From Rhodococcus sp. CH91 (GTDB lineage: Bacteria; Actinomycetota; Actinomycetes; Mycobacteriales; Mycobacteriaceae), in NCBI RefSeq assembly GCF_022554085.1, contig NZ_JAKFYR010000004.1, forward strand, positions 248,001-312,000: DNA of 64,000 nt. The letters run 5' to 3'. Of the stretch, positions 1 through 64,000 are shown piece after piece; position 1 is the stretch's first letter, and the number at the start of each line of letters is the position of its first letter. Below the pieces are notes generated by a model. The model had not been told where the DNA came from and searched no databases. It saw only the letters and a list, made by a program, of their open reading frames with translations. The position numbers and the translations under genes were made by a program.

Positions 1-362
1 GTCACCAGCGGGCAGGTGGCGTCGATGGTGCGGAGCTGCCGGGCTGCGGCGGATTCGTGGACCGCGGGAGACACACCGTGCGCCGAGAAGACGAGGACGG
101 CGCCTTCGGGCGCTTCGTCGGTCTCGTCCACGAACACCACACCGCGTTCGGCGAGGGTGTCGACGACGTGGCGGTTGTGCACGATCTCCTTGCGGACGTA
201 GACCGGCGCACCGTACTTCTCGAGCGCTTTCTCGACCGTCTCGACCGCACGATCGACACCGGCGCAGTAACCGCGCGGCTCGGCGAGCAGGACACGCTTT
301 CCGGAGGCGGAGGAACCGGCGGACCTGGTGATCCCGACTTCGAGTGGAACAGGCGCAGACAT
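1..362 (-). CDS. ispH: 4-hydroxy-3-methylbut-2-enyl diphosphate reductase, N-terminal part (IspH/LytB)
   Basis: IspH is the last enzyme of the non-mevalonate isoprenoid pathway. It is a cytosolic [4Fe-4S] protein that reduces HMBPP to IPP and DMAPP. Only the first 120 or so residues are present; the gene runs off the left edge of the window. Reading from ATG 362, the family start is clear: a short variable leader, then [19 protein letters not shown] with the first cluster cysteine in the GYCAGV motif, then [13 protein letters not shown] with the substrate-binding histidine and [10 protein letters not shown]-type residues. It is divergent from the lipid-droplet protein/xseAB operon, the same order as M. 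tuberculosis lytB2 (Rv1110)-Rv1109c-xseA-xseB. The family and orientation are certain; the C-terminal half is not visible. Confidence 0.95.
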
Positions 363-462
363 GCCTCCAGGGTACGGGGCGCATCCGCGAGGGGCTTCCC
401 AGCTCGGGGGCGGGGCCGTCACCGGCTACCAATCACGCCGATCATCGGGCAGTCTTGGGGGC

Positions 463-1104
463 ATGATCCGTCCACCGTTCCTGGCACGTGTGGCTGCCGG
501 CGTTGCTGTCACCGCCTACGAAGAGACCCTCAAGCTGCCCAGCACAGCCGTTTCGTTGCCGATGACGACGGTGAGCCAGATCCTGCAGACGACGATGCGG
601 TTGCAGCAGGTGATGACCTCGCTGGCGATCAAGGGCGATCAGGTCTTCGAGCTCTTCGGAGGAGAACCTGCCGAGACCGCCCAGTGGGCGACCTTCGACG
701 AGGACGACGCCGCCCCCACCGACGGTGCCGGACCTTCGGCGGGCACCACCGCGAACGGCGCGCCCGGGCGATTCGCCCTGTACTCGATCCCTCCGGAAGC
801 CGAGGCCGCCGCCGCGAGCGAGACGACCGGCCCGGCGGAGACCACCGCGGCGACGCCCGATGCCGCAGAGAACACGGCGGCGGCCACCGAGGAGAAGTCC
901 ACCGATACGAAGGTCGCCGACCGGCCCGAGATCGTCGAAGACCTCGATTACGACTCGCTGACCCTCGCTCAGCTGCGTGCCCGCCTGCGCGCACTGTCGG
1001 TGGAGGAACTGACGGATCTGCTCGACTACGAGAACGCTCATGCGGCCCGTCCACCCTTCGTGACGATGCTGTCCAACCGGATCACGAGCGCACGTAACCG
1101 GTGA
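463..1104 (+). CDS. Lipid-droplet-associated protein (Rv1109c-like)
   Basis: This 213-residue protein is the positional counterpart of M. tuberculosis Rv1109c, a family annotated as lipid-droplet associated in mycolata; the exact role is unproven. The first 70 residues are apolar and amphipathic (starting [16 protein letters not shown], followed by two possible helices), fitting surface association with lipid rather than a classical transmembrane segment. An Ala/Glu/Thr-rich disordered middle follows. The C-terminus is helical ([20 protein letters not shown]). The frame is open back to position 328, but ATG 463 starts the conserved part, so the upstream 45 codons were excluded. The stop overlaps the GTG of xseA by 4 bases, so the two are translationally coupled. 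Function is inferred from family and context. Confidence 0.8.
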
Positions 1105-2348
1105 CGACCGGACAGAACACCGGACGGCCGAACTCCGCGGATCATCCCTGGCCCGTCCGCACCGTGGCCCAGAAGGTGGCGGGCTGGATCGACAAGCTCG
1201 GCACCATCTGGGTCGAGGGTCAGGTCACCCAGATCAACGCCCGTCCCGGCACCCGGACGGCGTTCCTGACGCTGCGCGATCCGTCGGTGGACATGTCCCT
1301 GCAGGTGACCTGTTCCCCCCAGTTGCTGCAGCAGTCGGCGGTGCCGCTCACCGAGGGCAGCCGCGTGATCATGTTCGGCAAGATGACCTTCTGGCCCGGG
1401 CGTGGAAGCCTGGCATTGCGGGTCACCGAGATCCGGGCCGTCGGCATCGGGGAACTGCTCGCCCGGCTCGAGCGCCTGCGCGCCCTGCTCGCGGCCGAAG
1501 GACTGTTCGATCCGCGGCTCAAACGTCCGCTGCCCTTCCTGCCGCGGCGCATCGGCCTGATCACCAGCCGCGGCAGCGCGGCCGAACGCGACGTGCTGAC
1601 GGTCGCACAGCGACGCTGGCCGGCCGTGCACTTCGACGTCCGCCACGCCACCGTGCAGGGCCCCACCGCGGTGACACAGATCCTCGAAGCGCTCGAATCC
1701 CTCGACGCGGACCCCGAGGTCGACGTGATCGTCCTGGCCCGGGGCGGCGGCAGTGTCGAGGATCTGCTTCCCTTCTCCGACGAGGCGCTGTGCCGGGCGA
1801 TCGCGGCGTGCACGACTCCCGTGGTCAGCGCGATCGGCCACGAACCCGACAGCCCCCTGTGCGACCACGTCGCCGATCTCCGGGCCGCGACTCCCACCGA
1901 CGCCGCCAAACGGGTGGTGCCGGACGCCGTCGCCGAACTCGATCTCGTCGACGAATTGCGTGCGCGGTCCGCGGCTGCCCTGCGCAACTGGGTACGACGG
2001 GAGGAGCACGTCATCGCGCAACTGCGCGACCGGCCCGTCCTGGCCGATCCGTTCCGCGATCTCGACCGGCGGCACGAGGAGATCGACCGGTTGCAGCACA
2101 CGGCGCGGCGCGACGTCGCACGCCTGATCGCCTCGGAGGCGTCGACGCTGGAACACCTGCGGGCACGTCTGGCGACCCTCGGTCCGGCGGCGACGCTGGC
2201 GCGCGGTTATGCGGTGGTGCAGCGGGTCGTGCCGGGCGGCGACCCCGAGGTGGTACGCACACTCGACGAGATACCCATCGGCACCCAGCTCCGGGTGCGG
2301 GTGGCGGACGGTGCGGCTCGCGCAGCCGTCATGGGACACGAACGGTAG
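1101..2348 (+). CDS. xseA: Exodeoxyribonuclease VII large subunit
   Basis: This is the catalytic subunit of exonuclease VII, a cytosolic single-strand-specific nuclease that trims DNA ends to oligonucleotides in repair and recombination. The 415-residue protein has the N-terminal OB-fold (roughly 20-115), then the family nuclease domain. In that domain RGGGSVEDL lies near residue 214 and [20 protein letters not shown] near 243, matching the conserved block of XseA, and a helical coiled-coil region follows. GTG 1101 is used; it overlaps the preceding stop as GTGA. xseB follows 11 bases downstream. Length is close to the family norm for actinobacteria, and nothing is missing. Confidence 0.97.
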
Positions 2349-2359
2349 AAGGGCGGGAA

Positions 2360-2617
2360 TTGACGAACGTGGGAACCGACGACCCCAACGCCGACGTGCG
2401 GGAGTTCGGCTACGAGCGTGCTCGTGACGAACTCGTCAACGTCGTGAAGATGCTCGAGCAAGGCGGCCTCGATCTCGACGAGTCACTGCAGCTGTGGGAG
2501 CGCGGCGAGGCCTTGGCCAAGCGCTGCGAGGAACACCTCGCCGGTGCTCGCGAACGGGTCGAACAGGCACTCGCGTACGAGGAGGACGACGACGAGGAAT
2601 ACGACGAGGACGAATGA
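2360..2617 (+). CDS. xseB: Exodeoxyribonuclease VII small subunit
   Basis: The small subunit binds the large one in several copies and is required for exonuclease VII assembly. The 85-residue protein has the typical helical hairpin ([20 protein letters not shown], then [20 protein letters not shown]), followed by a very acidic tail of Asp/Glu/Tyr that is usual in actinobacteria. The start is not ATG. TTG 2360 is preceded by GAAGGG (2348-2353) at 6 bases' spacing; GTG 2369 is the alternative but its spacing is worse. The frame is open far upstream inside xseA, which is only a shadow. Co-transcribed with xseA. Confidence 0.93.
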
Positions 2618-2623
2618 CCTCGG

Positions 2624-3193
2624 TCAGGGTTCGAGCGGTTCGGCCTTACCCGCGGCGGTGGCCAGAGCGGTGAACTCGGCCTCGTCGCCGGAACCGCCGA
2701 TGAGGATCCGCACGTCCCCGAAGTCGGAGACCCAGATGGCCTCGACGCCTTCGCCGCCGTAGACCACCCAGTCTCGGTCCTCGATCGCGCGGACGTCGGT
2801 GACGGCCCGGTAGTCCCCGGCGACGAACCGGACCAGTTCGTCCTCACCGGCGTTCGACTGGGTGAAGCGCACGTAGCGGCCTGCCGGAGTGATGAAGCCG
2901 ACGGTGCTCGAATCGCCGCCCTGGTTACCGGCGATGATGTTGCGGCTTCCGGAGTTGGGCTGCCAGTCCTCGGGCACGTCGGGATGGCGGATCGGGAAAC
3001 CGAGTTCCTTCGCGTCGTACGCCAGTCCGGCATCGATGTCGAAGCTCGGCACCGGACCCGCGGTCGGCCCGCCCGGCTTGAACTCGCACTGACTTGCAAT
3101 CGCAGCGATGAACAAGCACAGAACGACGAGCGGGATGAGCGACCACGCCATGTCGCGCGTGTCCTGAAGAATGCGAGGTTTCGAGGAAGCCAC
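2624..3193 (-). CDS. DUF4245 membrane-anchored protein (Rv1100-like)
   Basis: A 189-residue protein of the actinobacterial DUF4245 family, function unknown. It has one N-terminal transmembrane helix (SLIPLVVLCLFIAAIAS, about residues 18-34) with the rest outside the membrane. The typical FPIRHPDVPEDWQPNS and FTQSNAGEDELVRF blocks are visible. GTG 3193 is chosen because the protein then begins ASSKPRILQDTRDMAWSLIP, the family pattern. A GGAGG lies unusually close (1 base) to this codon, so the exact start is uncertain; an in-frame TTG at 3217 is the alternative. It converges on xseB with 6 bases between and diverges from glpX, as in M. tuberculosis. Confidence 0.85.
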   Translation of the reverse strand: MASSKPRILQDTRDMAWSLIPLVVLCLFIAAIASQCEFKPGGPTAGPVPSFDIDAGLAYDAKELGFPIRHPDVPEDWQPNSGSRNIIAGNQGGDSSTVGFITPAGRYVRFTQSNAGEDELVRFVAGDYRAVTDVRAIEDRDWVVYGGEGVEAIWVSDFGDVRILIGGSGDEAEFTALATAAGKAEPLEP

Positions 3194-3374
3194 GCCTCCA
3201 GTCTGACAGCCCCGCAACCGTGGCGTTCAGGGCGGTCGGGTCCGACAGTCCACACGGTCGGCCGTGATGAGACAATAGCCACGCGACACACACGGATCGT
3301 GCGGACGCCTCCGGCGGCCGCTCCCTCTGCCGGCGCGTCCGCGTCGGCCGAAAATCTTCAGGAGGCAGTAGCCC

Positions 3375-4409
3375 ATGACGGCCAGCACCCCACGCCGCGA
3401 AGCTCCGGATCGCAACCTCGCTCTCGAACTGGTCCGCGTCACAGAGGCCGCGGCGATGGCGGCCGGCCGGTGGGTCGGGCGCGGCGACAAGGAGGGTGGC
3501 GACGGTGCCGCGGTCGACGCGATGCGGCACATGGTGAGCTCCGTGTCGATGCAGGGTGTCGTCGTGATCGGCGAAGGCGAGAAGGACGAAGCGCCGATGC
3601 TGTACAACGGCGAGGAGGTCGGCAACGGCGACGGGCCGCTCTGCGACGTCGCAGTCGATCCGATCGACGGTACGACGCTCATGTCCAAGGGGGCACCCGG
3701 TGCGATCGCGGTGCTCGCGGTGGCCGAGCGCGGAGCGATGTTCGACCCGTCCGCCGTGTTCTACATGGAGAAGATCGCCGTCGGTCCCGAGGCTGCGGGC
3801 GTCATCGACATCACCGCGCCCGTCGCGGAGAACGTCCGCCGCGTCGCCAAGGCGAAGAGCGTCGCGATCTCCGACCTCACTGTGACGATCCTCGATCGTC
3901 CCCGTCACGCGCGCATCATCGAGGAGGTGCGGGAGGCGGGCGCCCGCATCCGCCTGATCTCCGACGGCGACGTCGCCGGTGCGATCGCTGCGGCACGGCC
4001 GGGCTCGGGCGTCGACATGCTGCTCGGTATCGGTGGCACCCCCGAGGGCATCATCGCGGCAGCAGCGATGCGGTGCATGGGCGGTGAGATCCAGGGCCGG
4101 CTCGCCCCGACCGACGACGCGGAGCGCCAGAAGGCGCTCGACGCCGGGCACGATCTCGATCGGGTGCTCACCACGACCGATCTCGTCACCGGTGAGAACA
4201 TCTTCTTCTGCGCGACGGGCGTCACCGACGGTGAACTGCTGCGCGGTGTGCGCTACTCGGGCGGTGGCGCCGAGACGCAATCGATCGTGATGCGCAGCAA
4301 GTCGGGCACGGTCCGCATGGTCGAGGCCTTCCACCGTCTGCAGAAGCTCAGCGAGTTCTCGTCGATCGACTTCCACGGTGTCGCCGGCGCGCATCCTCCC
4401 ATGCCCTGA
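3375..4409 (+). CDS. glpX: Fructose-1,6-bisphosphatase, class II
   Basis: Hydrolyses fructose-1,6-bisphosphate to fructose-6-phosphate in gluconeogenesis. In mycolata this class II, metal- and lithium-sensitive enzyme is the main FBPase. The 344-residue protein carries [18 protein letters not shown] (metal/substrate site, near residue 70), [13 protein letters not shown] (near 97), [13 protein letters not shown]-type and [11 protein letters not shown] blocks, all family signatures. ATG 3375 follows a strong AGGAGG (about 3359-3364). The next gene is fumC, the same neighbour order as Rv1099c-Rv1098c, but a long hairpin separates them, so they are probably not one transcript. The 3194-3374 gap holds the divergent promoters of DUF4245 and glpX; I could not fix their boxes. 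Confidence 0.97.
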
Positions 4410-4426
4410 TCCTCCGGATCGATTCC

Positions 4427-4470
4427 CGGCAGGGGCGCTGACACGAGTTCTCGTGTCAGCGCCCCTGCCG
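4427..4470 (+). terminator. Perfect 21-bp hairpin between glpX and fumC
   Basis: Left arm 4427-4447 and right arm 4450-4470 are exact reverse complements around a TT centre. There is no clear T-run after it, as is common for actinobacterial hairpin terminators. It most likely ends the glpX transcript. Confidence 0.75.
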
Positions 4471-4498
4471 TCTGTTCCCGCGGCCTAACGTGGGAGTC

Positions 4499-5914
4499 AT
4501 GACCGACACCGAACAGTCTTCTCAGCAGTTCCGTATCGAACGCGACACGATGGGCGAGGTCCGGGTTCCGGTCGACGCCCTGTGGCGTGCCCAGACCCAG
4601 CGGGCCGTCGAGAACTTCCCGATCTCGGGGCGCGGGCTCGAGCGTGCGCAGATCCGCGCGCTCGGTCTGCTCAAGAGTGCCTGTGCCCGGGTGAACAAGG
4701 ATCTCGGTCTGCTCGAGCCCGACAAGGCCGAGGCGATCATCGCGGCCGCCGATGCCATCGCGGCAGGTGAACACGACGACCAGTTCCCCATCGATGTCTT
4801 CCAGACCGGTTCCGGCACGAGTTCGAACATGAACGCCAACGAGGTCATCGCGTCCCTTGCCGCGAAAGCCGGGGTGACGATCCACCCCAACGACGACGTG
4901 AACATGTCGCAGTCGTCGAACGACACCTTCCCGACAGCGACGCACGTCGCCGCGACCGAGGCCACGGTCAAGGATCTGATTCCCGCGCTCGAACACCTGC
5001 ACGGTGCGCTCGCCGAGAAGGCACGCGAATGGCGCACGGTCGTCAAGTCCGGGCGCACTCACCTCATGGATGCGGTGCCGGTGACGCTCGGACAGGAGTT
5101 CGGCGGTTACGCCCGCCAGATCGAGGCCGGAATCGAACGACTGCGCGCGACGCTGCCCCGGCTCGGTGAGCTGCCGATCGGCGGCACCGCGGTCGGAACG
5201 GGGCTCAATGCACCCGTGGATTTCGGACCCCGGGTCGTGGCGGTCCTCGTCGAGAGCACCGGCCTCGAGGAGTTGCGACCTGCCAGGAACAGCTTCGAGG
5301 CGCAGGCGGCGCGGGACGGCCTGGTCGAGGTCTCAGGGGCACTCCGCACGATCGCGGTGTCGCTGACGAAGATCGCCAACGACATCCGCTGGATGGGTTC
5401 GGGGCCGCTCACCGGGCTCGCCGAGATCCAGCTGCCCGATCTGCAACCGGGTAGCTCGATCATGCCGGGTAAGGTCAATCCCGTTCTGCCCGAGGCTGTC
5501 ACGCAGGTGGCCGCCCAGGTCGTCGGGAACGATGCCGCGGTGGCGTGGGGTGGCGCGGCCGGCGCGTTCGAGCTCAACGTCTACATCCCGATGATGGCCC
5601 GGAACGTCCTCGAGTCGATTCGTCTGCTGGCCAATTCGTCCCGCTTGTTCGCCGATCGCTGTGTCGTCGGGCTCGTCGCGAACGTCGAACGTCTGCGCCT
5701 GCTGGCCGAGTCGTCGCCGTCCATCGTGACCCCGCTCAATTCCGCGATCGGTTACGAGGAGGCGGCAGCCGTCGCCAAGGAGGCGCTGAAGGAGGAGAAG
5801 ACCATCCGTCAGGCGGTACTCGATCGCGGTCTGATCGACGAGATCCTGACCGAGGAGGAACTGGCGCTCCGGCTCGACGTGCTCGCCATGACGCGGATGG
5901 ACCCCGAGGAATGA
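4499..5914 (+). CDS. fumC: Fumarate hydratase, class II
   Basis: Interconverts fumarate and L-malate in the TCA cycle; oxygen-stable, iron-free homotetramer. The 471-residue protein matches class II fumarases throughout. It shows [15 protein letters not shown] (about residue 102), the [19 protein letters not shown] substrate block (about 132), [16 protein letters not shown] containing the catalytic histidine region (about 185), and the fumarase signature [11 protein letters not shown] (about 318) on the flexible catalytic-serine loop. ATG 4499 is chosen over the in-frame GTG 4490 because it gives the usual short leader before [15 protein letters not shown]; a GGGAG lies just upstream. A hairpin follows the stop. 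Confidence 0.97.
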
Positions 5915-5919
5915 CCGCC

Positions 5920-5948
5920 CGGGCCCGGCCCGTCGTGGGCCGGGCCCG
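5920..5948. terminator. Bidirectional hairpin terminator (fumC / LGFP lipoprotein)
   Basis: Arms 5920-5931 and 5937-5948 form a perfect 12-bp GC-only stem with a 5-base loop. It lies between two convergent stops (5914 and 5954), so it can serve both genes. Confidence 0.75.
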
Positions 5949-5953
5949 CCGGG

Positions 5954-6544
5954 TCACTCCTGGAACACCTCGGTCTGCCCGTCGATGTAGGTGATGTAGC
6001 CGAACTGGAAGTTGCTGCGGAGTCCCTCGGGGGTCTGTTCCTCGTCGCTGATCGGGAATCCGAGAACACCGCCGGCACCGCCTTCCGCCTCCCAGGCCGT
6101 CCGGATCTCACCCCACACGATGTGGGCGTCCGTGTCGGGACTCCAGGCGATGATGCCGCCTTCGAACTCGGCGATCATGCCGTCGCCGATGTCCTCCTGC
6201 TGGCCGGTCGGCGCGCCGAGCGGGCTGGATGCCCCGCCGACCTCGTCGTATTTCTGCAGGATCGGCCCACTGAGTTCGACGTCCTCGCCGCCCGCGCCGG
6301 GGACCGCGCTGGACTGGTCCGCCGCGGGTTCGGAGGGCTCGGGCTCGTCGTTGCCCTGGGTGATCGATTCGACGGCACTCTGGGCCTGGGAGCCCACACT
6401 CTCCGCAGCGGACTGGACCGCGCTGGTCGCGCTGCCCACCACGTCCTGCGCGGAATTGCCGCTGTCGCCGCAGCCCGCGACGGCCAGTCCGACCACGGCA
6501 GCCGCCGCCGCCACCAGCGCCCTGCGTCGGGGATCTCGCTTCAT
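5954..6544 (-). CDS. LGFP-repeat lipoprotein
   Basis: A 196-residue predicted lipoprotein: basic N-terminus, hydrophobic stretch, and lipobox VAGC with the acylated cysteine at residue 25. A Ser/Ala/Gln-rich spacer follows, then two LGFP-type repeats. One lies around SPLGAPTGQQEDIGDGM and one around GGVLGFPISDEEQTPEGLRS, ending in GYITYI. LGFP repeats occur in cell-wall proteins of mycolata and are thought to bind the envelope or peptidoglycan-arabinogalactan, so a surface role is inferred. ATG 6544 is preceded by GGAG; the in-frame codons further up are not used. No enzyme domain is attached. It is convergent with fumC and shares its terminator. Confidence 0.85.
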   Translation of the reverse strand: MKRDPRRRALVAAAAAVVGLAVAGCGDSGNSAQDVVGSATSAVQSAAESVGSQAQSAVESITQGNDEPEPSEPAADQSSAVPGAGGEDVELSGPILQKYDEVGGASSPLGAPTGQQEDIGDGMIAEFEGGIIAWSPDTDAHIVWGEIRTAWEAEGGAGGVLGFPISDEEQTPEGLRSNFQFGYITYIDGQTEVFQE

Positions 6545-6705
6545 CGCTCCACTCCTGTCGCCGATGAGCACGGGTACCTGATTTCAGGGTGCCCGACTCT
6601 CCCGCGGCACGATCCGGTTTCCGGCGATTCCGTGACCTGTGGGAATCCGTCCCCACCGCCGACCTGCGAGCTATACGATGCGACGCATCGACGTCGAGGA
6701 GAGCG

Positions 6706-7128
6706 ATGAGCACAACCGCCACCACCGGGCAGGATGCGATCGGCACGGTCAGGAATTTCCTGGACGCGATGGTCGCAGAGGATCCGAGCCGGGCGAGCTC
6801 ACTGATCACGGACGACATCGCGTGGCACAACACGTGGCTACCGACGATCCGCGGCGCGTCCCGGGTGCACCGGATACTCGCCGGGCTGACACGACCCTCA
6901 CTGGGTTTCGATGTCGTCGTCCACCACATCGCCGCCGAGGGCGACGTCGTCCTCACCGAACGCACCGACATCCTGCGGTTCGGCCCCGTCCGCATCGAAT
7001 TCTGGGTGTGCGGGACGTTCGAGCTGCGAGACGGCCGAATTGCCGTCTGGGACGATCACTTCGACGTACTCACATTCCTCCGCGGGACGCTCGTCGGAGT
7101 ACTGCGGGCCGCTCTGCGTCGCTCCTGA
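6706..7128 (+). CDS. Limonene-1,2-epoxide-hydrolase-like (SnoaL-fold) protein
   Basis: A 140-residue protein of the limonene-1,2-epoxide hydrolase family (LimA of Rhodococcus, EphG of M. tuberculosis), which opens epoxides in a cone-shaped pocket. The Arg-Asp-Asp catalytic set is recognisable: RTD at 86-88 (R86, D88) and D117 in VWDDHFD. Of the two residues that hold the water in LimA (Tyr53, Asn55), Asn is kept (N42) but Tyr is replaced by Trp (W40 in IAWHNT). An epoxide-hydrolase activity is therefore likely but the substrate is open. ATG 6706 follows GGAGAG. It precedes an AhpD/CMD-fold gene on the same strand by 75 bases. Confidence 0.75.
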   Translation: MSTTATTGQDAIGTVRNFLDAMVAEDPSRASSLITDDIAWHNTWLPTIRGASRVHRILAGLTRPSLGFDVVVHHIAAEGDVVLTERTDILRFGPVRIEFWVCGTFELRDGRIAVWDDHFDVLTFLRGTLVGVLRAALRRS

Positions 7129-7203
7129 CCGTCTCCTCCCCGGTCGGGCATAGAATCCGGTCGTCGTCGAACGGTTCGGCGACGATCGAACAGGGAGCGA
7201 TGG

Positions 7204-7623
7204 ATGTCCGACGCCGAGCACACTCCGGGATTCACGACGGGACTCGGAATCCGCCGCGAAGTGATGGGTGACGATTTCGTCGAGCGGGCGTTCGAGCGTG
7301 CCCGCGGTACCGACTCCGAGACCATGCAGGAGTTCGTCACCGAGCACGCCTGGGGGGCGGTGTGGTCCCGGCCGGGCCTGGACCGTCGCAGTCGCAGCCT
7401 GCTCAACCTGGGCATGCTCATCGCTCTGCGCGCCGAGAACGAGCTTCGCGGACACGTCCGGGGCGCACTGCGCAATGGGCTCGGCCGCACCGAGATCGTC
7501 GAATCCGTCGTCCACTGCACGGCATACTGCGGCGCTCCCGCGGGACTCGCCGCGATGCGGATCGTCCAGGAGGTCCTCGAGGCCGAACTCGGCCCCCTGC
7601 CCGACGAGACCGAGAAGGACTGA
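7204..7623 (+). CDS. Carboxymuconolactone decarboxylase family protein
   Basis: A 139-residue, all-helical protein of the CMD/AhpD-like family. Family features are WSRPGLDRRSRSLLNLGMLIAL and RGHVRGALRNGLGRTEIVE, with HCTAYCGAPAG near residue 102. PcaC members decarboxylate 4-carboxymuconolactone in protocatechuate degradation. No other beta-ketoadipate gene is nearby, and the AhpD-type CxxC is absent (a single Cys pair HCTAYC spaced by three is seen). The assignment therefore stops at family level. ATG 7204 lies just after GGGAGCG. A terminator hairpin follows its stop. Confidence 0.8.
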   Translation: MSDAEHTPGFTTGLGIRREVMGDDFVERAFERARGTDSETMQEFVTEHAWGAVWSRPGLDRRSRSLLNLGMLIALRAENELRGHVRGALRNGLGRTEIVESVVHCTAYCGAPAGLAAMRIVQEVLEAELGPLPDETEKD

Positions 7624-7629
7624 CGACGA

Positions 7630-7670
7630 CGGCGCGCCCGGCGGAATGCCGGACGCGCCGCTCGTATTTT
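7630..7670. terminator. Intrinsic terminator between CMD gene and phoH2
   Basis: A 13-bp stem (7630-7642 with 7648-7660, one mismatch, 5-base loop) is followed by CTCGTATTTT. The T-run fits rightward transcription from the CMD gene; the hairpin could also serve phoH2, which ends at 7681 on the other strand. Confidence 0.75.
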
Positions 7671-7680
7671 CCCTTCGCCG

Positions 7681-9033
7681 TCACGCCCCGGGCGCGAACT
7701 CCTCGAGCATTTCCGTCACGAGGGCCGCGATCGGCGACCGCTCGCTTCGCGTGAGCGTCACGTGTGCGAACAGCGGGTGTCCCTTGAGTTTCTCGATGAC
7801 CGCCGCGACCCCGTCGTGCCGGCCGACGCGCAGGTTGTCGCGCTGAGCGACGTCGTGGGTGAGTACGACGCGGGAACCCGTTCCGAGCCTCGACAACACG
7901 GTGAGCAGCACGTTGCGCTCGAGCGACTGCGCCTCGTCGACGATCACGAACGAATCGTGCAGCGACCGGCCGCGAATGTGCGTGAGCGGCAGGACTTCCA
8001 GCATCCCCCGGCTGAGCACCTCCTCCAACACCGCGGGGCTGGCGAGCCCTTCGAGGGTGTCGAAGACGGCCTGACCCCAGGGGTTCATCTTCTCCGCCTC
8101 GGTGCCCGGCAGGTAACCGAGTTCCTGGCCGCCCACCGCGTAGAGTGGGCGGAAGACGACCACCTTGCGGTGGGTTCGCCGTTCCAGCACGGCCTCGAGG
8201 CCGGCGGTCAGCGCGAGCGCGGACTTCCCGGTCCCGGCCTTGCCGCCGAGCGAGACGATCCCCACGGATTCGTCCAGCAGCAGGTCCAGCGCGACGCGCT
8301 GTTCGGCCGAGCGGCCGTGCAGCCCGAACGCTTCCCGGTCGCCACGCACGAGCTGGACGCGCTTGTCTGCGGTGACCCGGCCGAGTGCACTCGACGAACC
8401 CCCGAGCAACTTGATTCCGGTGTGGCACGGCAGATCCCGGGCCTCGTCGAGGTCCACGACACCTTCGGTGAACAATTCGTCGATCGCGGCTCGATCGACG
8501 TCGAGTTCGGTCATGCCCGTCCATCCCGAGACGACCACGTCCTGGGCGTGATATTCGTCCGCGTCGAGGCCGACGGCACCGGCCTTGACCCGCAAGGGGA
8601 TGTCCTTGCTGACGAGCACCACGTCGCGCCCCTCGGTGGCCAGGTTCAGAGCGCACGCGAGAATCCGGGCGTCGTTGGTGTCCGTACGGAAACCCGCGGG
8701 CAGCACCATCTGGTCGGTGTGGTTGAGCTCCACGTGGAGGGTGCCACCCTCGTCCCCGATGGGGACGGGCTCGTCGAGGCGTCCGTGCCGCTGCCGCAGG
8801 TCGTCGAGCAATCTCAACGATTCGCGGGCGAACCAGCCGAGTTCGTGGTGGTGACGCTTGCCCTCGAGTTCACCGATCACCACCAACGGAAGGACGACTT
8901 CGTGCTCGGCGAACCGGGTGACCGCCCAAGGATCGGACAGCAACACGGAGGTGTCCAGCACGTAGGTACGTACAGCAGGTTCTGTCGCCTCGGTGGCGCC
9001 GGGGCGAGTGGGGACGGAGCGTGTTGCGTTCAC
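7681..9033 (-). CDS. phoH2: PhoH2: PIN-domain RNase fused to PhoH ATPase
   Basis: PhoH2 proteins join an N-terminal PIN ribonuclease to a C-terminal PhoH helicase-like ATPase and unwind and cut RNA with ATP. In this 450-residue protein the PIN domain starts at [12 protein letters not shown] (about residue 24) with later acidic residues in [12 protein letters not shown]. The PhoH part has Walker [14 protein letters not shown] (about 262), [12 protein letters not shown], and Walker [14 protein letters not shown] (about 365). GTG 9033 is preceded by GAGGAG at good spacing. The frame stays open to GTG 9183, but those 50 codons are Arg/Pro-rich and unlike the family, so they are excluded. The mycobacterial upstream antitoxin gene phoAT is not recognisable here. 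Rv1095 is the positional counterpart. Confidence 0.93.
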
Positions 9034-9317
9034 GTGAGGCTCCTCGGCCCGAACGGCACCGTCCGGACGTTGTTCGGTGGGCCGGCGGTCCCCGGTGTCG
9101 TCACGACCACGGAGGCCCGGTGCCGGCCCCCTCGTTCGGACTGTGTCAGCCACACGATCAGGGACCTCCCGCGTAGTCGGCACCTGCGCCGCCTACGCCC
9201 CCGACGCTAGACCCGCCGCAGCCGATTCGCTGGTTGGCCGACAGTGCGTGTCGGTGAAAATTGGGTAAACGACGACCCACGTGCCCCTTGGGATATCAGG
9301 AGTGAGCACCGGACCCG
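9034..9317. other. Gene-free interval upstream of phoH2
   Basis: 284 bases between the phoH2 start and the end of the isochorismatase gene. It must contain the phoH2 promoter and leader. Part of it (to 9183) is an open in-frame extension of phoH2. I see no separate antitoxin-like ORF with a ribosome site, and no strong hairpin. Confidence 0.5.
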
Positions 9318-10004
9318 TCAGCGCATCGACGCCGCGAGCTGTTCGGTCTCCCGGTCGCGGCGGCGAGCCGTCTCGGTGATCGCCTCGATCACGGCGTCGG
9401 TCGTCTCCACCCGCCCGACACGCTTGGCCACGTAGTCGAGGGCCATGACGTGCTCGTCGCGGGAGAAATCGGCGGTGCCGTCGAGGACCATGAACGGGGC
9501 AACGTCGCTCATGAAGGCGTCGGCGGCACTGAGCATGCATCCCATGTGGGCGTAGACGCCGGTCACGATCAGCTGGTCGCGGCCGTTGTGTGCGAGCAAC
9601 TGACGGAAGTCCGTGCGCTGGAAGGCGGAATAGCGCCATTTGGTGACCTGGATGTCGCCCGGTCCGGGCACGAGTTCGTCGATGACCTCGGTGTCACGGC
9701 CGGAGCTCAGGCCGGTCCCCCAGAAGTCGGCGAGGATGCCGCGACGTGAGGGGTGCTGGTCGCCGGGTTGCATCGTGTAGACGACAGGAACGCCTGCGGC
9801 CAGGCAGGCTTCACGCAGCCGGACGATGTTCGGCACCACCGTCGCGAGCGGCTCGGCGTCGCGCCGGTAGGCGTCGATGAAGTACTTCTGCATGTCGTGG
9901 ATGAGCAGTGCACAGCGGGACGCATCGAGCGTCCAGTCCACCCGAGCAGCGGGAATCTCGTCACCGGTGGGCAACTCGTACGGATCGATGCTCGGAATGG
10001 CCAT
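9318..10004 (-). CDS. Isochorismatase, stand-alone (EntB/DhbB-like)
   Basis: Hydrolyses isochorismate to 2,3-dihydro-2,3-dihydroxybenzoate and pyruvate, the second step of catechol siderophore synthesis. The 228-residue protein has the isochorismatase fold with D37 in LLIHDMQKYF, K122 in VTKWRYSAFQRTD and the GVYAHMGCM loop, all as in EntB/DhbB. It stops after that domain, so the aryl-carrier domain of EntB/DhbB is missing. ATG 10004 has AGAAGGAAG upstream, and an IdeR-type iron box lies 56 bases further up. No entC, entA, entE or NRPS gene is present in this window, so it either serves a distant siderophore locus or another cyclohexadienol-type substrate. Confidence 0.88.
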   Translation of the reverse strand: MAIPSIDPYELPTGDEIPAARVDWTLDASRCALLIHDMQKYFIDAYRRDAEPLATVVPNIVRLREACLAAGVPVVYTMQPGDQHPSRRGILADFWGTGLSSGRDTEVIDELVPGPGDIQVTKWRYSAFQRTDFRQLLAHNGRDQLIVTGVYAHMGCMLSAADAFMSDVAPFMVLDGTADFSRDEHVMALDYVAKRVGRVETTDAVIEAITETARRRDRETEQLAASMR

Positions 10005-10059
10005 GCGACTTCCTTCTGGTTCAAGGGTGTTCGTGACATCGCCGACAGTGTCAGCATGC

Positions 10060-10078
10060 GTAGGCTACCCTAACCAAG
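10060..10078 (-). promoter_or_regulatory. IdeR/DtxR-type iron box
   Basis: On the minus strand the 19 bases read CTTGGTTAGGGTAGCCTAC, matching 14 of 19 positions of the IdeR/DmdR consensus TTAGGTTAGGCTAACCTAA, including the central TTAGG and GCCTA half-sites. It sits 56 bases before the isochorismatase ATG, a normal place for iron-dependent repression. Confidence 0.75.
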
Positions 10079-10115
10079 CCGCGCGGTGGGGACTACCGCA
10101 ACACCCGCAGAAAGA

Positions 10116-10152
10116 CCGCCGGCCCGCACCGCACATCGGGGCGGGCCGGCGG
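10116..10152 (-). terminator. Hairpin terminator of glyA
   Basis: Perfect 12-bp GC stem, arms 10116-10127 and 10141-10152, with a 13-base loop, 18 bases beyond the glyA stop in its direction of transcription. A short C/T-rich tract follows; no long T-run. Confidence 0.6.
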
Positions 10153-10170
10153 CCGGGGTCGTGTGGACCG

Positions 10171-11466
10171 TCAGATCAGGCGCCAGTCCTCGAGGCCCTC
10201 GTACAGCGGCACGGACTGCGCGAGGGCGCTCACCCGCGTACGCAGCGATTCGGCATCGGCAGCTCCGGTCAGGGTGGCAGCGATGATGTCTGCGACCTCG
10301 GTGAACTGCTCGTCGCCGAAACCGCGGGTCGCGAGAGCCGGGGTACCGATACGCAGACCGGAGGTGACCATCGGCGGGCGCGGGTCGAACGGCACCGCGT
10401 TGCGGTTGACGGTGATGCCCACCTCGTGCAGCGCGTCCTCACCCTGCTGGCCGTCGAGCTCCGAGTTGCGCAGGTCCACCAGGACCAGATGCACGTCGGT
10501 GCCGCCGGTGAGCACGGAGATGCCCTTGTCCGCGACGTCCGGCTGCGACAGCCGCTCGGCGATGATCTTGGCACCGGAGAGAGTGCGCTGCTGACGATCC
10601 TTGAACTCGTCGCCCGCGGCGATCTTCAGCGCGACGGCCTTCGCGGCGATCGCGTGCATGAGCGGGCCGCCCTGCTGGCCGGGGAAGACCGCGGAGTTGA
10701 TCTTCTTCGCCCACTCCTGCTTGGCGAGGATCAGGCCCGAGCGGGGGCCGCCGAGGGTCTTGTGCACGGTGGTGGACACGACGTCGGCGTAGGGCACGGG
10801 CGAGGGGTGCAGACCTGCAGCGACCAGGCCCGCGAAGTGCGCCATGTCGACCCACAGGTACGCCCCGACCTCGTCGGCGATGGAGCGGAAGGCCGCGAAG
10901 TCCTCGTGGCGCGGGTACGCCGACCAGCCGGCGACGATGACCTTCGGCTTCTCCCGCACCGCGATGTCGCGCACCTCGTCCATGTCGATGCGGTGGTCGT
11001 CCTTGCTGACCCCGTAGGACGCGACGTCGTAGAGCTTGCCGGAGAAGTTGAGCTTCATACCGTGCGTGAGGTGGCCACCGTGCGCGAGGTCGAGGCCGAG
11101 CAGCTTCTCGCCCGGCGTCATGAGCGCCATCAGCACGGCGGCGTTGGCCTGCGCACCCGAATGCGGCTGGACGTTGGCGAACTCGGCGCCGAACAGTTCC
11201 TTCGCGCGGTTGCGGGCGAGGTCCTCGACGATGTCGACGTTCTCGCACCCGCCGTAGTAGCGACGGCCGGGGTAACCCTCGGCGTACTTGTTCGTCAGGA
11301 CGCTGCCCTGCGCCTGGAGCACGGCGCGCGGCACGAAGTTCTCCGACGCGATCATCTCGAGAGTGTCGCGCTGACGCGACAACTCGCCGGCCATGGCCTG
11401 GGCGACCTCGGGATCGAGATCGTTCAGTGCAGCAGTATTCACGTCGGCGCCGGGCGCAGCGGTCAT
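10171..11466 (-). CDS. glyA: Serine hydroxymethyltransferase
   Basis: PLP enzyme converting serine and tetrahydrofolate to glycine and 5,10-methylene-THF, the main source of one-carbon units; cytosolic. The 431-residue protein is complete. It shows [37 protein letters not shown], the [11 protein letters not shown] block, and [16 protein letters not shown] with the PLP-binding lysine K236. ATG 11466 is used; GGAGAAG lies upstream. It is a single gene between the isochorismatase and a DUF885 gene, all on the minus strand, with a terminator downstream. The 108 bases upstream (11467-11574) show no riboswitch that I can recognise. Confidence 0.97.
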
Positions 11467-11574
11467 CGAAGCTTCTCCAAGCAGAGGGCGGCAGGATACG
11501 TCTTCCAGTCTACGAACCTCACCCGACGCGCCGGAAGGCGGGACCCGGACGCAGCCGATCCGGTCCCGGCCACC

Positions 11575-12765
11575 TCATCGCAGGCTGCTCGGCACGAGGG
11601 GCTCGTCGAGCAGACGCCGAAAGCGATCGGCTCGCTCGGCCCCTGCCGGAACCTGGCCGAGCCAGCCGCCGAGCAGCCGGTACCCCTCGACGTAGGTGCT
11701 GATGTAGGCGCGCCACAACGGCGACGACAGGAATCGCAGCGACTGGCGAGCCCGATCGGGGCTCGACAGCGACCAGCGCTGCAGGAACTCGGCCACTTCG
11801 TCGTGACTGCGTCCCCGGTCGTGGAGAAGGAGCGCGGCATCCTGACGCACCGGGAGCAACTGCTCCGACGCCCCGGACAACTGCTCGGCGAGTTCGCCGT
11901 CGAAACGGAGACCGAGATCGGCGTAGATCTCCTGCGCCCACCTCCCCCAGCCCGGGCCCACCACGGCCTCGAGTGCCAGATCGGCGAGCCCCTCCGCCAT
12001 GAGGCACTGCGGCGTGTTGACGAGGAACAGCGTCTGCTCCGCCTGCCCTCCGGCCACGAGACCTGCCTCCTTCCGGCAGTGCTCGGTGTGATGCCCGGGA
12101 TACGCCTCGTGGGCGATCAGCCGCGGCAGGTGCGACATGGTCTGTTCCACGTCGGAGTTGATCGCCACCCGCGAGCGGTAGTCGCCGAGGTAGTAGTTGA
12201 AACCCGACCACGGCTTGTCGCCGACCACCTCGTATTCCACCCGTTCGGTGTCGGGCAGCGGATAGACCGCCCGCACCTTCTCGCGCAGCGCACTCGAGAA
12301 CGCCTCCACGCACTCGGCGAGCCGGTCCGCGGGAATCACCTCGGACTTGCGGTGGGCCTGCATCCGTTCGGTGAGCGAGCCCGAGCCCGGCAGCACCGCG
12401 TCGAGACGGCGGTGCGCGTCGCGATACTCGTCCTCGTCGCCCGGGGCGATGCGGACGTCGAAATACGCCTCGACCTCGTCGACGAAACCGATGTCCTCAC
12501 CCGCGAACGTGCGAGCCGAACAGTCGAGTGCACGCAGGTGCACATCGAGGAAACGGGCGCGCTCCTCGGCCAGGCCCACCCCCGGAAGCTCGTCCCGGAG
12601 ACGGCGCGCGATGTGTGATAGATCACGAGGATCCGGCTTCGGCGCATTCTCCACCCGGCGACGCAGGGCGGGGTCTCCCGTGTAGGCGTCGACGAAGCCC
12701 TCCTCGAGCCGGTCGAAAGCCAGGCCCAGCAACAGATATTCGTCCACGAAGTCCTCGGCTCCCAT
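11575..12765 (-). CDS. DUF885 metalloprotease-like protein
   Basis: A 396-residue mostly helical protein of the DUF885 family. The motif LIAHEAYPGHHTEH (about residue 215) is an HExxxGHH zinc-binding pattern, followed by a conserved MAEGLADLALE with a likely third ligand, suggesting a gluzincin-type peptidase. No signal peptide or membrane span is seen, so it is probably cytosolic. Activity has not been shown for close relatives as far as I know. ATG 12765 is chosen; an in-frame GTG at 12771 is two codons upstream and neither has a strong ribosome site. It is divergent from coaA (about 200 bases between them). Confidence 0.75.
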   Translation of the reverse strand: MGAEDFVDEYLLLGLAFDRLEEGFVDAYTGDPALRRRVENAPKPDPRDLSHIARRLRDELPGVGLAEERARFLDVHLRALDCSARTFAGEDIGFVDEVEAYFDVRIAPGDEDEYRDAHRRLDAVLPGSGSLTERMQAHRKSEVIPADRLAECVEAFSSALREKVRAVYPLPDTERVEYEVVGDKPWSGFNYYLGDYRSRVAINSDVEQTMSHLPRLIAHEAYPGHHTEHCRKEAGLVAGGQAEQTLFLVNTPQCLMAEGLADLALEAVVGPGWGRWAQEIYADLGLRFDGELAEQLSGASEQLLPVRQDAALLLHDRGRSHDEVAEFLQRWSLSSPDRARQSLRFLSSPLWRAYISTYVEGYRLLGGWLGQVPAGAERADRFRRLLDEPLVPSSLR

Positions 12766-12963
12766 ACCCACCGAGCCTAGTCGGTCCCCTGCGGGCCCTC
12801 ACGCGGACACTCGACACGGAGGGACCCCGACGAGGCATCCCGGTGTGTCAGCGCGCACAATCCGATACATGGACATGCAATGCCGCATCCGCGCTGCGGG
12901 ACGCGCCGATCACCCGTGCGATCCGGTCGACGCCGCACCGCGCATCGCCGGGAAGACGTGCCG

Positions 12964-13896
12964 ATGGGCCGTCTGAACGAACCGAGCCCGTACGTCGAGT
13001 TCGACCGCAAGCAGTGGCGCACGCTCCGGAAGTCGACTCCGCTCGTGCTCACCGAGGACGAACTCGTCGGACTCCGGGGGCTCGGTGAGCAGATCGACCT
13101 CGCAGAGGTCGCGGAGGTCTACCTGCCTCTCGCCAGGTTGATCCACCTGCAGGTCGCGGCCAGGCAACGACTGTTCGCAGCGACGGCCACCTTCCTCGGC
13201 GAGAAGCATCCGGACCAGCAGGTGCCCTTCGTGATCGGGGTGGCCGGCTCGGTCGCCGTCGGCAAGTCCACCACCGCACGCGTGCTCCAGGCACTGCTGG
13301 CACGGTGGGACCACCATCCCAGCGTGGACCTCGTGACCACCGACGGATTCCTCTATCCGACCAAGGAACTCGTGCGACGCAACATCATGCACCGCAAGGG
13401 TTTTCCCGAGAGCTACGACCGGCGCAAGTTGCTGCGGTTCGTCACCGAGGTCAAATCGGGCGCGAAAGAGGTTGCGGCGCCCATCTATTCCCACATCTCG
13501 TACGACATCATCCCCGGCCAGTACCACATCGTCCGGCAGCCGGACATCCTCATCATCGAGGGTCTGAACGTGCTGCAGACCGGACCGCGGCTGATGGTCT
13601 CCGATCTGTTCGACTTCTCGATCTACGTCGACGCACGCATCGAGGACATCGAGAAGTGGTATGTAGAGCGATTTCTCGCGCTGCGGAAGACGTCTTTCGC
13701 CGATCCGGAGGCCCACTTCCATCACTACGCGAACCTGTCGGACCGGGACGCGGTGAGCGCGGCGAAGGAGATCTGGCACTCGATCAATCTGCCGAACCTG
13801 GTGGAGAACATCCTGCCCACCCGTCCGCGAGCGACCCTGGTGCTCCGCAAGGACTCGGATCACGCCATCAACCGGCTCCGACTGCGCAAGCTCTGA
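12964..13896 (+). CDS. coaA: Pantothenate kinase, type I
   Basis: Phosphorylates pantothenate, the first and feedback-regulated step of coenzyme A synthesis. The 310-residue protein follows the actinobacterial CoaA pattern: [20 protein letters not shown] at the N-terminus, the P-loop [18 protein letters not shown] (about residue 95), [32 protein letters not shown] and the C-terminal [22 protein letters not shown] 12964 gives the same start as the M. tuberculosis enzyme; the ORF is open for 28 codons upstream but those are Arg-rich and not conserved. A hairpin terminator follows. Its neighbour on the other strand is the prenyl synthase. Confidence 0.96.
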
Positions 13897-13906
13897 ACGG
13901 CACCGA

Positions 13907-13940
13907 CAGCACCGCCCTCGATCGCCCGAGGGCGGTGCTG
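13907..13940 (+). terminator. Hairpin terminator of coaA
   Basis: Perfect 14-bp stem (13907-13920 with 13927-13940) and a 6-base loop, 10 bases after the coaA stop. Because uppS converges from the right, it may act in both directions. Confidence 0.75.
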
Positions 13941-13988
13941 TCGGGCGCCGAAACGGCGGTGCCGTCAGGCGCCGAAACGGCGGTGCCG
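13941..13988. repeat. 24-bp tandem duplication of the prenyl synthase 3' end
   Basis: Copies 13941-13964 and 13965-13988 are identical except one base. The right copy encodes the last seven residues (RHRRFGA) and stop of the prenyl synthase. The left copy lies beyond the stop, and the one difference turns what would be a second TGA into CGA. The array abuts the coaA terminator. Confidence 0.85.
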
Positions 13989-14732
13989 CGCCGCGTAGTC
14001 GCGGAGCGCACGCAGGAAGTCGACCCGGCGGAACTCGGGCCAGTAGGCCTCGGTGAACCAGATCTCCGAGTAGGCGGACTGCCACAGCAGGAATCCCGAC
14101 AGCCTCTGCTCCCCGGACGTGCGGATGACGAGATCCGGGTCGGGCTGGCCCGAGGTGTAGAGATGGTCGTCGACGCCCTCGACGGTGACCGCCTCGACGA
14201 GATCCTCGCCGCGCAACCCCTGCGCATACCGCACGCGAAGAAGCGACTGGACGGCGTCGACGATCTCCTGGCGGCCGCCGTATCCGACGGCCACGTTGAC
14301 GTGTGTCCCCGTGCGGCCGGCGGTTCCGGCCGCGGCCTCGTGCAGTCTCTTGGCATGGTCGGCCGGGAGGAGGTCGGTGGTACCGACGATCTTCACGCTC
14401 CAGTTCTGACCGGGGGCCGAGATCTCCTCCACGACGTCGGAGATGATCTCGAGCAGAGCGTCGAGTTCTTCCGGATCGCGCCGCAGATTCTCGGTGGAGA
14501 GCAGGTAGATCGTGGCCCTCTCGATGCCCGCAGCATCACACCAGCTCAGCAACTCGGCGATCTTCTTCGCACCCTCGCGATGACCGTGACTGACATCGGT
14601 GAAGCCGTTCTCGCGCGCCCAGCGCCGATTGCCGTCGCACATCACCGCCACATGCCGCGGATGCTGCGCTCCGTCGAGTTCTCTCAGCAGCCGGCGCTCG
14701 TAGAGCCGGTACAGCAGTCCGCGGACACTCAC
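13965..14732 (-). CDS. uppS: Cis-prenyl diphosphate synthase (short-chain Z-FPP synthase type, Rv1086-like)
   Basis: Cis-prenyltransferase of the UppS family. The synteny partner Rv1086 makes omega,E,Z-farnesyl diphosphate, the precursor of decaprenyl phosphate used for cell-wall sugars. The 255-residue protein has HVAVMCDGNRRWARENG (catalytic Asp of the DGN motif near residue 33), LSTENLRRDPEELDAL, NVAVGYGGRQEIVDAV, and PDPDLVIRTSGEQRLSGFLLWQSA ahead of the Mg-binding E. Sequence and context favour the short-chain Rv1086 type, but product length cannot be read with certainty. GTG 14732 is used. The 3' end is duplicated in tandem (13941-13988). Divergent from trhA. Confidence 0.92.
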   Translation of the reverse strand: MSVRGLLYRLYERRLLRELDGAQHPRHVAVMCDGNRRWARENGFTDVSHGHREGAKKIAELLSWCDAAGIERATIYLLSTENLRRDPEELDALLEIISDVVEEISAPGQNWSVKIVGTTDLLPADHAKRLHEAAAGTAGRTGTHVNVAVGYGGRQEIVDAVQSLLRVRYAQGLRGEDLVEAVTVEGVDDHLYTSGQPDPDLVIRTSGEQRLSGFLLWQSAYSEIWFTEAYWPEFRRVDFLRALRDYAARHRRFGA

Positions 14733-14843
14733 CCCGTCATCACCACCCGCGCCACATTACGCGCAGCCGTACGGGCTCTCGCGGCGGTGGTCACACAGCC
14801 TCCTGTTGCACAGTTGCAGACTGTAACGTGACGACGGAACATC

Positions 14844-14863
14844 AACCTACGCATTCGTAGGTT
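14844..14863. promoter_or_regulatory. 8-bp inverted repeat upstream of trhA
   Basis: AACCTACG and CGTAGGTT flank a CATT centre, 28 bases before the trhA start. The size and position fit an operator or a small leader hairpin; no regulator is identified. It lies in the 159-base divergent interval shared with the prenyl synthase. Confidence 0.35.
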
Positions 14864-14891
14864 ACCGACCGGTACACGGAAGGGTGTGCGC

Positions 14892-15560
14892 ATGACGGCT
14901 TTCGGCCTCGACGAACTACCCGCCAAACCCCGGATGCGCGGATGGATCCACGCCTGGGCCTTCGGTGTCGCGCTCCTCGCCGGCATCGCGCTCGTCACGA
15001 CCGCCGCACTCTTCGCCGACCGGCCGGGCGCAGTGGTCCCCGCTGCGATCTACAGCCTCACGGTGTGCGGCGTCTTCGGCGTCAGCGCGCTCTACCACCG
15101 CGGGCGGTGGAGTCCCCGGACGCGAATGTGGATGAAGCGGGCCGACCATTCGATGATCTTCGTGTTCATCGCCGGCAGTTACACGCCGTTCGCGACGCTC
15201 GCACTCCCTCCTGAGACCGGGCGGATCCTGCTGATCGTGGTGTGGTCGGGAGCGCTGGCCGGGGTGGCACTCAAGATGCTCTGGCCCACCGCCCCGAGAT
15301 GGGTCGGTGTTCCTCTCTATCTCCTGCTGGGATGGGCGATCGTCCCCGTCGCGGGTCAGCTGGTCACCGAGGCCGGCCTCACGCCCATGATCCTGTTGCT
15401 GATCGGGGGGCTCTTCTACAGCGGCGGTGCCGTTCTCTACGCCACCAGATGGCCCGATCCCTGGCCGGCGACCTTCGGGCATCACGAGTTCTTCCACGCG
15501 GGCACAGTGATCGCGGCCGTGTGCCACGCGGTGGCAGTGTGGCTGGTGGTTCTCGCTTGA
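14892..15560 (+). CDS. trhA: TrhA/hemolysin III family membrane protein (PAQR)
   Basis: A 222-residue seven-helix membrane protein of the hemolysin III/PAQR family (positional counterpart of Rv1085c). Bacterial members have been linked to membrane lipid or energy homeostasis; haemolysis is doubtful. The PAQR zinc-site motifs are visible: SALYHRGRW (first His), ADHSMIFVFIAGSYTPF (Asp/His) and GHHEFFHAGTVIAAVCH with the last histidines. ATG 14892 has AAGGG at 7 bases' spacing; the ORF opens two codons earlier at GTG 14886. Seven hydrophobic spans fit between residues 20 and 220. Confidence 0.9.
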   Translation: MTAFGLDELPAKPRMRGWIHAWAFGVALLAGIALVTTAALFADRPGAVVPAAIYSLTVCGVFGVSALYHRGRWSPRTRMWMKRADHSMIFVFIAGSYTPFATLALPPETGRILLIVVWSGALAGVALKMLWPTAPRWVGVPLYLLLGWAIVPVAGQLVTEAGLTPMILLLIGGLFYSGGAVLYATRWPDPWPATFGHHEFFHAGTVIAAVCHAVAVWLVVLA

Positions 15561-15634
15561 AACCTCATGAGTCCCAACGTGCAACATCTCACACCGTCTG
15601 ACCCTGCTGTCACCCGTTTGTAGACTCGCCAGGG

Positions 15635-16552
15635 ATGTCTATTCCGCTACTGGCCTTCGAACTGACCGACACCAACCGCGACTGGCTGATCCACCGGCCA
15701 TTGGCGATCGTGAGCTACATCGTCGTTGCGGTAGTGCTCCGCTACGTCCTGCACCGGTTGATCGACCGGATGACGAGGCCGCGAGTGAAGTCCACGAAGC
15801 AGCGCAGATCGCTCCTCGCGCCGCTGCAGGAACGCGCTGGACGGACCATGGGGGATCCCCATACCCGCGAACGACGGGCCCAGCGGGCTCAGACGATCGG
15901 CTCGGTGTTCAAGTCCGGTGTGTCGATCATCGTCCTCGTCTGGGTGGTGCTGCAGACACTCGACACCCTCGGCTTCAACGTCGCCCCCTTCATCGCGTCC
16001 GCCGGCATCGCCGGCGTCGCACTCGGCTTCGGTGCGCAGAACCTCGTCCGGGACTTCATCTCGGGGATGTTCATGCTGCTCGAGGATCAGTACGGAGTGG
16101 GCGACGTCGTGGACGTGGGCGACGCGGTGGGCACCGTCGAGTCGGTCGGCCTGCGCGTGACGACCATCCGCGACATCGACGGAACCCTGTGGTTCTGCCG
16201 CAACGGCGAGATCCTGCGGGTCGGCAACATGAGTCAGGGACACGCCGTCGCGGTGCTCGACGTGCCGATCGCTCCCTCCGCCAACGTCGACCGCGCCTGC
16301 CAGGTCGCGCTCCGGGCCGTTCTCGACGGAGTCGAGCGCGAGGACATCGCGCCCGACATCCTCGAGAAGCCCGAACTGCTGGGCGTCAACGCCGTCACTG
16401 CGGGCTCGGTGACCCTGCGCCTGACCGTGCGCGTCCGCGCCGGCAAGCAGTGGGGCATCCGCCGGAGCCTGACCCGCGCGGTGCTCGAGGCCTTCGAAGC
16501 GAACGACATCGAGACCCCGAACCTCGCGCTGGCCACCGTCCCCTACACCTAG
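15635..16552 (+). CDS. MscS-type mechanosensitive ion channel
   Basis: A small-conductance mechanosensitive channel that opens under membrane tension and releases solutes on osmotic downshock. The 305-residue protein has three hydrophobic spans (about 20-45, 92-112 and 115-145). The pore helix is rich in Gly/Ala (APFIASAGIAGVALGFGAQN) and leads into the MscS signature VRDFISGMFMLLEDQYGVGD, followed by the cytoplasmic beta domain (VESVGLRVTTIRDIDGTLWF). Length is at the standard MscS size. Its stop codon overlaps that of the next gene on the other strand within the four bases CTAG. Confidence 0.93.
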   Translation: MSIPLLAFELTDTNRDWLIHRPLAIVSYIVVAVVLRYVLHRLIDRMTRPRVKSTKQRRSLLAPLQERAGRTMGDPHTRERRAQRAQTIGSVFKSGVSIIVLVWVVLQTLDTLGFNVAPFIASAGIAGVALGFGAQNLVRDFISGMFMLLEDQYGVGDVVDVGDAVGTVESVGLRVTTIRDIDGTLWFCRNGEILRVGNMSQGHAVAVLDVPIAPSANVDRACQVALRAVLDGVEREDIAPDILEKPELLGVNAVTAGSVTLRLTVRVRAGKQWGIRRSLTRAVLEAFEANDIETPNLALATVPYT

Positions 16553-18642
16553 ACGCTCACCAGGGCCTCGGCCTCGTCGGGACGTCGCGCCGCCCGCACG
16601 CGGTCGAGGACGAGCACGCACACGAGCGAGACGGCGCCCCAGATCACGAAGGTGATCAAGTGTCCTCCCACCGTGTCTCCCCCGAAGTACAGGATCGACC
16701 GGACGGACTCCACCGCCGCCGGCATCGGCAGCACGCCGTGCAGGAAGGTGAAGACCTCCGGCGTCATGTACATCGACATCGCGCCGTTCGACGCAGGCAC
16801 CCCGAGGAACATGAGGATGCCGACGGCAGGGACGACCGCGAGCAGACCGAACAGCCTCGAGAGCACCAGCGTGAACAACGAGGTGGTGAAGATCGCGACG
16901 ATGCCCGTCCCCCACAACGACAGGAAGTGCCCGTCGACAGCTCCGACGATCGGGTCGGCGATCACCCAGAGCACGGCGGACATGAACACGGCCCATCCGG
17001 CCGCGATCGGCAGGAACCGCTTCAGGACCATGGCAGCAGGCTGTGCGCTGCCCGCGACGACGACCACCATGAAGCCGGCCATGATCCAGCCCATGGCGAC
17101 GTACAGCGTCACCGTGCCCATCGAATCGGATTCCGGCAGCGGGGCGAGATTCTCGACCGCGAGCGGGACCTGCATTCCTGCGGAGACCTGGTCGAAGACG
17201 TTCTGCACGACCTGCTGCTGGCTCGTCCCGGCCGCTTCGCTGGTGACGAGGGTCGCTGTAGGCGATTCCGCGGACGGCAGCAGGTAGGCCGCGACGATCG
17301 TGCGGTCCTGCACCTGGGCGCGGACGTCGTCGATCGAGGTCGAGACCTGCAGGTCGAACAGTCCGGACATGCTCTGTTCGAGCCCGGCGACCGTCTGTTC
17401 CGCCTGTTCGGTGGTCGCGGCGACCACGGTCACGGGCATGTCCCGCGGGGTGGGCTGGTACATCGCTCCCAGCATGATCGAGAGCATCAGCACGACCATC
17501 GCGAACGGGAAGAACGCGAGGGTGAGATAGCGGACCCGCTTGCTCGCGGGACGCGGCCCCGCCGTGAGGGACGGCAGGGTCACTTCGGGGTCCCCCGCGG
17601 CGGGATTACGACGGCGCTTCAGCGCGTCGACACCGCAGGTCGCGGCGAGTGCGACGAGGGCACCGACGACCAGAACCAGCAGGTGCCCGCCGAGCCCGTC
17701 ACCCCCGAAGTACAGGACCGACCTCAGGGATTCGCCCGCCGCCGCGGTGGGAAGGAAGCCGTGCAGCGGGACGTAGATCGACGGTAGAGCGTGGATCGAC
17801 ATCCCGAGATTCGAGGCGGGAACACCGAGGACCATCACGAAGAGCATGCCCACGAGGACGGCCATCGGCCCGAAGATCCGCGTGAGGAACAACTGGACCG
17901 AACCGACGGCGAAGATCGAGAGCCAGGAGATTCCCAGCAGCGTCGCGGTGTTGCCTTCGACGACGCCGAGGATCGGACCGGCGACGAGCCACACGAGCGT
18001 GCCGATCAGGACGGACCATCCGGCGAGCAGGGGCACGACGCGCCGGAATCGCAGCAGCTCCGGGGAGTTGGACAGCATGATGCTCAGCGGCATGTAACCG
18101 GCGAGCATGAGGGCCTGGGCCATGAACATCGCGCCCAGTCCGGCCATGTCGTGATCCGGGAGCGGAGCCAGGTCGTCGACCGTCAGATCCAGACCCTGTC
18201 CGAGCACCTGAGGTGCGAGCAGGCCGACGACCATCGACGACTGGGACGCCCCGGCCGCACCTGCCGTGTACACGGTCGCGTCCCCGGAAGCCGACAGCGA
18301 GACCGCACCCGCGACCTCCCGCCCGAACACGAGGTCGCGGGCCTGCTCGTCGGTTCCGACGACGCGGACGTCGACCGCCTCGGGATCGGCGGCCTCGAGT
18401 GCGCGGGCGAAATCGTAGGCCTGCTGCGACGAACCGGCGACAGCGATCGGCATGTCGTTCGGCGCCGGCGAGTGCATCGCGTACAGATAGCCGGTGATCA
18501 TCATGCCCACCATCAGGAGGGGAAGCATGATGATCGCCACGTAGCGGCCGATGTTCTCCTTCCGCGCCCGGGCGAGTTCGGCCTCGGTGGGGCCGTCGCC
18601 TCCCGGCGGTTCGTTCTTCTCGGTCGTCACGGTGTCGGTCAC
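16549..18642 (-). CDS. Internally duplicated YhgE/Pip-like membrane transporter
   Basis: A 697-residue polytopic membrane protein made of two homologous halves (about 31-335 and 365-680). Each half has an N-terminal span followed by an external domain starting PxPxDMPxxV, five hydrophobic spans, and the same end signature: VLGVPASNLGMS...GESLRSVLYFGGDGLGGHL in half one and FLGVPASNGAMS...VESVRSILYFGGDTVGGHL in half two. The half architecture (span, large external loop, C-terminal spans) is that of YhgE/Pip, DUF3533 or ABC-2-type permeases, which usually have one copy. No ATPase is adjacent. Divergent from a TetR regulator, which probably controls it; substrates are unknown, and export of lipids or drugs is an inference. 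ATG 18642 follows GAGTTCATC with AGGAG upstream. Confidence 0.8.
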   Translation of the reverse strand: MTDTVTTEKNEPPGGDGPTEAELARARKENIGRYVAIIMLPLLMVGMMITGYLYAMHSPAPNDMPIAVAGSSQQAYDFARALEAADPEAVDVRVVGTDEQARDLVFGREVAGAVSLSASGDATVYTAGAAGASQSSMVVGLLAPQVLGQGLDLTVDDLAPLPDHDMAGLGAMFMAQALMLAGYMPLSIMLSNSPELLRFRRVVPLLAGWSVLIGTLVWLVAGPILGVVEGNTATLLGISWLSIFAVGSVQLFLTRIFGPMAVLVGMLFVMVLGVPASNLGMSIHALPSIYVPLHGFLPTAAAGESLRSVLYFGGDGLGGHLLVLVVGALVALAATCGVDALKRRRNPAAGDPEVTLPSLTAGPRPASKRVRYLTLAFFPFAMVVLMLSIMLGAMYQPTPRDMPVTVVAATTEQAEQTVAGLEQSMSGLFDLQVSTSIDDVRAQVQDRTIVAAYLLPSAESPTATLVTSEAAGTSQQQVVQNVFDQVSAGMQVPLAVENLAPLPESDSMGTVTLYVAMGWIMAGFMVVVVAGSAQPAAMVLKRFLPIAAGWAVFMSAVLWVIADPIVGAVDGHFLSLWGTGIVAIFTTSLFTLVLSRLFGLLAVVPAVGILMFLGVPASNGAMSMYMTPEVFTFLHGVLPMPAAVESVRSILYFGGDTVGGHLITFVIWGAVSLVCVLVLDRVRAARRPDEAEALVSV

Positions 18643-18733
18643 AGATGAACTCCTCGGGATCCGGCATGGGATCGATCGGGCGGGGGCCGGTGTCGACCCC
18701 TCGGAAATACGCTGATTGACTTAAAAATCTACG

Positions 18734-18768
18734 CCAGGTGTCTTAAGAGGGCCAAACTGAGACACTGG
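18734..18768. promoter_or_regulatory. Imperfect inverted repeat, candidate TetR operator
   Basis: CCAGGTGTCT (18734-18743) and AGACACTGG (18760-18768) are inverted repeats with a one-base bulge and 16-base spacer, lying between the divergent transporter and TetR genes. A TTGACT (18716-18721) resembling a rightward -35 precedes it. Binding is inferred. Confidence 0.4.
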
Positions 18769-19502
18769 TGACGTCCGTCCCGTTCGAACCACCTCGGGGG
18801 TCCGATCCGGACACATACACAGAAAGCGACAGATGCAGAGTGGGTAACTACGGCGATCAGGCGCGCCAGGCGCTGCTCGACTCGGCCGAGGAGCTGTTCG
18901 CCACCTTCGGCGTGGACGGGGTGTCGAACCGGCGCATCGCCGAGCACGCCGGAAATGCGAACCATTCCGCGGTGAGCTACCACTTCGGTGGCCGAGAAGA
19001 ACTCGTCCGCGCGATGCTCACACGGTATGCCGACGAGACCCGGCGCCGGCGCGGGCAACTCGTGGCGATGCTCGGCCCCGAACCGTCGCTACGGGACGTG
19101 CTGAGCTGCCTCGTCCTTCCGTTCACGGATCAGCTCGCATCGATGCCGGTCCCGAGCTGGCGGGCACGTTTCCTCCGGCAGTTGAGGGCCGTGCCGTCGA
19201 TGGTCGACGTCGTCACCGGAGCGACCGTCGAGGACACCTACATCGACGACCTCATCAAGCGAGCCCGCGTGTGCGTCGCCCACATCCCCGACGGGGTCCT
19301 CACCGGCCGGTCGTGGCTACTGGGAAAGCTGGTGGTCGACGCCTGCGCCGACTACGAGGCGCGGCTCCAGCGCGAAGCCGTCGAACCGGACTGGACCGGT
19401 TTTGCGCGCTTTCTCGTCGACGCGGCCGCCGGAATGCTCGAAGCCCCGGTGACGTGCGAAGGAGACTTCCTCGGATCGCGCACCGTCTCCGCCTGGCCAT
19501 GA
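18768..19502 (+). CDS. TetR family transcriptional regulator
   Basis: The protein has an N-terminal helix-turn-helix (residues about 30-78: QARQALLDSAEELFATFGVD, VSNRRIAEHAG, SAVSYHFGGREELVRAML) of TetR type with the usual YHF-G/K motif. A C-terminal ligand/dimer domain follows with QLRAVPSMVDVV and a final helix. From GTG 18768 it is 244 residues; GTG 18840 would remove 24 residues and still keep the HTH, and neither has a strong ribosome site. Divergent from the duplicated transporter and likely its local repressor, since such pairs are common. It ends 4 bases before the convergent DUF255 gene. Confidence 0.88.
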   Translation: MTSVPFEPPRGSDPDTYTESDRCRVGNYGDQARQALLDSAEELFATFGVDGVSNRRIAEHAGNANHSAVSYHFGGREELVRAMLTRYADETRRRRGQLVAMLGPEPSLRDVLSCLVLPFTDQLASMPVPSWRARFLRQLRAVPSMVDVVTGATVEDTYIDDLIKRARVCVAHIPDGVLTGRSWLLGKLVVDACADYEARLQREAVEPDWTGFARFLVDAAAGMLEAPVTCEGDFLGSRTVSAWP

Positions 19503-19506
19503 CCGC

Positions 19507-21501
19507 TCAGACAACCGAGAGGGCCTCGCGGAGTTCCTCGACCGTCGTCACCGGGCGATCGCACACGAAACCGCGGCAGACGTAGGCCGTGGGGGCGCCC
19601 TCGACGCGGGGCCGGCCGACGAGCAGCGGTGAGGAGTCGGACTCGCCGCCCACCACGAGCGCGCCGCCGGGTGCGAACCGGCGTGCGGCGTCGAGGAGTT
19701 CCCCACCGCCCACGACGCCGACCTGGACGGGGCCGCGCACCGCCGCCTCGGCGACCGTCAGCCAGTGCCCGGCCGCGCGCGGTACCCGATCGAGCAGAAT
19801 CGCCGACGCCGACAACGACATCGCCGCCGCATCGGCGTAGCGCGAATCGTCGTGCACCAGCGCGGACAGCCCGAGCAGCGCCTCGGTGATCAGGGACGCC
19901 CCGGACGGCGTGGCGCCGTCGATCGGGTCGCGAGGTCGCGCGACCAGCGACTCGGCGTCGTGCGCGGTGTCGAACCAGCTGCCGGGGCGTTCCGGGTCGG
20001 CGAACTGCTCGAGCGCGACGTCCGCCAGCGCCCTGGCATGGGCGACCCAGCTCACCTCACCCGTCGCCTGGTGCACCGCGAGCAAGGCGGTGACGAGCGC
20101 ACCGTAATCCTCGAGGACCCCTGCCGGTGCTCCCACCACACCGCCGAGGGATGCGCGGCGCAGACGGCCGCCGACGAGGTGCCGGTCCAGCAGGACCTGC
20201 GCGCAGTCGGTCGCCGCGTCGATCCAGGCGGGCTCGCCGAGTGCGGCGCCGGCCTCGGCGAGCGCGGTGATCGCGAAGGCGTTCCACGCGGTGACGACCT
20301 TGCCGTCGCGTCCGGGCTGGGGGCGTTCCGTGCGCGCCGCGAACAGGCGGGCCCGCACGTCGGCGAGCCGGGCGGAATCCTCTGCGTCGCCCGGCAACTG
20401 CAGCACCGACGCGCCGTGCTCGAAGGTGCCCTCCTCGGTGACCGCGAAGACCGTCGCCGCCCACCGGCCGTCGTCCGTGCCCAGAATCTCCTCGAGCTGC
20501 TCGGGAGTCCACACATAGGTCAGCCCCTCCACCCCACCGGTGTCGGCATCGAGGGCCGAGGTGAAGCCGCCTTCCTCGGCGAGCAGATCGCGGAGGAGAA
20601 ACTCCGCGGTCTCCTCCGCAACGCGACGCGGGAGTTCTGCACCCGTGACCCGCGCGAGGTGCGCATACATCCGCAGGAGCAGGGCGTTGTCGTAGAGCAT
20701 CTTCTCGAAGTGCGGGACGACCCATCCGGCGTCGACGCTGTACCGGGCGAAACCACCGCCGAGCTGGTCGTAGATCCCGCCGCGCGCCATGGCCCAGGCC
20801 GTACGTTCGACGAGACCGAGCGTGTCGGCGGAGCGGGTGCGCTCGTATCCGCGCAGCAGTCCCTCGAGCAGGTTCGACGGCGGGAACTTCGGAGCCCCAC
20901 CGAACCCGCCGTGATCGCGGTCCTCGTCGCGGGCGATGGTGTCGGCAGCGGCATCGAGAAGTGCCGCGTCGACGGATCCACCCCCGGCCGGGAGTCCGCC
21001 GCTGCTGCGCTGCAGTTCGGTGACCACGCCCGCGGCCGCCTGCGCGACCTCGTCCCGTCGCGTGCGCCACGTCTCGGCGATCGCCTCGAGGAGCTGGACG
21101 AACGAGGGCATGCCACCCCGCGGGGTGTTCGGATAGTAGGTGCCGCAGTAGAAGGGGGCACCTTCCGGGGTGAGGAAACAGGTCATCGGCCACCCGCCGT
21201 GACCTGCCATCGCGACGGTCGCATTCATGTAGATCGCGTCGATGTCCGGTCGTTCCTCACGGTCGACCTTGATGCACACGAAGTTCTCGTTCATGACGGC
21301 AGCCGTGGCGTCGTCCTCGAACGACTCGTGCGCCATGACGTGACACCAGTGGCAGGCCGCGTAGCCGACCGACAACAGGATCGGCACGTCCCGCTCGCGC
21401 GCCTCCGCGAGCGCCTCCTCGCCCCACTCCCGCCAGTGCACCGGATTGTCCGCGTGCTGGCGGAGATACGGGCTCAGCGCGTCGGCCAGTCGATTCGCCA
21501 T
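19507..21501 (-). CDS. Thioredoxin-domain DUF255 protein (YyaL/spermatogenesis-associated protein 20 family)
   Basis: A 664-residue cytosolic protein, counterpart of Rv1084. The N-terminal 160 residues form a thioredoxin-like DUF255 domain, beginning NRLADALSPYLRQHADNPVHW, with the motif ACHWCHVMAHESFEDD (about residues 49-64; CxxC = CHWC) and FVCIKVDREERPDIDAIYM. The remainder is an (alpha/alpha)6 six-hairpin glycosidase-like fold (EKMLYDNALLLRMYAHL, VVTAWNAFAITALAEAG). The family is widespread but its reaction is not established. It belongs to a minus-strand neighbourhood with the mca operon, as in M. tuberculosis. ATG 21501. Confidence 0.92.
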   Translation of the reverse strand: MANRLADALSPYLRQHADNPVHWREWGEEALAEARERDVPILLSVGYAACHWCHVMAHESFEDDATAAVMNENFVCIKVDREERPDIDAIYMNATVAMAGHGGWPMTCFLTPEGAPFYCGTYYPNTPRGGMPSFVQLLEAIAETWRTRRDEVAQAAAGVVTELQRSSGGLPAGGGSVDAALLDAAADTIARDEDRDHGGFGGAPKFPPSNLLEGLLRGYERTRSADTLGLVERTAWAMARGGIYDQLGGGFARYSVDAGWVVPHFEKMLYDNALLLRMYAHLARVTGAELPRRVAEETAEFLLRDLLAEEGGFTSALDADTGGVEGLTYVWTPEQLEEILGTDDGRWAATVFAVTEEGTFEHGASVLQLPGDAEDSARLADVRARLFAARTERPQPGRDGKVVTAWNAFAITALAEAGAALGEPAWIDAATDCAQVLLDRHLVGGRLRRASLGGVVGAPAGVLEDYGALVTALLAVHQATGEVSWVAHARALADVALEQFADPERPGSWFDTAHDAESLVARPRDPIDGATPSGASLITEALLGLSALVHDDSRYADAAAMSLSASAILLDRVPRAAGHWLTVAEAAVRGPVQVGVVGGGELLDAARRFAPGGALVVGGESDSSPLLVGRPRVEGAPTAYVCRGFVCDRPVTTVEELREALSVV

Positions 21502-21544
21502 GTCCCCACGCTACGTACGCGCAGGGTGCCGCGTCGGCGTGTCG

Positions 21545-21859
21545 TCAGATTCCCGCAGTGGGTTCGGGGCGCTCCTGATCGGTGCTCTTCCTCGTCCCGT
21601 CGGTCTTCTGCAGGCCCGGTGCGCCCTCGGAGAGGGTGCCCGGCAGCGTTCCGTCGTCCACTGCCTGGTCGGGCTCCGGATTCTCCGGATGGAAGGTCTC
21701 GGGCAACTTCCTGAGCCGCTTGTTCATGTTCCAGATCAGCAGAGCGGTCGCGACCAGCAGGACGACCACGATGGCCAGTCCCAGCGGGGACGCCTTGCCG
21801 AACTCGGGGCCGGTCGGCTCCTGGGCCAGAACCTGGACAGCGAGCGTGCCTATCGTCAT
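21545..21859 (-). CDS. Small membrane protein following mca (Rv1083-like)
   Basis: A 104-residue protein with a short N-terminal segment ending [14 protein letters not shown], one transmembrane helix ([20 protein letters not shown], about residues 24-43), then a basic stretch [12 protein letters not shown] and an acidic, disordered tail. Topology is probably outside-in with the tail in the cytosol. ATG 21859 overlaps the stop of mca by 4 bases (ATGA), so it is translated by coupling; the ORF is open further upstream but that is inside mca. The same pair exists in M. tuberculosis (Rv1083-mca). Function unknown. Confidence 0.82.
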
Positions 21860-22734
21860 TTGTCCTGTCCGTCCTCGATGCCCGCGAACAGATCCTTCTC
21901 GGGAATCTCCGTGCTCACGCGGGTCTTGGCCAACTCGAACTCCTCGGTCGGCCACACCTTCTGCTGGATGTCCAACGGCACTGCGAAGAACGAACCGTTG
22001 GGGTCGATCTGGGTGGCGTGCGCCCGCAGTGCATCGTCACGCTGGGGGAAGTAGTCGCCACAGGTCACCTGCGTGGTCACGCGCCCCATGAGGTCGCCCT
22101 GCTCCGTCCGCCACTTGTTGAGCCACTGCTCCATGGGGAACGGCTCTCCGCGACGCTCGTACTCGTCGCGGAACAGCTCGAGACGCTTACGGATGAAACC
22201 GTGCGAATAGTACAACTTACGCACCGCCCAGGGTTCACCCAGCTCGGGATGGAAATCCGGATCGGCGGCCGCATCGTAGGCCGCGACCGAGACCTCGTGG
22301 CACCGGATGTGGTCGGGATGCGGATATCCGCCGTTCTCGTCGTAGGTGGTCATGACGTGGGGACGGAACTCGCGCACCACCTGCACGAGCCGGCGGACCG
22401 GTTCGTCGAGCGGGATCGCCGCGAAACACCCCTCCGGCAGCGGGGGCTTCGGATCGCCCTCGGGCAGGCCGGAGTCGACGAAGCCCAGCCACGTCTGCTT
22501 CACGCCCAGGATGCGCGCGGCCTCCGCCATCTCCTCCTTACGCACCTCGCTCATGCGATCACGAATGCCCGGCACGTCCATCGCGGGGTTCAGGATGTCT
22601 CCACGCTCGCCGCCCGTGAGCGTGACCACCAGGACCTCGTGCCCTTCGGCCGAGTACCGGGCCATCGTGGCCGCGCCCTTGCTCGACTCGTCGTCGGGAT
22701 GGGCGTGCACGGCCATGAGCCGTAGTCCGCTCAC
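21856..22734 (-). CDS. mca: Mycothiol S-conjugate amidase
   Basis: Zinc amidase that cleaves mycothiol-toxin conjugates to a mercapturic acid, which is exported, and GlcN-Ins. It is specific to mycothiol-making actinobacteria and so supports the taxonomic call. The 292-residue protein has [20 protein letters not shown] at residues 8-27 (metal ligands His12 and Asp15), [13 protein letters not shown], and [20 protein letters not shown] with the third zinc histidine. GTG 22734 is preceded by GGAGG at 7 bases; the upstream in-frame ATG codons are rejected on that basis and by the family start ([14 protein letters not shown]). Operon with the small membrane protein; divergent from DUF4307. Confidence 0.96.
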
Positions 22735-22896
22735 GTGTTTTCCTCCACCTCGCGTCGTCTGCATCGACGGAACCGTCACTGTGCCCGCCTCGCGGTCGTC
22801 ACGGCTCCGTCCTCTATAGTTCCACCTGATAATTCCGTCGTCAGCCGTGACCCTGCGGCGACGCCCGATCCATCTTCCGGGTCTGAAGGCAAAGTG

Positions 22897-23325
22897 ATGA
22901 GCAACACCTCCCTCACCGACCGGTACCCGTCCTCCCGGTACCCCGGCCCCCGCGTGTCGACACGCGGCAGACGCTGGGGTTTCACCGTGCTCGGCCTCCT
23001 CGCGGGCCTCGTCGTCGCCTTCGTCCTGGCCCAGAACAACTCGGCGCCGATCGAGTCGGAGGTCGTCGCCTTCGACGTCGTGGACGACAGCACCATCGAC
23101 ATCCAGCTCAAGGTCACACGCGACGATCCGTCCCAGGATGCGGTGTGCATCATCCGTGCACGCTCGAAGGACGGAAGCGAGACGGGAAGGCGCGAGGTGC
23201 TCATCCCGGCGTCGGATTCGCAGACCGTCGTGTTCACCTCCACAGTGAAGACGTCGCAGCGCCCCGGCATGGGCGACACCTACGGGTGCAGCACCGACGC
23301 CCCCGACTACCTTCGGGCGCCCTGA
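22897..23325 (+). CDS. DUF4307 membrane protein (Rv1081c-like)
   Basis: A 142-residue protein of unknown function. After a Tyr/Pro/Arg-rich N-terminus ([14 protein letters not shown]) there is one transmembrane helix ([20 protein letters not shown], about residues 27-46) and a small extracytoplasmic beta-sandwich-like domain with two cysteines ([20 protein letters not shown] and [15 protein letters not shown]) that could form a disulphide. This matches the actinobacterial DUF4307 family, always found between mca and greA in mycolata. ATG 22897 follows GAAGGC. Confidence 0.85.
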
Positions 23326-23377
23326 CCCCTTCCCAGGGGCCTCTTCCTGCGGTTTTTCGAAGCCGGGACCGCGGAGA

Positions 23378-23386
23378 TGCTAAAAT
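23378..23386 (+). promoter_or_regulatory. Extended -10 promoter of greA
   Basis: TGCTAAAAT (TG motif 23378-23379, -10 TAAAAT 23381-23386) is the best sigma-A type box in this GC-rich region. It would give a leader of about 180 bases before greA. The 23326-23570 interval holds no ORF with a ribosome site; a small GGAGCC/GGCTCC hairpin lies shortly before greA. Confidence 0.5.
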
Positions 23387-23570
23387 AGCCGGATACACGG
23401 TTCCACCCTTTGGGGCCGTGTATTGCTGCATAAGAGCATCAAGAGACAGTACGACTCCGTTCAGCCTGAGAACACGAGGGGGGACGACGGCGGTCGTGCT
23501 GTCGCAGTCGTTGCATCTGCACGACTTGTCCACGGAGCCGGGGGCTCCAAGCCGAAGGAAGTGATCGAGG

Positions 23571-24065
23571 ATGACCGAGACCCAGGTGACCTGGCTGACG
23601 CAGGAGTCGTACGACCGACTCAAGGCCGAGCTGGACCAGCTCATCGCGAATCGTCCTGTCATCGCCGCCGAGATCAACGAGCGCCGTGAAGAAGGCGACC
23701 TCAAGGAGAACGGTGGCTACCACGCGGCCCGCGAAGAGCAGGGCCAGCAGGAAGCCCGCATCCGTCAGCTTCAGGAGCTGTTGGGAACCGCCAAGGTCGG
23801 CGTCGCTCCGACCGAGTCGGGTGTCGCCCTCCCGGGCTCCGTCGTGACCGTCTACTACGAAGGTGACGAGACCGACACGGAGACCTTCCTCATCGCGACC
23901 CGCGAAGAAGGTGCGCGTAACAGTGAACTCGAGACATACTCGCCCAGCTCGCCGCTCGGCGGTGCGCTCATCGACGCGAAGGTCGGCGAGACCCGCGAGT
24001 ACAACCTGCCCAACGGCAAGACCATGAAGGTGACCCTGGTCAGCGCAGAGCCGTACCACGGCTGA
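23571..24065 (+). CDS. greA: Transcription elongation factor GreA
   Basis: GreA binds the RNA polymerase secondary channel and stimulates cleavage of backtracked RNA. The 164-residue protein has the N-terminal coiled coil (residues about 10-75) with the acidic tip [20 protein letters not shown], carrying the Asp-Leu-Lys-Glu-Asn segment that supplies the catalytic acids. A C-terminal FKBP-like domain follows ([34 protein letters not shown]). ATG 23571 follows GAAGGAAG and GAGG. Its last five codons are the first unit of a 25-bp tandem array that continues past the stop (24051-24144). Confidence 0.97.
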
Positions 24066-24144
24066 TCGCCGAGTGCCGTACCACGGCTGATCGCCGAGTG
24101 CCGGACCACGGCTGATCGCCGAGTGCCGTACCACGGCTGATCTC
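24051..24144. repeat. 25-bp tandem repeat array starting in the greA 3' end
   Basis: Units at 24051-24075, 24076-24100, 24101-24125 and a partial 24126-24144 (GCCGTACCACGGCTGATC plus CGCCGAGT) differ by one base in unit three (G for T). The first unit contains the last codons of greA and its TGA; the rest are non-coding. Each unit contains a short inverted repeat (GCCGTACCACGGC), so the transcript could form serial small hairpins. Confidence 0.9.
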
Positions 24145-24150
24145 TACGCC

Positions 24151-24188
24151 GCGAGGGCCCGACCGGAATCTCCGGTCGGGCCCTCGCG
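24151..24188. terminator. Long hairpin between greA and the NlpC/P60 gene
   Basis: CGCGAGGGCCCGACCGG pairs with the downstream CCGGTCGG/CCCTCGCG around a 5-base AATCT loop, giving about 16 paired bases. It separates two convergent genes and probably terminates both. Confidence 0.75.
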
Positions 24189-24200
24189 TGTTGCTGCGGA

Positions 24201-25571
24201 TCAGATGATCCGGCGTGCCTTCATGTCGGGGAACACCGGCCCGACACGCACGACGTCGCCGGTCGTGGGTGCGTGCACCATCTGGCCGCCACCGATGTAG
24301 ATGGCGACGTGGCCGGGACCGCCGGCCTGCCAGTTCCCGAACAGCAGGTCGCCGGGGCGCGCGGCGACCAGCGGTACCTCGGTGCCGATATGCCACTGGG
24401 TCTCGGACGTGCGCGGCAACGTGACACCCGTCGCGGCGTAGACCGCGTGGGAGGTCAGGCCGGAGCAGTCGAAGCCGCCTCCGGACGGGCCGTGGATGTT
24501 GCCTCCACCCCAGACGTACGGCAGGCCGAGGAACTTGAACGCGAGATCGACGATGCGGTTGCCGACATCGCTCGACCCCCCGATACCCAGCCCGAGGAAC
24601 GGGGAGAGCATGCGCGCGAAGACGTGTTCGGTGGCCCGGATCTTCGCGACATAGGGCTTGGTCTGGTTCTCGTAGTCGGGGTGACCGGACGGCATACCGC
24701 CGGACCTGCGTACGGCACCCACGCCCGCGTTGTAGGCGGCGAGGGTGAGGTCCAGGGTGTCGCCCTCGACGAGCCCTCGGCGCTTCCAGTCGTCGATGAG
24801 CTTGTAGTTGTCGCACAGAAGGTTGCCGGAGGCCATCACCGGATCGGCGATACCCAGCACGTCGGCACGGCCGTCCCCGTCCGCATCCTTGCCGTACTGA
24901 TCCCAGGTGCCGGGCATGAACTGCCCCGGTCCTCGCGCGCCGACCGGGGACACCGGTGCTGTCGGCCCGTACCGGAACCCGTTCTCGGCCGAGTAGAGGG
25001 CGGCGAGCACCGGAGCCGAGATGCCGTCGCACAAGGCGCCGGCCTTCTTCAGCCACGGCGCGAACACCGCGATCGCACCGATGGGCGCGAGCCTCGTACC
25101 GGGGAGGATCGCCGGAACCGGCGGCAACGCGATCGCCGATCCGGGAACCGTGGGAACCGTCGCCCCGGTCTGCGGAGGTGCGACCGCCCCGACCGCCGGC
25201 GGCTGGGCCGGCGCGCCGAAGAAGCCCGGTCGCGGAGCGGGAGGTTCGGGAACCAGCGCGGGAGGCGGAGGCAATTCGGCCTCTGCGGCGCGCAGCGCTG
25301 CTGCGGCCTCCTCGGGAAGATGAGGCTCGATCGCCGATGCGACTGCCGTCGTCGCATCCTCGACCGCCTGCTGCGCGCCCTGCTGCATCGGCTCGGGCAA
25401 CGTCTCGACGAGATCCGACATCCCGGTGTCGGCGTTCTCCGCAGTTGCCTGGAACGATTCGATCGCTCCGGTGACCTGGTTCTCGATCTCCGCCGGGAGA
25501 CCCGCTCCCTGCACAAGTGCACCTGCTGCCGTGGCCACTGCCACGATGACCGCAGACGGATCGACCGACAT
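24201..25571 (-). CDS. Bifunctional peptidoglycan hydrolase: lytic transglycosylase + NlpC/P60 endopeptidase
   Basis: A 456-residue two-domain murein enzyme. Residues 1-100 are helical with no clear cleavable signal; 100-165 is Pro/Ala-rich. Residues about 170-320 are a transglycosylase domain with catalytic E196 in LYSAENGFRYG, GARGPGQFMPGTWDQYG, a calcium-type DADGDGRAD loop, and AAYNAGVGAVR. Residues about 340-456 are NlpC/P60 with C369 in GFDCSGLTSHAVY, RTSETQW, H421 in GPGHVAIYIGGG and a third polar site near VHAPTTG. The two activities would cut both glycan strands and stem peptides during growth or division. ATG 25571 has a GGGGGTAG upstream. The promoter region is the relatively AT-rich 25620-25680. 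Confidence 0.88.
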   Translation of the reverse strand: MSVDPSAVIVAVATAAGALVQGAGLPAEIENQVTGAIESFQATAENADTGMSDLVETLPEPMQQGAQQAVEDATTAVASAIEPHLPEEAAAALRAAEAELPPPPALVPEPPAPRPGFFGAPAQPPAVGAVAPPQTGATVPTVPGSAIALPPVPAILPGTRLAPIGAIAVFAPWLKKAGALCDGISAPVLAALYSAENGFRYGPTAPVSPVGARGPGQFMPGTWDQYGKDADGDGRADVLGIADPVMASGNLLCDNYKLIDDWKRRGLVEGDTLDLTLAAYNAGVGAVRRSGGMPSGHPDYENQTKPYVAKIRATEHVFARMLSPFLGLGIGGSSDVGNRIVDLAFKFLGLPYVWGGGNIHGPSGGGFDCSGLTSHAVYAATGVTLPRTSETQWHIGTEVPLVAARPGDLLFGNWQAGGPGHVAIYIGGGQMVHAPTTGDVVRVGPVFPDMKARRII

Positions 25572-25720
25572 CCGCTACCCCCACATCCATCCTGAGACCA
25601 CACTCACCGTAGCTGTGAGTTCGATCACGAGTACGGCTTCCGGATGTTCTTATCACATATATTAAGGAACACGTTCTAGTTTTGGGGATAGTGGGATCAG
25701 TGGTGCCCGAGAGGCCCGAG

Positions 25721-33911: not shown

Positions 33912-36900
33912 ATGTCCGACAACGATCCGGCCACCCGACGATCACCGACCGTCGACGTGACAGAGACCGACATCGTCCGCGCGCTCCACGACGCGGGCTT
34001 CACCGATGCCGAGGTGATCGGCCGTGGCGGCTTCGGCGTGGTCTACCGCTGCAGGCAGGAATCACTCGACCGTGATGTCGCTGTGAAGGTGCTCCGGCGG
34101 AGTCCCGACCCGACGAATCTCGAGCGGTTCCTGCGTGAACAGCGGGCGATGGGACGTGTGTCGGGGCATCCGCACATCGTCACCGTGCTGCAGACGGGTG
34201 TCACGGACGACGGTCTTCCGTACCTGGTGATGCCCTATCACCCTCACGACTCGCTGGACACCCGTGTCCGCCGGCACGGCACCCTCTCGTGGGCCGAAGC
34301 GGTCCGGTTGGGCGTCAAGCTGGCCGGCGCGCTGGAGACGGCCCACCGATCCGACGTCCTGCACCGCGACGTCAAACCCGCGAACATCCTCCTCACCGAA
34401 TACGGAGAGCCGCAACTCACCGATTTCGGCATCGCGCGGATCGGCGACGGATTCCGCACCTCGGACGGTGAGATCACCGGATCCCCGGCGTTCACGGCCC
34501 CGGAAGTGCTGCGAGGCCGGGCCCCCACACCCGCAGCCGACGTCTACGGCCTCGCCGCCACCCTGTTCGCCGCGATCACCGGGCACGCAGCCTTCGAGCG
34601 GAAGAAAGGCGAGAAGGTCGTCGCGCAGTTCCTGCGCATCACCTCCGAGCCTGTTCCCGATCTGCGGGGTGAAGGTGTTCCCGACGACCTGTGCGATGCA
34701 CTCGAGCGCGGTATGGCCCCCGAGCCCGAGGACCGGCCGCAGACCGCCGCCGCCTTCGGGGACGTCCTCCGGAACATCCAGCGGGCGCACGGCCTGCCGG
34801 TCGACACCATGGCGCTGCCGGGGCCTCCCCCGCCGGATCCGCCCGCGGCCCCGCCGGATCTTCCTGCCACCGATCACAGGTCGGGAGCACTGCCCGATCG
34901 CGCGGACGGATCCGTCACACCGTCGACCCGGTTCCGTCCGCCCTCGACCACACGGCCCCTCGTCGAACGCAGCCGGCTGATCTCACAGCTGCGCGCCGGA
35001 CGGCGCCGCCGCCTGACCGCCATCCACGCCCCCACCGGCTTCGGGAAGTCCACCCTGGCCTCGCAGTGGCGCGATGCACTCGCGGCGGACGGGGTGCCCG
35101 TCGCCTGGTTGACGGTCGACAGTGACGACGACAACGTGCTGTGGTTCCTCACGCATCTGGTCGAGGCGATGAAGGAGGTCGGTTCCTCGTCGACACGCGA
35201 ACTCTCCAGGATCCTCGACGCGCACGGACAGGACGCAGAACGCTACGTGTTGTACACGTTGATCGACGATCTCCACCGCACCGACACCGCGGCAACACTG
35301 TTCATCGACGACTGGCACCGCGTCACCTCACCCGGGACGATCGCCGCGCTGGACTTCCTGCTCGAGAAGGGCTGCCACCATCTGCACCTCGTCGTGATGA
35401 GCCGCAACCGTTCCGGTCTCCCCGCGAGTCGTATGCGCGTCAAGGACGAGCTGGTCGAAATCGATTCGGAAGCATTGCGATTCGACGTGGACGAGTCGAG
35501 CTCTTTCCTGCGCGGCGTGAGTGGCATCGATCTCGCCCCGGCGGACGTCCACGAACTGAACAGGACCACCGACGGCTGGGTGGCAGCCCTGCAACTCGCG
35601 TCGTTGTCGTTGCGCACCAGCGACGATCCGTCGTGGATGATCGAGAACATCACCGGCCGGCACCACGCGATCGAGGAATTCCTCGCCGACAACGTGCTCT
35701 CGACGCTCGAACCGCGAATGTACGAATTCCTGTTGTCCACGTGCATCACCGAATCCGTCAGTGGCAGTCTGGCCGCAGCATTGACCGGTGATCCACGCAG
35801 CCAGGCGATGCTCGAGGAAGCGGAGGCACGCGATCTCTTCGTCCGCCACGTCGACGACGAACGTATCTGGTTCCGGTACCACCAGATGTTCCTCGACTTC
35901 CTGCGGCGACGACTCGAACGAGATCATCCCGAGAGGATCGCCGGCCTGCACCGCACGGCCGCAACCTGGTTCGCAGACCATCGCATGCTGCCCGAAGCGG
36001 TGGATCACGCCTTGGAGCTCGGCGACACCGACTTCGCGGTGGACCTGCTCGCCTCGGACGGCATGTACCTGATGGAGCACGGCCACATCGCTCCCCTGCT
36101 CGCGCTGATCGAGCGTTTGCCGCCCCGCTCCGTGGCCCGTGAGCCCCGACTCCTGTTGGCGCAGGCATGGGCGAACACCGCAGCGCAACGACTGGATCGC
36201 GCCCGCAACGCGCTCGCCGCCGTACGCGAACTCCTGGATCGCGGCGTCACCGCCGGGCAGGACCCCCACGCTCTGCGTGTGGAGGCCGACGCCGCCGAAG
36301 CGGCGGTCCTCATGAACGCCGACATTCTGCAGGGGATCGACGAACTCGTCGCGCCGTGCCTCGACGATCCGGGGGCTGTGCATCCCTGGGTCGTCGCGGC
36401 GGCCGCGGTCTTCGCCTCCTACGCCGATATCTTCCGGTTCGACTTCGACGAGGCCGTCCGCATGCAGGAATGGGCGGCGCCCTTCCACCACGAGACCCGA
36501 GGCCCGTTCGCGTCGATCTACGGGCAATGCCTGTGCGGGATCGCGGTCGGTGAACAACTCGACGTCGCCCGCGCGGAAGAGTACTTCCGCTCGGCCTTGC
36601 TGCGGGCACGGCGCACCGGCGGCATCCATACGCATTCGGGCCGCCTCGCGGCAGCGATGCTCGGCGAACTGCTCTACGAGCAGGGCCGGATCGACGAAGC
36701 CGAGACCCTGATCGACGAGAGCAACAGACTGGGCATCGAAGGTGGGGCAACCGATTTCATGATTGCCCGGGTGGTCACCTCGGCGCGCCTGAAGGTGCTG
36801 CGGCACGACCGGGAATCCGCGAGGCAACTCCTGGAGGAGGGACTGCGCGCAGCAGCGATCAACGAACTTCCCCGGTTGCGGGCACGGATCGAGAACGAGC

Positions 36901-37394
36901 GCCTGAGACTGGGGCTCGGCACGGTTCCCGTACCGGCACGTCGTGTGCCCGAGTCCGACCGTCCCGATCCGGACGGCACGGTGGAGATCACCCGTCAGCT
37001 CGAGGACGCGACGGCGATCCGCCTGCTCTGCGAGAGCGATGCGCCGGAGGCGGTGGAACGCGCGGTCGAATGGGCACAGCGGTGGGTACGTCGCACCGAG
37101 GGAGTGCGTCCCCGCGCACACCTGCAGGCGAGAGGACTGCTCGTGTGCTGCCTGCATGCCGCCGGACGCACGGAGGATGCCGAGCGCACGCTCGCCGCGG
37201 TGGTCGGCGAGTGCGCATCACGCGGGATGGTGCGGTTTCCGGTGGACGGAGGTCCGCGGACGGCACGCGTCCTCGCCGCTCTCCACCGTCGGATGAGGGA
37301 GAACGACCGGCCGGACGAGTGGCCCCCCGTCGACGAGCAGTTCCTCGCGCGCGTCACCCGGCTCGCAGAGTCGGAGAACGGGCCCGTGGTGTGA
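33912..37394 (+). CDS. pknK: PknK-like serine/threonine kinase with MalT-type ATPase/TPR region
   Basis: A 1160-residue cytosolic signalling protein. Residues 28-300 are a Hanks-type kinase: GRGGFGVVY at 37-45, K59 in AVKVL, catalytic D153 in HRDVKPANIL, D171 of DFG, and activation segment GSPAFTAPEVL. A Pro-rich linker follows (about 305-350). Residues 365-700 are a STAND ATPase of MalT/LuxR type with Walker A HAPTGFGKSTL (about 373) and Walker B TLFIDDWHRV. The rest (700-1150) is TPR-like helical repeats. No C-terminal LuxR helix-turn-helix is visible. M. tuberculosis PknK (Rv3080c, about 1110 residues) has the same plan and regulates translation and growth. ATG 33912 has GAGGTGG upstream. 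The stop overlaps the next gene, corA. Confidence 0.93.
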   Translation: MSDNDPATRRSPTVDVTETDIVRALHDAGFTDAEVIGRGGFGVVYRCRQESLDRDVAVKVLRRSPDPTNLERFLREQRAMGRVSGHPHIVTVLQTGVTDDGLPYLVMPYHPHDSLDTRVRRHGTLSWAEAVRLGVKLAGALETAHRSDVLHRDVKPANILLTEYGEPQLTDFGIARIGDGFRTSDGEITGSPAFTAPEVLRGRAPTPAADVYGLAATLFAAITGHAAFERKKGEKVVAQFLRITSEPVPDLRGEGVPDDLCDALERGMAPEPEDRPQTAAAFGDVLRNIQRAHGLPVDTMALPGPPPPDPPAAPPDLPATDHRSGALPDRADGSVTPSTRFRPPSTTRPLVERSRLISQLRAGRRRRLTAIHAPTGFGKSTLASQWRDALAADGVPVAWLTVDSDDDNVLWFLTHLVEAMKEVGSSSTRELSRILDAHGQDAERYVLYTLIDDLHRTDTAATLFIDDWHRVTSPGTIAALDFLLEKGCHHLHLVVMSRNRSGLPASRMRVKDELVEIDSEALRFDVDESSSFLRGVSGIDLAPADVHELNRTTDGWVAALQLASLSLRTSDDPSWMIENITGRHHAIEEFLADNVLSTLEPRMYEFLLSTCITESVSGSLAAALTGDPRSQAMLEEAEARDLFVRHVDDERIWFRYHQMFLDFLRRRLERDHPERIAGLHRTAATWFADHRMLPEAVDHALELGDTDFAVDLLASDGMYLMEHGHIAPLLALIERLPPRSVAREPRLLLAQAWANTAAQRLDRARNALAAVRELLDRGVTAGQDPHALRVEADAAEAAVLMNADILQGIDELVAPCLDDPGAVHPWVVAAAAVFASYADIFRFDFDEAVRMQEWAAPFHHETRGPFASIYGQCLCGIAVGEQLDVARAEEYFRSALLRARRTGGIHTHSGRLAAAMLGELLYEQGRIDEAETLIDESNRLGIEGGATDFMIARVVTSARLKVLRHDRESARQLLEEGLRAAAINELPRLRARIENERLRLGLGTVPVPARRVPESDRPDPDGTVEITRQLEDATAIRLLCESDAPEAVERAVEWAQRWVRRTEGVRPRAHLQARGLLVCCLHAAGRTEDAERTLAAVVGECASRGMVRFPVDGGPRTARVLAALHRRMRENDRPDEWPPVDEQFLARVTRLAESENGPVV

Positions 37395-38446
37395 AGAACT
37401 CGGATTTCGGGGACACTCGCGGCGTGACGGACCTCGAGGAAATTCCCATCCGGACCCGGCGATGGACCGACGGCAAACTCGTCGACGACGGCTTTCCGCT
37501 CTCCGACGTCGCGGGATATCTCGCCGACGAGGACTCCCTGGTGTGGGTGGACCTGTGGAACCCCGAGCAAGCACATCTGCTCGAACTCGCCGGCGAATGG
37601 AATCTCGATCCGCTCGCGGTCGAGGACTCCCTTGCTCAGGGTGAACGGACGAAGGCGACCCGATACTCCACCCACACCTTCCTCACGGTGTACGCCACCC
37701 ACCTGTCCTGGGACGGGGACGACGACATCGAGCGGGGCCACGAATCCCGCTTGCGCACCACGAGAATCTCGGCGTTCGTCCTGCCTCGCGGTGTCGTCAC
37801 GGTGCGACGGGGAACCCCCCACGACATCGACGAAGTGGTACGTCGCTGGGACGAGCACTCGGATCTGCTGCAGTACGGTCCCGGAGCACTGGTGCACGGG
37901 CTGCTGGACACCGTCGTCGACGGACAGTTCGAGACGATCCAGATACTCGACGATGCGGCGGAAGGGGTCGAGGACTACCTGTTCGACGACCAGGTCTCCA
38001 CACGGATGATCCAGCGCCGGGTCTACCGCCTCCGGAAGGAACTCGTGCAGTTGCGGCGCGTCGTGCTCCCGATGCGGGAGATCGTCAACGCCGTGGCCCG
38101 GACCCGCGCCGAACAGAACCGCCACCCCGAACTCGACAGCTGGTACAACGACCTCTACGACCACGTGATGCGAGCGGCGGAATGGACCGATTCGCTCCGC
38201 GACATGGTCGATTCCATCTTCGAGACGAATCTGTCCTTGCAGGACTCCCACCTGAACATCGTGATGAAGAAGCTGACCGGATGGGCGGCGATCATCGCGG
38301 TGCCCACCGCCATCACCGGGTGGTACGGCATGAACGTGCCCTATCCGGGTTTCGGTCAGGTCTGGGGCATGGTGACCGGGGCCGTGATCATCGCCGTCTC
38401 GGCGATCGTGCTGTACGTCCAGTTCAAACGACGCGACTGGCTCTGA
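37391..38446 (+). CDS. corA: CorA-family divalent metal transporter
   Basis: Pentameric Mg2+/Co2+ (or related) channel. The 351-residue protein has a large cytosolic domain (LVWVDLWNPEQAHLLELAGE at the front, long helix around 195-290: MIQRRVYRLRKELVQLRRVV) and two C-terminal membrane helices with the family motif YGMNVPYP (GMN at 313-315) between them. It ends in the basic tail FKRRDWL. GTG 37391 overlaps the pknK stop as GTGA and is chosen for coupling; GTG 37424 is a possible later start. Being co-translated with a kinase is unusual and suggests joint control. The stop is 15 bases from the convergent small membrane gene. Confidence 0.92.
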   Translation: MKNSDFGDTRGVTDLEEIPIRTRRWTDGKLVDDGFPLSDVAGYLADEDSLVWVDLWNPEQAHLLELAGEWNLDPLAVEDSLAQGERTKATRYSTHTFLTVYATHLSWDGDDDIERGHESRLRTTRISAFVLPRGVVTVRRGTPHDIDEVVRRWDEHSDLLQYGPGALVHGLLDTVVDGQFETIQILDDAAEGVEDYLFDDQVSTRMIQRRVYRLRKELVQLRRVVLPMREIVNAVARTRAEQNRHPELDSWYNDLYDHVMRAAEWTDSLRDMVDSIFETNLSLQDSHLNIVMKKLTGWAAIIAVPTAITGWYGMNVPYPGFGQVWGMVTGAVIIAVSAIVLYVQFKRRDWL

Positions 38447-38461
38447 CTTCGCACCGGGCGC

Positions 38462-38638
38462 TCAGAGCAGGACGACGAGCAGCACCAGAACCAGGACGAC
38501 CGCCAGTATCGCGACGATCACCCCGCCGGCGGATCGTCGGCGCTGCACCGAGCCGTCACGTACGAGTTCGGGATCGGCGTCGGGAGCGTCGCCGATCGGA
38601 TCGTCGTCCTCGGGGCCGGGGCTGGTGGGATGCGACAT
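38462..38638 (-). CDS. Small single-span membrane protein (DUF6480-like)
   Basis: A 58-residue protein. The acidic, Pro/Asp-rich N-terminus (MSHPTSPGPEDDDPIGDAPD) leads to a basic cluster QRRRSAGG and one hydrophobic C-terminal helix (VIVAILAVVLVLVLLVVLL), so the N-terminus is probably cytosolic. ATG 38638 is preceded by a perfect AGGAGG at good spacing, which is the main support for such a short gene. It resembles short actinobacterial DUF6480 proteins, often found near stress genes. It is divergent from csbD, whose promoter lies in the shared 126-base gap. Confidence 0.72.
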   Translation of the reverse strand: MSHPTSPGPEDDDPIGDAPDADPELVRDGSVQRRRSAGGVIVAILAVVLVLVLLVVLL

Positions 38639-38685
38639 CGATCTCCTCCTGGCTCTCTGTTTTCGCAGTCTGGCACGCCGTGGTC

Positions 38686-38711
38686 GTTTTCGCTCGGTTC
38701 GGGGCGGGTAC
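38686..38711 (+). promoter_or_regulatory. SigF/SigB-type stress promoter of csbD
   Basis: GTTT (38686-38689) and GGGTAC (38706-38711), 16 bases apart, match the actinobacterial SigF/SigB consensus GTTT-N15-17-GGGTAT in all but the last base. The csbD start is 54 bases downstream, and CsbD-type genes are classic general-stress targets. Confidence 0.65.
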
Positions 38712-38764
38712 TCCGTTCAGGCAACGTTCGACGACCGAGAACGTTCGATGACAGAGGAGGACCG

Positions 38765-38962
38765 ATGGCCGACTTCGTCGACAAGGCAAAGCACAAGGCA
38801 GAAGAAGCAGGCGGCAAGATCAAGGAGAACACCGGTCAGGCGACCGGCGACCGTGATCTCGAAGCCGAAGGCCGGGGCGATCAGGCCTCGAGCGGTCTGA
38901 AGCAGGCCGGCGACAAGGTTTCGGACGCCGTGGACGACGTCAAGAACGCCTTCAAGAAGTAG
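38765..38962 (+). CDS. CsbD family stress protein
   Basis: A 65-residue, very hydrophilic and charged protein of the CsbD family: MADFVDKAKHKAEEAGGKIK, NTGQATGDRDLEAEGRGDQA, and an amphipathic end VDDVKNAFKK. CsbD proteins are induced in bulk by general stress sigma factors; their molecular role is not known. ATG 38765 has GAGGAGG at 38753-38759. A SigF/SigB-type promoter precedes it, and a strong terminator follows, so it is a single-gene transcript. Confidence 0.9.
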   Translation: MADFVDKAKHKAEEAGGKIKENTGQATGDRDLEAEGRGDQASSGLKQAGDKVSDAVDDVKNAFKK

Positions 38963-38971
38963 TCCGACCCA

Positions 38972-39005
38972 CGCGGTGCCGGTAGTCACGACTACCGGCA
39001 CCGCG
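38972..39005. terminator. 15-bp hairpin terminator after csbD
   Basis: Perfect arms 38972-38986 and 38991-39005 with a CACG loop, 9 bases after the csbD stop. The next gene converges (stop at 39020), so it may be bidirectional. Confidence 0.8.
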
Positions 39006-39019
39006 CGTGTGTGGATGCC

Positions 39020-39214
39020 CTACTGCGTGGTGCCCTCGGTGTCGTCGAAGAAGTGCCAGGTGCCGTCCTGCTCGTTCTGCGCCTCCATGCGCCAACCGAG
39101 TTCGCTGTTGTCCGCGCGCTGGTCGACGAACCAGGCGTGCGCGTCGTCCGCACTCTCGATTTCCTTGGTGTCCACGACGTTACCGGTGGGGTCGATCACT
39201 CGATAGGTAGCCAT
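39020..39214 (-). CDS. Small conserved-looking protein, unknown
   Basis: A 64-residue soluble, acidic protein (MATYRVIDPTGNVVDTKEIE, SADDAHAWFVDQR, then a tryptophan-containing end GTWHFFDDTEG). The alternating hydrophobic pattern suggests a small beta-alpha-beta fold. I do not recognise a family. ATG 39214 has GGGAAG upstream; the frame is open much further up but that is a Arg-rich shadow. It sits between csbD and a 48-codon gene, in a set of short genes of unknown role. Confidence 0.65.
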   Translation of the reverse strand: MATYRVIDPTGNVVDTKEIESADDAHAWFVDQRADNSELGWRMEAQNEQDGTWHFFDDTEGTTQ

Positions 39215-39438
39215 GACGTGGGGCTTCCCGTCCGACTCGCCGATCAAACGTTGCCGGAGCGCTCTGGTGTAGGGTGGGACCAACGCTCGGCTCGCACTCC
39301 GTGAGCTACCTCGCACCGACAGTGCCCGAAGGTTACGAGCCGAACGTGAGAGTCTTCTCGCCGCGTGTACCGCGGCCCCTCTTCTTCGCACTGCCCTCGA
39401 TGGTCGGGGTCTACCCGACCGCACCCGAAAGGACGGCC

Positions 39439-39585
39439 ATGAGCCAGAACAAAGAATTCGACGGTCCCATCTTCCTCGCCCCCACGAGCCCCGAGGCAGA
39501 GATCGAGCGCGAACCCGTCGCCGTCGTCGCCGAGAACACCGGTCCCCACGACTACACCTCCATCTTCTCGGCCCGCGGCGCCTGA
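39439..39585 (+). CDS. Putative 48-residue protein, unknown
   Basis: ATG 39439 is preceded by GAAAGGACG and reads MSQNKEFDGPIFLAPTSPEA, ending GPHDYTSIFSARGA. The peptide is acidic, has no signal or membrane span and no cysteines. Support is a good ribosome site and natural codon use. Against it are its small size and the lack of a recognised family. The 39215-39438 stretch before it (224 bases) holds the divergent promoters. It could be a true small protein or chance. Confidence 0.45.
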   Translation: MSQNKEFDGPIFLAPTSPEAEIEREPVAVVAENTGPHDYTSIFSARGA

Positions 39586-39606
39586 TCCGGACGACCGGCA
39601 CCGGGA

Positions 39607-41292
39607 TCAGCCGACTGCGAAGTCGGCCAGCGCCTGGGACACCTGCTCGGGTCGCCCGTCGTTCTGAACCGCCGATGCGGTGAGCACGTCGATGTGGTTG
39701 TAGCCCGGAAGCGTCACCCTGCGTTCGTTCGGATGATTCGTCTCCGGAACCGTGATCCCACCTCCCGCGAGCAGTGTCACGACGGGATTCCGGGTGACGC
39801 CGTCGCGGTGGAGATGCCCCTCGAAACGGGTTGCGGACGCGAGGTCGAACGGCAGCTTCGACGGGAAGTACCACTCGGTGAAATCCAGTGGCGGCTCCGA
39901 CAGATTCCGCGCCAGCTCCGCGATCGAGGTCACCTCGCTCCCCCGATCGGTGTACCGCGCCTCGTCGGGTGACGACGCCGCCGTGCCCACCTCGTCGTAG
40001 TCGAGCCAGCGGTAGACGACCGCCGGATCGGCGAAGACTTCCGGCGACGCCTTGGGTGCGTCGCCGAACATCCCCGAACCGAGCACCTCCGGGGTGCTGG
40101 GAACAGGAAACAGCTTGTCGCGCACGGGAGCCCCCGTGATGAAGCCGACGCTCGCCTGCAGGAATCCCAGCGGTTGCGAATTGTCGTCGAGGATCGCCCC
40201 GAGAACGGCCTCGTTGGTGGCGTTCAGCGTCCGCACGTCCGGCTCACCGGTCGCGAACATCGCGTAATCCCTCGCCAGCAGCGTCCGCAACGTCCAATCG
40301 ACGTTCGGGTTGTCCGGCATGCGCGGGACGATGCCGTCGATGCCGTCCGGGTCGAGCCGCGCCGCGAGACCGGTGAGTGCCAGCAGATTCGTCGTCTCGG
40401 GGTTGATGACCGCGGGGAGCGCGAGCACAGGCGACACCGTGGAGATCGAACCGGACAACGCATCGAGCGGAGCGGACACCGTGTCGGGCAGATCCGGGAG
40501 CGCGCCCCGGCCGGGGAACGGCGCTCCGGCTCTGATCACCGTGTCGAGCGCGAAGTACCCACCGCACTGGTTGTAGCCGGCGTCGTCGGTGGTCGCCGGA
40601 TTTCCGTCGAAATCCCACTCCGCGAAGTAGCCGGTGACGAAACCACCGAGAGAATGCCCGCCGCACAACACTTTCTGTTTCCGCAGTGCCGGGTCCGGAA
40701 GTTCGTGACGTAGCAGGTCGTACTGATCGCGCAGTGTCTGTTCCAGTCCGACGGAGGCGAGCCACGCGACGTCGGGGCCGGTCGCGTGACCGCCGAACCG
40801 CTGCCCGTCGACCTCGGCACCGTGGAAGTAGTAGTCGGTCGCGGTGTCGAGCGAACCGGTCCGCAGGGCGGCCCGGGTACCGGTGTGATCCTCGAGGCAG
40901 TTCGATCGCCGGTCCAGCGCCCAGAACTCGATGCGGGAACCGCGCGTCGCGGCAGCAGCGACGGTGTTGCGCGCGACGCTCTCGAACGCGCCCGCCCCCT
41001 CGAAGATGCCGGGCTGGGCGACGAGGATCCGGTCGGCGTCGGCGGAATGCTCCGGCCCGTCCGCCGATCGCCACCGCAGATACGACAACCGATCACAGGC
41101 CGGTGGACGTGGGCCGGCCTCCGGCGGTAGCGGGGCGGGAACGGACACCACCGATCCGAGCACCTCACCGGCCAGCGGCGCCGACGACACGTACGGCATC
41201 TCGGTGCGTCCGGCCGGTTGCGCCGACACCGCCGATGCCGTCAGCACACTTCCCACCACCACGACCACCGCGGCCCCCACCATCACGCGCAT
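39607..41292 (-). CDS. Secreted alpha/beta hydrolase
   Basis: A 561-residue exported protein with a clear signal peptide (MRVMVGAAVVVVVGSVLTAS ending near AVSAQPA). The nucleophile elbow is LCGGHSLGGFVTGYFAEW (GHSLG type, about residue 215), with Asp/His expected later; DYNHIDVL-like GYNHIDVLTA near the C-terminus supplies a candidate catalytic histidine. Several insertions make it larger than ordinary lipases. The substrate is unknown; an esterase or lipase acting outside the cell is likely. ATG 41292 follows GGGGGATG. The next gene on the right is a tRNA on the same strand, then another secreted lipase in the opposite orientation. Confidence 0.82.
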   Translation of the reverse strand: MRVMVGAAVVVVVGSVLTASAVSAQPAGRTEMPYVSSAPLAGEVLGSVVSVPAPLPPEAGPRPPACDRLSYLRWRSADGPEHSADADRILVAQPGIFEGAGAFESVARNTVAAAATRGSRIEFWALDRRSNCLEDHTGTRAALRTGSLDTATDYYFHGAEVDGQRFGGHATGPDVAWLASVGLEQTLRDQYDLLRHELPDPALRKQKVLCGGHSLGGFVTGYFAEWDFDGNPATTDDAGYNQCGGYFALDTVIRAGAPFPGRGALPDLPDTVSAPLDALSGSISTVSPVLALPAVINPETTNLLALTGLAARLDPDGIDGIVPRMPDNPNVDWTLRTLLARDYAMFATGEPDVRTLNATNEAVLGAILDDNSQPLGFLQASVGFITGAPVRDKLFPVPSTPEVLGSGMFGDAPKASPEVFADPAVVYRWLDYDEVGTAASSPDEARYTDRGSEVTSIAELARNLSEPPLDFTEWYFPSKLPFDLASATRFEGHLHRDGVTRNPVVTLLAGGGITVPETNHPNERRVTLPGYNHIDVLTASAVQNDGRPEQVSQALADFAVG

Positions 41293-41380
41293 CGCATCCC
41301 CCGATCGGTTTCGGTGTATTGAACACCGCCCAGCGGGGCCGGATCCACAGAAACGTCCGAAATACGGGACCGGAAGTGAG

Positions 41381-41454
41381 TGCCCCCAGTGGGACTCGAA
41401 CCCACACTCGGCGGATTTTAAGTCCGCTGCCTCTGCCAATTGGGCTATAGGGGC
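41381..41454 (-). tRNA. tRNA with UAA anticodon (tRNA-Leu) and short variable arm
   Basis: The 74-base cloverleaf is complete: acceptor GCCCCTA/TGGGGGC, 3-bp D stem, anticodon stem GCGGA/TCCGC with loop CTTAAAA (anticodon UAA, codon UUA, Leu), variable region CGAGT, and T arm GTGGG-TTCGAGT-CCCAC. Position 73 is A, fitting Leu; CCA is not encoded. Leucine tRNAs normally have a long variable arm (class II), but here it is only 5 bases (class I shape). The amino acid call rests on the anticodon. Confidence 0.88.
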
Positions 41455-41658
41455 GTGGGCATCACATTAGCGCGCGAATCCGGGTGGGACAGCGCCGGGT
41501 CGCGAGCGTGGCCCCTCGCGACGGGCGGTGCGCTGCACCTGCCGGCACCACGCCGCGTGATGCGACCGGATTCGTGTGTTGTCACGCCCCGCGCGACAGG
41601 GTAGACATCTGCGCGAGGTGTACAAAACGGACAGCCGTCACGACGAGAAGGACGATGG

Positions 41659-42912
41659 ATGCGTTTCACGACCGCGTGGTGCCGGACCCGGCGACTCGGC
41701 ATCGCGACAGCAGTGGCGACGCTCGCAGCGATACCGGCCCTGGCGACGACGTCTGCCGCGCATGCGGAGAGCATCGTCTACCCCGCAGCCCTGCACGATT
41801 CCTTCTACGGCACACCGGCAGACATCGCCGATCGGCAGCCCGGCGATATCCTCGCCGTGCGTGCTGTGCCGCCCCCGCTGGGCTTCCCCGGCACCGACGC
41901 GGTGCAGTTGAAATTCCGGTCGACGAACTCCGCCGGTGAGCCGATCTCCGCCGTGACGACCGTGCTGTCGCCGCAGGGCGGGGCACCGGGCCGTCCGCTC
42001 GTCTCGTATCAGGCGATCATCAACGCTCTCGGGCTCGAATGCGCGCCGTCCACCGCGCTGTACGCGGAGAACCCGCTCCGCGGCATCCGGGAATCACCGG
42101 GCCTGCTCGTCGCGATCCAGCGCGGCTGGTCGCTGGCGATCCCCGATCATCTCGGACCGAACAGCGCATACGGCGCCGCGAAGGTGGGCGGGCAGATCAC
42201 CCTCGACGGCATCCGGGCCGCTCAGCGACACGCCCCGCTCGGGCTCTCCGACAGCCCGGTGGGGATCGCCGGTTATTCCGGTGGTGGAATGGCGACGGCG
42301 ATGGCTGCCGCACTGGCCCCGTCCTACGCACCGGAGATCCCGATCGTGGGCAGCGCCTACGGCGGGGTCCCCATGGATATCGGCAAGATGGCGGAGGCCC
42401 TCGGCGAATCGGCCCATCCCGCCTTCGGATTGGCTATGGCGGCCGCCCTCGGGCTCGAGCGTGAGTACCCGGATCGCATGCCGATCACCGATCAGCTCAA
42501 CGCTTCGGGCCGGGAACTGCGCGACCGGATCGCGAACGCGTGCACCAACGAGATCCTGCTCGCCGGCGCAGGAAGGAGCATTGCCGACGTCGCCGACCCC
42601 GAGGTGGGCATGACCCTGCTCGACAGTCCACCCGTGAGAGCGGTGCTGGACGAGAACAGCGTCGAGAAGATTGCGGCGGTACCGAACGCCCCGGTCTACG
42701 AATGGCATTCACCGACCGATGGACTGATTCCACTCCAGTCGATCACCACGACTCTGCGTAGATACTGCGAGGCGGGTGTGTCCGTGCAGACCGAACCGAC
42801 TCCGGATGCGGATCACATCACCGCCGCGGTGATCGGTCTTCCCGGCGCACTGGACTTTCTCGACGGCAGGTTCGCCGGGCTGGCACCGTCGTCGAACTGC
42901 CGGACGTCATGA
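41659..42912 (+). CDS. Secreted lipase (LIP family)
   Basis: A 417-residue exported lipase/esterase of the secretory-lipase family seen in mycolata. The signal peptide has a basic start and hydrophobic core and ends near SAAHA (about residue 36). The nucleophile motif is VGIAGYSGGGMATAM (GYSGG, about residue 203); EWHSPTDGLIPLQSI carries a likely catalytic Asp and TPDADHITAAV a likely histidine. Conserved helper blocks (QPGDILAVRAVPPP, VSYQAIINALGLECAP) match the family. It acts on extracellular fats or esters. ATG 41659 has GAGAAGG upstream; ATG 41655 is out of frame. A 26-bp hairpin follows the gene. Confidence 0.88.
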   Translation: MRFTTAWCRTRRLGIATAVATLAAIPALATTSAAHAESIVYPAALHDSFYGTPADIADRQPGDILAVRAVPPPLGFPGTDAVQLKFRSTNSAGEPISAVTTVLSPQGGAPGRPLVSYQAIINALGLECAPSTALYAENPLRGIRESPGLLVAIQRGWSLAIPDHLGPNSAYGAAKVGGQITLDGIRAAQRHAPLGLSDSPVGIAGYSGGGMATAMAAALAPSYAPEIPIVGSAYGGVPMDIGKMAEALGESAHPAFGLAMAAALGLEREYPDRMPITDQLNASGRELRDRIANACTNEILLAGAGRSIADVADPEVGMTLLDSPPVRAVLDENSVEKIAAVPNAPVYEWHSPTDGLIPLQSITTTLRRYCEAGVSVQTEPTPDADHITAAVIGLPGALDFLDGRFAGLAPSSNCRTS

Positions 42913-42950
42913 CCGGCGCTCGGGCGGTACAGGACCGCTGAACGACCTGC

Positions 42951-43008
42951 TCGAGACATGCATCGGGCCCGCCTCGACGTGGCGAGGCGGGCCCGATGCA
43001 TGTCTCGA
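42951..43008. terminator. 26-bp perfect hairpin terminator (lipase / cspA)
   Basis: Arms 42951-42976 and 42983-43008 are exact reverse complements with a 6-base loop, between convergent stops at 42912 and 43035. This is the longest perfect hairpin in the window and probably acts in both directions. Confidence 0.85.
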
Positions 43009-43034
43009 ATCCCCTGAGGGGACGGGAGATCGAA

Positions 43035-43238
43035 TCAGATCACGGTGATTCCGGTGGCCTGGGGGCCCTTGGCGCCCTGGCCGATCTCGAACTTCACACG
43101 CTGGTTCTCCTCGAGGCTGCGGTAGCCGCCGGACTGGATCTCCGAGAAGTGCGCGAACACGTCAGCGCTGCCGTCCTCGGGGGCGATGAAACCGAAACCC
43201 TTGTCGGAGTTGAACCATTTCACGATGCCCTCAGCCAT
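43035..43238 (-). CDS. cspA: Cold-shock protein CspA family
   Basis: A 67-residue single-stranded nucleic acid-binding beta barrel. RNP1 is [11 protein letters not shown] and RNP2 is VFAHFSEIQ (DVFAHF), both intact, in the order of CspA/CspB of actinobacteria ([18 protein letters not shown]). It binds RNA and melts structure after cold shift or during rapid growth. ATG 43238 has AAGGAG upstream. The 269 bases before it (43239-43507) contain no gene, are likely a long structured leader and promoter, and include the hairpin at 43333-43357. Confidence 0.96.
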
Positions 43239-43332
43239 GTCTGTCTCCTTCTGTCATGTACCGGAACTCCGCCGAAAGTTCGGCAGAGCCAGGCCGTCAT
43301 CACATGCGGTGACTTCCGAAAGGAGAACCATC

Positions 43333-43357
43333 CGCTCGCAATCAGGATTTGCGAGCG
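43333..43357 (-). promoter_or_regulatory. Hairpin in the cspA upstream region
   Basis: Nine-base perfect inverted repeat CGCTCGCAA/TTGCGAGCG with a 7-base loop, about 95-120 bases before the cspA start. It would form in a long 5' leader. A TTGACT on the minus strand about 35-40 bases further upstream resembles a -35 box, with no convincing -10. Thermoregulation by the leader is a guess based on other csp genes. Confidence 0.35.
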
Positions 43358-43507
43358 TGGCAAGACGCGAACAAAAACTACGACCGGGACACAGTCAACC
43401 ACACATTCGCCGAGAAGTCTCCCCCGCACCGCCCGGAGCCGCGCGCGCTCGGGATCCGTGTGGATCGAGCCCCGGAATCCGGGGTCGACACCACACGGAT
43501 CCGGAAA

Positions 43508-44452
43508 CTAGCGTGCGACCGACATGGCGATTCCGTCGAGGATGTCGTGTTCGCTCACGACGAGTTCCGTGATGCCCGCGCGGCGTTCGAGTTCGTCGGC
43601 GAGGACGGTGGTGACGATGGCACCGCCGCCGATGACGTCGACGCGGCCCGGATGCATGGGGCCGAGCGCAGCACGCCTCTCGCGGGTCGCGGAGACGAGT
43701 CCGTCGCACACCTCACGCAGACGATCGAAGGGCACCGACGACAGATGGATCTTCTCCGAGTCGTATTCGTCGAGTTCGAGAGCGAGGGCGGCGAGAGTGG
43801 TCATCGTGCCGGCGACGCCCACCCAGGTGCGGGCCTGCTCGACCGGCACCCGCTCGAGCGCCTCGCCGATCTTCTCTCCCGCGACCTGCCGGGCCTGCGC
43901 GACCTGCTCGCCGGTGGGCGGATCGTCGTGCAGGCACCGCTCGGTCAGGCGCACACACCCGATGTCCGTCGAATAGGCCGCGTGCACTCCGGTGGCATCG
44001 CCGACCACCACTTCGGTGGATCCGCCTCCGAGGTCGACGACGACGAACGGCCCACGGGCGGAGTCGAGTTCACCGACCGCGCCGGCGAAGGACAGACGCG
44101 CTTCCTCGTCGCCGGTGATGACCTCGGCCTCGGCGCCGGGGATCACCGCTCCGAGCACCTCGCGGGTCATCGAGAAGAAATCCTCGCGGTTGCTCGCGTC
44201 GCGGGTCGCCGAGGTGGCCACCATGCGGACCGCGGTGGCTCCGGTCTCGCGGATCAGATCGGCGTACTCCACCAGCGCGACCCGCGTGCGTTCGATCGCT
44301 TCCGGGGCGAGTCGTCCGGTGGCGTCCACACCCTGACCGAGCCGCACGACCTTCATGAGCCGGGTGACGTCGGTGAGCGTGCCGTCGTCTCCCACGTCGG
44401 CGATCAGCAGACGGATCGAATTGGTACCGCAGTCGACTGCCGCGACTCTCAC
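43508..44452 (-). CDS. ppx: Exopolyphosphatase / guanosine pentaphosphatase (Ppx/GppA)
   Basis: Ppx/GppA proteins remove terminal phosphates from polyphosphate or pppGpp. The 314-residue protein is the short actinobacterial type with only the two ASKHA domains: RVAAVDCGTNSIRLLIADVG at the start, RMVATSATRDASNREDFF, VVVDLGGGSTEVVVGD (phosphate loop, about 145) and VIGGGAIVTTVLADELE. The helical C-terminal regulatory domains of E. coli Ppx are absent. GTG 44452 overlaps the DUF501 stop by 4 bases. Order ppx-DUF501-ftsB-eno matches M. tuberculosis Rv1026-Rv1023. Confidence 0.93.
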   Translation of the reverse strand: MRVAAVDCGTNSIRLLIADVGDDGTLTDVTRLMKVVRLGQGVDATGRLAPEAIERTRVALVEYADLIRETGATAVRMVATSATRDASNREDFFSMTREVLGAVIPGAEAEVITGDEEARLSFAGAVGELDSARGPFVVVDLGGGSTEVVVGDATGVHAAYSTDIGCVRLTERCLHDDPPTGEQVAQARQVAGEKIGEALERVPVEQARTWVGVAGTMTTLAALALELDEYDSEKIHLSSVPFDRLREVCDGLVSATRERRAALGPMHPGRVDVIGGGAIVTTVLADELERRAGITELVVSEHDILDGIAMSVAR

Positions 44453-44976
44453 TGCTCTTCTCCGCGCAGTTCCGCGTAGGTGGGCCAGTCTGCGGGAACC
44501 GCGGTGCCGCGCAGACCGGCATCGGCTGCGAGAGCGACGGATTCGTCGCCGAGAGGGTTGACACCGGGCCCCTTGGCCAGCGAGTGCGCGATCAGCACGT
44601 GCAGGCACTTGACGCGCTCGGGCATGCCGCCACCGGTGAAATCGGTACCGAGGGATTCGATCGCGTCGCGTTCGGCGAGATACGACTCATGGGCCCGCAG
44701 GTAGGCCGCGGCGAGTTCGGAATCGGTGCCGAGACGGTCGGTCATCTCCTTCATGACACCCGCGGATTCCTGCCGGCTCGCCTCGGCCGTGAGGCGGGGG
44801 TCGGTCAGGTAGTAGAGCGTCGGGAAGGGGGTGCCGTCGGGCAGCTTGGGCGCGGTCTTCACCACTCCGGGTGCACCGTCGGGGCAACGGTAGGCGATGG
44901 CCAGGACTCCGCGTGGTTCGCGCCCGAGCTGGGCGGCGACGGCGTCGAGGTCTTCTTGCGTGACTGGATCGGTCAC
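44449..44976 (-). CDS. DUF501 protein (Rv1025-like)
   Basis: A 175-residue cytosolic protein of the DUF501 family, always between ppx and ftsB in these genomes. Family blocks: REPRGVLAIAYRCPDGAPGV, LPDGTPFPTLYYLTDPRLT, and GGGMPERVKCLHVLIAHSLA with the conserved Cys-His. No enzyme activity has been assigned to the family as far as I know. GTG 44976 overlaps the ftsB stop (GTGA) and its own stop overlaps the ppx start, so three genes are translated by coupling. The 32 codons upstream in frame lie inside ftsB and are not used. Confidence 0.9.
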   Translation of the reverse strand: MTDPVTQEDLDAVAAQLGREPRGVLAIAYRCPDGAPGVVKTAPKLPDGTPFPTLYYLTDPRLTAEASRQESAGVMKEMTDRLGTDSELAAAYLRAHESYLAERDAIESLGTDFTGGGMPERVKCLHVLIAHSLAKGPGVNPLGDESVALAADAGLRGTAVPADWPTYAELRGEEQ

Positions 44977-45680
44977 CCGGGAACATCTCCTGGTTCTGGG
45001 GGCACCACAGGCATCTGCTGCGGCACGGGTTCGGGCTCTGGTTCGGCCGCCGGTTCGGACACCGACAACCACAGGTCGCTGTACCAGGCACCGGTCGTCG
45101 GCCGCTCGGGTTCGACTTCTTCGCGTTCGGGGGGACCGTCGCCGGGGAGCTGGACCTGGTAGGGAATGTCGCCGGGGACGACGAAGCGCAGTCGCTCACG
45201 GGCCTGGGCGCGGACCCAGGCGGGGTCCTCCATCCGGGCCTTCTGCTCCTCGAGCGCCGCGATCTCCTGTTCGAGCTGCACGCGTTCGGCCGCGAGCTGT
45301 TCGGCTTCGGAACGCTGGCTCACATAGGTGCGCAGCGGCACCGCGAGGGTGAGGGCGAGACCGCACACGACGAGCGCGAGGACCACGGCGCGTCCGGTGG
45401 ACAGACCGAGGACGGTGCGTTCGGTGCGGTTACGGCGGGAATCGCGGGAGGCACCCACCCGGGTGGGACGGGCGCGCCCCGATCCCCCCGGCCGTCCACG
45501 GCCCGGGGACGAGTGGACGGGGTCCTCACGCCGGGCGGGACGCGCGCCCGCATTGTCGGCCGAGTGCTCGGCCGGGGCGGTAGATCCCGTGGGCCGGACC
45601 CGACCGGGACGCCGAGCGGCGGCCGCATTCTCGATGCGGGTCCGCCTGGCGCCGGGACGGGATCTACCGCGCTGACTCAT
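44973..45680 (-). CDS. ftsB: Cell division protein FtsB/DivIC family
   Basis: FtsB joins FtsL and FtsQ in the divisome and links Z-ring assembly to septal wall synthesis. The 235-residue protein has a long Arg/Gly/Pro-rich cytosolic N-terminus (residues 1-93), one membrane helix (GRAVVLALVVCGLALTLAVP, about 95-114), a coiled coil (SEAEQLAAERVQLEQEIAAL, about 121-150), the DPAWVRAQARERLRFVVPGD motif of the family, and a Pro/Glu-rich end. The N-terminal extension is much longer than in E. coli but usual in mycolata (Rv1024). ATG 45680 is 8 bases after the eno stop: same operon. Confidence 0.9.
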   Translation of the reverse strand: MSQRGRSRPGARRTRIENAAAARRPGRVRPTGSTAPAEHSADNAGARPARREDPVHSSPGRGRPGGSGRARPTRVGASRDSRRNRTERTVLGLSTGRAVVLALVVCGLALTLAVPLRTYVSQRSEAEQLAAERVQLEQEIAALEEQKARMEDPAWVRAQARERLRFVVPGDIPYQVQLPGDGPPEREEVEPERPTTGAWYSDLWLSVSEPAAEPEPEPVPQQMPVVPPEPGDVPG

Positions 45681-45688
45681 GCCGGTGG

Positions 45689-47032
<1,344 letters not shown>

Positions 47033-47103
47033 CTAACGGGCACGACCTGCACGTGAGGCACAGGCGCGCCTGTGGCGATCTCCCGGCTCCGGAGCAGGCG
47101 CGA

Positions 47104-47874
47104 TCAGGGGCGTACCCCTACACCGTAGGCGGAAGCGCGGTCGCGCACGAGCATCATGTACTCGGTCGACCGGTTGTACGCCATGAGGGCACGCGTCCAC
47201 CCTTCCGCGCCGGTCAGATCGCCCCCTCGGTCGCACAGATAGCGAGCCGCGCCGAGCGCGGCGTCGTCGATGTTGTCGGGATCGGCGATGCCGTCCCCGT
47301 TGGCGTCGACTCCCCACCGGCTCCACGTCTCGGGGATGAACTGCATGGGACCCATCGCCCGGTCGAGGACGGGGTCGCCGTCGAGGCGGCCACCGTCGGT
47401 GTCGCGGATCTCGGCAACCCCGGGACGGCCGTCCAGGGGGATGCCTCGGATCGGAGGGTTCGCGGTGCCATCGGGTGCGAGGGTCGCTCCTGCGTGCTGT
47501 CCGTGGCGGCTCTCGACGCTGCCGATACCGGCGAGCGTGGTCCAGGCGAGCCCGCACCCCGGGTCGTCGACGGCGATCACCGCGGCCGCGTTGCCGTAGG
47601 CCTCGAGAGCCGTGACCGGGATGCCCAGCCGGTCCGCCTGTGGTTCGGCCCAGTCGCGCAGGAGATCGGCGGTGCGGCCGGGCCCGTCGAGGGCGATCGC
47701 CGGGACGGGCGGCCCGGGTGCCGGCGGGACCCCCTCGGGGATCGGGATCTCCGGTTCCTCCGGTGCCCATACCGCGATCACCACCGCGACGAGTACTGCA
47801 GCGAGCATGGACCCGAGCAGGACACGAGCGAATGCGTTCGGGGCGGAGGAGGAAGCGGGCGCCATGACATCCAT
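47104..47874 (-). CDS. Membrane-anchored lytic transglycosylase (LpqU-like)
   Basis: A 256-residue murein hydrolase of the MltB/SLT_2 type. The N-terminus has a membrane helix (VLLGSMLAAVLVAVVIAVWA, about residues 18-37) with no lipobox cysteine, then a Pro-rich spacer. The catalytic domain carries the glutamate in AGIGSVESRHGQHAG (about 120), the block RAMGPMQFIPETWSRWG, a DANGDGIADPDN calcium-type loop and ARYLCDRGGDLT. It is the counterpart of M. tuberculosis Rv1022 (lpqU) beside eno. ATG 47874 or ATG 47865 could start it; neither has a strong ribosome site. Confidence 0.85.
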   Translation of the reverse strand: MDVMAPASSSAPNAFARVLLGSMLAAVLVAVVIAVWAPEEPEIPIPEGVPPAPGPPVPAIALDGPGRTADLLRDWAEPQADRLGIPVTALEAYGNAAAVIAVDDPGCGLAWTTLAGIGSVESRHGQHAGATLAPDGTANPPIRGIPLDGRPGVAEIRDTDGGRLDGDPVLDRAMGPMQFIPETWSRWGVDANGDGIADPDNIDDAALGAARYLCDRGGDLTGAEGWTRALMAYNRSTEYMMLVRDRASAYGVGVRP

Positions 47875-47946
47875 GATCCACGCCGGTCCCGCCGGGCCCG
47901 GACACGAGCGCGAGGCGCCACCACGGTCGTGCCCGGGCCGAAGAGG

Positions 47947-49800
47947 TCACGGAGCGTCGGAGGCGGGGGGCCCGCAGGGCGGATCGATCTGCCTCCGGCG
48001 GAGGATCTCCTCGAGTTCGGCCGCAGGTTTCGGTGTGCTCAGCAGGAATCCCTGCGCGCGGTGGCAGCCGAGTCCGAGCAGCGTCCGGGCAGCCGCCGCC
48101 GATTCGAGTCCCTCGGCGATGACGTCGAGCCCGAACGCGGAGGCCAGGCCGACGATCGATTCGACGATGACGCGGTCGCCCGGGCTGCGCTGGAGATTGA
48201 GTACGAACGCCTTGTCGATCTTGAGAGCGTGGACGGGAAGCGATTTGAGATGCGCGAGGGAGCTGTATCCCGTGCCGAAGTCGTCGATCGCACAGGACAC
48301 CCCGAGCCTGTCCAGTTGCCGCAGGGTTGCGTGGGTCCGTTCGAGGTCGCTCACCACCACGTACTCGGTGATCTCCAGGCACAGCGACGAGTGGCCGAGC
48401 CCGAACTCCTCGAGGATGCCCTCCACCATGTCCACGAACTCGATGCTCACCAGCTGGGCCGGCGAGACGTTGACGCTCATGCGTAGATCGAGTCCGGGTG
48501 TCCGTCGCTGCCAATCCGCCAGCTGTGCACAGGCGGTCCGGAGCACCCAGCGGCCGAGCTCGCCGGCGAGGTTGGTCGCTTCGGCCACCTCGATGAATTC
48601 CGCCGGCTGCAGGCGGCCGAGCACCGGATGATCCCAGCGCACGAGGGCTTCGACGCCCAGGATGCGGCCGTTGCGCAGATCGAACTCGGGTTGGTATTCG
48701 AGCGTGAGGTGCTCGTCGTCGATCGAGTCCCGCAGGCTCAGTTCGATGATGGTGCGACGCTCGCTGGCGCCGTGCATGTCGTCGGTGTACGCCTCCACAC
48801 CGTTTCCGCCCTTGCTCTTGGCCCGCATCATCGCCTCGTCGACCCGGCCGAGCAGCGCCACCGGTTCCACCCGGCCCGGTTCACCGACGGCGACGCCCAG
48901 GCTGGCGCCGCGACCCACCACCTGGCTACCGAGCTGTACGGACAATCCGACGACCCAGCGGAGTTCCTCCGCCCGTTCGCGCGCCTTCTCGAGCGTCAGC
49001 GGGCCGTCGAAGACGACGACGAACTCGTCACCACCGAGCCTCGCGACCATGTCCGCGGGATCGCACACCCGCGACAGGCGCCGCGCGGTCCGGCACAGGA
49101 AGGTGTCCACCGCGGTGTGCCCGAGGAAGTCGTTGAGGGGCTTGAGCCTGTCCAGATCGATGAACACGGCGGCCACCGGTCCGGGTTGCCCGGGTTGCAG
49201 TCGCCTGTCGAGATATTCCAGCAGGGCTCGTCTGCTGGCCAGGCCGGTGAGATCGTCGTGATAGGCCGCTTCCCGCAGTTCGCGTTCGGCACGGACACGC
49301 GCCTGCACCTGCGCCAGCATCGCCGCGATCATCGTGAGGGTGTAGATCTCGTCCTCGCCCCAGCAGCGGTCGCCGGCCTTGACGAAGCCCAGGGCGCCCG
49401 TGGTGATCTGCCCCGAGATCAGAGGAACCGCCACGACCGACACTGTGGGACCTCCCGAGCCGCCGACCGTGTCGGCATATCCGCTGCCCGTCCACTCGGT
49501 CTTGACGACCGCCGGTTCCCGCATCTTCTCGGTGAGCGCGAAGATCGGAGCCGCGTTACCGAAGAACACCACGCCCAGTGGATCCGGATCGGGAACGGAC
49601 GACCGCGGTGGCCATTCCGCGACGAGAACGCTCGCGTGGATGTCGTGGTCGTTGTACCTCAGGAACGCCGCATCGACGTCGAAATACTCCACGAGTTCGC
49701 GCAGCACGATCTCCGTCACCCCGCGATGCGACACCGAATCCACCGGCATCAGTTGCCCCGCCACCGCCGCGACGAGACTTTCGAGACTCCCCAACCCCAT
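47947..49800 (-). CDS. GAF-GGDEF-EAL cyclic-di-GMP protein
   Basis: A 617-residue cytosolic regulator of c-di-GMP. Residues 1-165 look like a GAF-type sensor (VVFFGNAAPIFALTEKMREP, SVVAVPLISGQITTGALGFV). The GGDEF domain (about 170-335) has HDDLTGLASRRALLEYLD and the active GGDEF in MVARLGGDEFVVVFD; the product-inhibition RxxD is absent (reads DPAD), so feedback may be weak. The EAL domain (about 355-600) has VEALVRW, SVNVSPAQL, DDFGTGYSSLAHLK and IAEGLES, all intact. Synthesis and breakdown are both possible. ATG 49800 follows GGGGGGAGA; the 42 upstream codons are not conserved-looking. Confidence 0.93.
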   Translation of the reverse strand: MGLGSLESLVAAVAGQLMPVDSVSHRGVTEIVLRELVEYFDVDAAFLRYNDHDIHASVLVAEWPPRSSVPDPDPLGVVFFGNAAPIFALTEKMREPAVVKTEWTGSGYADTVGGSGGPTVSVVAVPLISGQITTGALGFVKAGDRCWGEDEIYTLTMIAAMLAQVQARVRAERELREAAYHDDLTGLASRRALLEYLDRRLQPGQPGPVAAVFIDLDRLKPLNDFLGHTAVDTFLCRTARRLSRVCDPADMVARLGGDEFVVVFDGPLTLEKARERAEELRWVVGLSVQLGSQVVGRGASLGVAVGEPGRVEPVALLGRVDEAMMRAKSKGGNGVEAYTDDMHGASERRTIIELSLRDSIDDEHLTLEYQPEFDLRNGRILGVEALVRWDHPVLGRLQPAEFIEVAEATNLAGELGRWVLRTACAQLADWQRRTPGLDLRMSVNVSPAQLVSIEFVDMVEGILEEFGLGHSSLCLEITEYVVVSDLERTHATLRQLDRLGVSCAIDDFGTGYSSLAHLKSLPVHALKIDKAFVLNLQRSPGDRVIVESIVGLASAFGLDVIAEGLESAAAARTLLGLGCHRAQGFLLSTPKPAAELEEILRRRQIDPPCGPPASDAP

Positions 49801-50010
49801 GTCCGTCTCCCCCCTACGGCATCGATACTGCCGACGGGCACGACGATCCGTCGACGAATCCCCCGAAAACGACGGAGCGGCGCGCACTTCGTCGTGCGCG
49901 GTCGTCGGGCCGTACTCCGTCGCCATTCCCGCTCGTCCCTCGCTCGCCGGGTCCGTCCCCCTAGGCGGACACCGTCATGCTCGGGCACCGGGCAGGTGCG
50001 CCCCGCCGCC

Positions 50011-50439
50011 TCACGGCGGCCCCGCCAACGATATGTACAGACCGGTCGTACCTCGCGGATTCGTCACCGCTATGTCACCTCGATAGGACCGCTCGATCCG
50101 CTGTTCCTTCTCCGCCTTCTCCACCTGGGCCCAGCAGTCGGCGGCATCGCCACCGTTCTCGGGGACGACGTGCGCGAAGAAGCCTGCGGGGACCCGGAAC
50201 AGCGAATCCCCCGGTAGCAGGTCGTCGAGGCCTTCGCAGCGGGTCCCCACGAGCGCCGTCCATCCCATCGCCGGATGGCAGACGTACAGGACGAGGACCT
50301 CCTGGACTCCGCGGGCACGGACGCGTTCCTGGGTGAACATCAGAAGGTCGGCCTTGTCGTCGCCGTCGTTCGGTTCCACACCGGGCAGAACGAGGCCTCC
50401 GACGTAGTGTTCGTCCAGCTTGACGATGTCGAACGGCAT
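50011..50439 (-). CDS. GyrI-like small-molecule-binding protein, copy 2
   Basis: A 142-residue protein with the GyrI-like (AraC effector-binding / SOUL-like) fold and no DNA-binding domain: MPFDIVKLDEHYVGGLVLPG, VGTRCEGLDDLLPGDSLFRV, PAGFFAHVVPENGGDAADCW, and a final IAVTNPRGTTGLYISL strand. Such stand-alone domains bind drugs or small hydrophobic molecules. Its ATG overlaps the stop of the upstream gene by one base (TGATG), so the two are coupled. The ends show the same order of elements as the neighbour, suggesting an ancient tandem duplication. Substrate unknown. Confidence 0.72.
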   Translation of the reverse strand: MPFDIVKLDEHYVGGLVLPGVEPNDGDDKADLLMFTQERVRARGVQEVLVLYVCHPAMGWTALVGTRCEGLDDLLPGDSLFRVPAGFFAHVVPENGGDAADCWAQVEKAEKEQRIERSYRGDIAVTNPRGTTGLYISLAGPP

Positions 50440-50915
50440 CAGGCACCGGCCTTGTCGGTTTCGGGAGCGGAGTCGGTTTCGAGAACGGACACGTAGAGAT
50501 CGATCCGGAAGGCGTTGGGATAGAACTCGAAGTCGCCCACGAACGAGCGGACGATGCTGCCGGATTCCTCGGCGTCATGGACCTGACTCCACAGCTCCGC
50601 CACCACTTCGGGGAAATCACCCGTCGAACTGAACTTCGCGTAGGAGCCGGCAGGCAGCCACGCGACGAAATGACCGTCGGTGACCTCGTCGAGCGAGGTG
50701 CACTCGTAGCCGACCGTCTGCGTGTAGTACGCGCCGATCTCCTCGGCGTGGTCGGTGTACGCGGACGCCAGAGGACCACCGAGTTCGTCGTTGAGGACAG
50801 CGTGCCAGGCACGTTCGAGCGCGGGATCCCGTAAGCGGCCCACCGCTCTCTTCGGGCTGCGGACCGGCAGACCGGCTACGAGCGTCCGCTCGCGACGGAC
50901 GATGACGAACGACAT
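50439..50915 (-). CDS. GyrI-like small-molecule-binding protein, copy 1
   Basis: A 158-residue stand-alone GyrI-like domain: MSFVIVRRERTLVAGLPVRS, ALERAWHAVLNDELGGPLAS, TSLDEVTDGHFVAWLPAGSY, AKFSSTGDFPEVVAELWSQV and the C-terminal EFYPNAFRIDLYVSVLE strand, which is the classic end of AraC-type effector-binding domains. There is no helix-turn-helix. ATG 50915 starts the pair; the second gene follows with a one-base overlap. The 233 bases upstream are the AT-rich region that also serves the glycan operon on the other strand. Confidence 0.75.
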   Translation of the reverse strand: MSFVIVRRERTLVAGLPVRSPKRAVGRLRDPALERAWHAVLNDELGGPLASAYTDHAEEIGAYYTQTVGYECTSLDEVTDGHFVAWLPAGSYAKFSSTGDFPEVVAELWSQVHDAEESGSIVRSFVGDFEFYPNAFRIDLYVSVLETDSAPETDKAGA

Positions 50916-51023
50916 CGGGCGACCTCCGGAAGATTCCTGTCACCTCGGTACGCCCGACTCGAATCCGATAGCTGTGACTCCGAAAAGTCTAGAACCAGCA
51001 GCGCACACGTTCCAACCCGTGAA

Positions 51024-51046
51024 TAAACAAATTTGTAGTTTGTTTA
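51024..51046. promoter_or_regulatory. AT-rich control region with 8-bp inverted repeat
   Basis: TAAACAAA (51024-51031) and TTTGTTTA (51039-51046) are perfect inverted repeats spaced by 7 bases, inside the most AT-rich stretch of the window (about 51020-51110). It lies between the divergent GyrI pair and the glycan operon, 103 bases before the first operon start. It fits a promoter/operator; AT-rich DNA before an accessory surface locus is also a typical Lsr2 target. No promoter box could be fixed. Confidence 0.45.
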
Positions 51047-51148
51047 GACCCTATAGTTGCCGACTAGAAGTATGATTCCATCGTTCTTACATACCTTATG
51101 CAGCCGATAGGCCATCGACACCCATACGACGTCCGGGGGATCTCATCG

Positions 51149-52360
51149 ATGAATTGCCGACTGTGCGCTTCCCCGAGGATGCGCAGCGTCCTCGACCTCG
51201 GCGTCCTGCCGTCGAGCGAGAGGTTCCTGTGCCCGGACGAACTCGATCTGCCCGAAATCGGATACCCGCTGCATCTGCGCCTGTGCGAGGACTGCCTGCT
51301 CCTGCAGGTGCCGGAATCCGCTCTCCACACCGTCCCCGCCGACCGGCCGCCGCCCGTCGCTCGCAGCAAGCGGGGAGCCGAAGCCCGCGACTTCCTGGAC
51401 CGGGCCATCGGCCGCCTCGGTCTCGGGTCCTACTCCCAGATCGTGCAGGTCTCGAGCCACGACGGATATCTGCTGCGTCACGCCGTCGAAGCCGGCATCC
51501 CCTGCCTGGGAGTCGAGGCCTCGGCACGCGCGGGAACGACCGCCCGCGGACTCGGCGTACCCACCGTCACGGCATTCTTCGACGAGGCGGTCGCCGAGGA
51601 TCTCTACCGGGAGTACGGGCCGGCCGACCTCGTCGTCGCCGACCACATCTTCTCCCAGGTCCAGGACATCCACTCCTTCGTTCGCGGACTGCGCACCCTG
51701 GTAGCCGACCACGGCACGATCTCGCTCGAAATACACAACGCTCTTCATCTGGTGCGCGACAAGCGATTCGACAGCATCGACCACGGCCGGCTCCAGTACT
51801 TCACCGTCCTGACCGCGATGCGCGCGCTCGCCGGGGGCGGCCTGATGGTCGTCGACGTCGAACCGGTCGACACCGCCGGCGGAACACTCCGGATCTGGGC
51901 CCGCCCCGAGGAGACCGCACCCGCGCAGGGTCCGCGCGTCGAGGACGCACTCGCAGAGGAGCGCAATTCCGGTATACATTCCGCGGCCGGTTATTCCGTC
52001 CTCGAGAACCACGCCCGAGCGACCCGCGCCGCCACTCTCCGACTCCTCCTCGACTACCGCGACCGCGATCTGTCGGTGATCGGCTACGGCGCAGAGGGAT
52101 ACAGCACCGTCCTCAACTACTGCGGCATCCGGCCCGACCTGATGAGATACACGATCGACACCGATCCGCTGCGCCAGGGCACCTACACCCCCGGCACGCG
52201 TGTACCCGTGCGCGCGCCCGAGCAACTCCACGAGGACCACCCCGATGTCGTGATGGTCCTGCCCTGGAGTCACCCACCGGATCCCATCGAGCATCTGCAG
52301 TACATCGACTCGTGGGGCGGGCGACTCGTCTTTCCCCCACCCACCGCACCGGGAGCGTGA
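51149..52360 (+). CDS. Deoxysugar-type C-methyltransferase
   Basis: A 403-residue three-domain C-methyltransferase of the NovU/TylC3/EryBIII type, which methylates NDP-keto-sugars. The N-terminal zinc domain has C3/C6 and C46/C49 (MNCRLC, LCEDCLLLQ). The middle SAM-binding domain has IVQVSSHDGYLLRHAVEAG (family form is usually IGSNDG) and ADHIFSQVQDIHSFV; the C-terminal domain has VIGYGAEGYSTVLNYCGI. ATG 51149 with GGGGGA upstream is chosen over ATG 51098. As the first gene of the operon it implies a branched-chain methyl sugar in the glycan. No dedicated deoxysugar dehydratase is seen here. Confidence 0.87.
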   Translation: MNCRLCASPRMRSVLDLGVLPSSERFLCPDELDLPEIGYPLHLRLCEDCLLLQVPESALHTVPADRPPPVARSKRGAEARDFLDRAIGRLGLGSYSQIVQVSSHDGYLLRHAVEAGIPCLGVEASARAGTTARGLGVPTVTAFFDEAVAEDLYREYGPADLVVADHIFSQVQDIHSFVRGLRTLVADHGTISLEIHNALHLVRDKRFDSIDHGRLQYFTVLTAMRALAGGGLMVVDVEPVDTAGGTLRIWARPEETAPAQGPRVEDALAEERNSGIHSAAGYSVLENHARATRAATLRLLLDYRDRDLSVIGYGAEGYSTVLNYCGIRPDLMRYTIDTDPLRQGTYTPGTRVPVRAPEQLHEDHPDVVMVLPWSHPPDPIEHLQYIDSWGGRLVFPPPTAPGA

Positions 52361-52364
52361 CGAC

Positions 52365-53300
52365 ATGAGCAGGAACGAGCACCGAGCGCATCCCCCGGCC
52401 ATCCGCCCGCACCACGACACGAACGGACTCATCATGTCTTCCAGCCACGTGGGGGCCTCCCCCGACGCGACCCCTTCCGACACCGCTCCCGCGCCGGACG
52501 CCTCGATGTCCCGGCTCCCCCGACGCGGTCACGTCTCTCCCCTGGTGAAACCGACCGCCAGCCTGGTCATTCCGGTCCGGAACGAGGCCAGGAACATCGC
52601 GTGGGTACTCGGGCAGATACCCGAGGAGATCACCGAGATCATCATCGTCGACGGCGCCTCCACCGACGTGACGATTCTGACGGCCCGGAGCGTACGGCCG
52701 GACATCCGCGTCGTACAGCAGGAAGGCGTCGGCAAGGGCAGCGCGCTACGGACGGGTTTCCTCGCGGCCGAGGGCGACCTGATCGTCATGATGGACGCGG
52801 ACGGAAGTATGGCACCGCAGGAGATCCCGCACTATCTCCATTTCCTCAACAACGGTTACGACTTCGTCAAAGGATCCCGCTTCGTCGCCGGTGGTGGATC
52901 CCTCGACATCACCCGACTCCGGACTCTCGGAAACCGTTTCCTCCTCGGCGTTTTCAATTCGCTCTACGATACCCACCTCACCGACCTGTGCTACGGATTC
53001 TGCGCGTTCCACCGTCGCTATCTCGACCATCTGAAGCTGTCGGCGACGGGTTTCGAGATCGAGGCGGAGATGGTCGCCGCGGCGATGCGAGCGGGTCTGC
53101 GGATCGCGGAGGTACCGAGCATGGAGATGCCCCGCCGTAGCGGAAAGTCCAACCTGCGCGCGGTGCGCGACGGAACGCGGGTGCTGCAGGCGGTGCTCGA
53201 TGCCCACAGCAGCGAGAAGTCCGGCCTGCTGGCGCGGGTGGCCCATCCGCGCCGACGCACCGCGCCGCCGGCCACCTCCCGCGCACTGGGGCCGGCGTGA
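52365..53300 (+). CDS. Family 2 glycosyltransferase (polyprenyl-phosphate sugar transferase-like)
   Basis: A 311-residue GT2 enzyme. After a disordered 60-residue N-terminus the GT-A fold begins: ASLVIPVRNEARNIAWVLGQ, EIIIVDGASTDVTIL, VGKGSALRTGFLAAEGDLIV and the metal-binding MMDADGSM (about residue 143). LCYGFCAFHRR and EIEAEMVAAAMRAGLRIAEV match dolichol-/polyprenyl-phosphate glycosyltransferases, suggesting it charges the polyprenyl carrier or adds an early sugar. ATG 52365 is 4 bases after the previous stop; its own stop overlaps the next start. No C-terminal membrane helices. Confidence 0.88.
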   Translation: MSRNEHRAHPPAIRPHHDTNGLIMSSSHVGASPDATPSDTAPAPDASMSRLPRRGHVSPLVKPTASLVIPVRNEARNIAWVLGQIPEEITEIIIVDGASTDVTILTARSVRPDIRVVQQEGVGKGSALRTGFLAAEGDLIVMMDADGSMAPQEIPHYLHFLNNGYDFVKGSRFVAGGGSLDITRLRTLGNRFLLGVFNSLYDTHLTDLCYGFCAFHRRYLDHLKLSATGFEIEAEMVAAAMRAGLRIAEVPSMEMPRRSGKSNLRAVRDGTRVLQAVLDAHSSEKSGLLARVAHPRRRTAPPATSRALGPA

Positions 53301-54688
53301 GAGCCACCTCGCGCACGGGGGCGGCGTCTGCTGCGGAACGCCCCGCAGCCGCCCGGATGATCACCCTCGAAGACCTGCCGGTACCGCGGACCGACGTCGA
53401 GTTGAGTTCACCCCCACAGGTTCTCGATCTCGTCGGCGACCGTACGTCCTCGACGAAGATCATGGCTCTGGTGCGTCTGCACGGACACCCGGTGGGGCTG
53501 GTCGTGCTCGACGGCAGGCACGGCCTGCACTGGCACGACCATCGTGATGCCGTGTGGTCCGCCGTCGGCGAGGGGGTGAACACGCATCTCTCGTCCGACG
53601 GTCTCTCCGCGGTGTCCCGCCCGGAGGCACTGTGCTCGTCCACCGCCGGCGCCGACGCGACGCCCCGATGCCGGATCGTCCGCGACGAGACACTCGAACA
53701 CGCTCCGTTCGTCACCGTCGTCGTGGCGACGAGGGACCGGACCGACAGCGCCCGTATCTGCCTGGACGCCCTCACGGCGATGGACTATCCCGCCTTCGAG
53801 GTACTCGTCGTCGACAACGACCCGCCCGACGACGAGACCGCGCGGATGGTCGCCTCCTACGGCGATCCCCGCGTACGGTATCTCCGCGAGGACCGTCGGG
53901 GTCTGTCCTCGGCGCACAATTGCGGTCTCGACGCCGCACGCGGCCCGATCATCGCGTTCGTCGACGACGATGTCGTCGTCGACCGGCACTGGCTCACCGC
54001 TGTCGCCGAGGCCTTCGCGTCCACCGACGGCGTCGGATGCGTGACCGGGTTGATTCTTCCGGCCCAGCTCGAGACCCCCGCCCAGCTTCTGCTCGAACAG
54101 CACGGCGGATTCGACAAGGGCTTCGAGATGCGCGTCTTCGACCGCCGTGAGCGTTCCTCCGACCCTCTCTTCCCCTTCACGGCAGGGCAATTCGGATCCG
54201 GGGCGAACATGGCGTTCGACACCGCCATCCTGCGGGAACTCGGCGGATTCGATCCCGCCATCGGCGCCGGTACGTTCGCGCGCGGCGGCGACGACCTCGC
54301 CGGGTTCTTCCGTGTCGTCACCGCCGGGCACAGGCTGGTCTACCAGCCCGGAGCCGTCGTCTGGCACCGGCATCACCGTGACATGAGCGCGCTGCGCAAT
54401 CAGGCCTACGGATACGGCGTCGGACTCGGGGCGTTCGTCGCCAGTTCGATCGCCCGTGACCCCAGGGCACTGTTCGGCTTGCTCCGCCGCCTGCCACGCG
54501 CCGCGGACCGCATCCTGCGCACCTCGTCGGAACACAACCGTGCCCGCTACGACAAGCTGCCCGGCGGCCTGGCGACTCTCGAGCGACGCGGCGTGTTGTT
54601 CGGCCCTGCCGCCTATCTGGTGAGCCGCTGGCGGACACGCGGCCAGGACGGCCGGCGAGCGGTCACAGGGACGAGAGGTGGCCGGTGA
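53297..54688 (+). CDS. Family 2 glycosyltransferase with N-terminal extension
   Basis: A 463-residue glycosyltransferase. Residues 1-135 are an extra domain of unknown fold (MITLEDLPVPRTDVELSSPP, MALVRLHGHPVGLVVLDG) found in some actinobacterial GT2 proteins. The GT-A domain starts at VTVVVATRDRTDSARICLDA (about 138), has VLVVDNDPPDDETARMV, RRGLSSAHNCGLDAARGPII and the DDDV metal motif in AFVDDDVVVDRHW. GANMAFDTAILRELGGFD and ARGGDDLAGFFRVV form the acceptor part. GTG 53297 overlaps the previous stop (GTGA), and its own stop overlaps the giant fusion gene. It probably adds one repeat-unit sugar on the cytosolic side. Confidence 0.88.
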   Translation: MRATSRTGAASAAERPAAARMITLEDLPVPRTDVELSSPPQVLDLVGDRTSSTKIMALVRLHGHPVGLVVLDGRHGLHWHDHRDAVWSAVGEGVNTHLSSDGLSAVSRPEALCSSTAGADATPRCRIVRDETLEHAPFVTVVVATRDRTDSARICLDALTAMDYPAFEVLVVDNDPPDDETARMVASYGDPRVRYLREDRRGLSSAHNCGLDAARGPIIAFVDDDVVVDRHWLTAVAEAFASTDGVGCVTGLILPAQLETPAQLLLEQHGGFDKGFEMRVFDRRERSSDPLFPFTAGQFGSGANMAFDTAILRELGGFDPAIGAGTFARGGDDLAGFFRVVTAGHRLVYQPGAVVWHRHHRDMSALRNQAYGYGVGLGAFVASSIARDPRALFGLLRRLPRAADRILRTSSEHNRARYDKLPGGLATLERRGVLFGPAAYLVSRWRTRGQDGRRAVTGTRGGR

Positions 54689-57600
54689 ACGACATCTCGT
54701 CCGGACGGCGGATGGTCACGGCCTTCCACGTCCCTCTCCCCGGATTCGCCGTGCCCCGCTCCTTCCTCCGAGATCTGCAGAATCCGTTGCTGCGCAACGG
54801 GATGCTCTTGACGCTCAGCGCGGTGCTGTCCGCGGCCATCGGATTCGTGTACTGGGCGATCGTCGCCCGTTACTACGACGCGGCGACCGTGGGTACGAAC
54901 TCGGCCGCGATCTCCATGGCCATGCTCACGGCGGCGATCGCACAGCTGAATCTTGCGGGGGCGATGTCGCGGTTCGTCCCGGCCGCAGGTCGCAGCACCC
55001 GGCGTCTGGTGGGTGGGGCATATCTCGTGACCCTCACGACCGCACTCGTGGTCGCGGTGGTCACGGTAGTGCTCGTCCCGATCGTCTCACCGGAGACCTC
55101 GTTCCTCGATCATCCCGGCACCCAGTTGCTCTTCGTCGTCGGCACGGTCGGATCCGCCCTGTTCGTGCTGCAGGACGGCGTGCTGACCGGACTCCGGCGC
55201 GCGGCCCTGGTCCCGGTGGAGAACGTCACTGTCGCCGTGGTCAAGATCGGCATGGTCGTGGCGTTCGCCGCGCTGGTCCCGGCGACGGGCATCTTCCTGT
55301 CGTGGACGGCCTCGCTTCTGTTGTCCGTACCGATCCTGGCCGGGTACATCTTCTTCCGGGCGATCCCCCGGCACGCCGCCGCGGCCGACGGCACCGAACA
55401 ACTCCCGCCGATCGGGCAGCTCTCCCGATTCGTGACGGTGGACTACATCGGGGCCGTGTGTTCGATCGGTGCCACCGCCCTCATGCCGATCCTGGTTCTC
55501 TGGCAGCTCGGCTCCGTCGAGACCGCCTATTTCTCCATCGCCTGGGCGATCGCGAACGCCCTGCACCTGATCAACGTCAATCTCGGGATGTCGCTCGTCG
55601 TCGAGACCGCCTCCGATCAGTCGCACTTCGCGCGCAAGGCCCGCCAGGTGATGGTCCACAGCGCCCGCCTGGTGATCCCCGCCGTGATCGGTCTGCTCGT
55701 GTTCGCGCCGCTCGTCCTCCACATCTTCGGCGCCGAGTATCGGGCCGGCGACGAGGTACTCCGGTTGCTGGCTCTGGCGGCCGTCCCCAACATCGTGGTC
55801 GCCACCGCGATCAGTTCCGCCCGGGCACATCGCAGGCTGCGACTGCTGCTGTCGATCCAGATCACCAACATGGTCCTCACTCTCGGCCTGGCCGCGATCC
55901 TGCTGGAACCGTTCGGACTGGCCGGCGCGGGTATCGCTTTCCTGACGAGCCAGACGACCATCGCCCTGGCCCTCGTATTCCGTCGCGACCTGTGGTTGAA
56001 CGTCGACGCCGCGCACCTTCACCGGCCGCGTGCCCGCCACAACCCCCTCGTGCGAGCACTTCCCGAATCGGCCGTCCGCGCGGGCGCCGCGGTCCGCAGG
56101 TCCCGGCTCGCGGAACGAGTGTCACGTCGACTCGCCTCGCTCGCCGGACTCCGGCGCCCCCGTACCACACGATCGCGGGGCAGCGAGGAAGACCCGAGCG
56201 GCCTGACGGCGGAGTGGCCGTACCGCTGGTCCGTCCCGACCGAGACCGACCTCCGGGTCGAGTTCCTGGGCCGGACGCCTCATCGTGCCGACGCCGTCCT
56301 CAAGACCGCACGTACCGAGCCTGCCGCTGCGGACCTCCGGGCACAGCGTGCCGTCCTCGCCGAGTTGCACTGCGACCACCGGCTCCGGGGATGGCAGGAC
56401 CGCCTACCGCAGATCCTGTCCTTCCACACCGACGCCACCACCACCTCCTCGGTCGAGACGTTCCTGCCCGACAGGGATCTGGCGGCCGTGGTCGCGGGCG
56501 ATCCGGGCCTCCGCGACCGCGCGATCACCACCGCGATCTCCACGATCGACGAGATGCACACCGCCACCGGAGAACTCGTGGTGGTCGACGACGACGCCCT
56601 GGCCGTGTGGGTGGACGAGCCGTTGCGTGAGGTGTCCGAGATGTGCCGCGTGCACTCACCTTCCTACCTGCCGGTGACGGAGGAACTCGGATCCTTCCTG
56701 CGCCGAGTGCTCGACGGACGGGTGATGACGGTCGGCTGGACACACGGCGACTTCCATCCCGGGAACGTGCGTGTGACCGAGGGCGGCGCCGTCCGCGGCA
56801 TCGTGGACTGGGGCGGAGCGCGCCGCGACCTGCCGGTCGTACTCGACGACTGTTTCATGCTGCTGACCTCCTCCGCCCTCGCCGAACGCGGCGAGTTCGG
56901 TGACGTCGTCGGTCGCCGGCTGCGCGCCGGCGGGCTCACCGAGGCCGAACGCGGGATCCGCGCCGCCGCACACGAGGCCCGTCCCGATCCGCTGCGGGGT
57001 GAGGAGCCCCGCGACGAAGCGCTGATCCTGCTCGTCTGGATCCATCACGTCGCCGGTCTCTGCCGTACGAACACCGGGCACCGCGACGATCGGATCTGGT
57101 GGATTCTGAACGGCCTGCCCGTGATGCGCGCACTCCGCGAGATCGGTACCGACCTCGAGGACACCGCCCCGGACGGCACCGATTCCGTCGACCTCGTGAC
57201 GGCAGCGCCCACCGTGACGGCAGCGCCCACTTCCCGCCTCGAGCAGACGATCACCGCCTCCGTGGTGATCTGCGCCTATACCGACCGTCGCTGGGACTCG
57301 CTCTCGCGCGCCGTCGACTCCGTCCGGGCACAGATCCGGTCCGTCGACGAGATCATCGTCGTCATCGACCACAACGAGCCGCTGCTCACCCGTGCGCGGC
57401 ACCATCTGCACGGCGTCACGGTGATTCCCAACGTCTACGAGGCCGGACTGTCCGGCGCCCGCAACACCGGCGTGGCGTCGGCCACCGGCGAGATCGTGGT
57501 GTTCCTCGACGACGACGCTGCCGCGGAAGACGGTTGGCTCGACCGGATGACGGCTCCCTACTCCGATCCCGACGTCCTGGGGGTCGGAGGGTGGGTGGCG

Positions 57601-59934
57601 GCCGACTGGGCGGTGGCGCGCCCGAGCTGGTTCCCTCCGGAGTTCGACTGGGTGGTCGGCTGCAGTTACCGGGGCCTGCCCACCGAGCGCGCACAGGTCC
57701 GGAACATGATCGGCGCGAGCATGTCGCTGCGCCGGGAACCGGTGGTCGCGGCCGGAGGGTTCGCCACCGAACTGGGCCGAATCGGCACCCGGCCACTCGG
57801 ATGCGAGGAGACCGAGCTGTGCATCCGTCTCGCCGAGAGCCGCCCGGGCGGGGTACACATCCACGAACCGTCCGCGCGTGTGCGCCACAGCGTCAGCGAG
57901 GACCGCGCGACCTGGTCGTACTTCCGATCCCGCTGTTACGCCGAAGGCCTGTCGAAGGCCGCGGTGAGCGCGCGCACGGGAGCCGGCCGGGCGTTGTCCA
58001 GTGAACAGCGCTATCTGACCTCCACGATCCCGAAGGGGGTGGCGCGTGAACTCCGAGGGGTGGCGCGTGGCCGGTTCTCCGGTATCGGCGCTGCCCTGGC
58101 GATGATCGCCGGCGTGGCGACCACCACGGCGGGCTATGCGGTCGGCCGCACGGCGGGAATGCTCCGCACCACATCCACTGCCCAGCAACGCACTCCGCGG
58201 AAGTTCCGGTGGCATCCCGCCTACGGCGTCCTGATCGCCGCAGCGCTGTGGCTGGTCTCCCTGCCTCGCATCGACACCGGGAGGATGGGCGACTACGGAT
58301 TGCTGCCCCTGCTCCCCGCCACCTTCTGGGCGGCGCTCGCGGTCCTGCTGGTGAACTTCGGCCTGTCGATCCGCCGGGCGGCGACGCCGACCTGGGTGTA
58401 CGCGGCCCACGTTCTCGTGCTGATCGCCGTCCTCCACGCCACGCCCACGCTCGTCTACGAGACGCTGCGGTATTCCTGGGCGTGGAAGCACGTCGGCATC
58501 GTGGACTTCTTCCTGCGCCACGGCGCCATCGATCCCGGTCTCGGCGAATTGTCGGCGTATCAGTTCTGGCCTGCCTTCTTCAACGCCAACGCGACCCTCG
58601 TCCGAGCGGGCGGACTCGATTCGGCTCTCGGTTACGCCGCGTGGGCCCCGCCCTTCTTCAATCTGCTGCTCCTCGGCCCCCTGTTCCTGATCTTCCGGAC
58701 GTTCACCGAGGACAGGCGGCTGATCTGGACGGCACTCGTCGTCTTCTATCTCGGCGCCTGGGTCGGCCAGGACTACTTCGCGCCGCAGGCGGTCGCTTTC
58801 TTCCTCTACCTGACGGTTCTCGCCCTGGTCCTGCGTTACCAGCGCCCCGAGGTCCCGGCCGCGATCCGCCGGCCGATCGCCGCATTCGCCGTCGTCCCGC
58901 TCATGGCCGCGATGGTGCCCACACATCAGCTGACCCCCTTGATGATGGTCGGTGCACTCGGGTTGCTCGCCGTCTTCCGTGTCCGGAAGACGGCGGTGCT
59001 CACACTCGTGATGCTCGGGATGACACTCGCCTGGGACATCGTCATCGCCGGCCCGTGGCTCGCCGCCGATATCGCCGGCATGTTCGAGGCCCTCGGAGAT
59101 GCGAGCGGTAATGCCGGATCGGGATTCGTCGATCTGGATGCGGGAAGCCGCAGCCAGATGGTTGTCGCCCAGGCCGATCGAGCCCTCTCGGCGGGCATCT
59201 GGCTTCTGGCCGTGACCGGTCTCGTCCGGCGTCTCCGGAGACAGCGAGGATCGTTCGGGCGCCGGGAGCTGGCTCTGCCGTTGCTCGCCGTCGCTCCGCT
59301 GCCGTTGATCGTGAGCAACGACTACGGCGGAGAGATGATCTTCCGTGTCTACCTGCTCGGGCTGCCCTTCGTCGCCTTCTACGCGGCGGCCGCGTTCTTC
59401 CCGGACCGTCTCGCCGGCCGGATCGGCCGCAGCCCGAGAAGCCGCGTGCGGCCGGCCGTTCTCCCGGTGGTTCTGGTGCTCCTCGTGACGGGCTTCGCCT
59501 TCGGCTACTACGGCAAGGAGCAGACCGCCCATTTCACCGCCGACGAAAAGGCCGCTTCCGAGTTCCTCTACGGCGTGGCTCCACGCGGTTCGCTCGTGGT
59601 CGGGGCGTCGAGTGGATTCCCATGGGCCTTCGAGAACTTCGAGTTCTACGACCACATGTGGTTCGCGAGCTTCGAAGTCCAGGACCGCGAGGAGATCCTG
59701 GCCGATCCGGCGGACACGCTCGCCGACATGATGAATCCGGTCGACCACCATCACGCCTACCTGATCATCACCCGCAGTCAGCAGGAAGGCATGGTGCTGT
59801 CCGGTGATCTGCCCGACGACGCACTGCCGAACATCGAGACGACGCTGGCGGATTCGCCGCGATTCACACTCGTCTATCGCAACCCCGACGCCGTCATCTT
59901 CACGCTGACCCAACCCCGGCCGGAGGACTCATGA
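54685..59934 (+). CDS. Four-module glycan protein: flippase + phosphotransferase-like kinase + GT2 + GT-C/polymerase-like membrane module
   Basis: One uninterrupted 1749-residue reading frame. Residues 1-430 form a MOP/Wzx-type flippase with about 12 spans (LRNGMLLTLSAVLSAAIGFV at the start, DLWLNVDAAHLHRP at the end), then a basic linker. Residues 510-850 are an aminoglycoside-phosphotransferase-like kinase fold with catalytic HGDFHPGN (H687, D689, N694) and metal site IVDWGG (D708). Residues 855-1160 are a family 2 glycosyltransferase with ASVVICAYTDRRW and D942-D944 in VVFLDDDAAAEDG. Residues 1175-1612 have about ten membrane spans with large loops (FFLRHGAIDPGLGELSAYQF), like GT-C transferases or Wzy polymerases, then a 135-residue external tail. 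GTG 54685 overlaps the previous stop. Flippase and GT2 are clear; kinase substrate and the last module's activity are inferred. Confidence 0.85.
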   Translation: MNDISSGRRMVTAFHVPLPGFAVPRSFLRDLQNPLLRNGMLLTLSAVLSAAIGFVYWAIVARYYDAATVGTNSAAISMAMLTAAIAQLNLAGAMSRFVPAAGRSTRRLVGGAYLVTLTTALVVAVVTVVLVPIVSPETSFLDHPGTQLLFVVGTVGSALFVLQDGVLTGLRRAALVPVENVTVAVVKIGMVVAFAALVPATGIFLSWTASLLLSVPILAGYIFFRAIPRHAAAADGTEQLPPIGQLSRFVTVDYIGAVCSIGATALMPILVLWQLGSVETAYFSIAWAIANALHLINVNLGMSLVVETASDQSHFARKARQVMVHSARLVIPAVIGLLVFAPLVLHIFGAEYRAGDEVLRLLALAAVPNIVVATAISSARAHRRLRLLLSIQITNMVLTLGLAAILLEPFGLAGAGIAFLTSQTTIALALVFRRDLWLNVDAAHLHRPRARHNPLVRALPESAVRAGAAVRRSRLAERVSRRLASLAGLRRPRTTRSRGSEEDPSGLTAEWPYRWSVPTETDLRVEFLGRTPHRADAVLKTARTEPAAADLRAQRAVLAELHCDHRLRGWQDRLPQILSFHTDATTTSSVETFLPDRDLAAVVAGDPGLRDRAITTAISTIDEMHTATGELVVVDDDALAVWVDEPLREVSEMCRVHSPSYLPVTEELGSFLRRVLDGRVMTVGWTHGDFHPGNVRVTEGGAVRGIVDWGGARRDLPVVLDDCFMLLTSSALAERGEFGDVVGRRLRAGGLTEAERGIRAAAHEARPDPLRGEEPRDEALILLVWIHHVAGLCRTNTGHRDDRIWWILNGLPVMRALREIGTDLEDTAPDGTDSVDLVTAAPTVTAAPTSRLEQTITASVVICAYTDRRWDSLSRAVDSVRAQIRSVDEIIVVIDHNEPLLTRARHHLHGVTVIPNVYEAGLSGARNTGVASATGEIVVFLDDDAAAEDGWLDRMTAPYSDPDVLGVGGWVAADWAVARPSWFPPEFDWVVGCSYRGLPTERAQVRNMIGASMSLRREPVVAAGGFATELGRIGTRPLGCEETELCIRLAESRPGGVHIHEPSARVRHSVSEDRATWSYFRSRCYAEGLSKAAVSARTGAGRALSSEQRYLTSTIPKGVARELRGVARGRFSGIGAALAMIAGVATTTAGYAVGRTAGMLRTTSTAQQRTPRKFRWHPAYGVLIAAALWLVSLPRIDTGRMGDYGLLPLLPATFWAALAVLLVNFGLSIRRAATPTWVYAAHVLVLIAVLHATPTLVYETLRYSWAWKHVGIVDFFLRHGAIDPGLGELSAYQFWPAFFNANATLVRAGGLDSALGYAAWAPPFFNLLLLGPLFLIFRTFTEDRRLIWTALVVFYLGAWVGQDYFAPQAVAFFLYLTVLALVLRYQRPEVPAAIRRPIAAFAVVPLMAAMVPTHQLTPLMMVGALGLLAVFRVRKTAVLTLVMLGMTLAWDIVIAGPWLAADIAGMFEALGDASGNAGSGFVDLDAGSRSQMVVAQADRALSAGIWLLAVTGLVRRLRRQRGSFGRRELALPLLAVAPLPLIVSNDYGGEMIFRVYLLGLPFVAFYAAAAFFPDRLAGRIGRSPRSRVRPAVLPVVLVLLVTGFAFGYYGKEQTAHFTADEKAASEFLYGVAPRGSLVVGASSGFPWAFENFEFYDHMWFASFEVQDREEILADPADTLADMMNPVDHHHAYLIITRSQQEGMVLSGDLPDDALPNIETTLADSPRFTLVYRNPDAVIFTLTQPRPEDS
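57196..57230 (+). repeat. 18-bp in-frame tandem duplication in the fusion-gene linker
   Basis: Units 57196-57213 and 57214-57230 (the last lacks one base) each encode VTAAPT. The duplicated hexapeptide lies in the linker between the kinase-like and GT2 modules and keeps the reading frame. Confidence 0.85.
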
Positions 59935-60371
59935 AGCACCGCATCGAGCCCGGGCCCGCGCCCCTTTCGGAACGGCTCTCGGCGCTCGCACGCCGTGCCC
60001 GGAAGGTGTCGCCGGCACTGTGGATCATCGCCCTGTCGGGATGCCTCGCCCTAGTGTGTACGGCGACCGTCGATCCCGGTTCGGCCTGGACCGTGGTGCG
60101 CGCGATCGTCGTGTTCTCTTTCGTCCTGTTCGCACCGGGCTGGGCTGTCGTACTGCATCTTCCGTTGCAGTACGCGCTCGAGAAGGTGGTGACGGCGGTA
60201 GGGCTGAGCATCTTCTCGCTCCTGCTCGTCTCCGTGGGTTTCACCCTCGCGCACAACCCCTCGACCGAGGCGCGCCTGGTGACACTGGCGGCACTGACGA
60301 CCCTCGTGTCCACCGCGGCCGCGTACCGGCAGATCCGGACATCGGCACCGCAGGAGGTGGTGCTGCGATGA
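59931..60371 (+). CDS. Small integral membrane protein of the glycan operon
   Basis: A 146-residue protein with three or four hydrophobic spans: ALWIIALSGCLALVCTATV (about 29-47), TVVRAIVVFSFVLFAPGWAV (about 54-73), VTAVGLSIFSLLLVSVGFTL (about 87-106) and a weaker LAALTTLVSTAAAY. The FAPGWAVVLHLP stretch resembles DUF1616-type membrane proteins found with actinobacterial glycan genes. ATG 59931 overlaps the fusion-gene stop (ATGA) and its stop overlaps the deacetylase start. It may be an accessory subunit of the fused transporter/polymerase; no catalytic motif is visible. Confidence 0.78.
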   Translation: MKHRIEPGPAPLSERLSALARRARKVSPALWIIALSGCLALVCTATVDPGSAWTVVRAIVVFSFVLFAPGWAVVLHLPLQYALEKVVTAVGLSIFSLLLVSVGFTLAHNPSTEARLVTLAALTTLVSTAAAYRQIRTSAPQEVVLR

Positions 60372-61213
60372 CCGTCGTTCCGATTCTGCTCTACCACTCG
60401 GTCTCGTCCGATCCGGCGTCGTGGATCGCGCCCTACACCGTCACTCCGGAGACCTTCCGGACACACGTCGAAGCGATGCTGGCGAGCGAACGCACGCCCA
60501 TGACGGTCAGCGAGTTCGTCGCGGCGGCGAACGGATATCGCGTTCTTCCCGAACGGCCGCTGATCGTGACCTTCGACGACGGCTTCGAGGACTTCCTGTC
60601 CGCGGCGGGCGTCCTGTCGTCGGCACGCCTTTCCAGCACCCTCTACGTCACCACCGGAGCGCTGCGCGGACGGCCGCCCACCTCGCTGCACATCCCTCCC
60701 GCACCGATGCTGTCCTGGTCCCAGCTGACCGACCTGCACGAATTCGGTGTCGAGATCGGCGCTCACACGCATACCCACCCGCAGCTCGACATCCTGCCCC
60801 CTCCGGCCGTGGCCGACGAGATCCGCCGCAGCAAAGGGCTTCTCGAAGAGCATCTGGGCAGGTCGGTCCCCAGCTTCGCGTATCCCCACGGATTCCACTC
60901 CGCACGGGTGCGCACCGCGGTCGCACGAGCGGGCCACAATTCCGCCTGCGCCGTGGGCAACGCGCTCAGTTCCACGACGGATCGTTCACTGAGCCTCGCA
61001 CGGCTCACCGTCCGCTCCGACACCAGCGCGGCCGATCTCTCCCGATGGCTGTCCGGGCGCGGCGCACCGATCGCGCCTTTTCCCGAGCGGTGGCGGACGG
61101 GTCTGTGGCGCACCTACCGGCGTCTCCGCGGCACTCGATCCTCGCGCGGAGTTCTCCTCCACCAACCCGGCGAGCCGTCACCGCCCGCCGTGTCCCAGAA
61201 CAGGAGTCGATGA
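60368..61213 (+). CDS. Polysaccharide deacetylase (NodB-type)
   Basis: A 281-residue carbohydrate esterase family 4 protein. VVPILLYHSVSSDP starts the NodB domain; the metal/catalytic set is visible as FDDGFEDF (Asp-Asp, about residue 72), GAHTHTHPQLDILP (two histidines, about 138), and AYPHGFHSARVRTAV. It removes N- or O-acetyl groups from amino-sugar polymers. There is no signal peptide or membrane helix, so it would act in the cytosol on lipid-linked precursor, unlike most family members. ATG 60368 overlaps the preceding stop; the long upstream frame lies inside the previous gene. Confidence 0.88.
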   Translation: MTVVPILLYHSVSSDPASWIAPYTVTPETFRTHVEAMLASERTPMTVSEFVAAANGYRVLPERPLIVTFDDGFEDFLSAAGVLSSARLSSTLYVTTGALRGRPPTSLHIPPAPMLSWSQLTDLHEFGVEIGAHTHTHPQLDILPPPAVADEIRRSKGLLEEHLGRSVPSFAYPHGFHSARVRTAVARAGHNSACAVGNALSSTTDRSLSLARLTVRSDTSAADLSRWLSGRGAPIAPFPERWRTGLWRTYRRLRGTRSSRGVLLHQPGEPSPPAVSQNRSR

Positions 61214-61215
61214 CC

Positions 61216-62211
61216 ATGCGTACTCTCGTGACCGGTGCAGCCGGTTTCATCGGATCGAACCTCGTCGATCGTCTCCTGACCGAGGGGCACCACGTCGTCG
61301 GGGTCGACAATCTGTCCACCGGGCGGGCGTCGAACCTCGACTCCGCCGCCGAGTCGAACCGGTTCACCTTCGTCGAGACGGACGTCTCGCTGCCCGATCT
61401 GCAGGCGGTGGTCGCCGGGACGCGGCCCGACGTCGTCTTCCACCTGGCCGCCCAGGTCGACGTCCGCCGCTCGGTGACCGACCCGTACCACGACGCGGCG
61501 ACGAACGTCCTGGGGACCATCAACATCGCGGAGGCGTGCCGGAAGGCGGGCACCCGCCGGATCGTCTTCGCCGCTTCCGGTGGCTCCCGATACGGCGAGC
61601 CGATCACACTGCCGGTGCGGGAGGAGGTTCCGGCATGCCCACTGTCCCCCTACGCCGCCGGTAAGGTCGCAGCGGAACTGTATCTGGGGTGCTATGCGGG
61701 CATGTACGGTCTCGCGCCCGTCAATCTCGCGCTGTCGAACGTCTACGGCCCGAGGCAGGATCCGCACGGTGAAGCCGGCGTGGTCGCGATCTTCGGATCG
61801 GCGATGCTCGCGGGGCGTCCCGCCGTGATCTACGGAGACGGCTGTGCGACACGCGATTACGTCTACGTCGGCGACGTGGTCGACGCCTTCGCCCGTGCCG
61901 CGACGGCCCCGACGTCGGTGACCGGCACCTTCAATATCGGGACCGGAATCCAGACGTCCACCGCGGATCTGCATCGATTGATGAGCGAGGTGGTGGGCAG
62001 CACCGAACCCCCTCGGCTCGAAGGCGGCCGCACCGGTGAGATCCGGGCGATCGCGCTGGACCGCAGCGCGGCGCGCGCGGCACTGCAGTGGGATCCGCGC
62101 ACGAGCATTCGCGAGGGACTGCAGCTGACGGTCGAGTGGCTCCGCCGGACGACCGACGACGTGGTACCGGCCGGCACCGCAGTCACCGTGTCCGAGGGGA
62201 GCTCACGGTGA
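61216..62211 (+). CDS. NAD-dependent nucleotide-sugar epimerase/dehydratase (GalE-like)
   Basis: A 331-residue extended SDR. The NAD site is MRTLVTGAAGFIGSNLVDRL (TGxxGFIG), then GVDNLSTGRASNL, FHLAAQVDVRRSV, ASGGSRYGEP with the active serine, and YAAGKVAAELY with the YxxxK pair (SPYAAGK). AGVVAIFGSAMLAGRPAVIYGDG and RDYVYVGDVVDAF fit UDP-glucose/UDP-GlcNAc 4-epimerases. It supplies an activated sugar for the glycan. ATG 61216 has GGAG at 9 bases; ATG 61210, which overlaps the previous stop, is the alternative. The stop overlaps the next start (GTGA). Confidence 0.9.
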   Translation: MRTLVTGAAGFIGSNLVDRLLTEGHHVVGVDNLSTGRASNLDSAAESNRFTFVETDVSLPDLQAVVAGTRPDVVFHLAAQVDVRRSVTDPYHDAATNVLGTINIAEACRKAGTRRIVFAASGGSRYGEPITLPVREEVPACPLSPYAAGKVAAELYLGCYAGMYGLAPVNLALSNVYGPRQDPHGEAGVVAIFGSAMLAGRPAVIYGDGCATRDYVYVGDVVDAFARAATAPTSVTGTFNIGTGIQTSTADLHRLMSEVVGSTEPPRLEGGRTGEIRAIALDRSAARAALQWDPRTSIREGLQLTVEWLRRTTDDVVPAGTAVTVSEGSSR

Positions 62212-63290
62212 CGGCCACCGCCGACCGACCGGCACAGCGACTCGCCTCCGGCCGCGAGATCTCCCGGAGCCTGTGGCACGAACTGCACCGGGCCGATCCG
62301 TACGCACTCCCCACCCAGTCACCCGAATGGATGGACGCGCTGACGCACAGCGGCGGATACCAGGATGCGGGACGGTTGTACACGAACCAGCAGGGCACAC
62401 ACGCACTCCTCCCCCTGGTACGGCGCACCTATCCCACCGGGGGTCCGGCGATATTGCAGTCGATGCCGAGCAGCTGGGGCTTCGGCGGCCTGATCGCCCC
62501 CTCGGGGGTCACGCCGGAGCTGGTGAGCGGTGTACTCGACGATCTCGAGCACTCCTCCGCTCTGCGGGTGCGGATACGCCCCAATCCCGTGCACGCGGCC
62601 GCCTGGGAGGAGGCGGCCGCGGGCCGTGCCGGGGTCACGGCGATCCCGGCACGCGCGCACGTCCTCGATCTCGAGGGCGGTTTCGAGAAGGTGTGGACGG
62701 AACGTATGGCGGGCTCCACGCGCACCTCGGTGCGGCGCGCGGAGAAGCGCGGGGTCGTCGTCGAGACCGACGACACCGGACGCTTCGTGCCGGTCTTCTA
62801 CGAACTGCTGCTGCGGTCCTTCGACCGCTGGGCTCGCGCCCAGCACGAACCTCTCTGGCTGGCACGCTTCCGGGGACGTCACCGCGACCCTCGGACCAAG
62901 TTCCGTGTGATCGCGGAACGGATGGGTCCGCGATGCCGGATCACCGTCGCGTGGGTGGAGGGCCGGCCCGCTGCTGCCATCCTGGTTCTCCGGGACGGCG
63001 CGAACGCGCACTACACCCGCGGAGCGATGGACAAGGAACTCGCCGCCCCCGTCCGCGCCAACGTCCTCCTGCACCGCATCGCCATCGAGGACGCGTGCCG
63101 ATCCGGCTGCCGCACCTATCACATGGGTGAGTCCGGCTCGTCGCACACGCTCTCCCGCTTCAAGGCCCAGTTCGGTGCGGTTCCGGTGGACTACGCCGAG
63201 TACTGGATCGAACGCGTCCCCGTCCACCGGGCCGACCGGGCGCTGCGCGGATACGTCAAACGAGCGATCGGATTCGTCGATGCGCGGTGA
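62208..63290 (+). CDS. GNAT/FemAB-like acyltransferase
   Basis: A 360-residue protein with the double-GNAT layout of FemAB/BioF2-like proteins: SPEWMDALTHSGGYQDAGRL and a first half to about residue 150, then MAGSTRTSVRRAEKRGVVVE, RWARAQHEPLWLARFRGRHR, VAWVEGRPAAAILVLRDGAN and GCRTYHMGESGSSHTLSRFK in the second GNAT half. Such proteins transfer amino acids or acyl groups to cell-wall sugars or peptides. Here it probably N- or O-acylates the free amine made by the deacetylase or an amino sugar in the repeat. GTG 62208 overlaps the previous stop; the stop is inside the next gene's start. Confidence 0.82.
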   Translation: MTATADRPAQRLASGREISRSLWHELHRADPYALPTQSPEWMDALTHSGGYQDAGRLYTNQQGTHALLPLVRRTYPTGGPAILQSMPSSWGFGGLIAPSGVTPELVSGVLDDLEHSSALRVRIRPNPVHAAAWEEAAAGRAGVTAIPARAHVLDLEGGFEKVWTERMAGSTRTSVRRAEKRGVVVETDDTGRFVPVFYELLLRSFDRWARAQHEPLWLARFRGRHRDPRTKFRVIAERMGPRCRITVAWVEGRPAAAILVLRDGANAHYTRGAMDKELAAPVRANVLLHRIAIEDACRSGCRTYHMGESGSSHTLSRFKAQFGAVPVDYAEYWIERVPVHRADRALRGYVKRAIGFVDAR

Positions 63291-64000
63291 CAGACTCGTC
63301 CGACTGGTCGCACCGATCGTGCTGCTGACGACGCTCGCCGCGTGCACGACCGAGTCCCGCCCGCCCGATCGGGCACCCCTGGCCGAGGGCGAATACGTTC
63401 TCGTCGTGAATGCGCAGTCGAGTGATCTCCGCATCCACACTGCCGACGGTCTCGAACCTGCGGGCGACCCGATCGGCGTGGGGACCGCACCGTCCGACGT
63501 CGCGGTGAGCGCCGACGGCCGCCGGGCCTACGTGTCGAGTCCCCTCTCGAACGATGTGACGGTCGTCGACACGGCCGCGGGGCGCGCGATCGGTGACCCG
63601 ATCCGGGTGAGCACCTATCCGGCCGGACTCGCCGTCTCACCCGACGGCAGCCGCCTCTACGTCGCCGGCGGCGAGACCGACGACGTGCGCGCCTACGACA
63701 CCGGCACCGGCGAGCAGGTCGGTGTTCCGCTGCCGGTCGGGGACGCACCCGGTGGCCTGGCTCTCTCCCGCGATGGGGGACGACTCTATGTGTCGAGCAT
63801 CTACCAGAACGACGTGCGTGTGATCGACACGGCCGCCTGGGCCGTGGTCGGCAATCCGATCGGGGTCGGCCGGGCACCCGCCCAGCTGGCCGTGAGCCCC
63901 GACGGCACCCGAGTGTTCGTGGCCGGACAGGATGCGGGGGACGTGACGGTCGTCGACACGCGGACGCGGACGACGATCGGTGATCCGATACCTGTCGGGG
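63280..64000 (+). CDS. Beta-propeller (YVTN-type) lipoprotein, N-terminal part
   Basis: The visible 240 residues begin with a lipobox signal (lipidated C22 in LLTTLAACTT) and then a series of about 42-residue YVTN-type repeats, each with GxAPxDVAVSxDG-like and LYV/AYVSS...DDVxVxDTxT motifs, at least five before the window ends. The fold is a surface or periplasmic beta-propeller, usually a binding scaffold. ATG 63280 overlaps the previous gene by 11 bases. It could bind the polysaccharide or its assembly machine. The gene continues past the right edge, so total repeat number is unknown. Confidence 0.83.
   Translation, partial: MRGDRLVRLVAPIVLLTTLAACTTESRPPDRAPLAEGEYVLVVNAQSSDLRIHTADGLEPAGDPIGVGTAPSDVAVSADGRRAYVSSPLSNDVTVVDTAAGRAIGDPIRVSTYPAGLAVSPDGSRLYVAGGETDDVRAYDTGTGEQVGVPLPVGDAPGGLALSRDGGRLYVSSIYQNDVRVIDTAAWAVVGNPIGVGRAPAQLAVSPDGTRVFVAGQDAGDVTVVDTRTRTTIGDPIPVG

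Follow-up and report, generated by a model that had tools for sequence, protein, structure and literature searches.

The fusion gene and its neighbors

The window analyzed here, a stretch of 64,000 nucleotides from Rhodococcus sp. CH91, contains a gene cluster on the forward strand in the midst of which lies one very long open reading frame. A preliminary description had read this frame as a fusion of a flippase, a kinase, a family 2 glycosyltransferase and a polymerase. The features of the cluster are the following, with the modules of the fusion placed beneath it.

51098..52360, +, C-methyltransferase (Methyltransf_13/14; Pfam 1.6e-40), start of the cluster
52365..53300, +, GT_J, a family 2 glycosyltransferase (GT2) resembling the polyprenyl-phosphate sugar synthases AglJ and PpgS (NCBIfam AglJ 138.8 bits, cut-off 325; PpgS 51.8 bits, cut-off 370)
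53297..54688, +, GT_B, a second family 2 glycosyltransferase (Pfam 3.1e-23), the end of which overlaps the fusion start
54685..59934, +, four-module fusion gene, 1749 aa, GTG start; same architecture in loci L027 and L127
54787..55980, +, module 1, MOP-type flippase, residues 35-432, 12 predicted membrane segments (weak Pfam Polysacc_synt, home-made profile, hydropathy)
56215..57144, +, module 2, APH-fold kinase, residues 511-820, catalytic K540, H687, D689, N694 and D708 (Pfam APH 5.9e-15)
57256..58149, +, module 3, family 2 glycosyltransferase, residues 858-1155, DDD at 942-944 (Pfam 2.8e-20)
58219..59931, +, module 4 (residues 1179-1749), polytopic in the membrane and possibly GT-C-like, ending in a C-terminal tail of 142 residues (alignment A1, hydropathy)
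59931..60371, +, small protein with a faint DUF1616 likeness (Pfam 2.7e-5, under cut-off)
60368..61213, +, polysaccharide deacetylase, NodB type (Pfam 9e-20)
61210..62211, +, NAD-dependent sugar epimerase/dehydratase (Pfam 7e-51)
62208..63290, +, FemAB/GNAT-like acyltransferase, start chosen by eye (Pfam Acetyltransf_6 1.8e-14)
63280..64000, +, beta-propeller, likely a lipoprotein, start and lipobox by eye (Pfam Lactonase 5.2e-11); the frame runs 287 bases beyond the window end

The fusion is a single open frame of 1749 codons without an N, as had been described. Its start overlaps the stop of GT_B, and at the other end its stop shares bases with the ATG of the gene that follows. Third-position G+C is high along the whole frame (mean 0.86; 0.68 in the lowest 60-codon window), including the three linkers between modules (0.74-0.86). 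The presence of four modules is confirmed, and the limits originally proposed for them (residues 1-440, 500-850, 855-1160 and 1170-1749) were close to those found here.

The four modules

Profile searches of the separate segments gave a divided result: the GT2 and APH matches lie above their Pfam cut-offs, the Polysacc_synt match lies below, and module 4 has no Pfam match. With catalytic residues and further profiles considered, the flippase, the kinase and the GT2 that had been named are all upheld, the flippase less strongly. In the window protein, Polysacc_synt reaches 7.5e-4, and the score of 481 bits against a home-made flippase profile is from a profile that includes the window sequence itself. 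Across alignment A2 (69 rows, 53 of them with a flippase), Polysacc_synt matched 18 members (best 2.9e-9), MatE three, MurJ two and APH 21. Alignment-averaged hydropathy, a simple method, predicts 12 helices in module 1, one of the two numbers (12 or 14) characteristic of the MOP group, and the tail behind them holds 18 K/R against 4 D/E. With 12 predicted segments and then this K/R-rich tail, the kinase and GT2 modules would be expected on the cytosolic side. No membrane segment over the threshold is predicted by the same alignment hydropathy in either of these two modules.

The kinase assignment is firm at the family level, with APH (PF01636) matching residues 531-727 at 56.1 bits (cut-off 23.2, 5.9e-15). 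The APH motif consists of a catalytic H-x-D....N and a metal-binding D, all of which are present in the window kinase as H687, D689, N694 and D708, together with K540 and W709. Named antibiotic phosphotransferases (Mph, APH(9)) were considered and rejected for this domain, which scores at most 21.2 bits against NCBIfam cut-offs of 500-675. The GT2 module matches PF00535 at residues 859-1019 (73.4 bits, cut-off 23.3, 2.8e-20); in its DDD motif, D942 and D943 are found in 91/93 rows and D944 in all 93. The best NCBIfam profile for this module is AglG (NF041394), at 201.5 bits and under the curated cut-off of 440.

Module 4 is harder to place. It has about 12 predicted membrane segments, one of them borderline, followed by an acidic 142-residue tail (simple hydropathy method). 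Alignment A1 comprises 54 rows with 17 invariant columns, H1414, E1550 and R1554 among the invariant residues; the family (58219-59931 in the window) is marked by invariant W-Q-Y-PQ, H-TP and Y-E-R motifs across its 54 aligned members. Position 1274, in what may be the first long outer loop, is D in 42 of the 54 and E in four. No credible Pfam family was found for the module in the window or among the 54 members; chance-looking Pfam names occur in one to three of them, the best being UL74A (0.0022, in three). NCBIfam gave echoes of archaeal STT3 (archaeo_STT3, 0.0015), the WsfD hexose transferase (0.0052) and the LA_3751 glycosyltransferase (0.027), each in a single member. These three transferase echoes are suggestive and no more; TraO (2/54, 0.082) and VPxxxP_CTERM (1/54, 0.096) look like chance. 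A comparison with solved structures returned one chance-level match (0.29). By eye, the loop at 1258-1296, with a conserved H, the D/E and Y..WP, bears what we take to be a resemblance to the first outer loop of GT-C enzymes. At most, a GT-C-like fold is a weak guess.

Profile-profile comparison does little to settle the matter. Using hhalign, module 4 gave 32% with PMT_2, 29% with Wzy_C, 10% with GT87 and 0.1% with the flippase, the reference loci being those kept by a hydropathy-based choice of frame (18/30 for PMT_2, 22/30 for Wzy_C and 28/30 for GT87). Among the control pairs, PMT_2-GT87 gave 96%, GT87-Wzy_C 45%, PMT_2-Wzy_C 3% and PMT_2-flippase 0.3%. The 32% and 29% of module 4 carry little weight, because the GT87-Wzy_C control itself reaches 45%. 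The original designation of module 4 as a GT-C/Wzy-like polymerase stands as far as its polytopic nature is concerned; a Wzy polymerase is not borne out, as the Pfam and NCBIfam matches listed for the 54 members include no Wzy or O-antigen ligase family. That module 4 is nevertheless a Wzy-type polymerase, with a long polysaccharide as product, is unlikely, though compatible with other readings of the fusion. The invariant H1414, E1550 and R1554 and a Wzy_C value near that of PMT_2 may speak for a polymerase; the missing family match and the likeness of loop 1258-1296 to a GT-C outer loop, judged by eye, speak against it.

Conservation of the fused frame and its parts

Two further genomes of the same family carry all four modules in this order within one frame, where single matches cover residues 31-1747 and 32-1746. 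One is Mycolicibacterium elephantis DSM 44368 (L027), which belongs to the window's family and another genus; the other is a second Mycolicibacterium genome, so that three genomes with the fusion are known, the window's included. Over the full length, the window protein is 48% identical to each relative and the relatives are 62% identical to each other. Module by module, the window shares 52, 36-39, 58-59 and 52-53% with the two relatives (modules 1-4), and the linkers 8-26%. The three fusion genomes group together in the flippase tree (SH-aLRT 99, a quick method). We therefore rejected the view of the fusion as an oddity of one genome. A frame or assembly error joining neighboring genes is extremely improbable: nothing was found in favor of it beyond the general occurrence of long open frames in GC-rich genomes, and it is ruled out by the same joined frame in three genomes that are 48-62% identical.

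The architecture is rare. Among 80 loci kept of 89 found in named genomes, L027 has the only four-module frame, and further samples added G389 and G471, the latter being the same record as L027. The frame was found in 1/18 genomes of the window's genus, 2/401 of the family, 2/396 of the genus of G389, 1/397 of the order and 1/396 of the phylum; these samples overlap and differ in their cut-offs, and the window genome is the one found in genus, order and phylum and one of the two in the family. Within the window's genus, five of the 17 other genomes have matches at 1e-25. In four of them (G001, G010, G011 and G016), the flippase and GT2 are separate frames, as is module 4 in three, and no kinase was found in the stretches read. 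This agrees with the original remark that such jobs are normally carried out by separate genes: elsewhere, the parts are carried by adjacent genes of one cluster or are partly fused. The fusion is real, kept and rare; its parts are known, and its architecture has apparently not been described before.

The linkers bear on the question of whether the frame yields one chain. The ribosome-binding score is -7.1 at the fusion start and -9.5 at the next gene, while in-frame ATG, GTG and TTG codons in the window linkers score -3.5 or weaker. Since the GT_B start itself scores only -4.7, these values give no sharp separation, yet the gene sequence leans toward a single chain. If the chain were instead cut or internally started, separate proteins would do the work and the fused frame would be mechanistically meaningless. 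The poorly conserved linkers with their in-frame start codons would suit such a split, particularly CTG507 in the window (-5.6) and several linker codons in L027 and L127 (-5 to -6.5). We consider it very unlikely, as no internal start in the window gene matches the fusion's own in ribosome-binding score, a contrast blurred by the value for GT_B.

Other combinations of the same parts occur in partial fusions, which were recognized in stop-to-stop frames by means of home-made profiles. GT2 and module 4 are fused in L028, L029, L030, L031, L032, L033 and L077, and flippase, GT2 and module 4 in L034. L034 (9919-15243, without a kinase) and L028 (9856-15311, where the flippase is a separate overlapping frame) are near sisters in the flippase tree. 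Two loci (L105, 11335-16287; L134, 7178-10849) have flippase and module 4 in one frame with neither GT2 nor kinase between them. The flippase and kinase are fused in L039, L073, L097, L138 and the rhizobial loci L262, L263 and L264. On rhizobial megaplasmids, these flippase-kinase frames adjoin the same glycan cluster in Sinorhizobium fredii (plasmid pSF83666b; L262, 7710-10427), Shinella zoogloeoides (L263, 9572-12313) and Ensifer adhaerens (L264, 8887-11442). In the last kinase tree, flippase and kinase are joined in 10 of 39 rows across three phyla: Actinomycetota (the window, L027, L127, L138 and L039), Chloroflexota (L073) and Pseudomonadota (L097 and the three rhizobial plasmids). The kinase is a separate gene in 16/17 Streptomycetaceae rows. 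Taken as unrooted, this tree of 39 rows is consistent with an early joining of flippase and kinase and a later separation, at the cost of four changes among fused, separate and orphan states. Two loci carry broken genes, either pseudogenes or the result of sequencing errors: in L041 (17677-18952) the kinase is spread over three frames, and in L265 (6438-10767) the kinase, flippase and module 4 are scattered over several. Neither kinase entered the residue counts and trees, and L089 was omitted from the last tree.

The surrounding cluster is likewise conserved in part. The gene order GT_J, GT_B, fusion, deacetylase, epimerase and propeller is common to all three fusion genomes, whereas for the methyltransferase, DUF1616 and acyltransferase genes of the window the stretches of the two relatives gave no match. 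Flippase, GT2 and module 4 occur together at 61 loci; a kinase is present in 28 of these, the broken one of L041 included, and is not found in the fetched stretch of the other 33. GT_J accompanies 28/28 kinase-bearing loci versus 29/33 without a kinase, and the deacetylase 28/28 versus 25/33, for which the p-value of 0.006 is too small since the rows are related. A gene-family search for kinase companions mostly gave apparent shadow frames and was used only for the counts of cluster genes.

All 28 cluster kinases read (25/25 and 3/3 rhizobial) retain the catalytic H, D, N and D; the lysine, read in the 25 only, is R in one (L133). Kinases of the same lineage also occur outside any fusion, in 12/396 genomes of the genus of G389, which is that of M. 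elephantis (L139, L140, L236 and L250-L258). These orphans fall into a single clade (99/95) next to L027/L127, and the window kinase branches outside the two groups. None of the 12 genomes, one of which (G729) is only 80% complete, has a module 4 match at 1e-15; the kinase is the sole match in nine, whereas G150 also has a GT2 and G099 and G459 a distant flippase. Thus, the kinase can persist apart from the flippase. Six of the 12 orphans lack one catalytic residue and look like decaying or repurposed remnants; set against the intact cluster kinases, their loss makes it appear from sequence that catalysis is required wherever the remainder of the machine occurs. The other six are intact, and together with neighboring GT_J (4/12) or epimerase (5/12) genes they fit a role independent of the flippase; three of the 12 have neither neighbor. 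It is these neighbors, in stretches read without flippase, GT2 or module 4, that favor a kinase for soluble sugars, which would provide sugar phosphate for nucleotide-sugar supply and leave the fusion only to equalize the amounts of its parts. APH-fold enzymes act on hydroxyls of small substrates, which also counts for this alternative. We regard it as rather unlikely, given that the repeated fusion partner is a flippase, in three phyla, and that half of the orphans have lost a catalytic residue.

A possible exit route for a lipid-linked glycan

The fusion and its cluster share features with several known systems. Wzx/Wzy assembly likewise combines a flippase and glycosyltransferases within one cluster; the window differs in having no Wzy family match and in possessing a kinase and a fused architecture. 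The Arn and mycobacterial PpgS/Rv3779 routes share a set consisting of a polyprenyl-phosphate sugar synthase, a deacetylase or deformylase, a flippase and a GT-C transferase, but they use single-sugar donors and are not known to involve a kinase or a fusion. In the haloarchaeal Agl pathway (AglJ, AglG, AglR, AglB), glycans are built on polyprenyl monophosphate by parts encoded in separate genes. Of the NCBIfam profiles, AglJ scores best for GT_J and AglG for the GT2 module, although both scores lie far under the cut-offs (138.8 of 325; 201.5 of 440). Read together with what is known of the Agl, Arn and PpgS routes, these best profiles make the pathway look like one built on a polyprenyl monophosphate carrier.

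To our knowledge, the nearest described architecture is that of mycobacterial MurJ with its pseudokinase domain. In MurJ (MviN), this domain reportedly lies behind the 14th helix and is phosphorylated by PknB (PMC6180346), so that the window protein and MurJ both have an intracellular kinase-fold domain behind the last flippase helix. In MurJ, the pseudokinase is non-essential, lipid II is the proposed cargo and no transferase modules are attached, whereas the window carries an APH domain with catalytic residues and two more enzymes. By analogy with what has been proposed for MurJ, the kinase could be a regulatory protein kinase or a sensor of the attached flippase or transferase, and it does sit at the same place in the chain as the MurJ pseudokinase. 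This is quite unlikely: no MurJ-type Ser/Thr kinase-like domain was found behind the window flippase, the domain there being APH by Pfam, and, unlike a pseudokinase, the kinases of the cluster members read retain their catalytic residues. MprF, the lysyl-phosphatidylglycerol synthase-flippase, also unites a synthase and a flippase in one chain (PMC5898192); it differs in its phospholipid cargo, its two modules and their families. The available part of a paper on the lipocone names an APH-like kinase in a figure legend and gives no account there of the four-module architecture (PMC12419801). The assertion that no protein with this full order had been described is in line with our search of the open-access literature, in which no description of such a fusion was found; the frame itself exists in two more genomes.

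We propose, with about even chances, that the fusion is a single membrane chain of approximately 24 predicted segments that joins the last steps in the synthesis of a surface glycan linked to polyprenyl phosphate. GT_J would prime the lipid carrier. GT_B and the GT2 module, judging from their family, might then lengthen the glycan at the inner face of the membrane. The cytosolic kinase module could phosphorylate the lipid-linked glycan, or license its release, before the attached flippase turns it over, which is the least certain step. Finally, module 4, which may be GT-C-like and ends in a soluble tail, would move the glycan to an acceptor outside. This proposal is backed by the conserved frame, the identity of modules 2 and 3 (and less strongly of module 1), the intact catalytic residues, the conserved cluster and the recurrent coupling of flippase and kinase. 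Counting against it are the orphan kinases without a fusion, the 33 of 61 clusters without a kinase in the stretch fetched, and CTG507, which is a stronger potential start than that of GT_B. The earlier idea that the fusion places glycan-lipid charging, transfer, flipping and polymerization in one membrane machine is partly supported; charging by the kinase is a guess.

A bolder, tentative and somewhat doubtful extension would define a class of kinase-coupled flippases in three phyla: a lipid-linked glycan would be phosphorylated by a cytosolic APH-fold kinase, and this would license the flippase to which that kinase is joined. A small number of Mycobacteriaceae would have gathered extension, phosphorylation, flipping and outer transfer, and with them the entire exit route, in a single polypeptide that serves a lipid-linked sugar as a covalent channel. 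Separate proteins make it hard to test whether inner-face glycan enzymes pass their lipid-linked product directly to a flippase and from there to an outer transferase; a natural chain with all of the modules brings this question within reach of a single gene. The repeated fusion of the kinase to a flippase, moreover, points to a phosphorylation step outside the standard scheme.

A defense or phage origin of the locus was considered and rejected: no PADLOC family was found, PHROGs gave two weak glycosyltransferase matches, and no phage record matched at 1e-10. Upstream of the cluster, on the reverse strand (47947-49926, -), the window also encodes a likely cyclic-di-GMP protein, in which GGDEF and EAL-like motifs can be recognized by eye.
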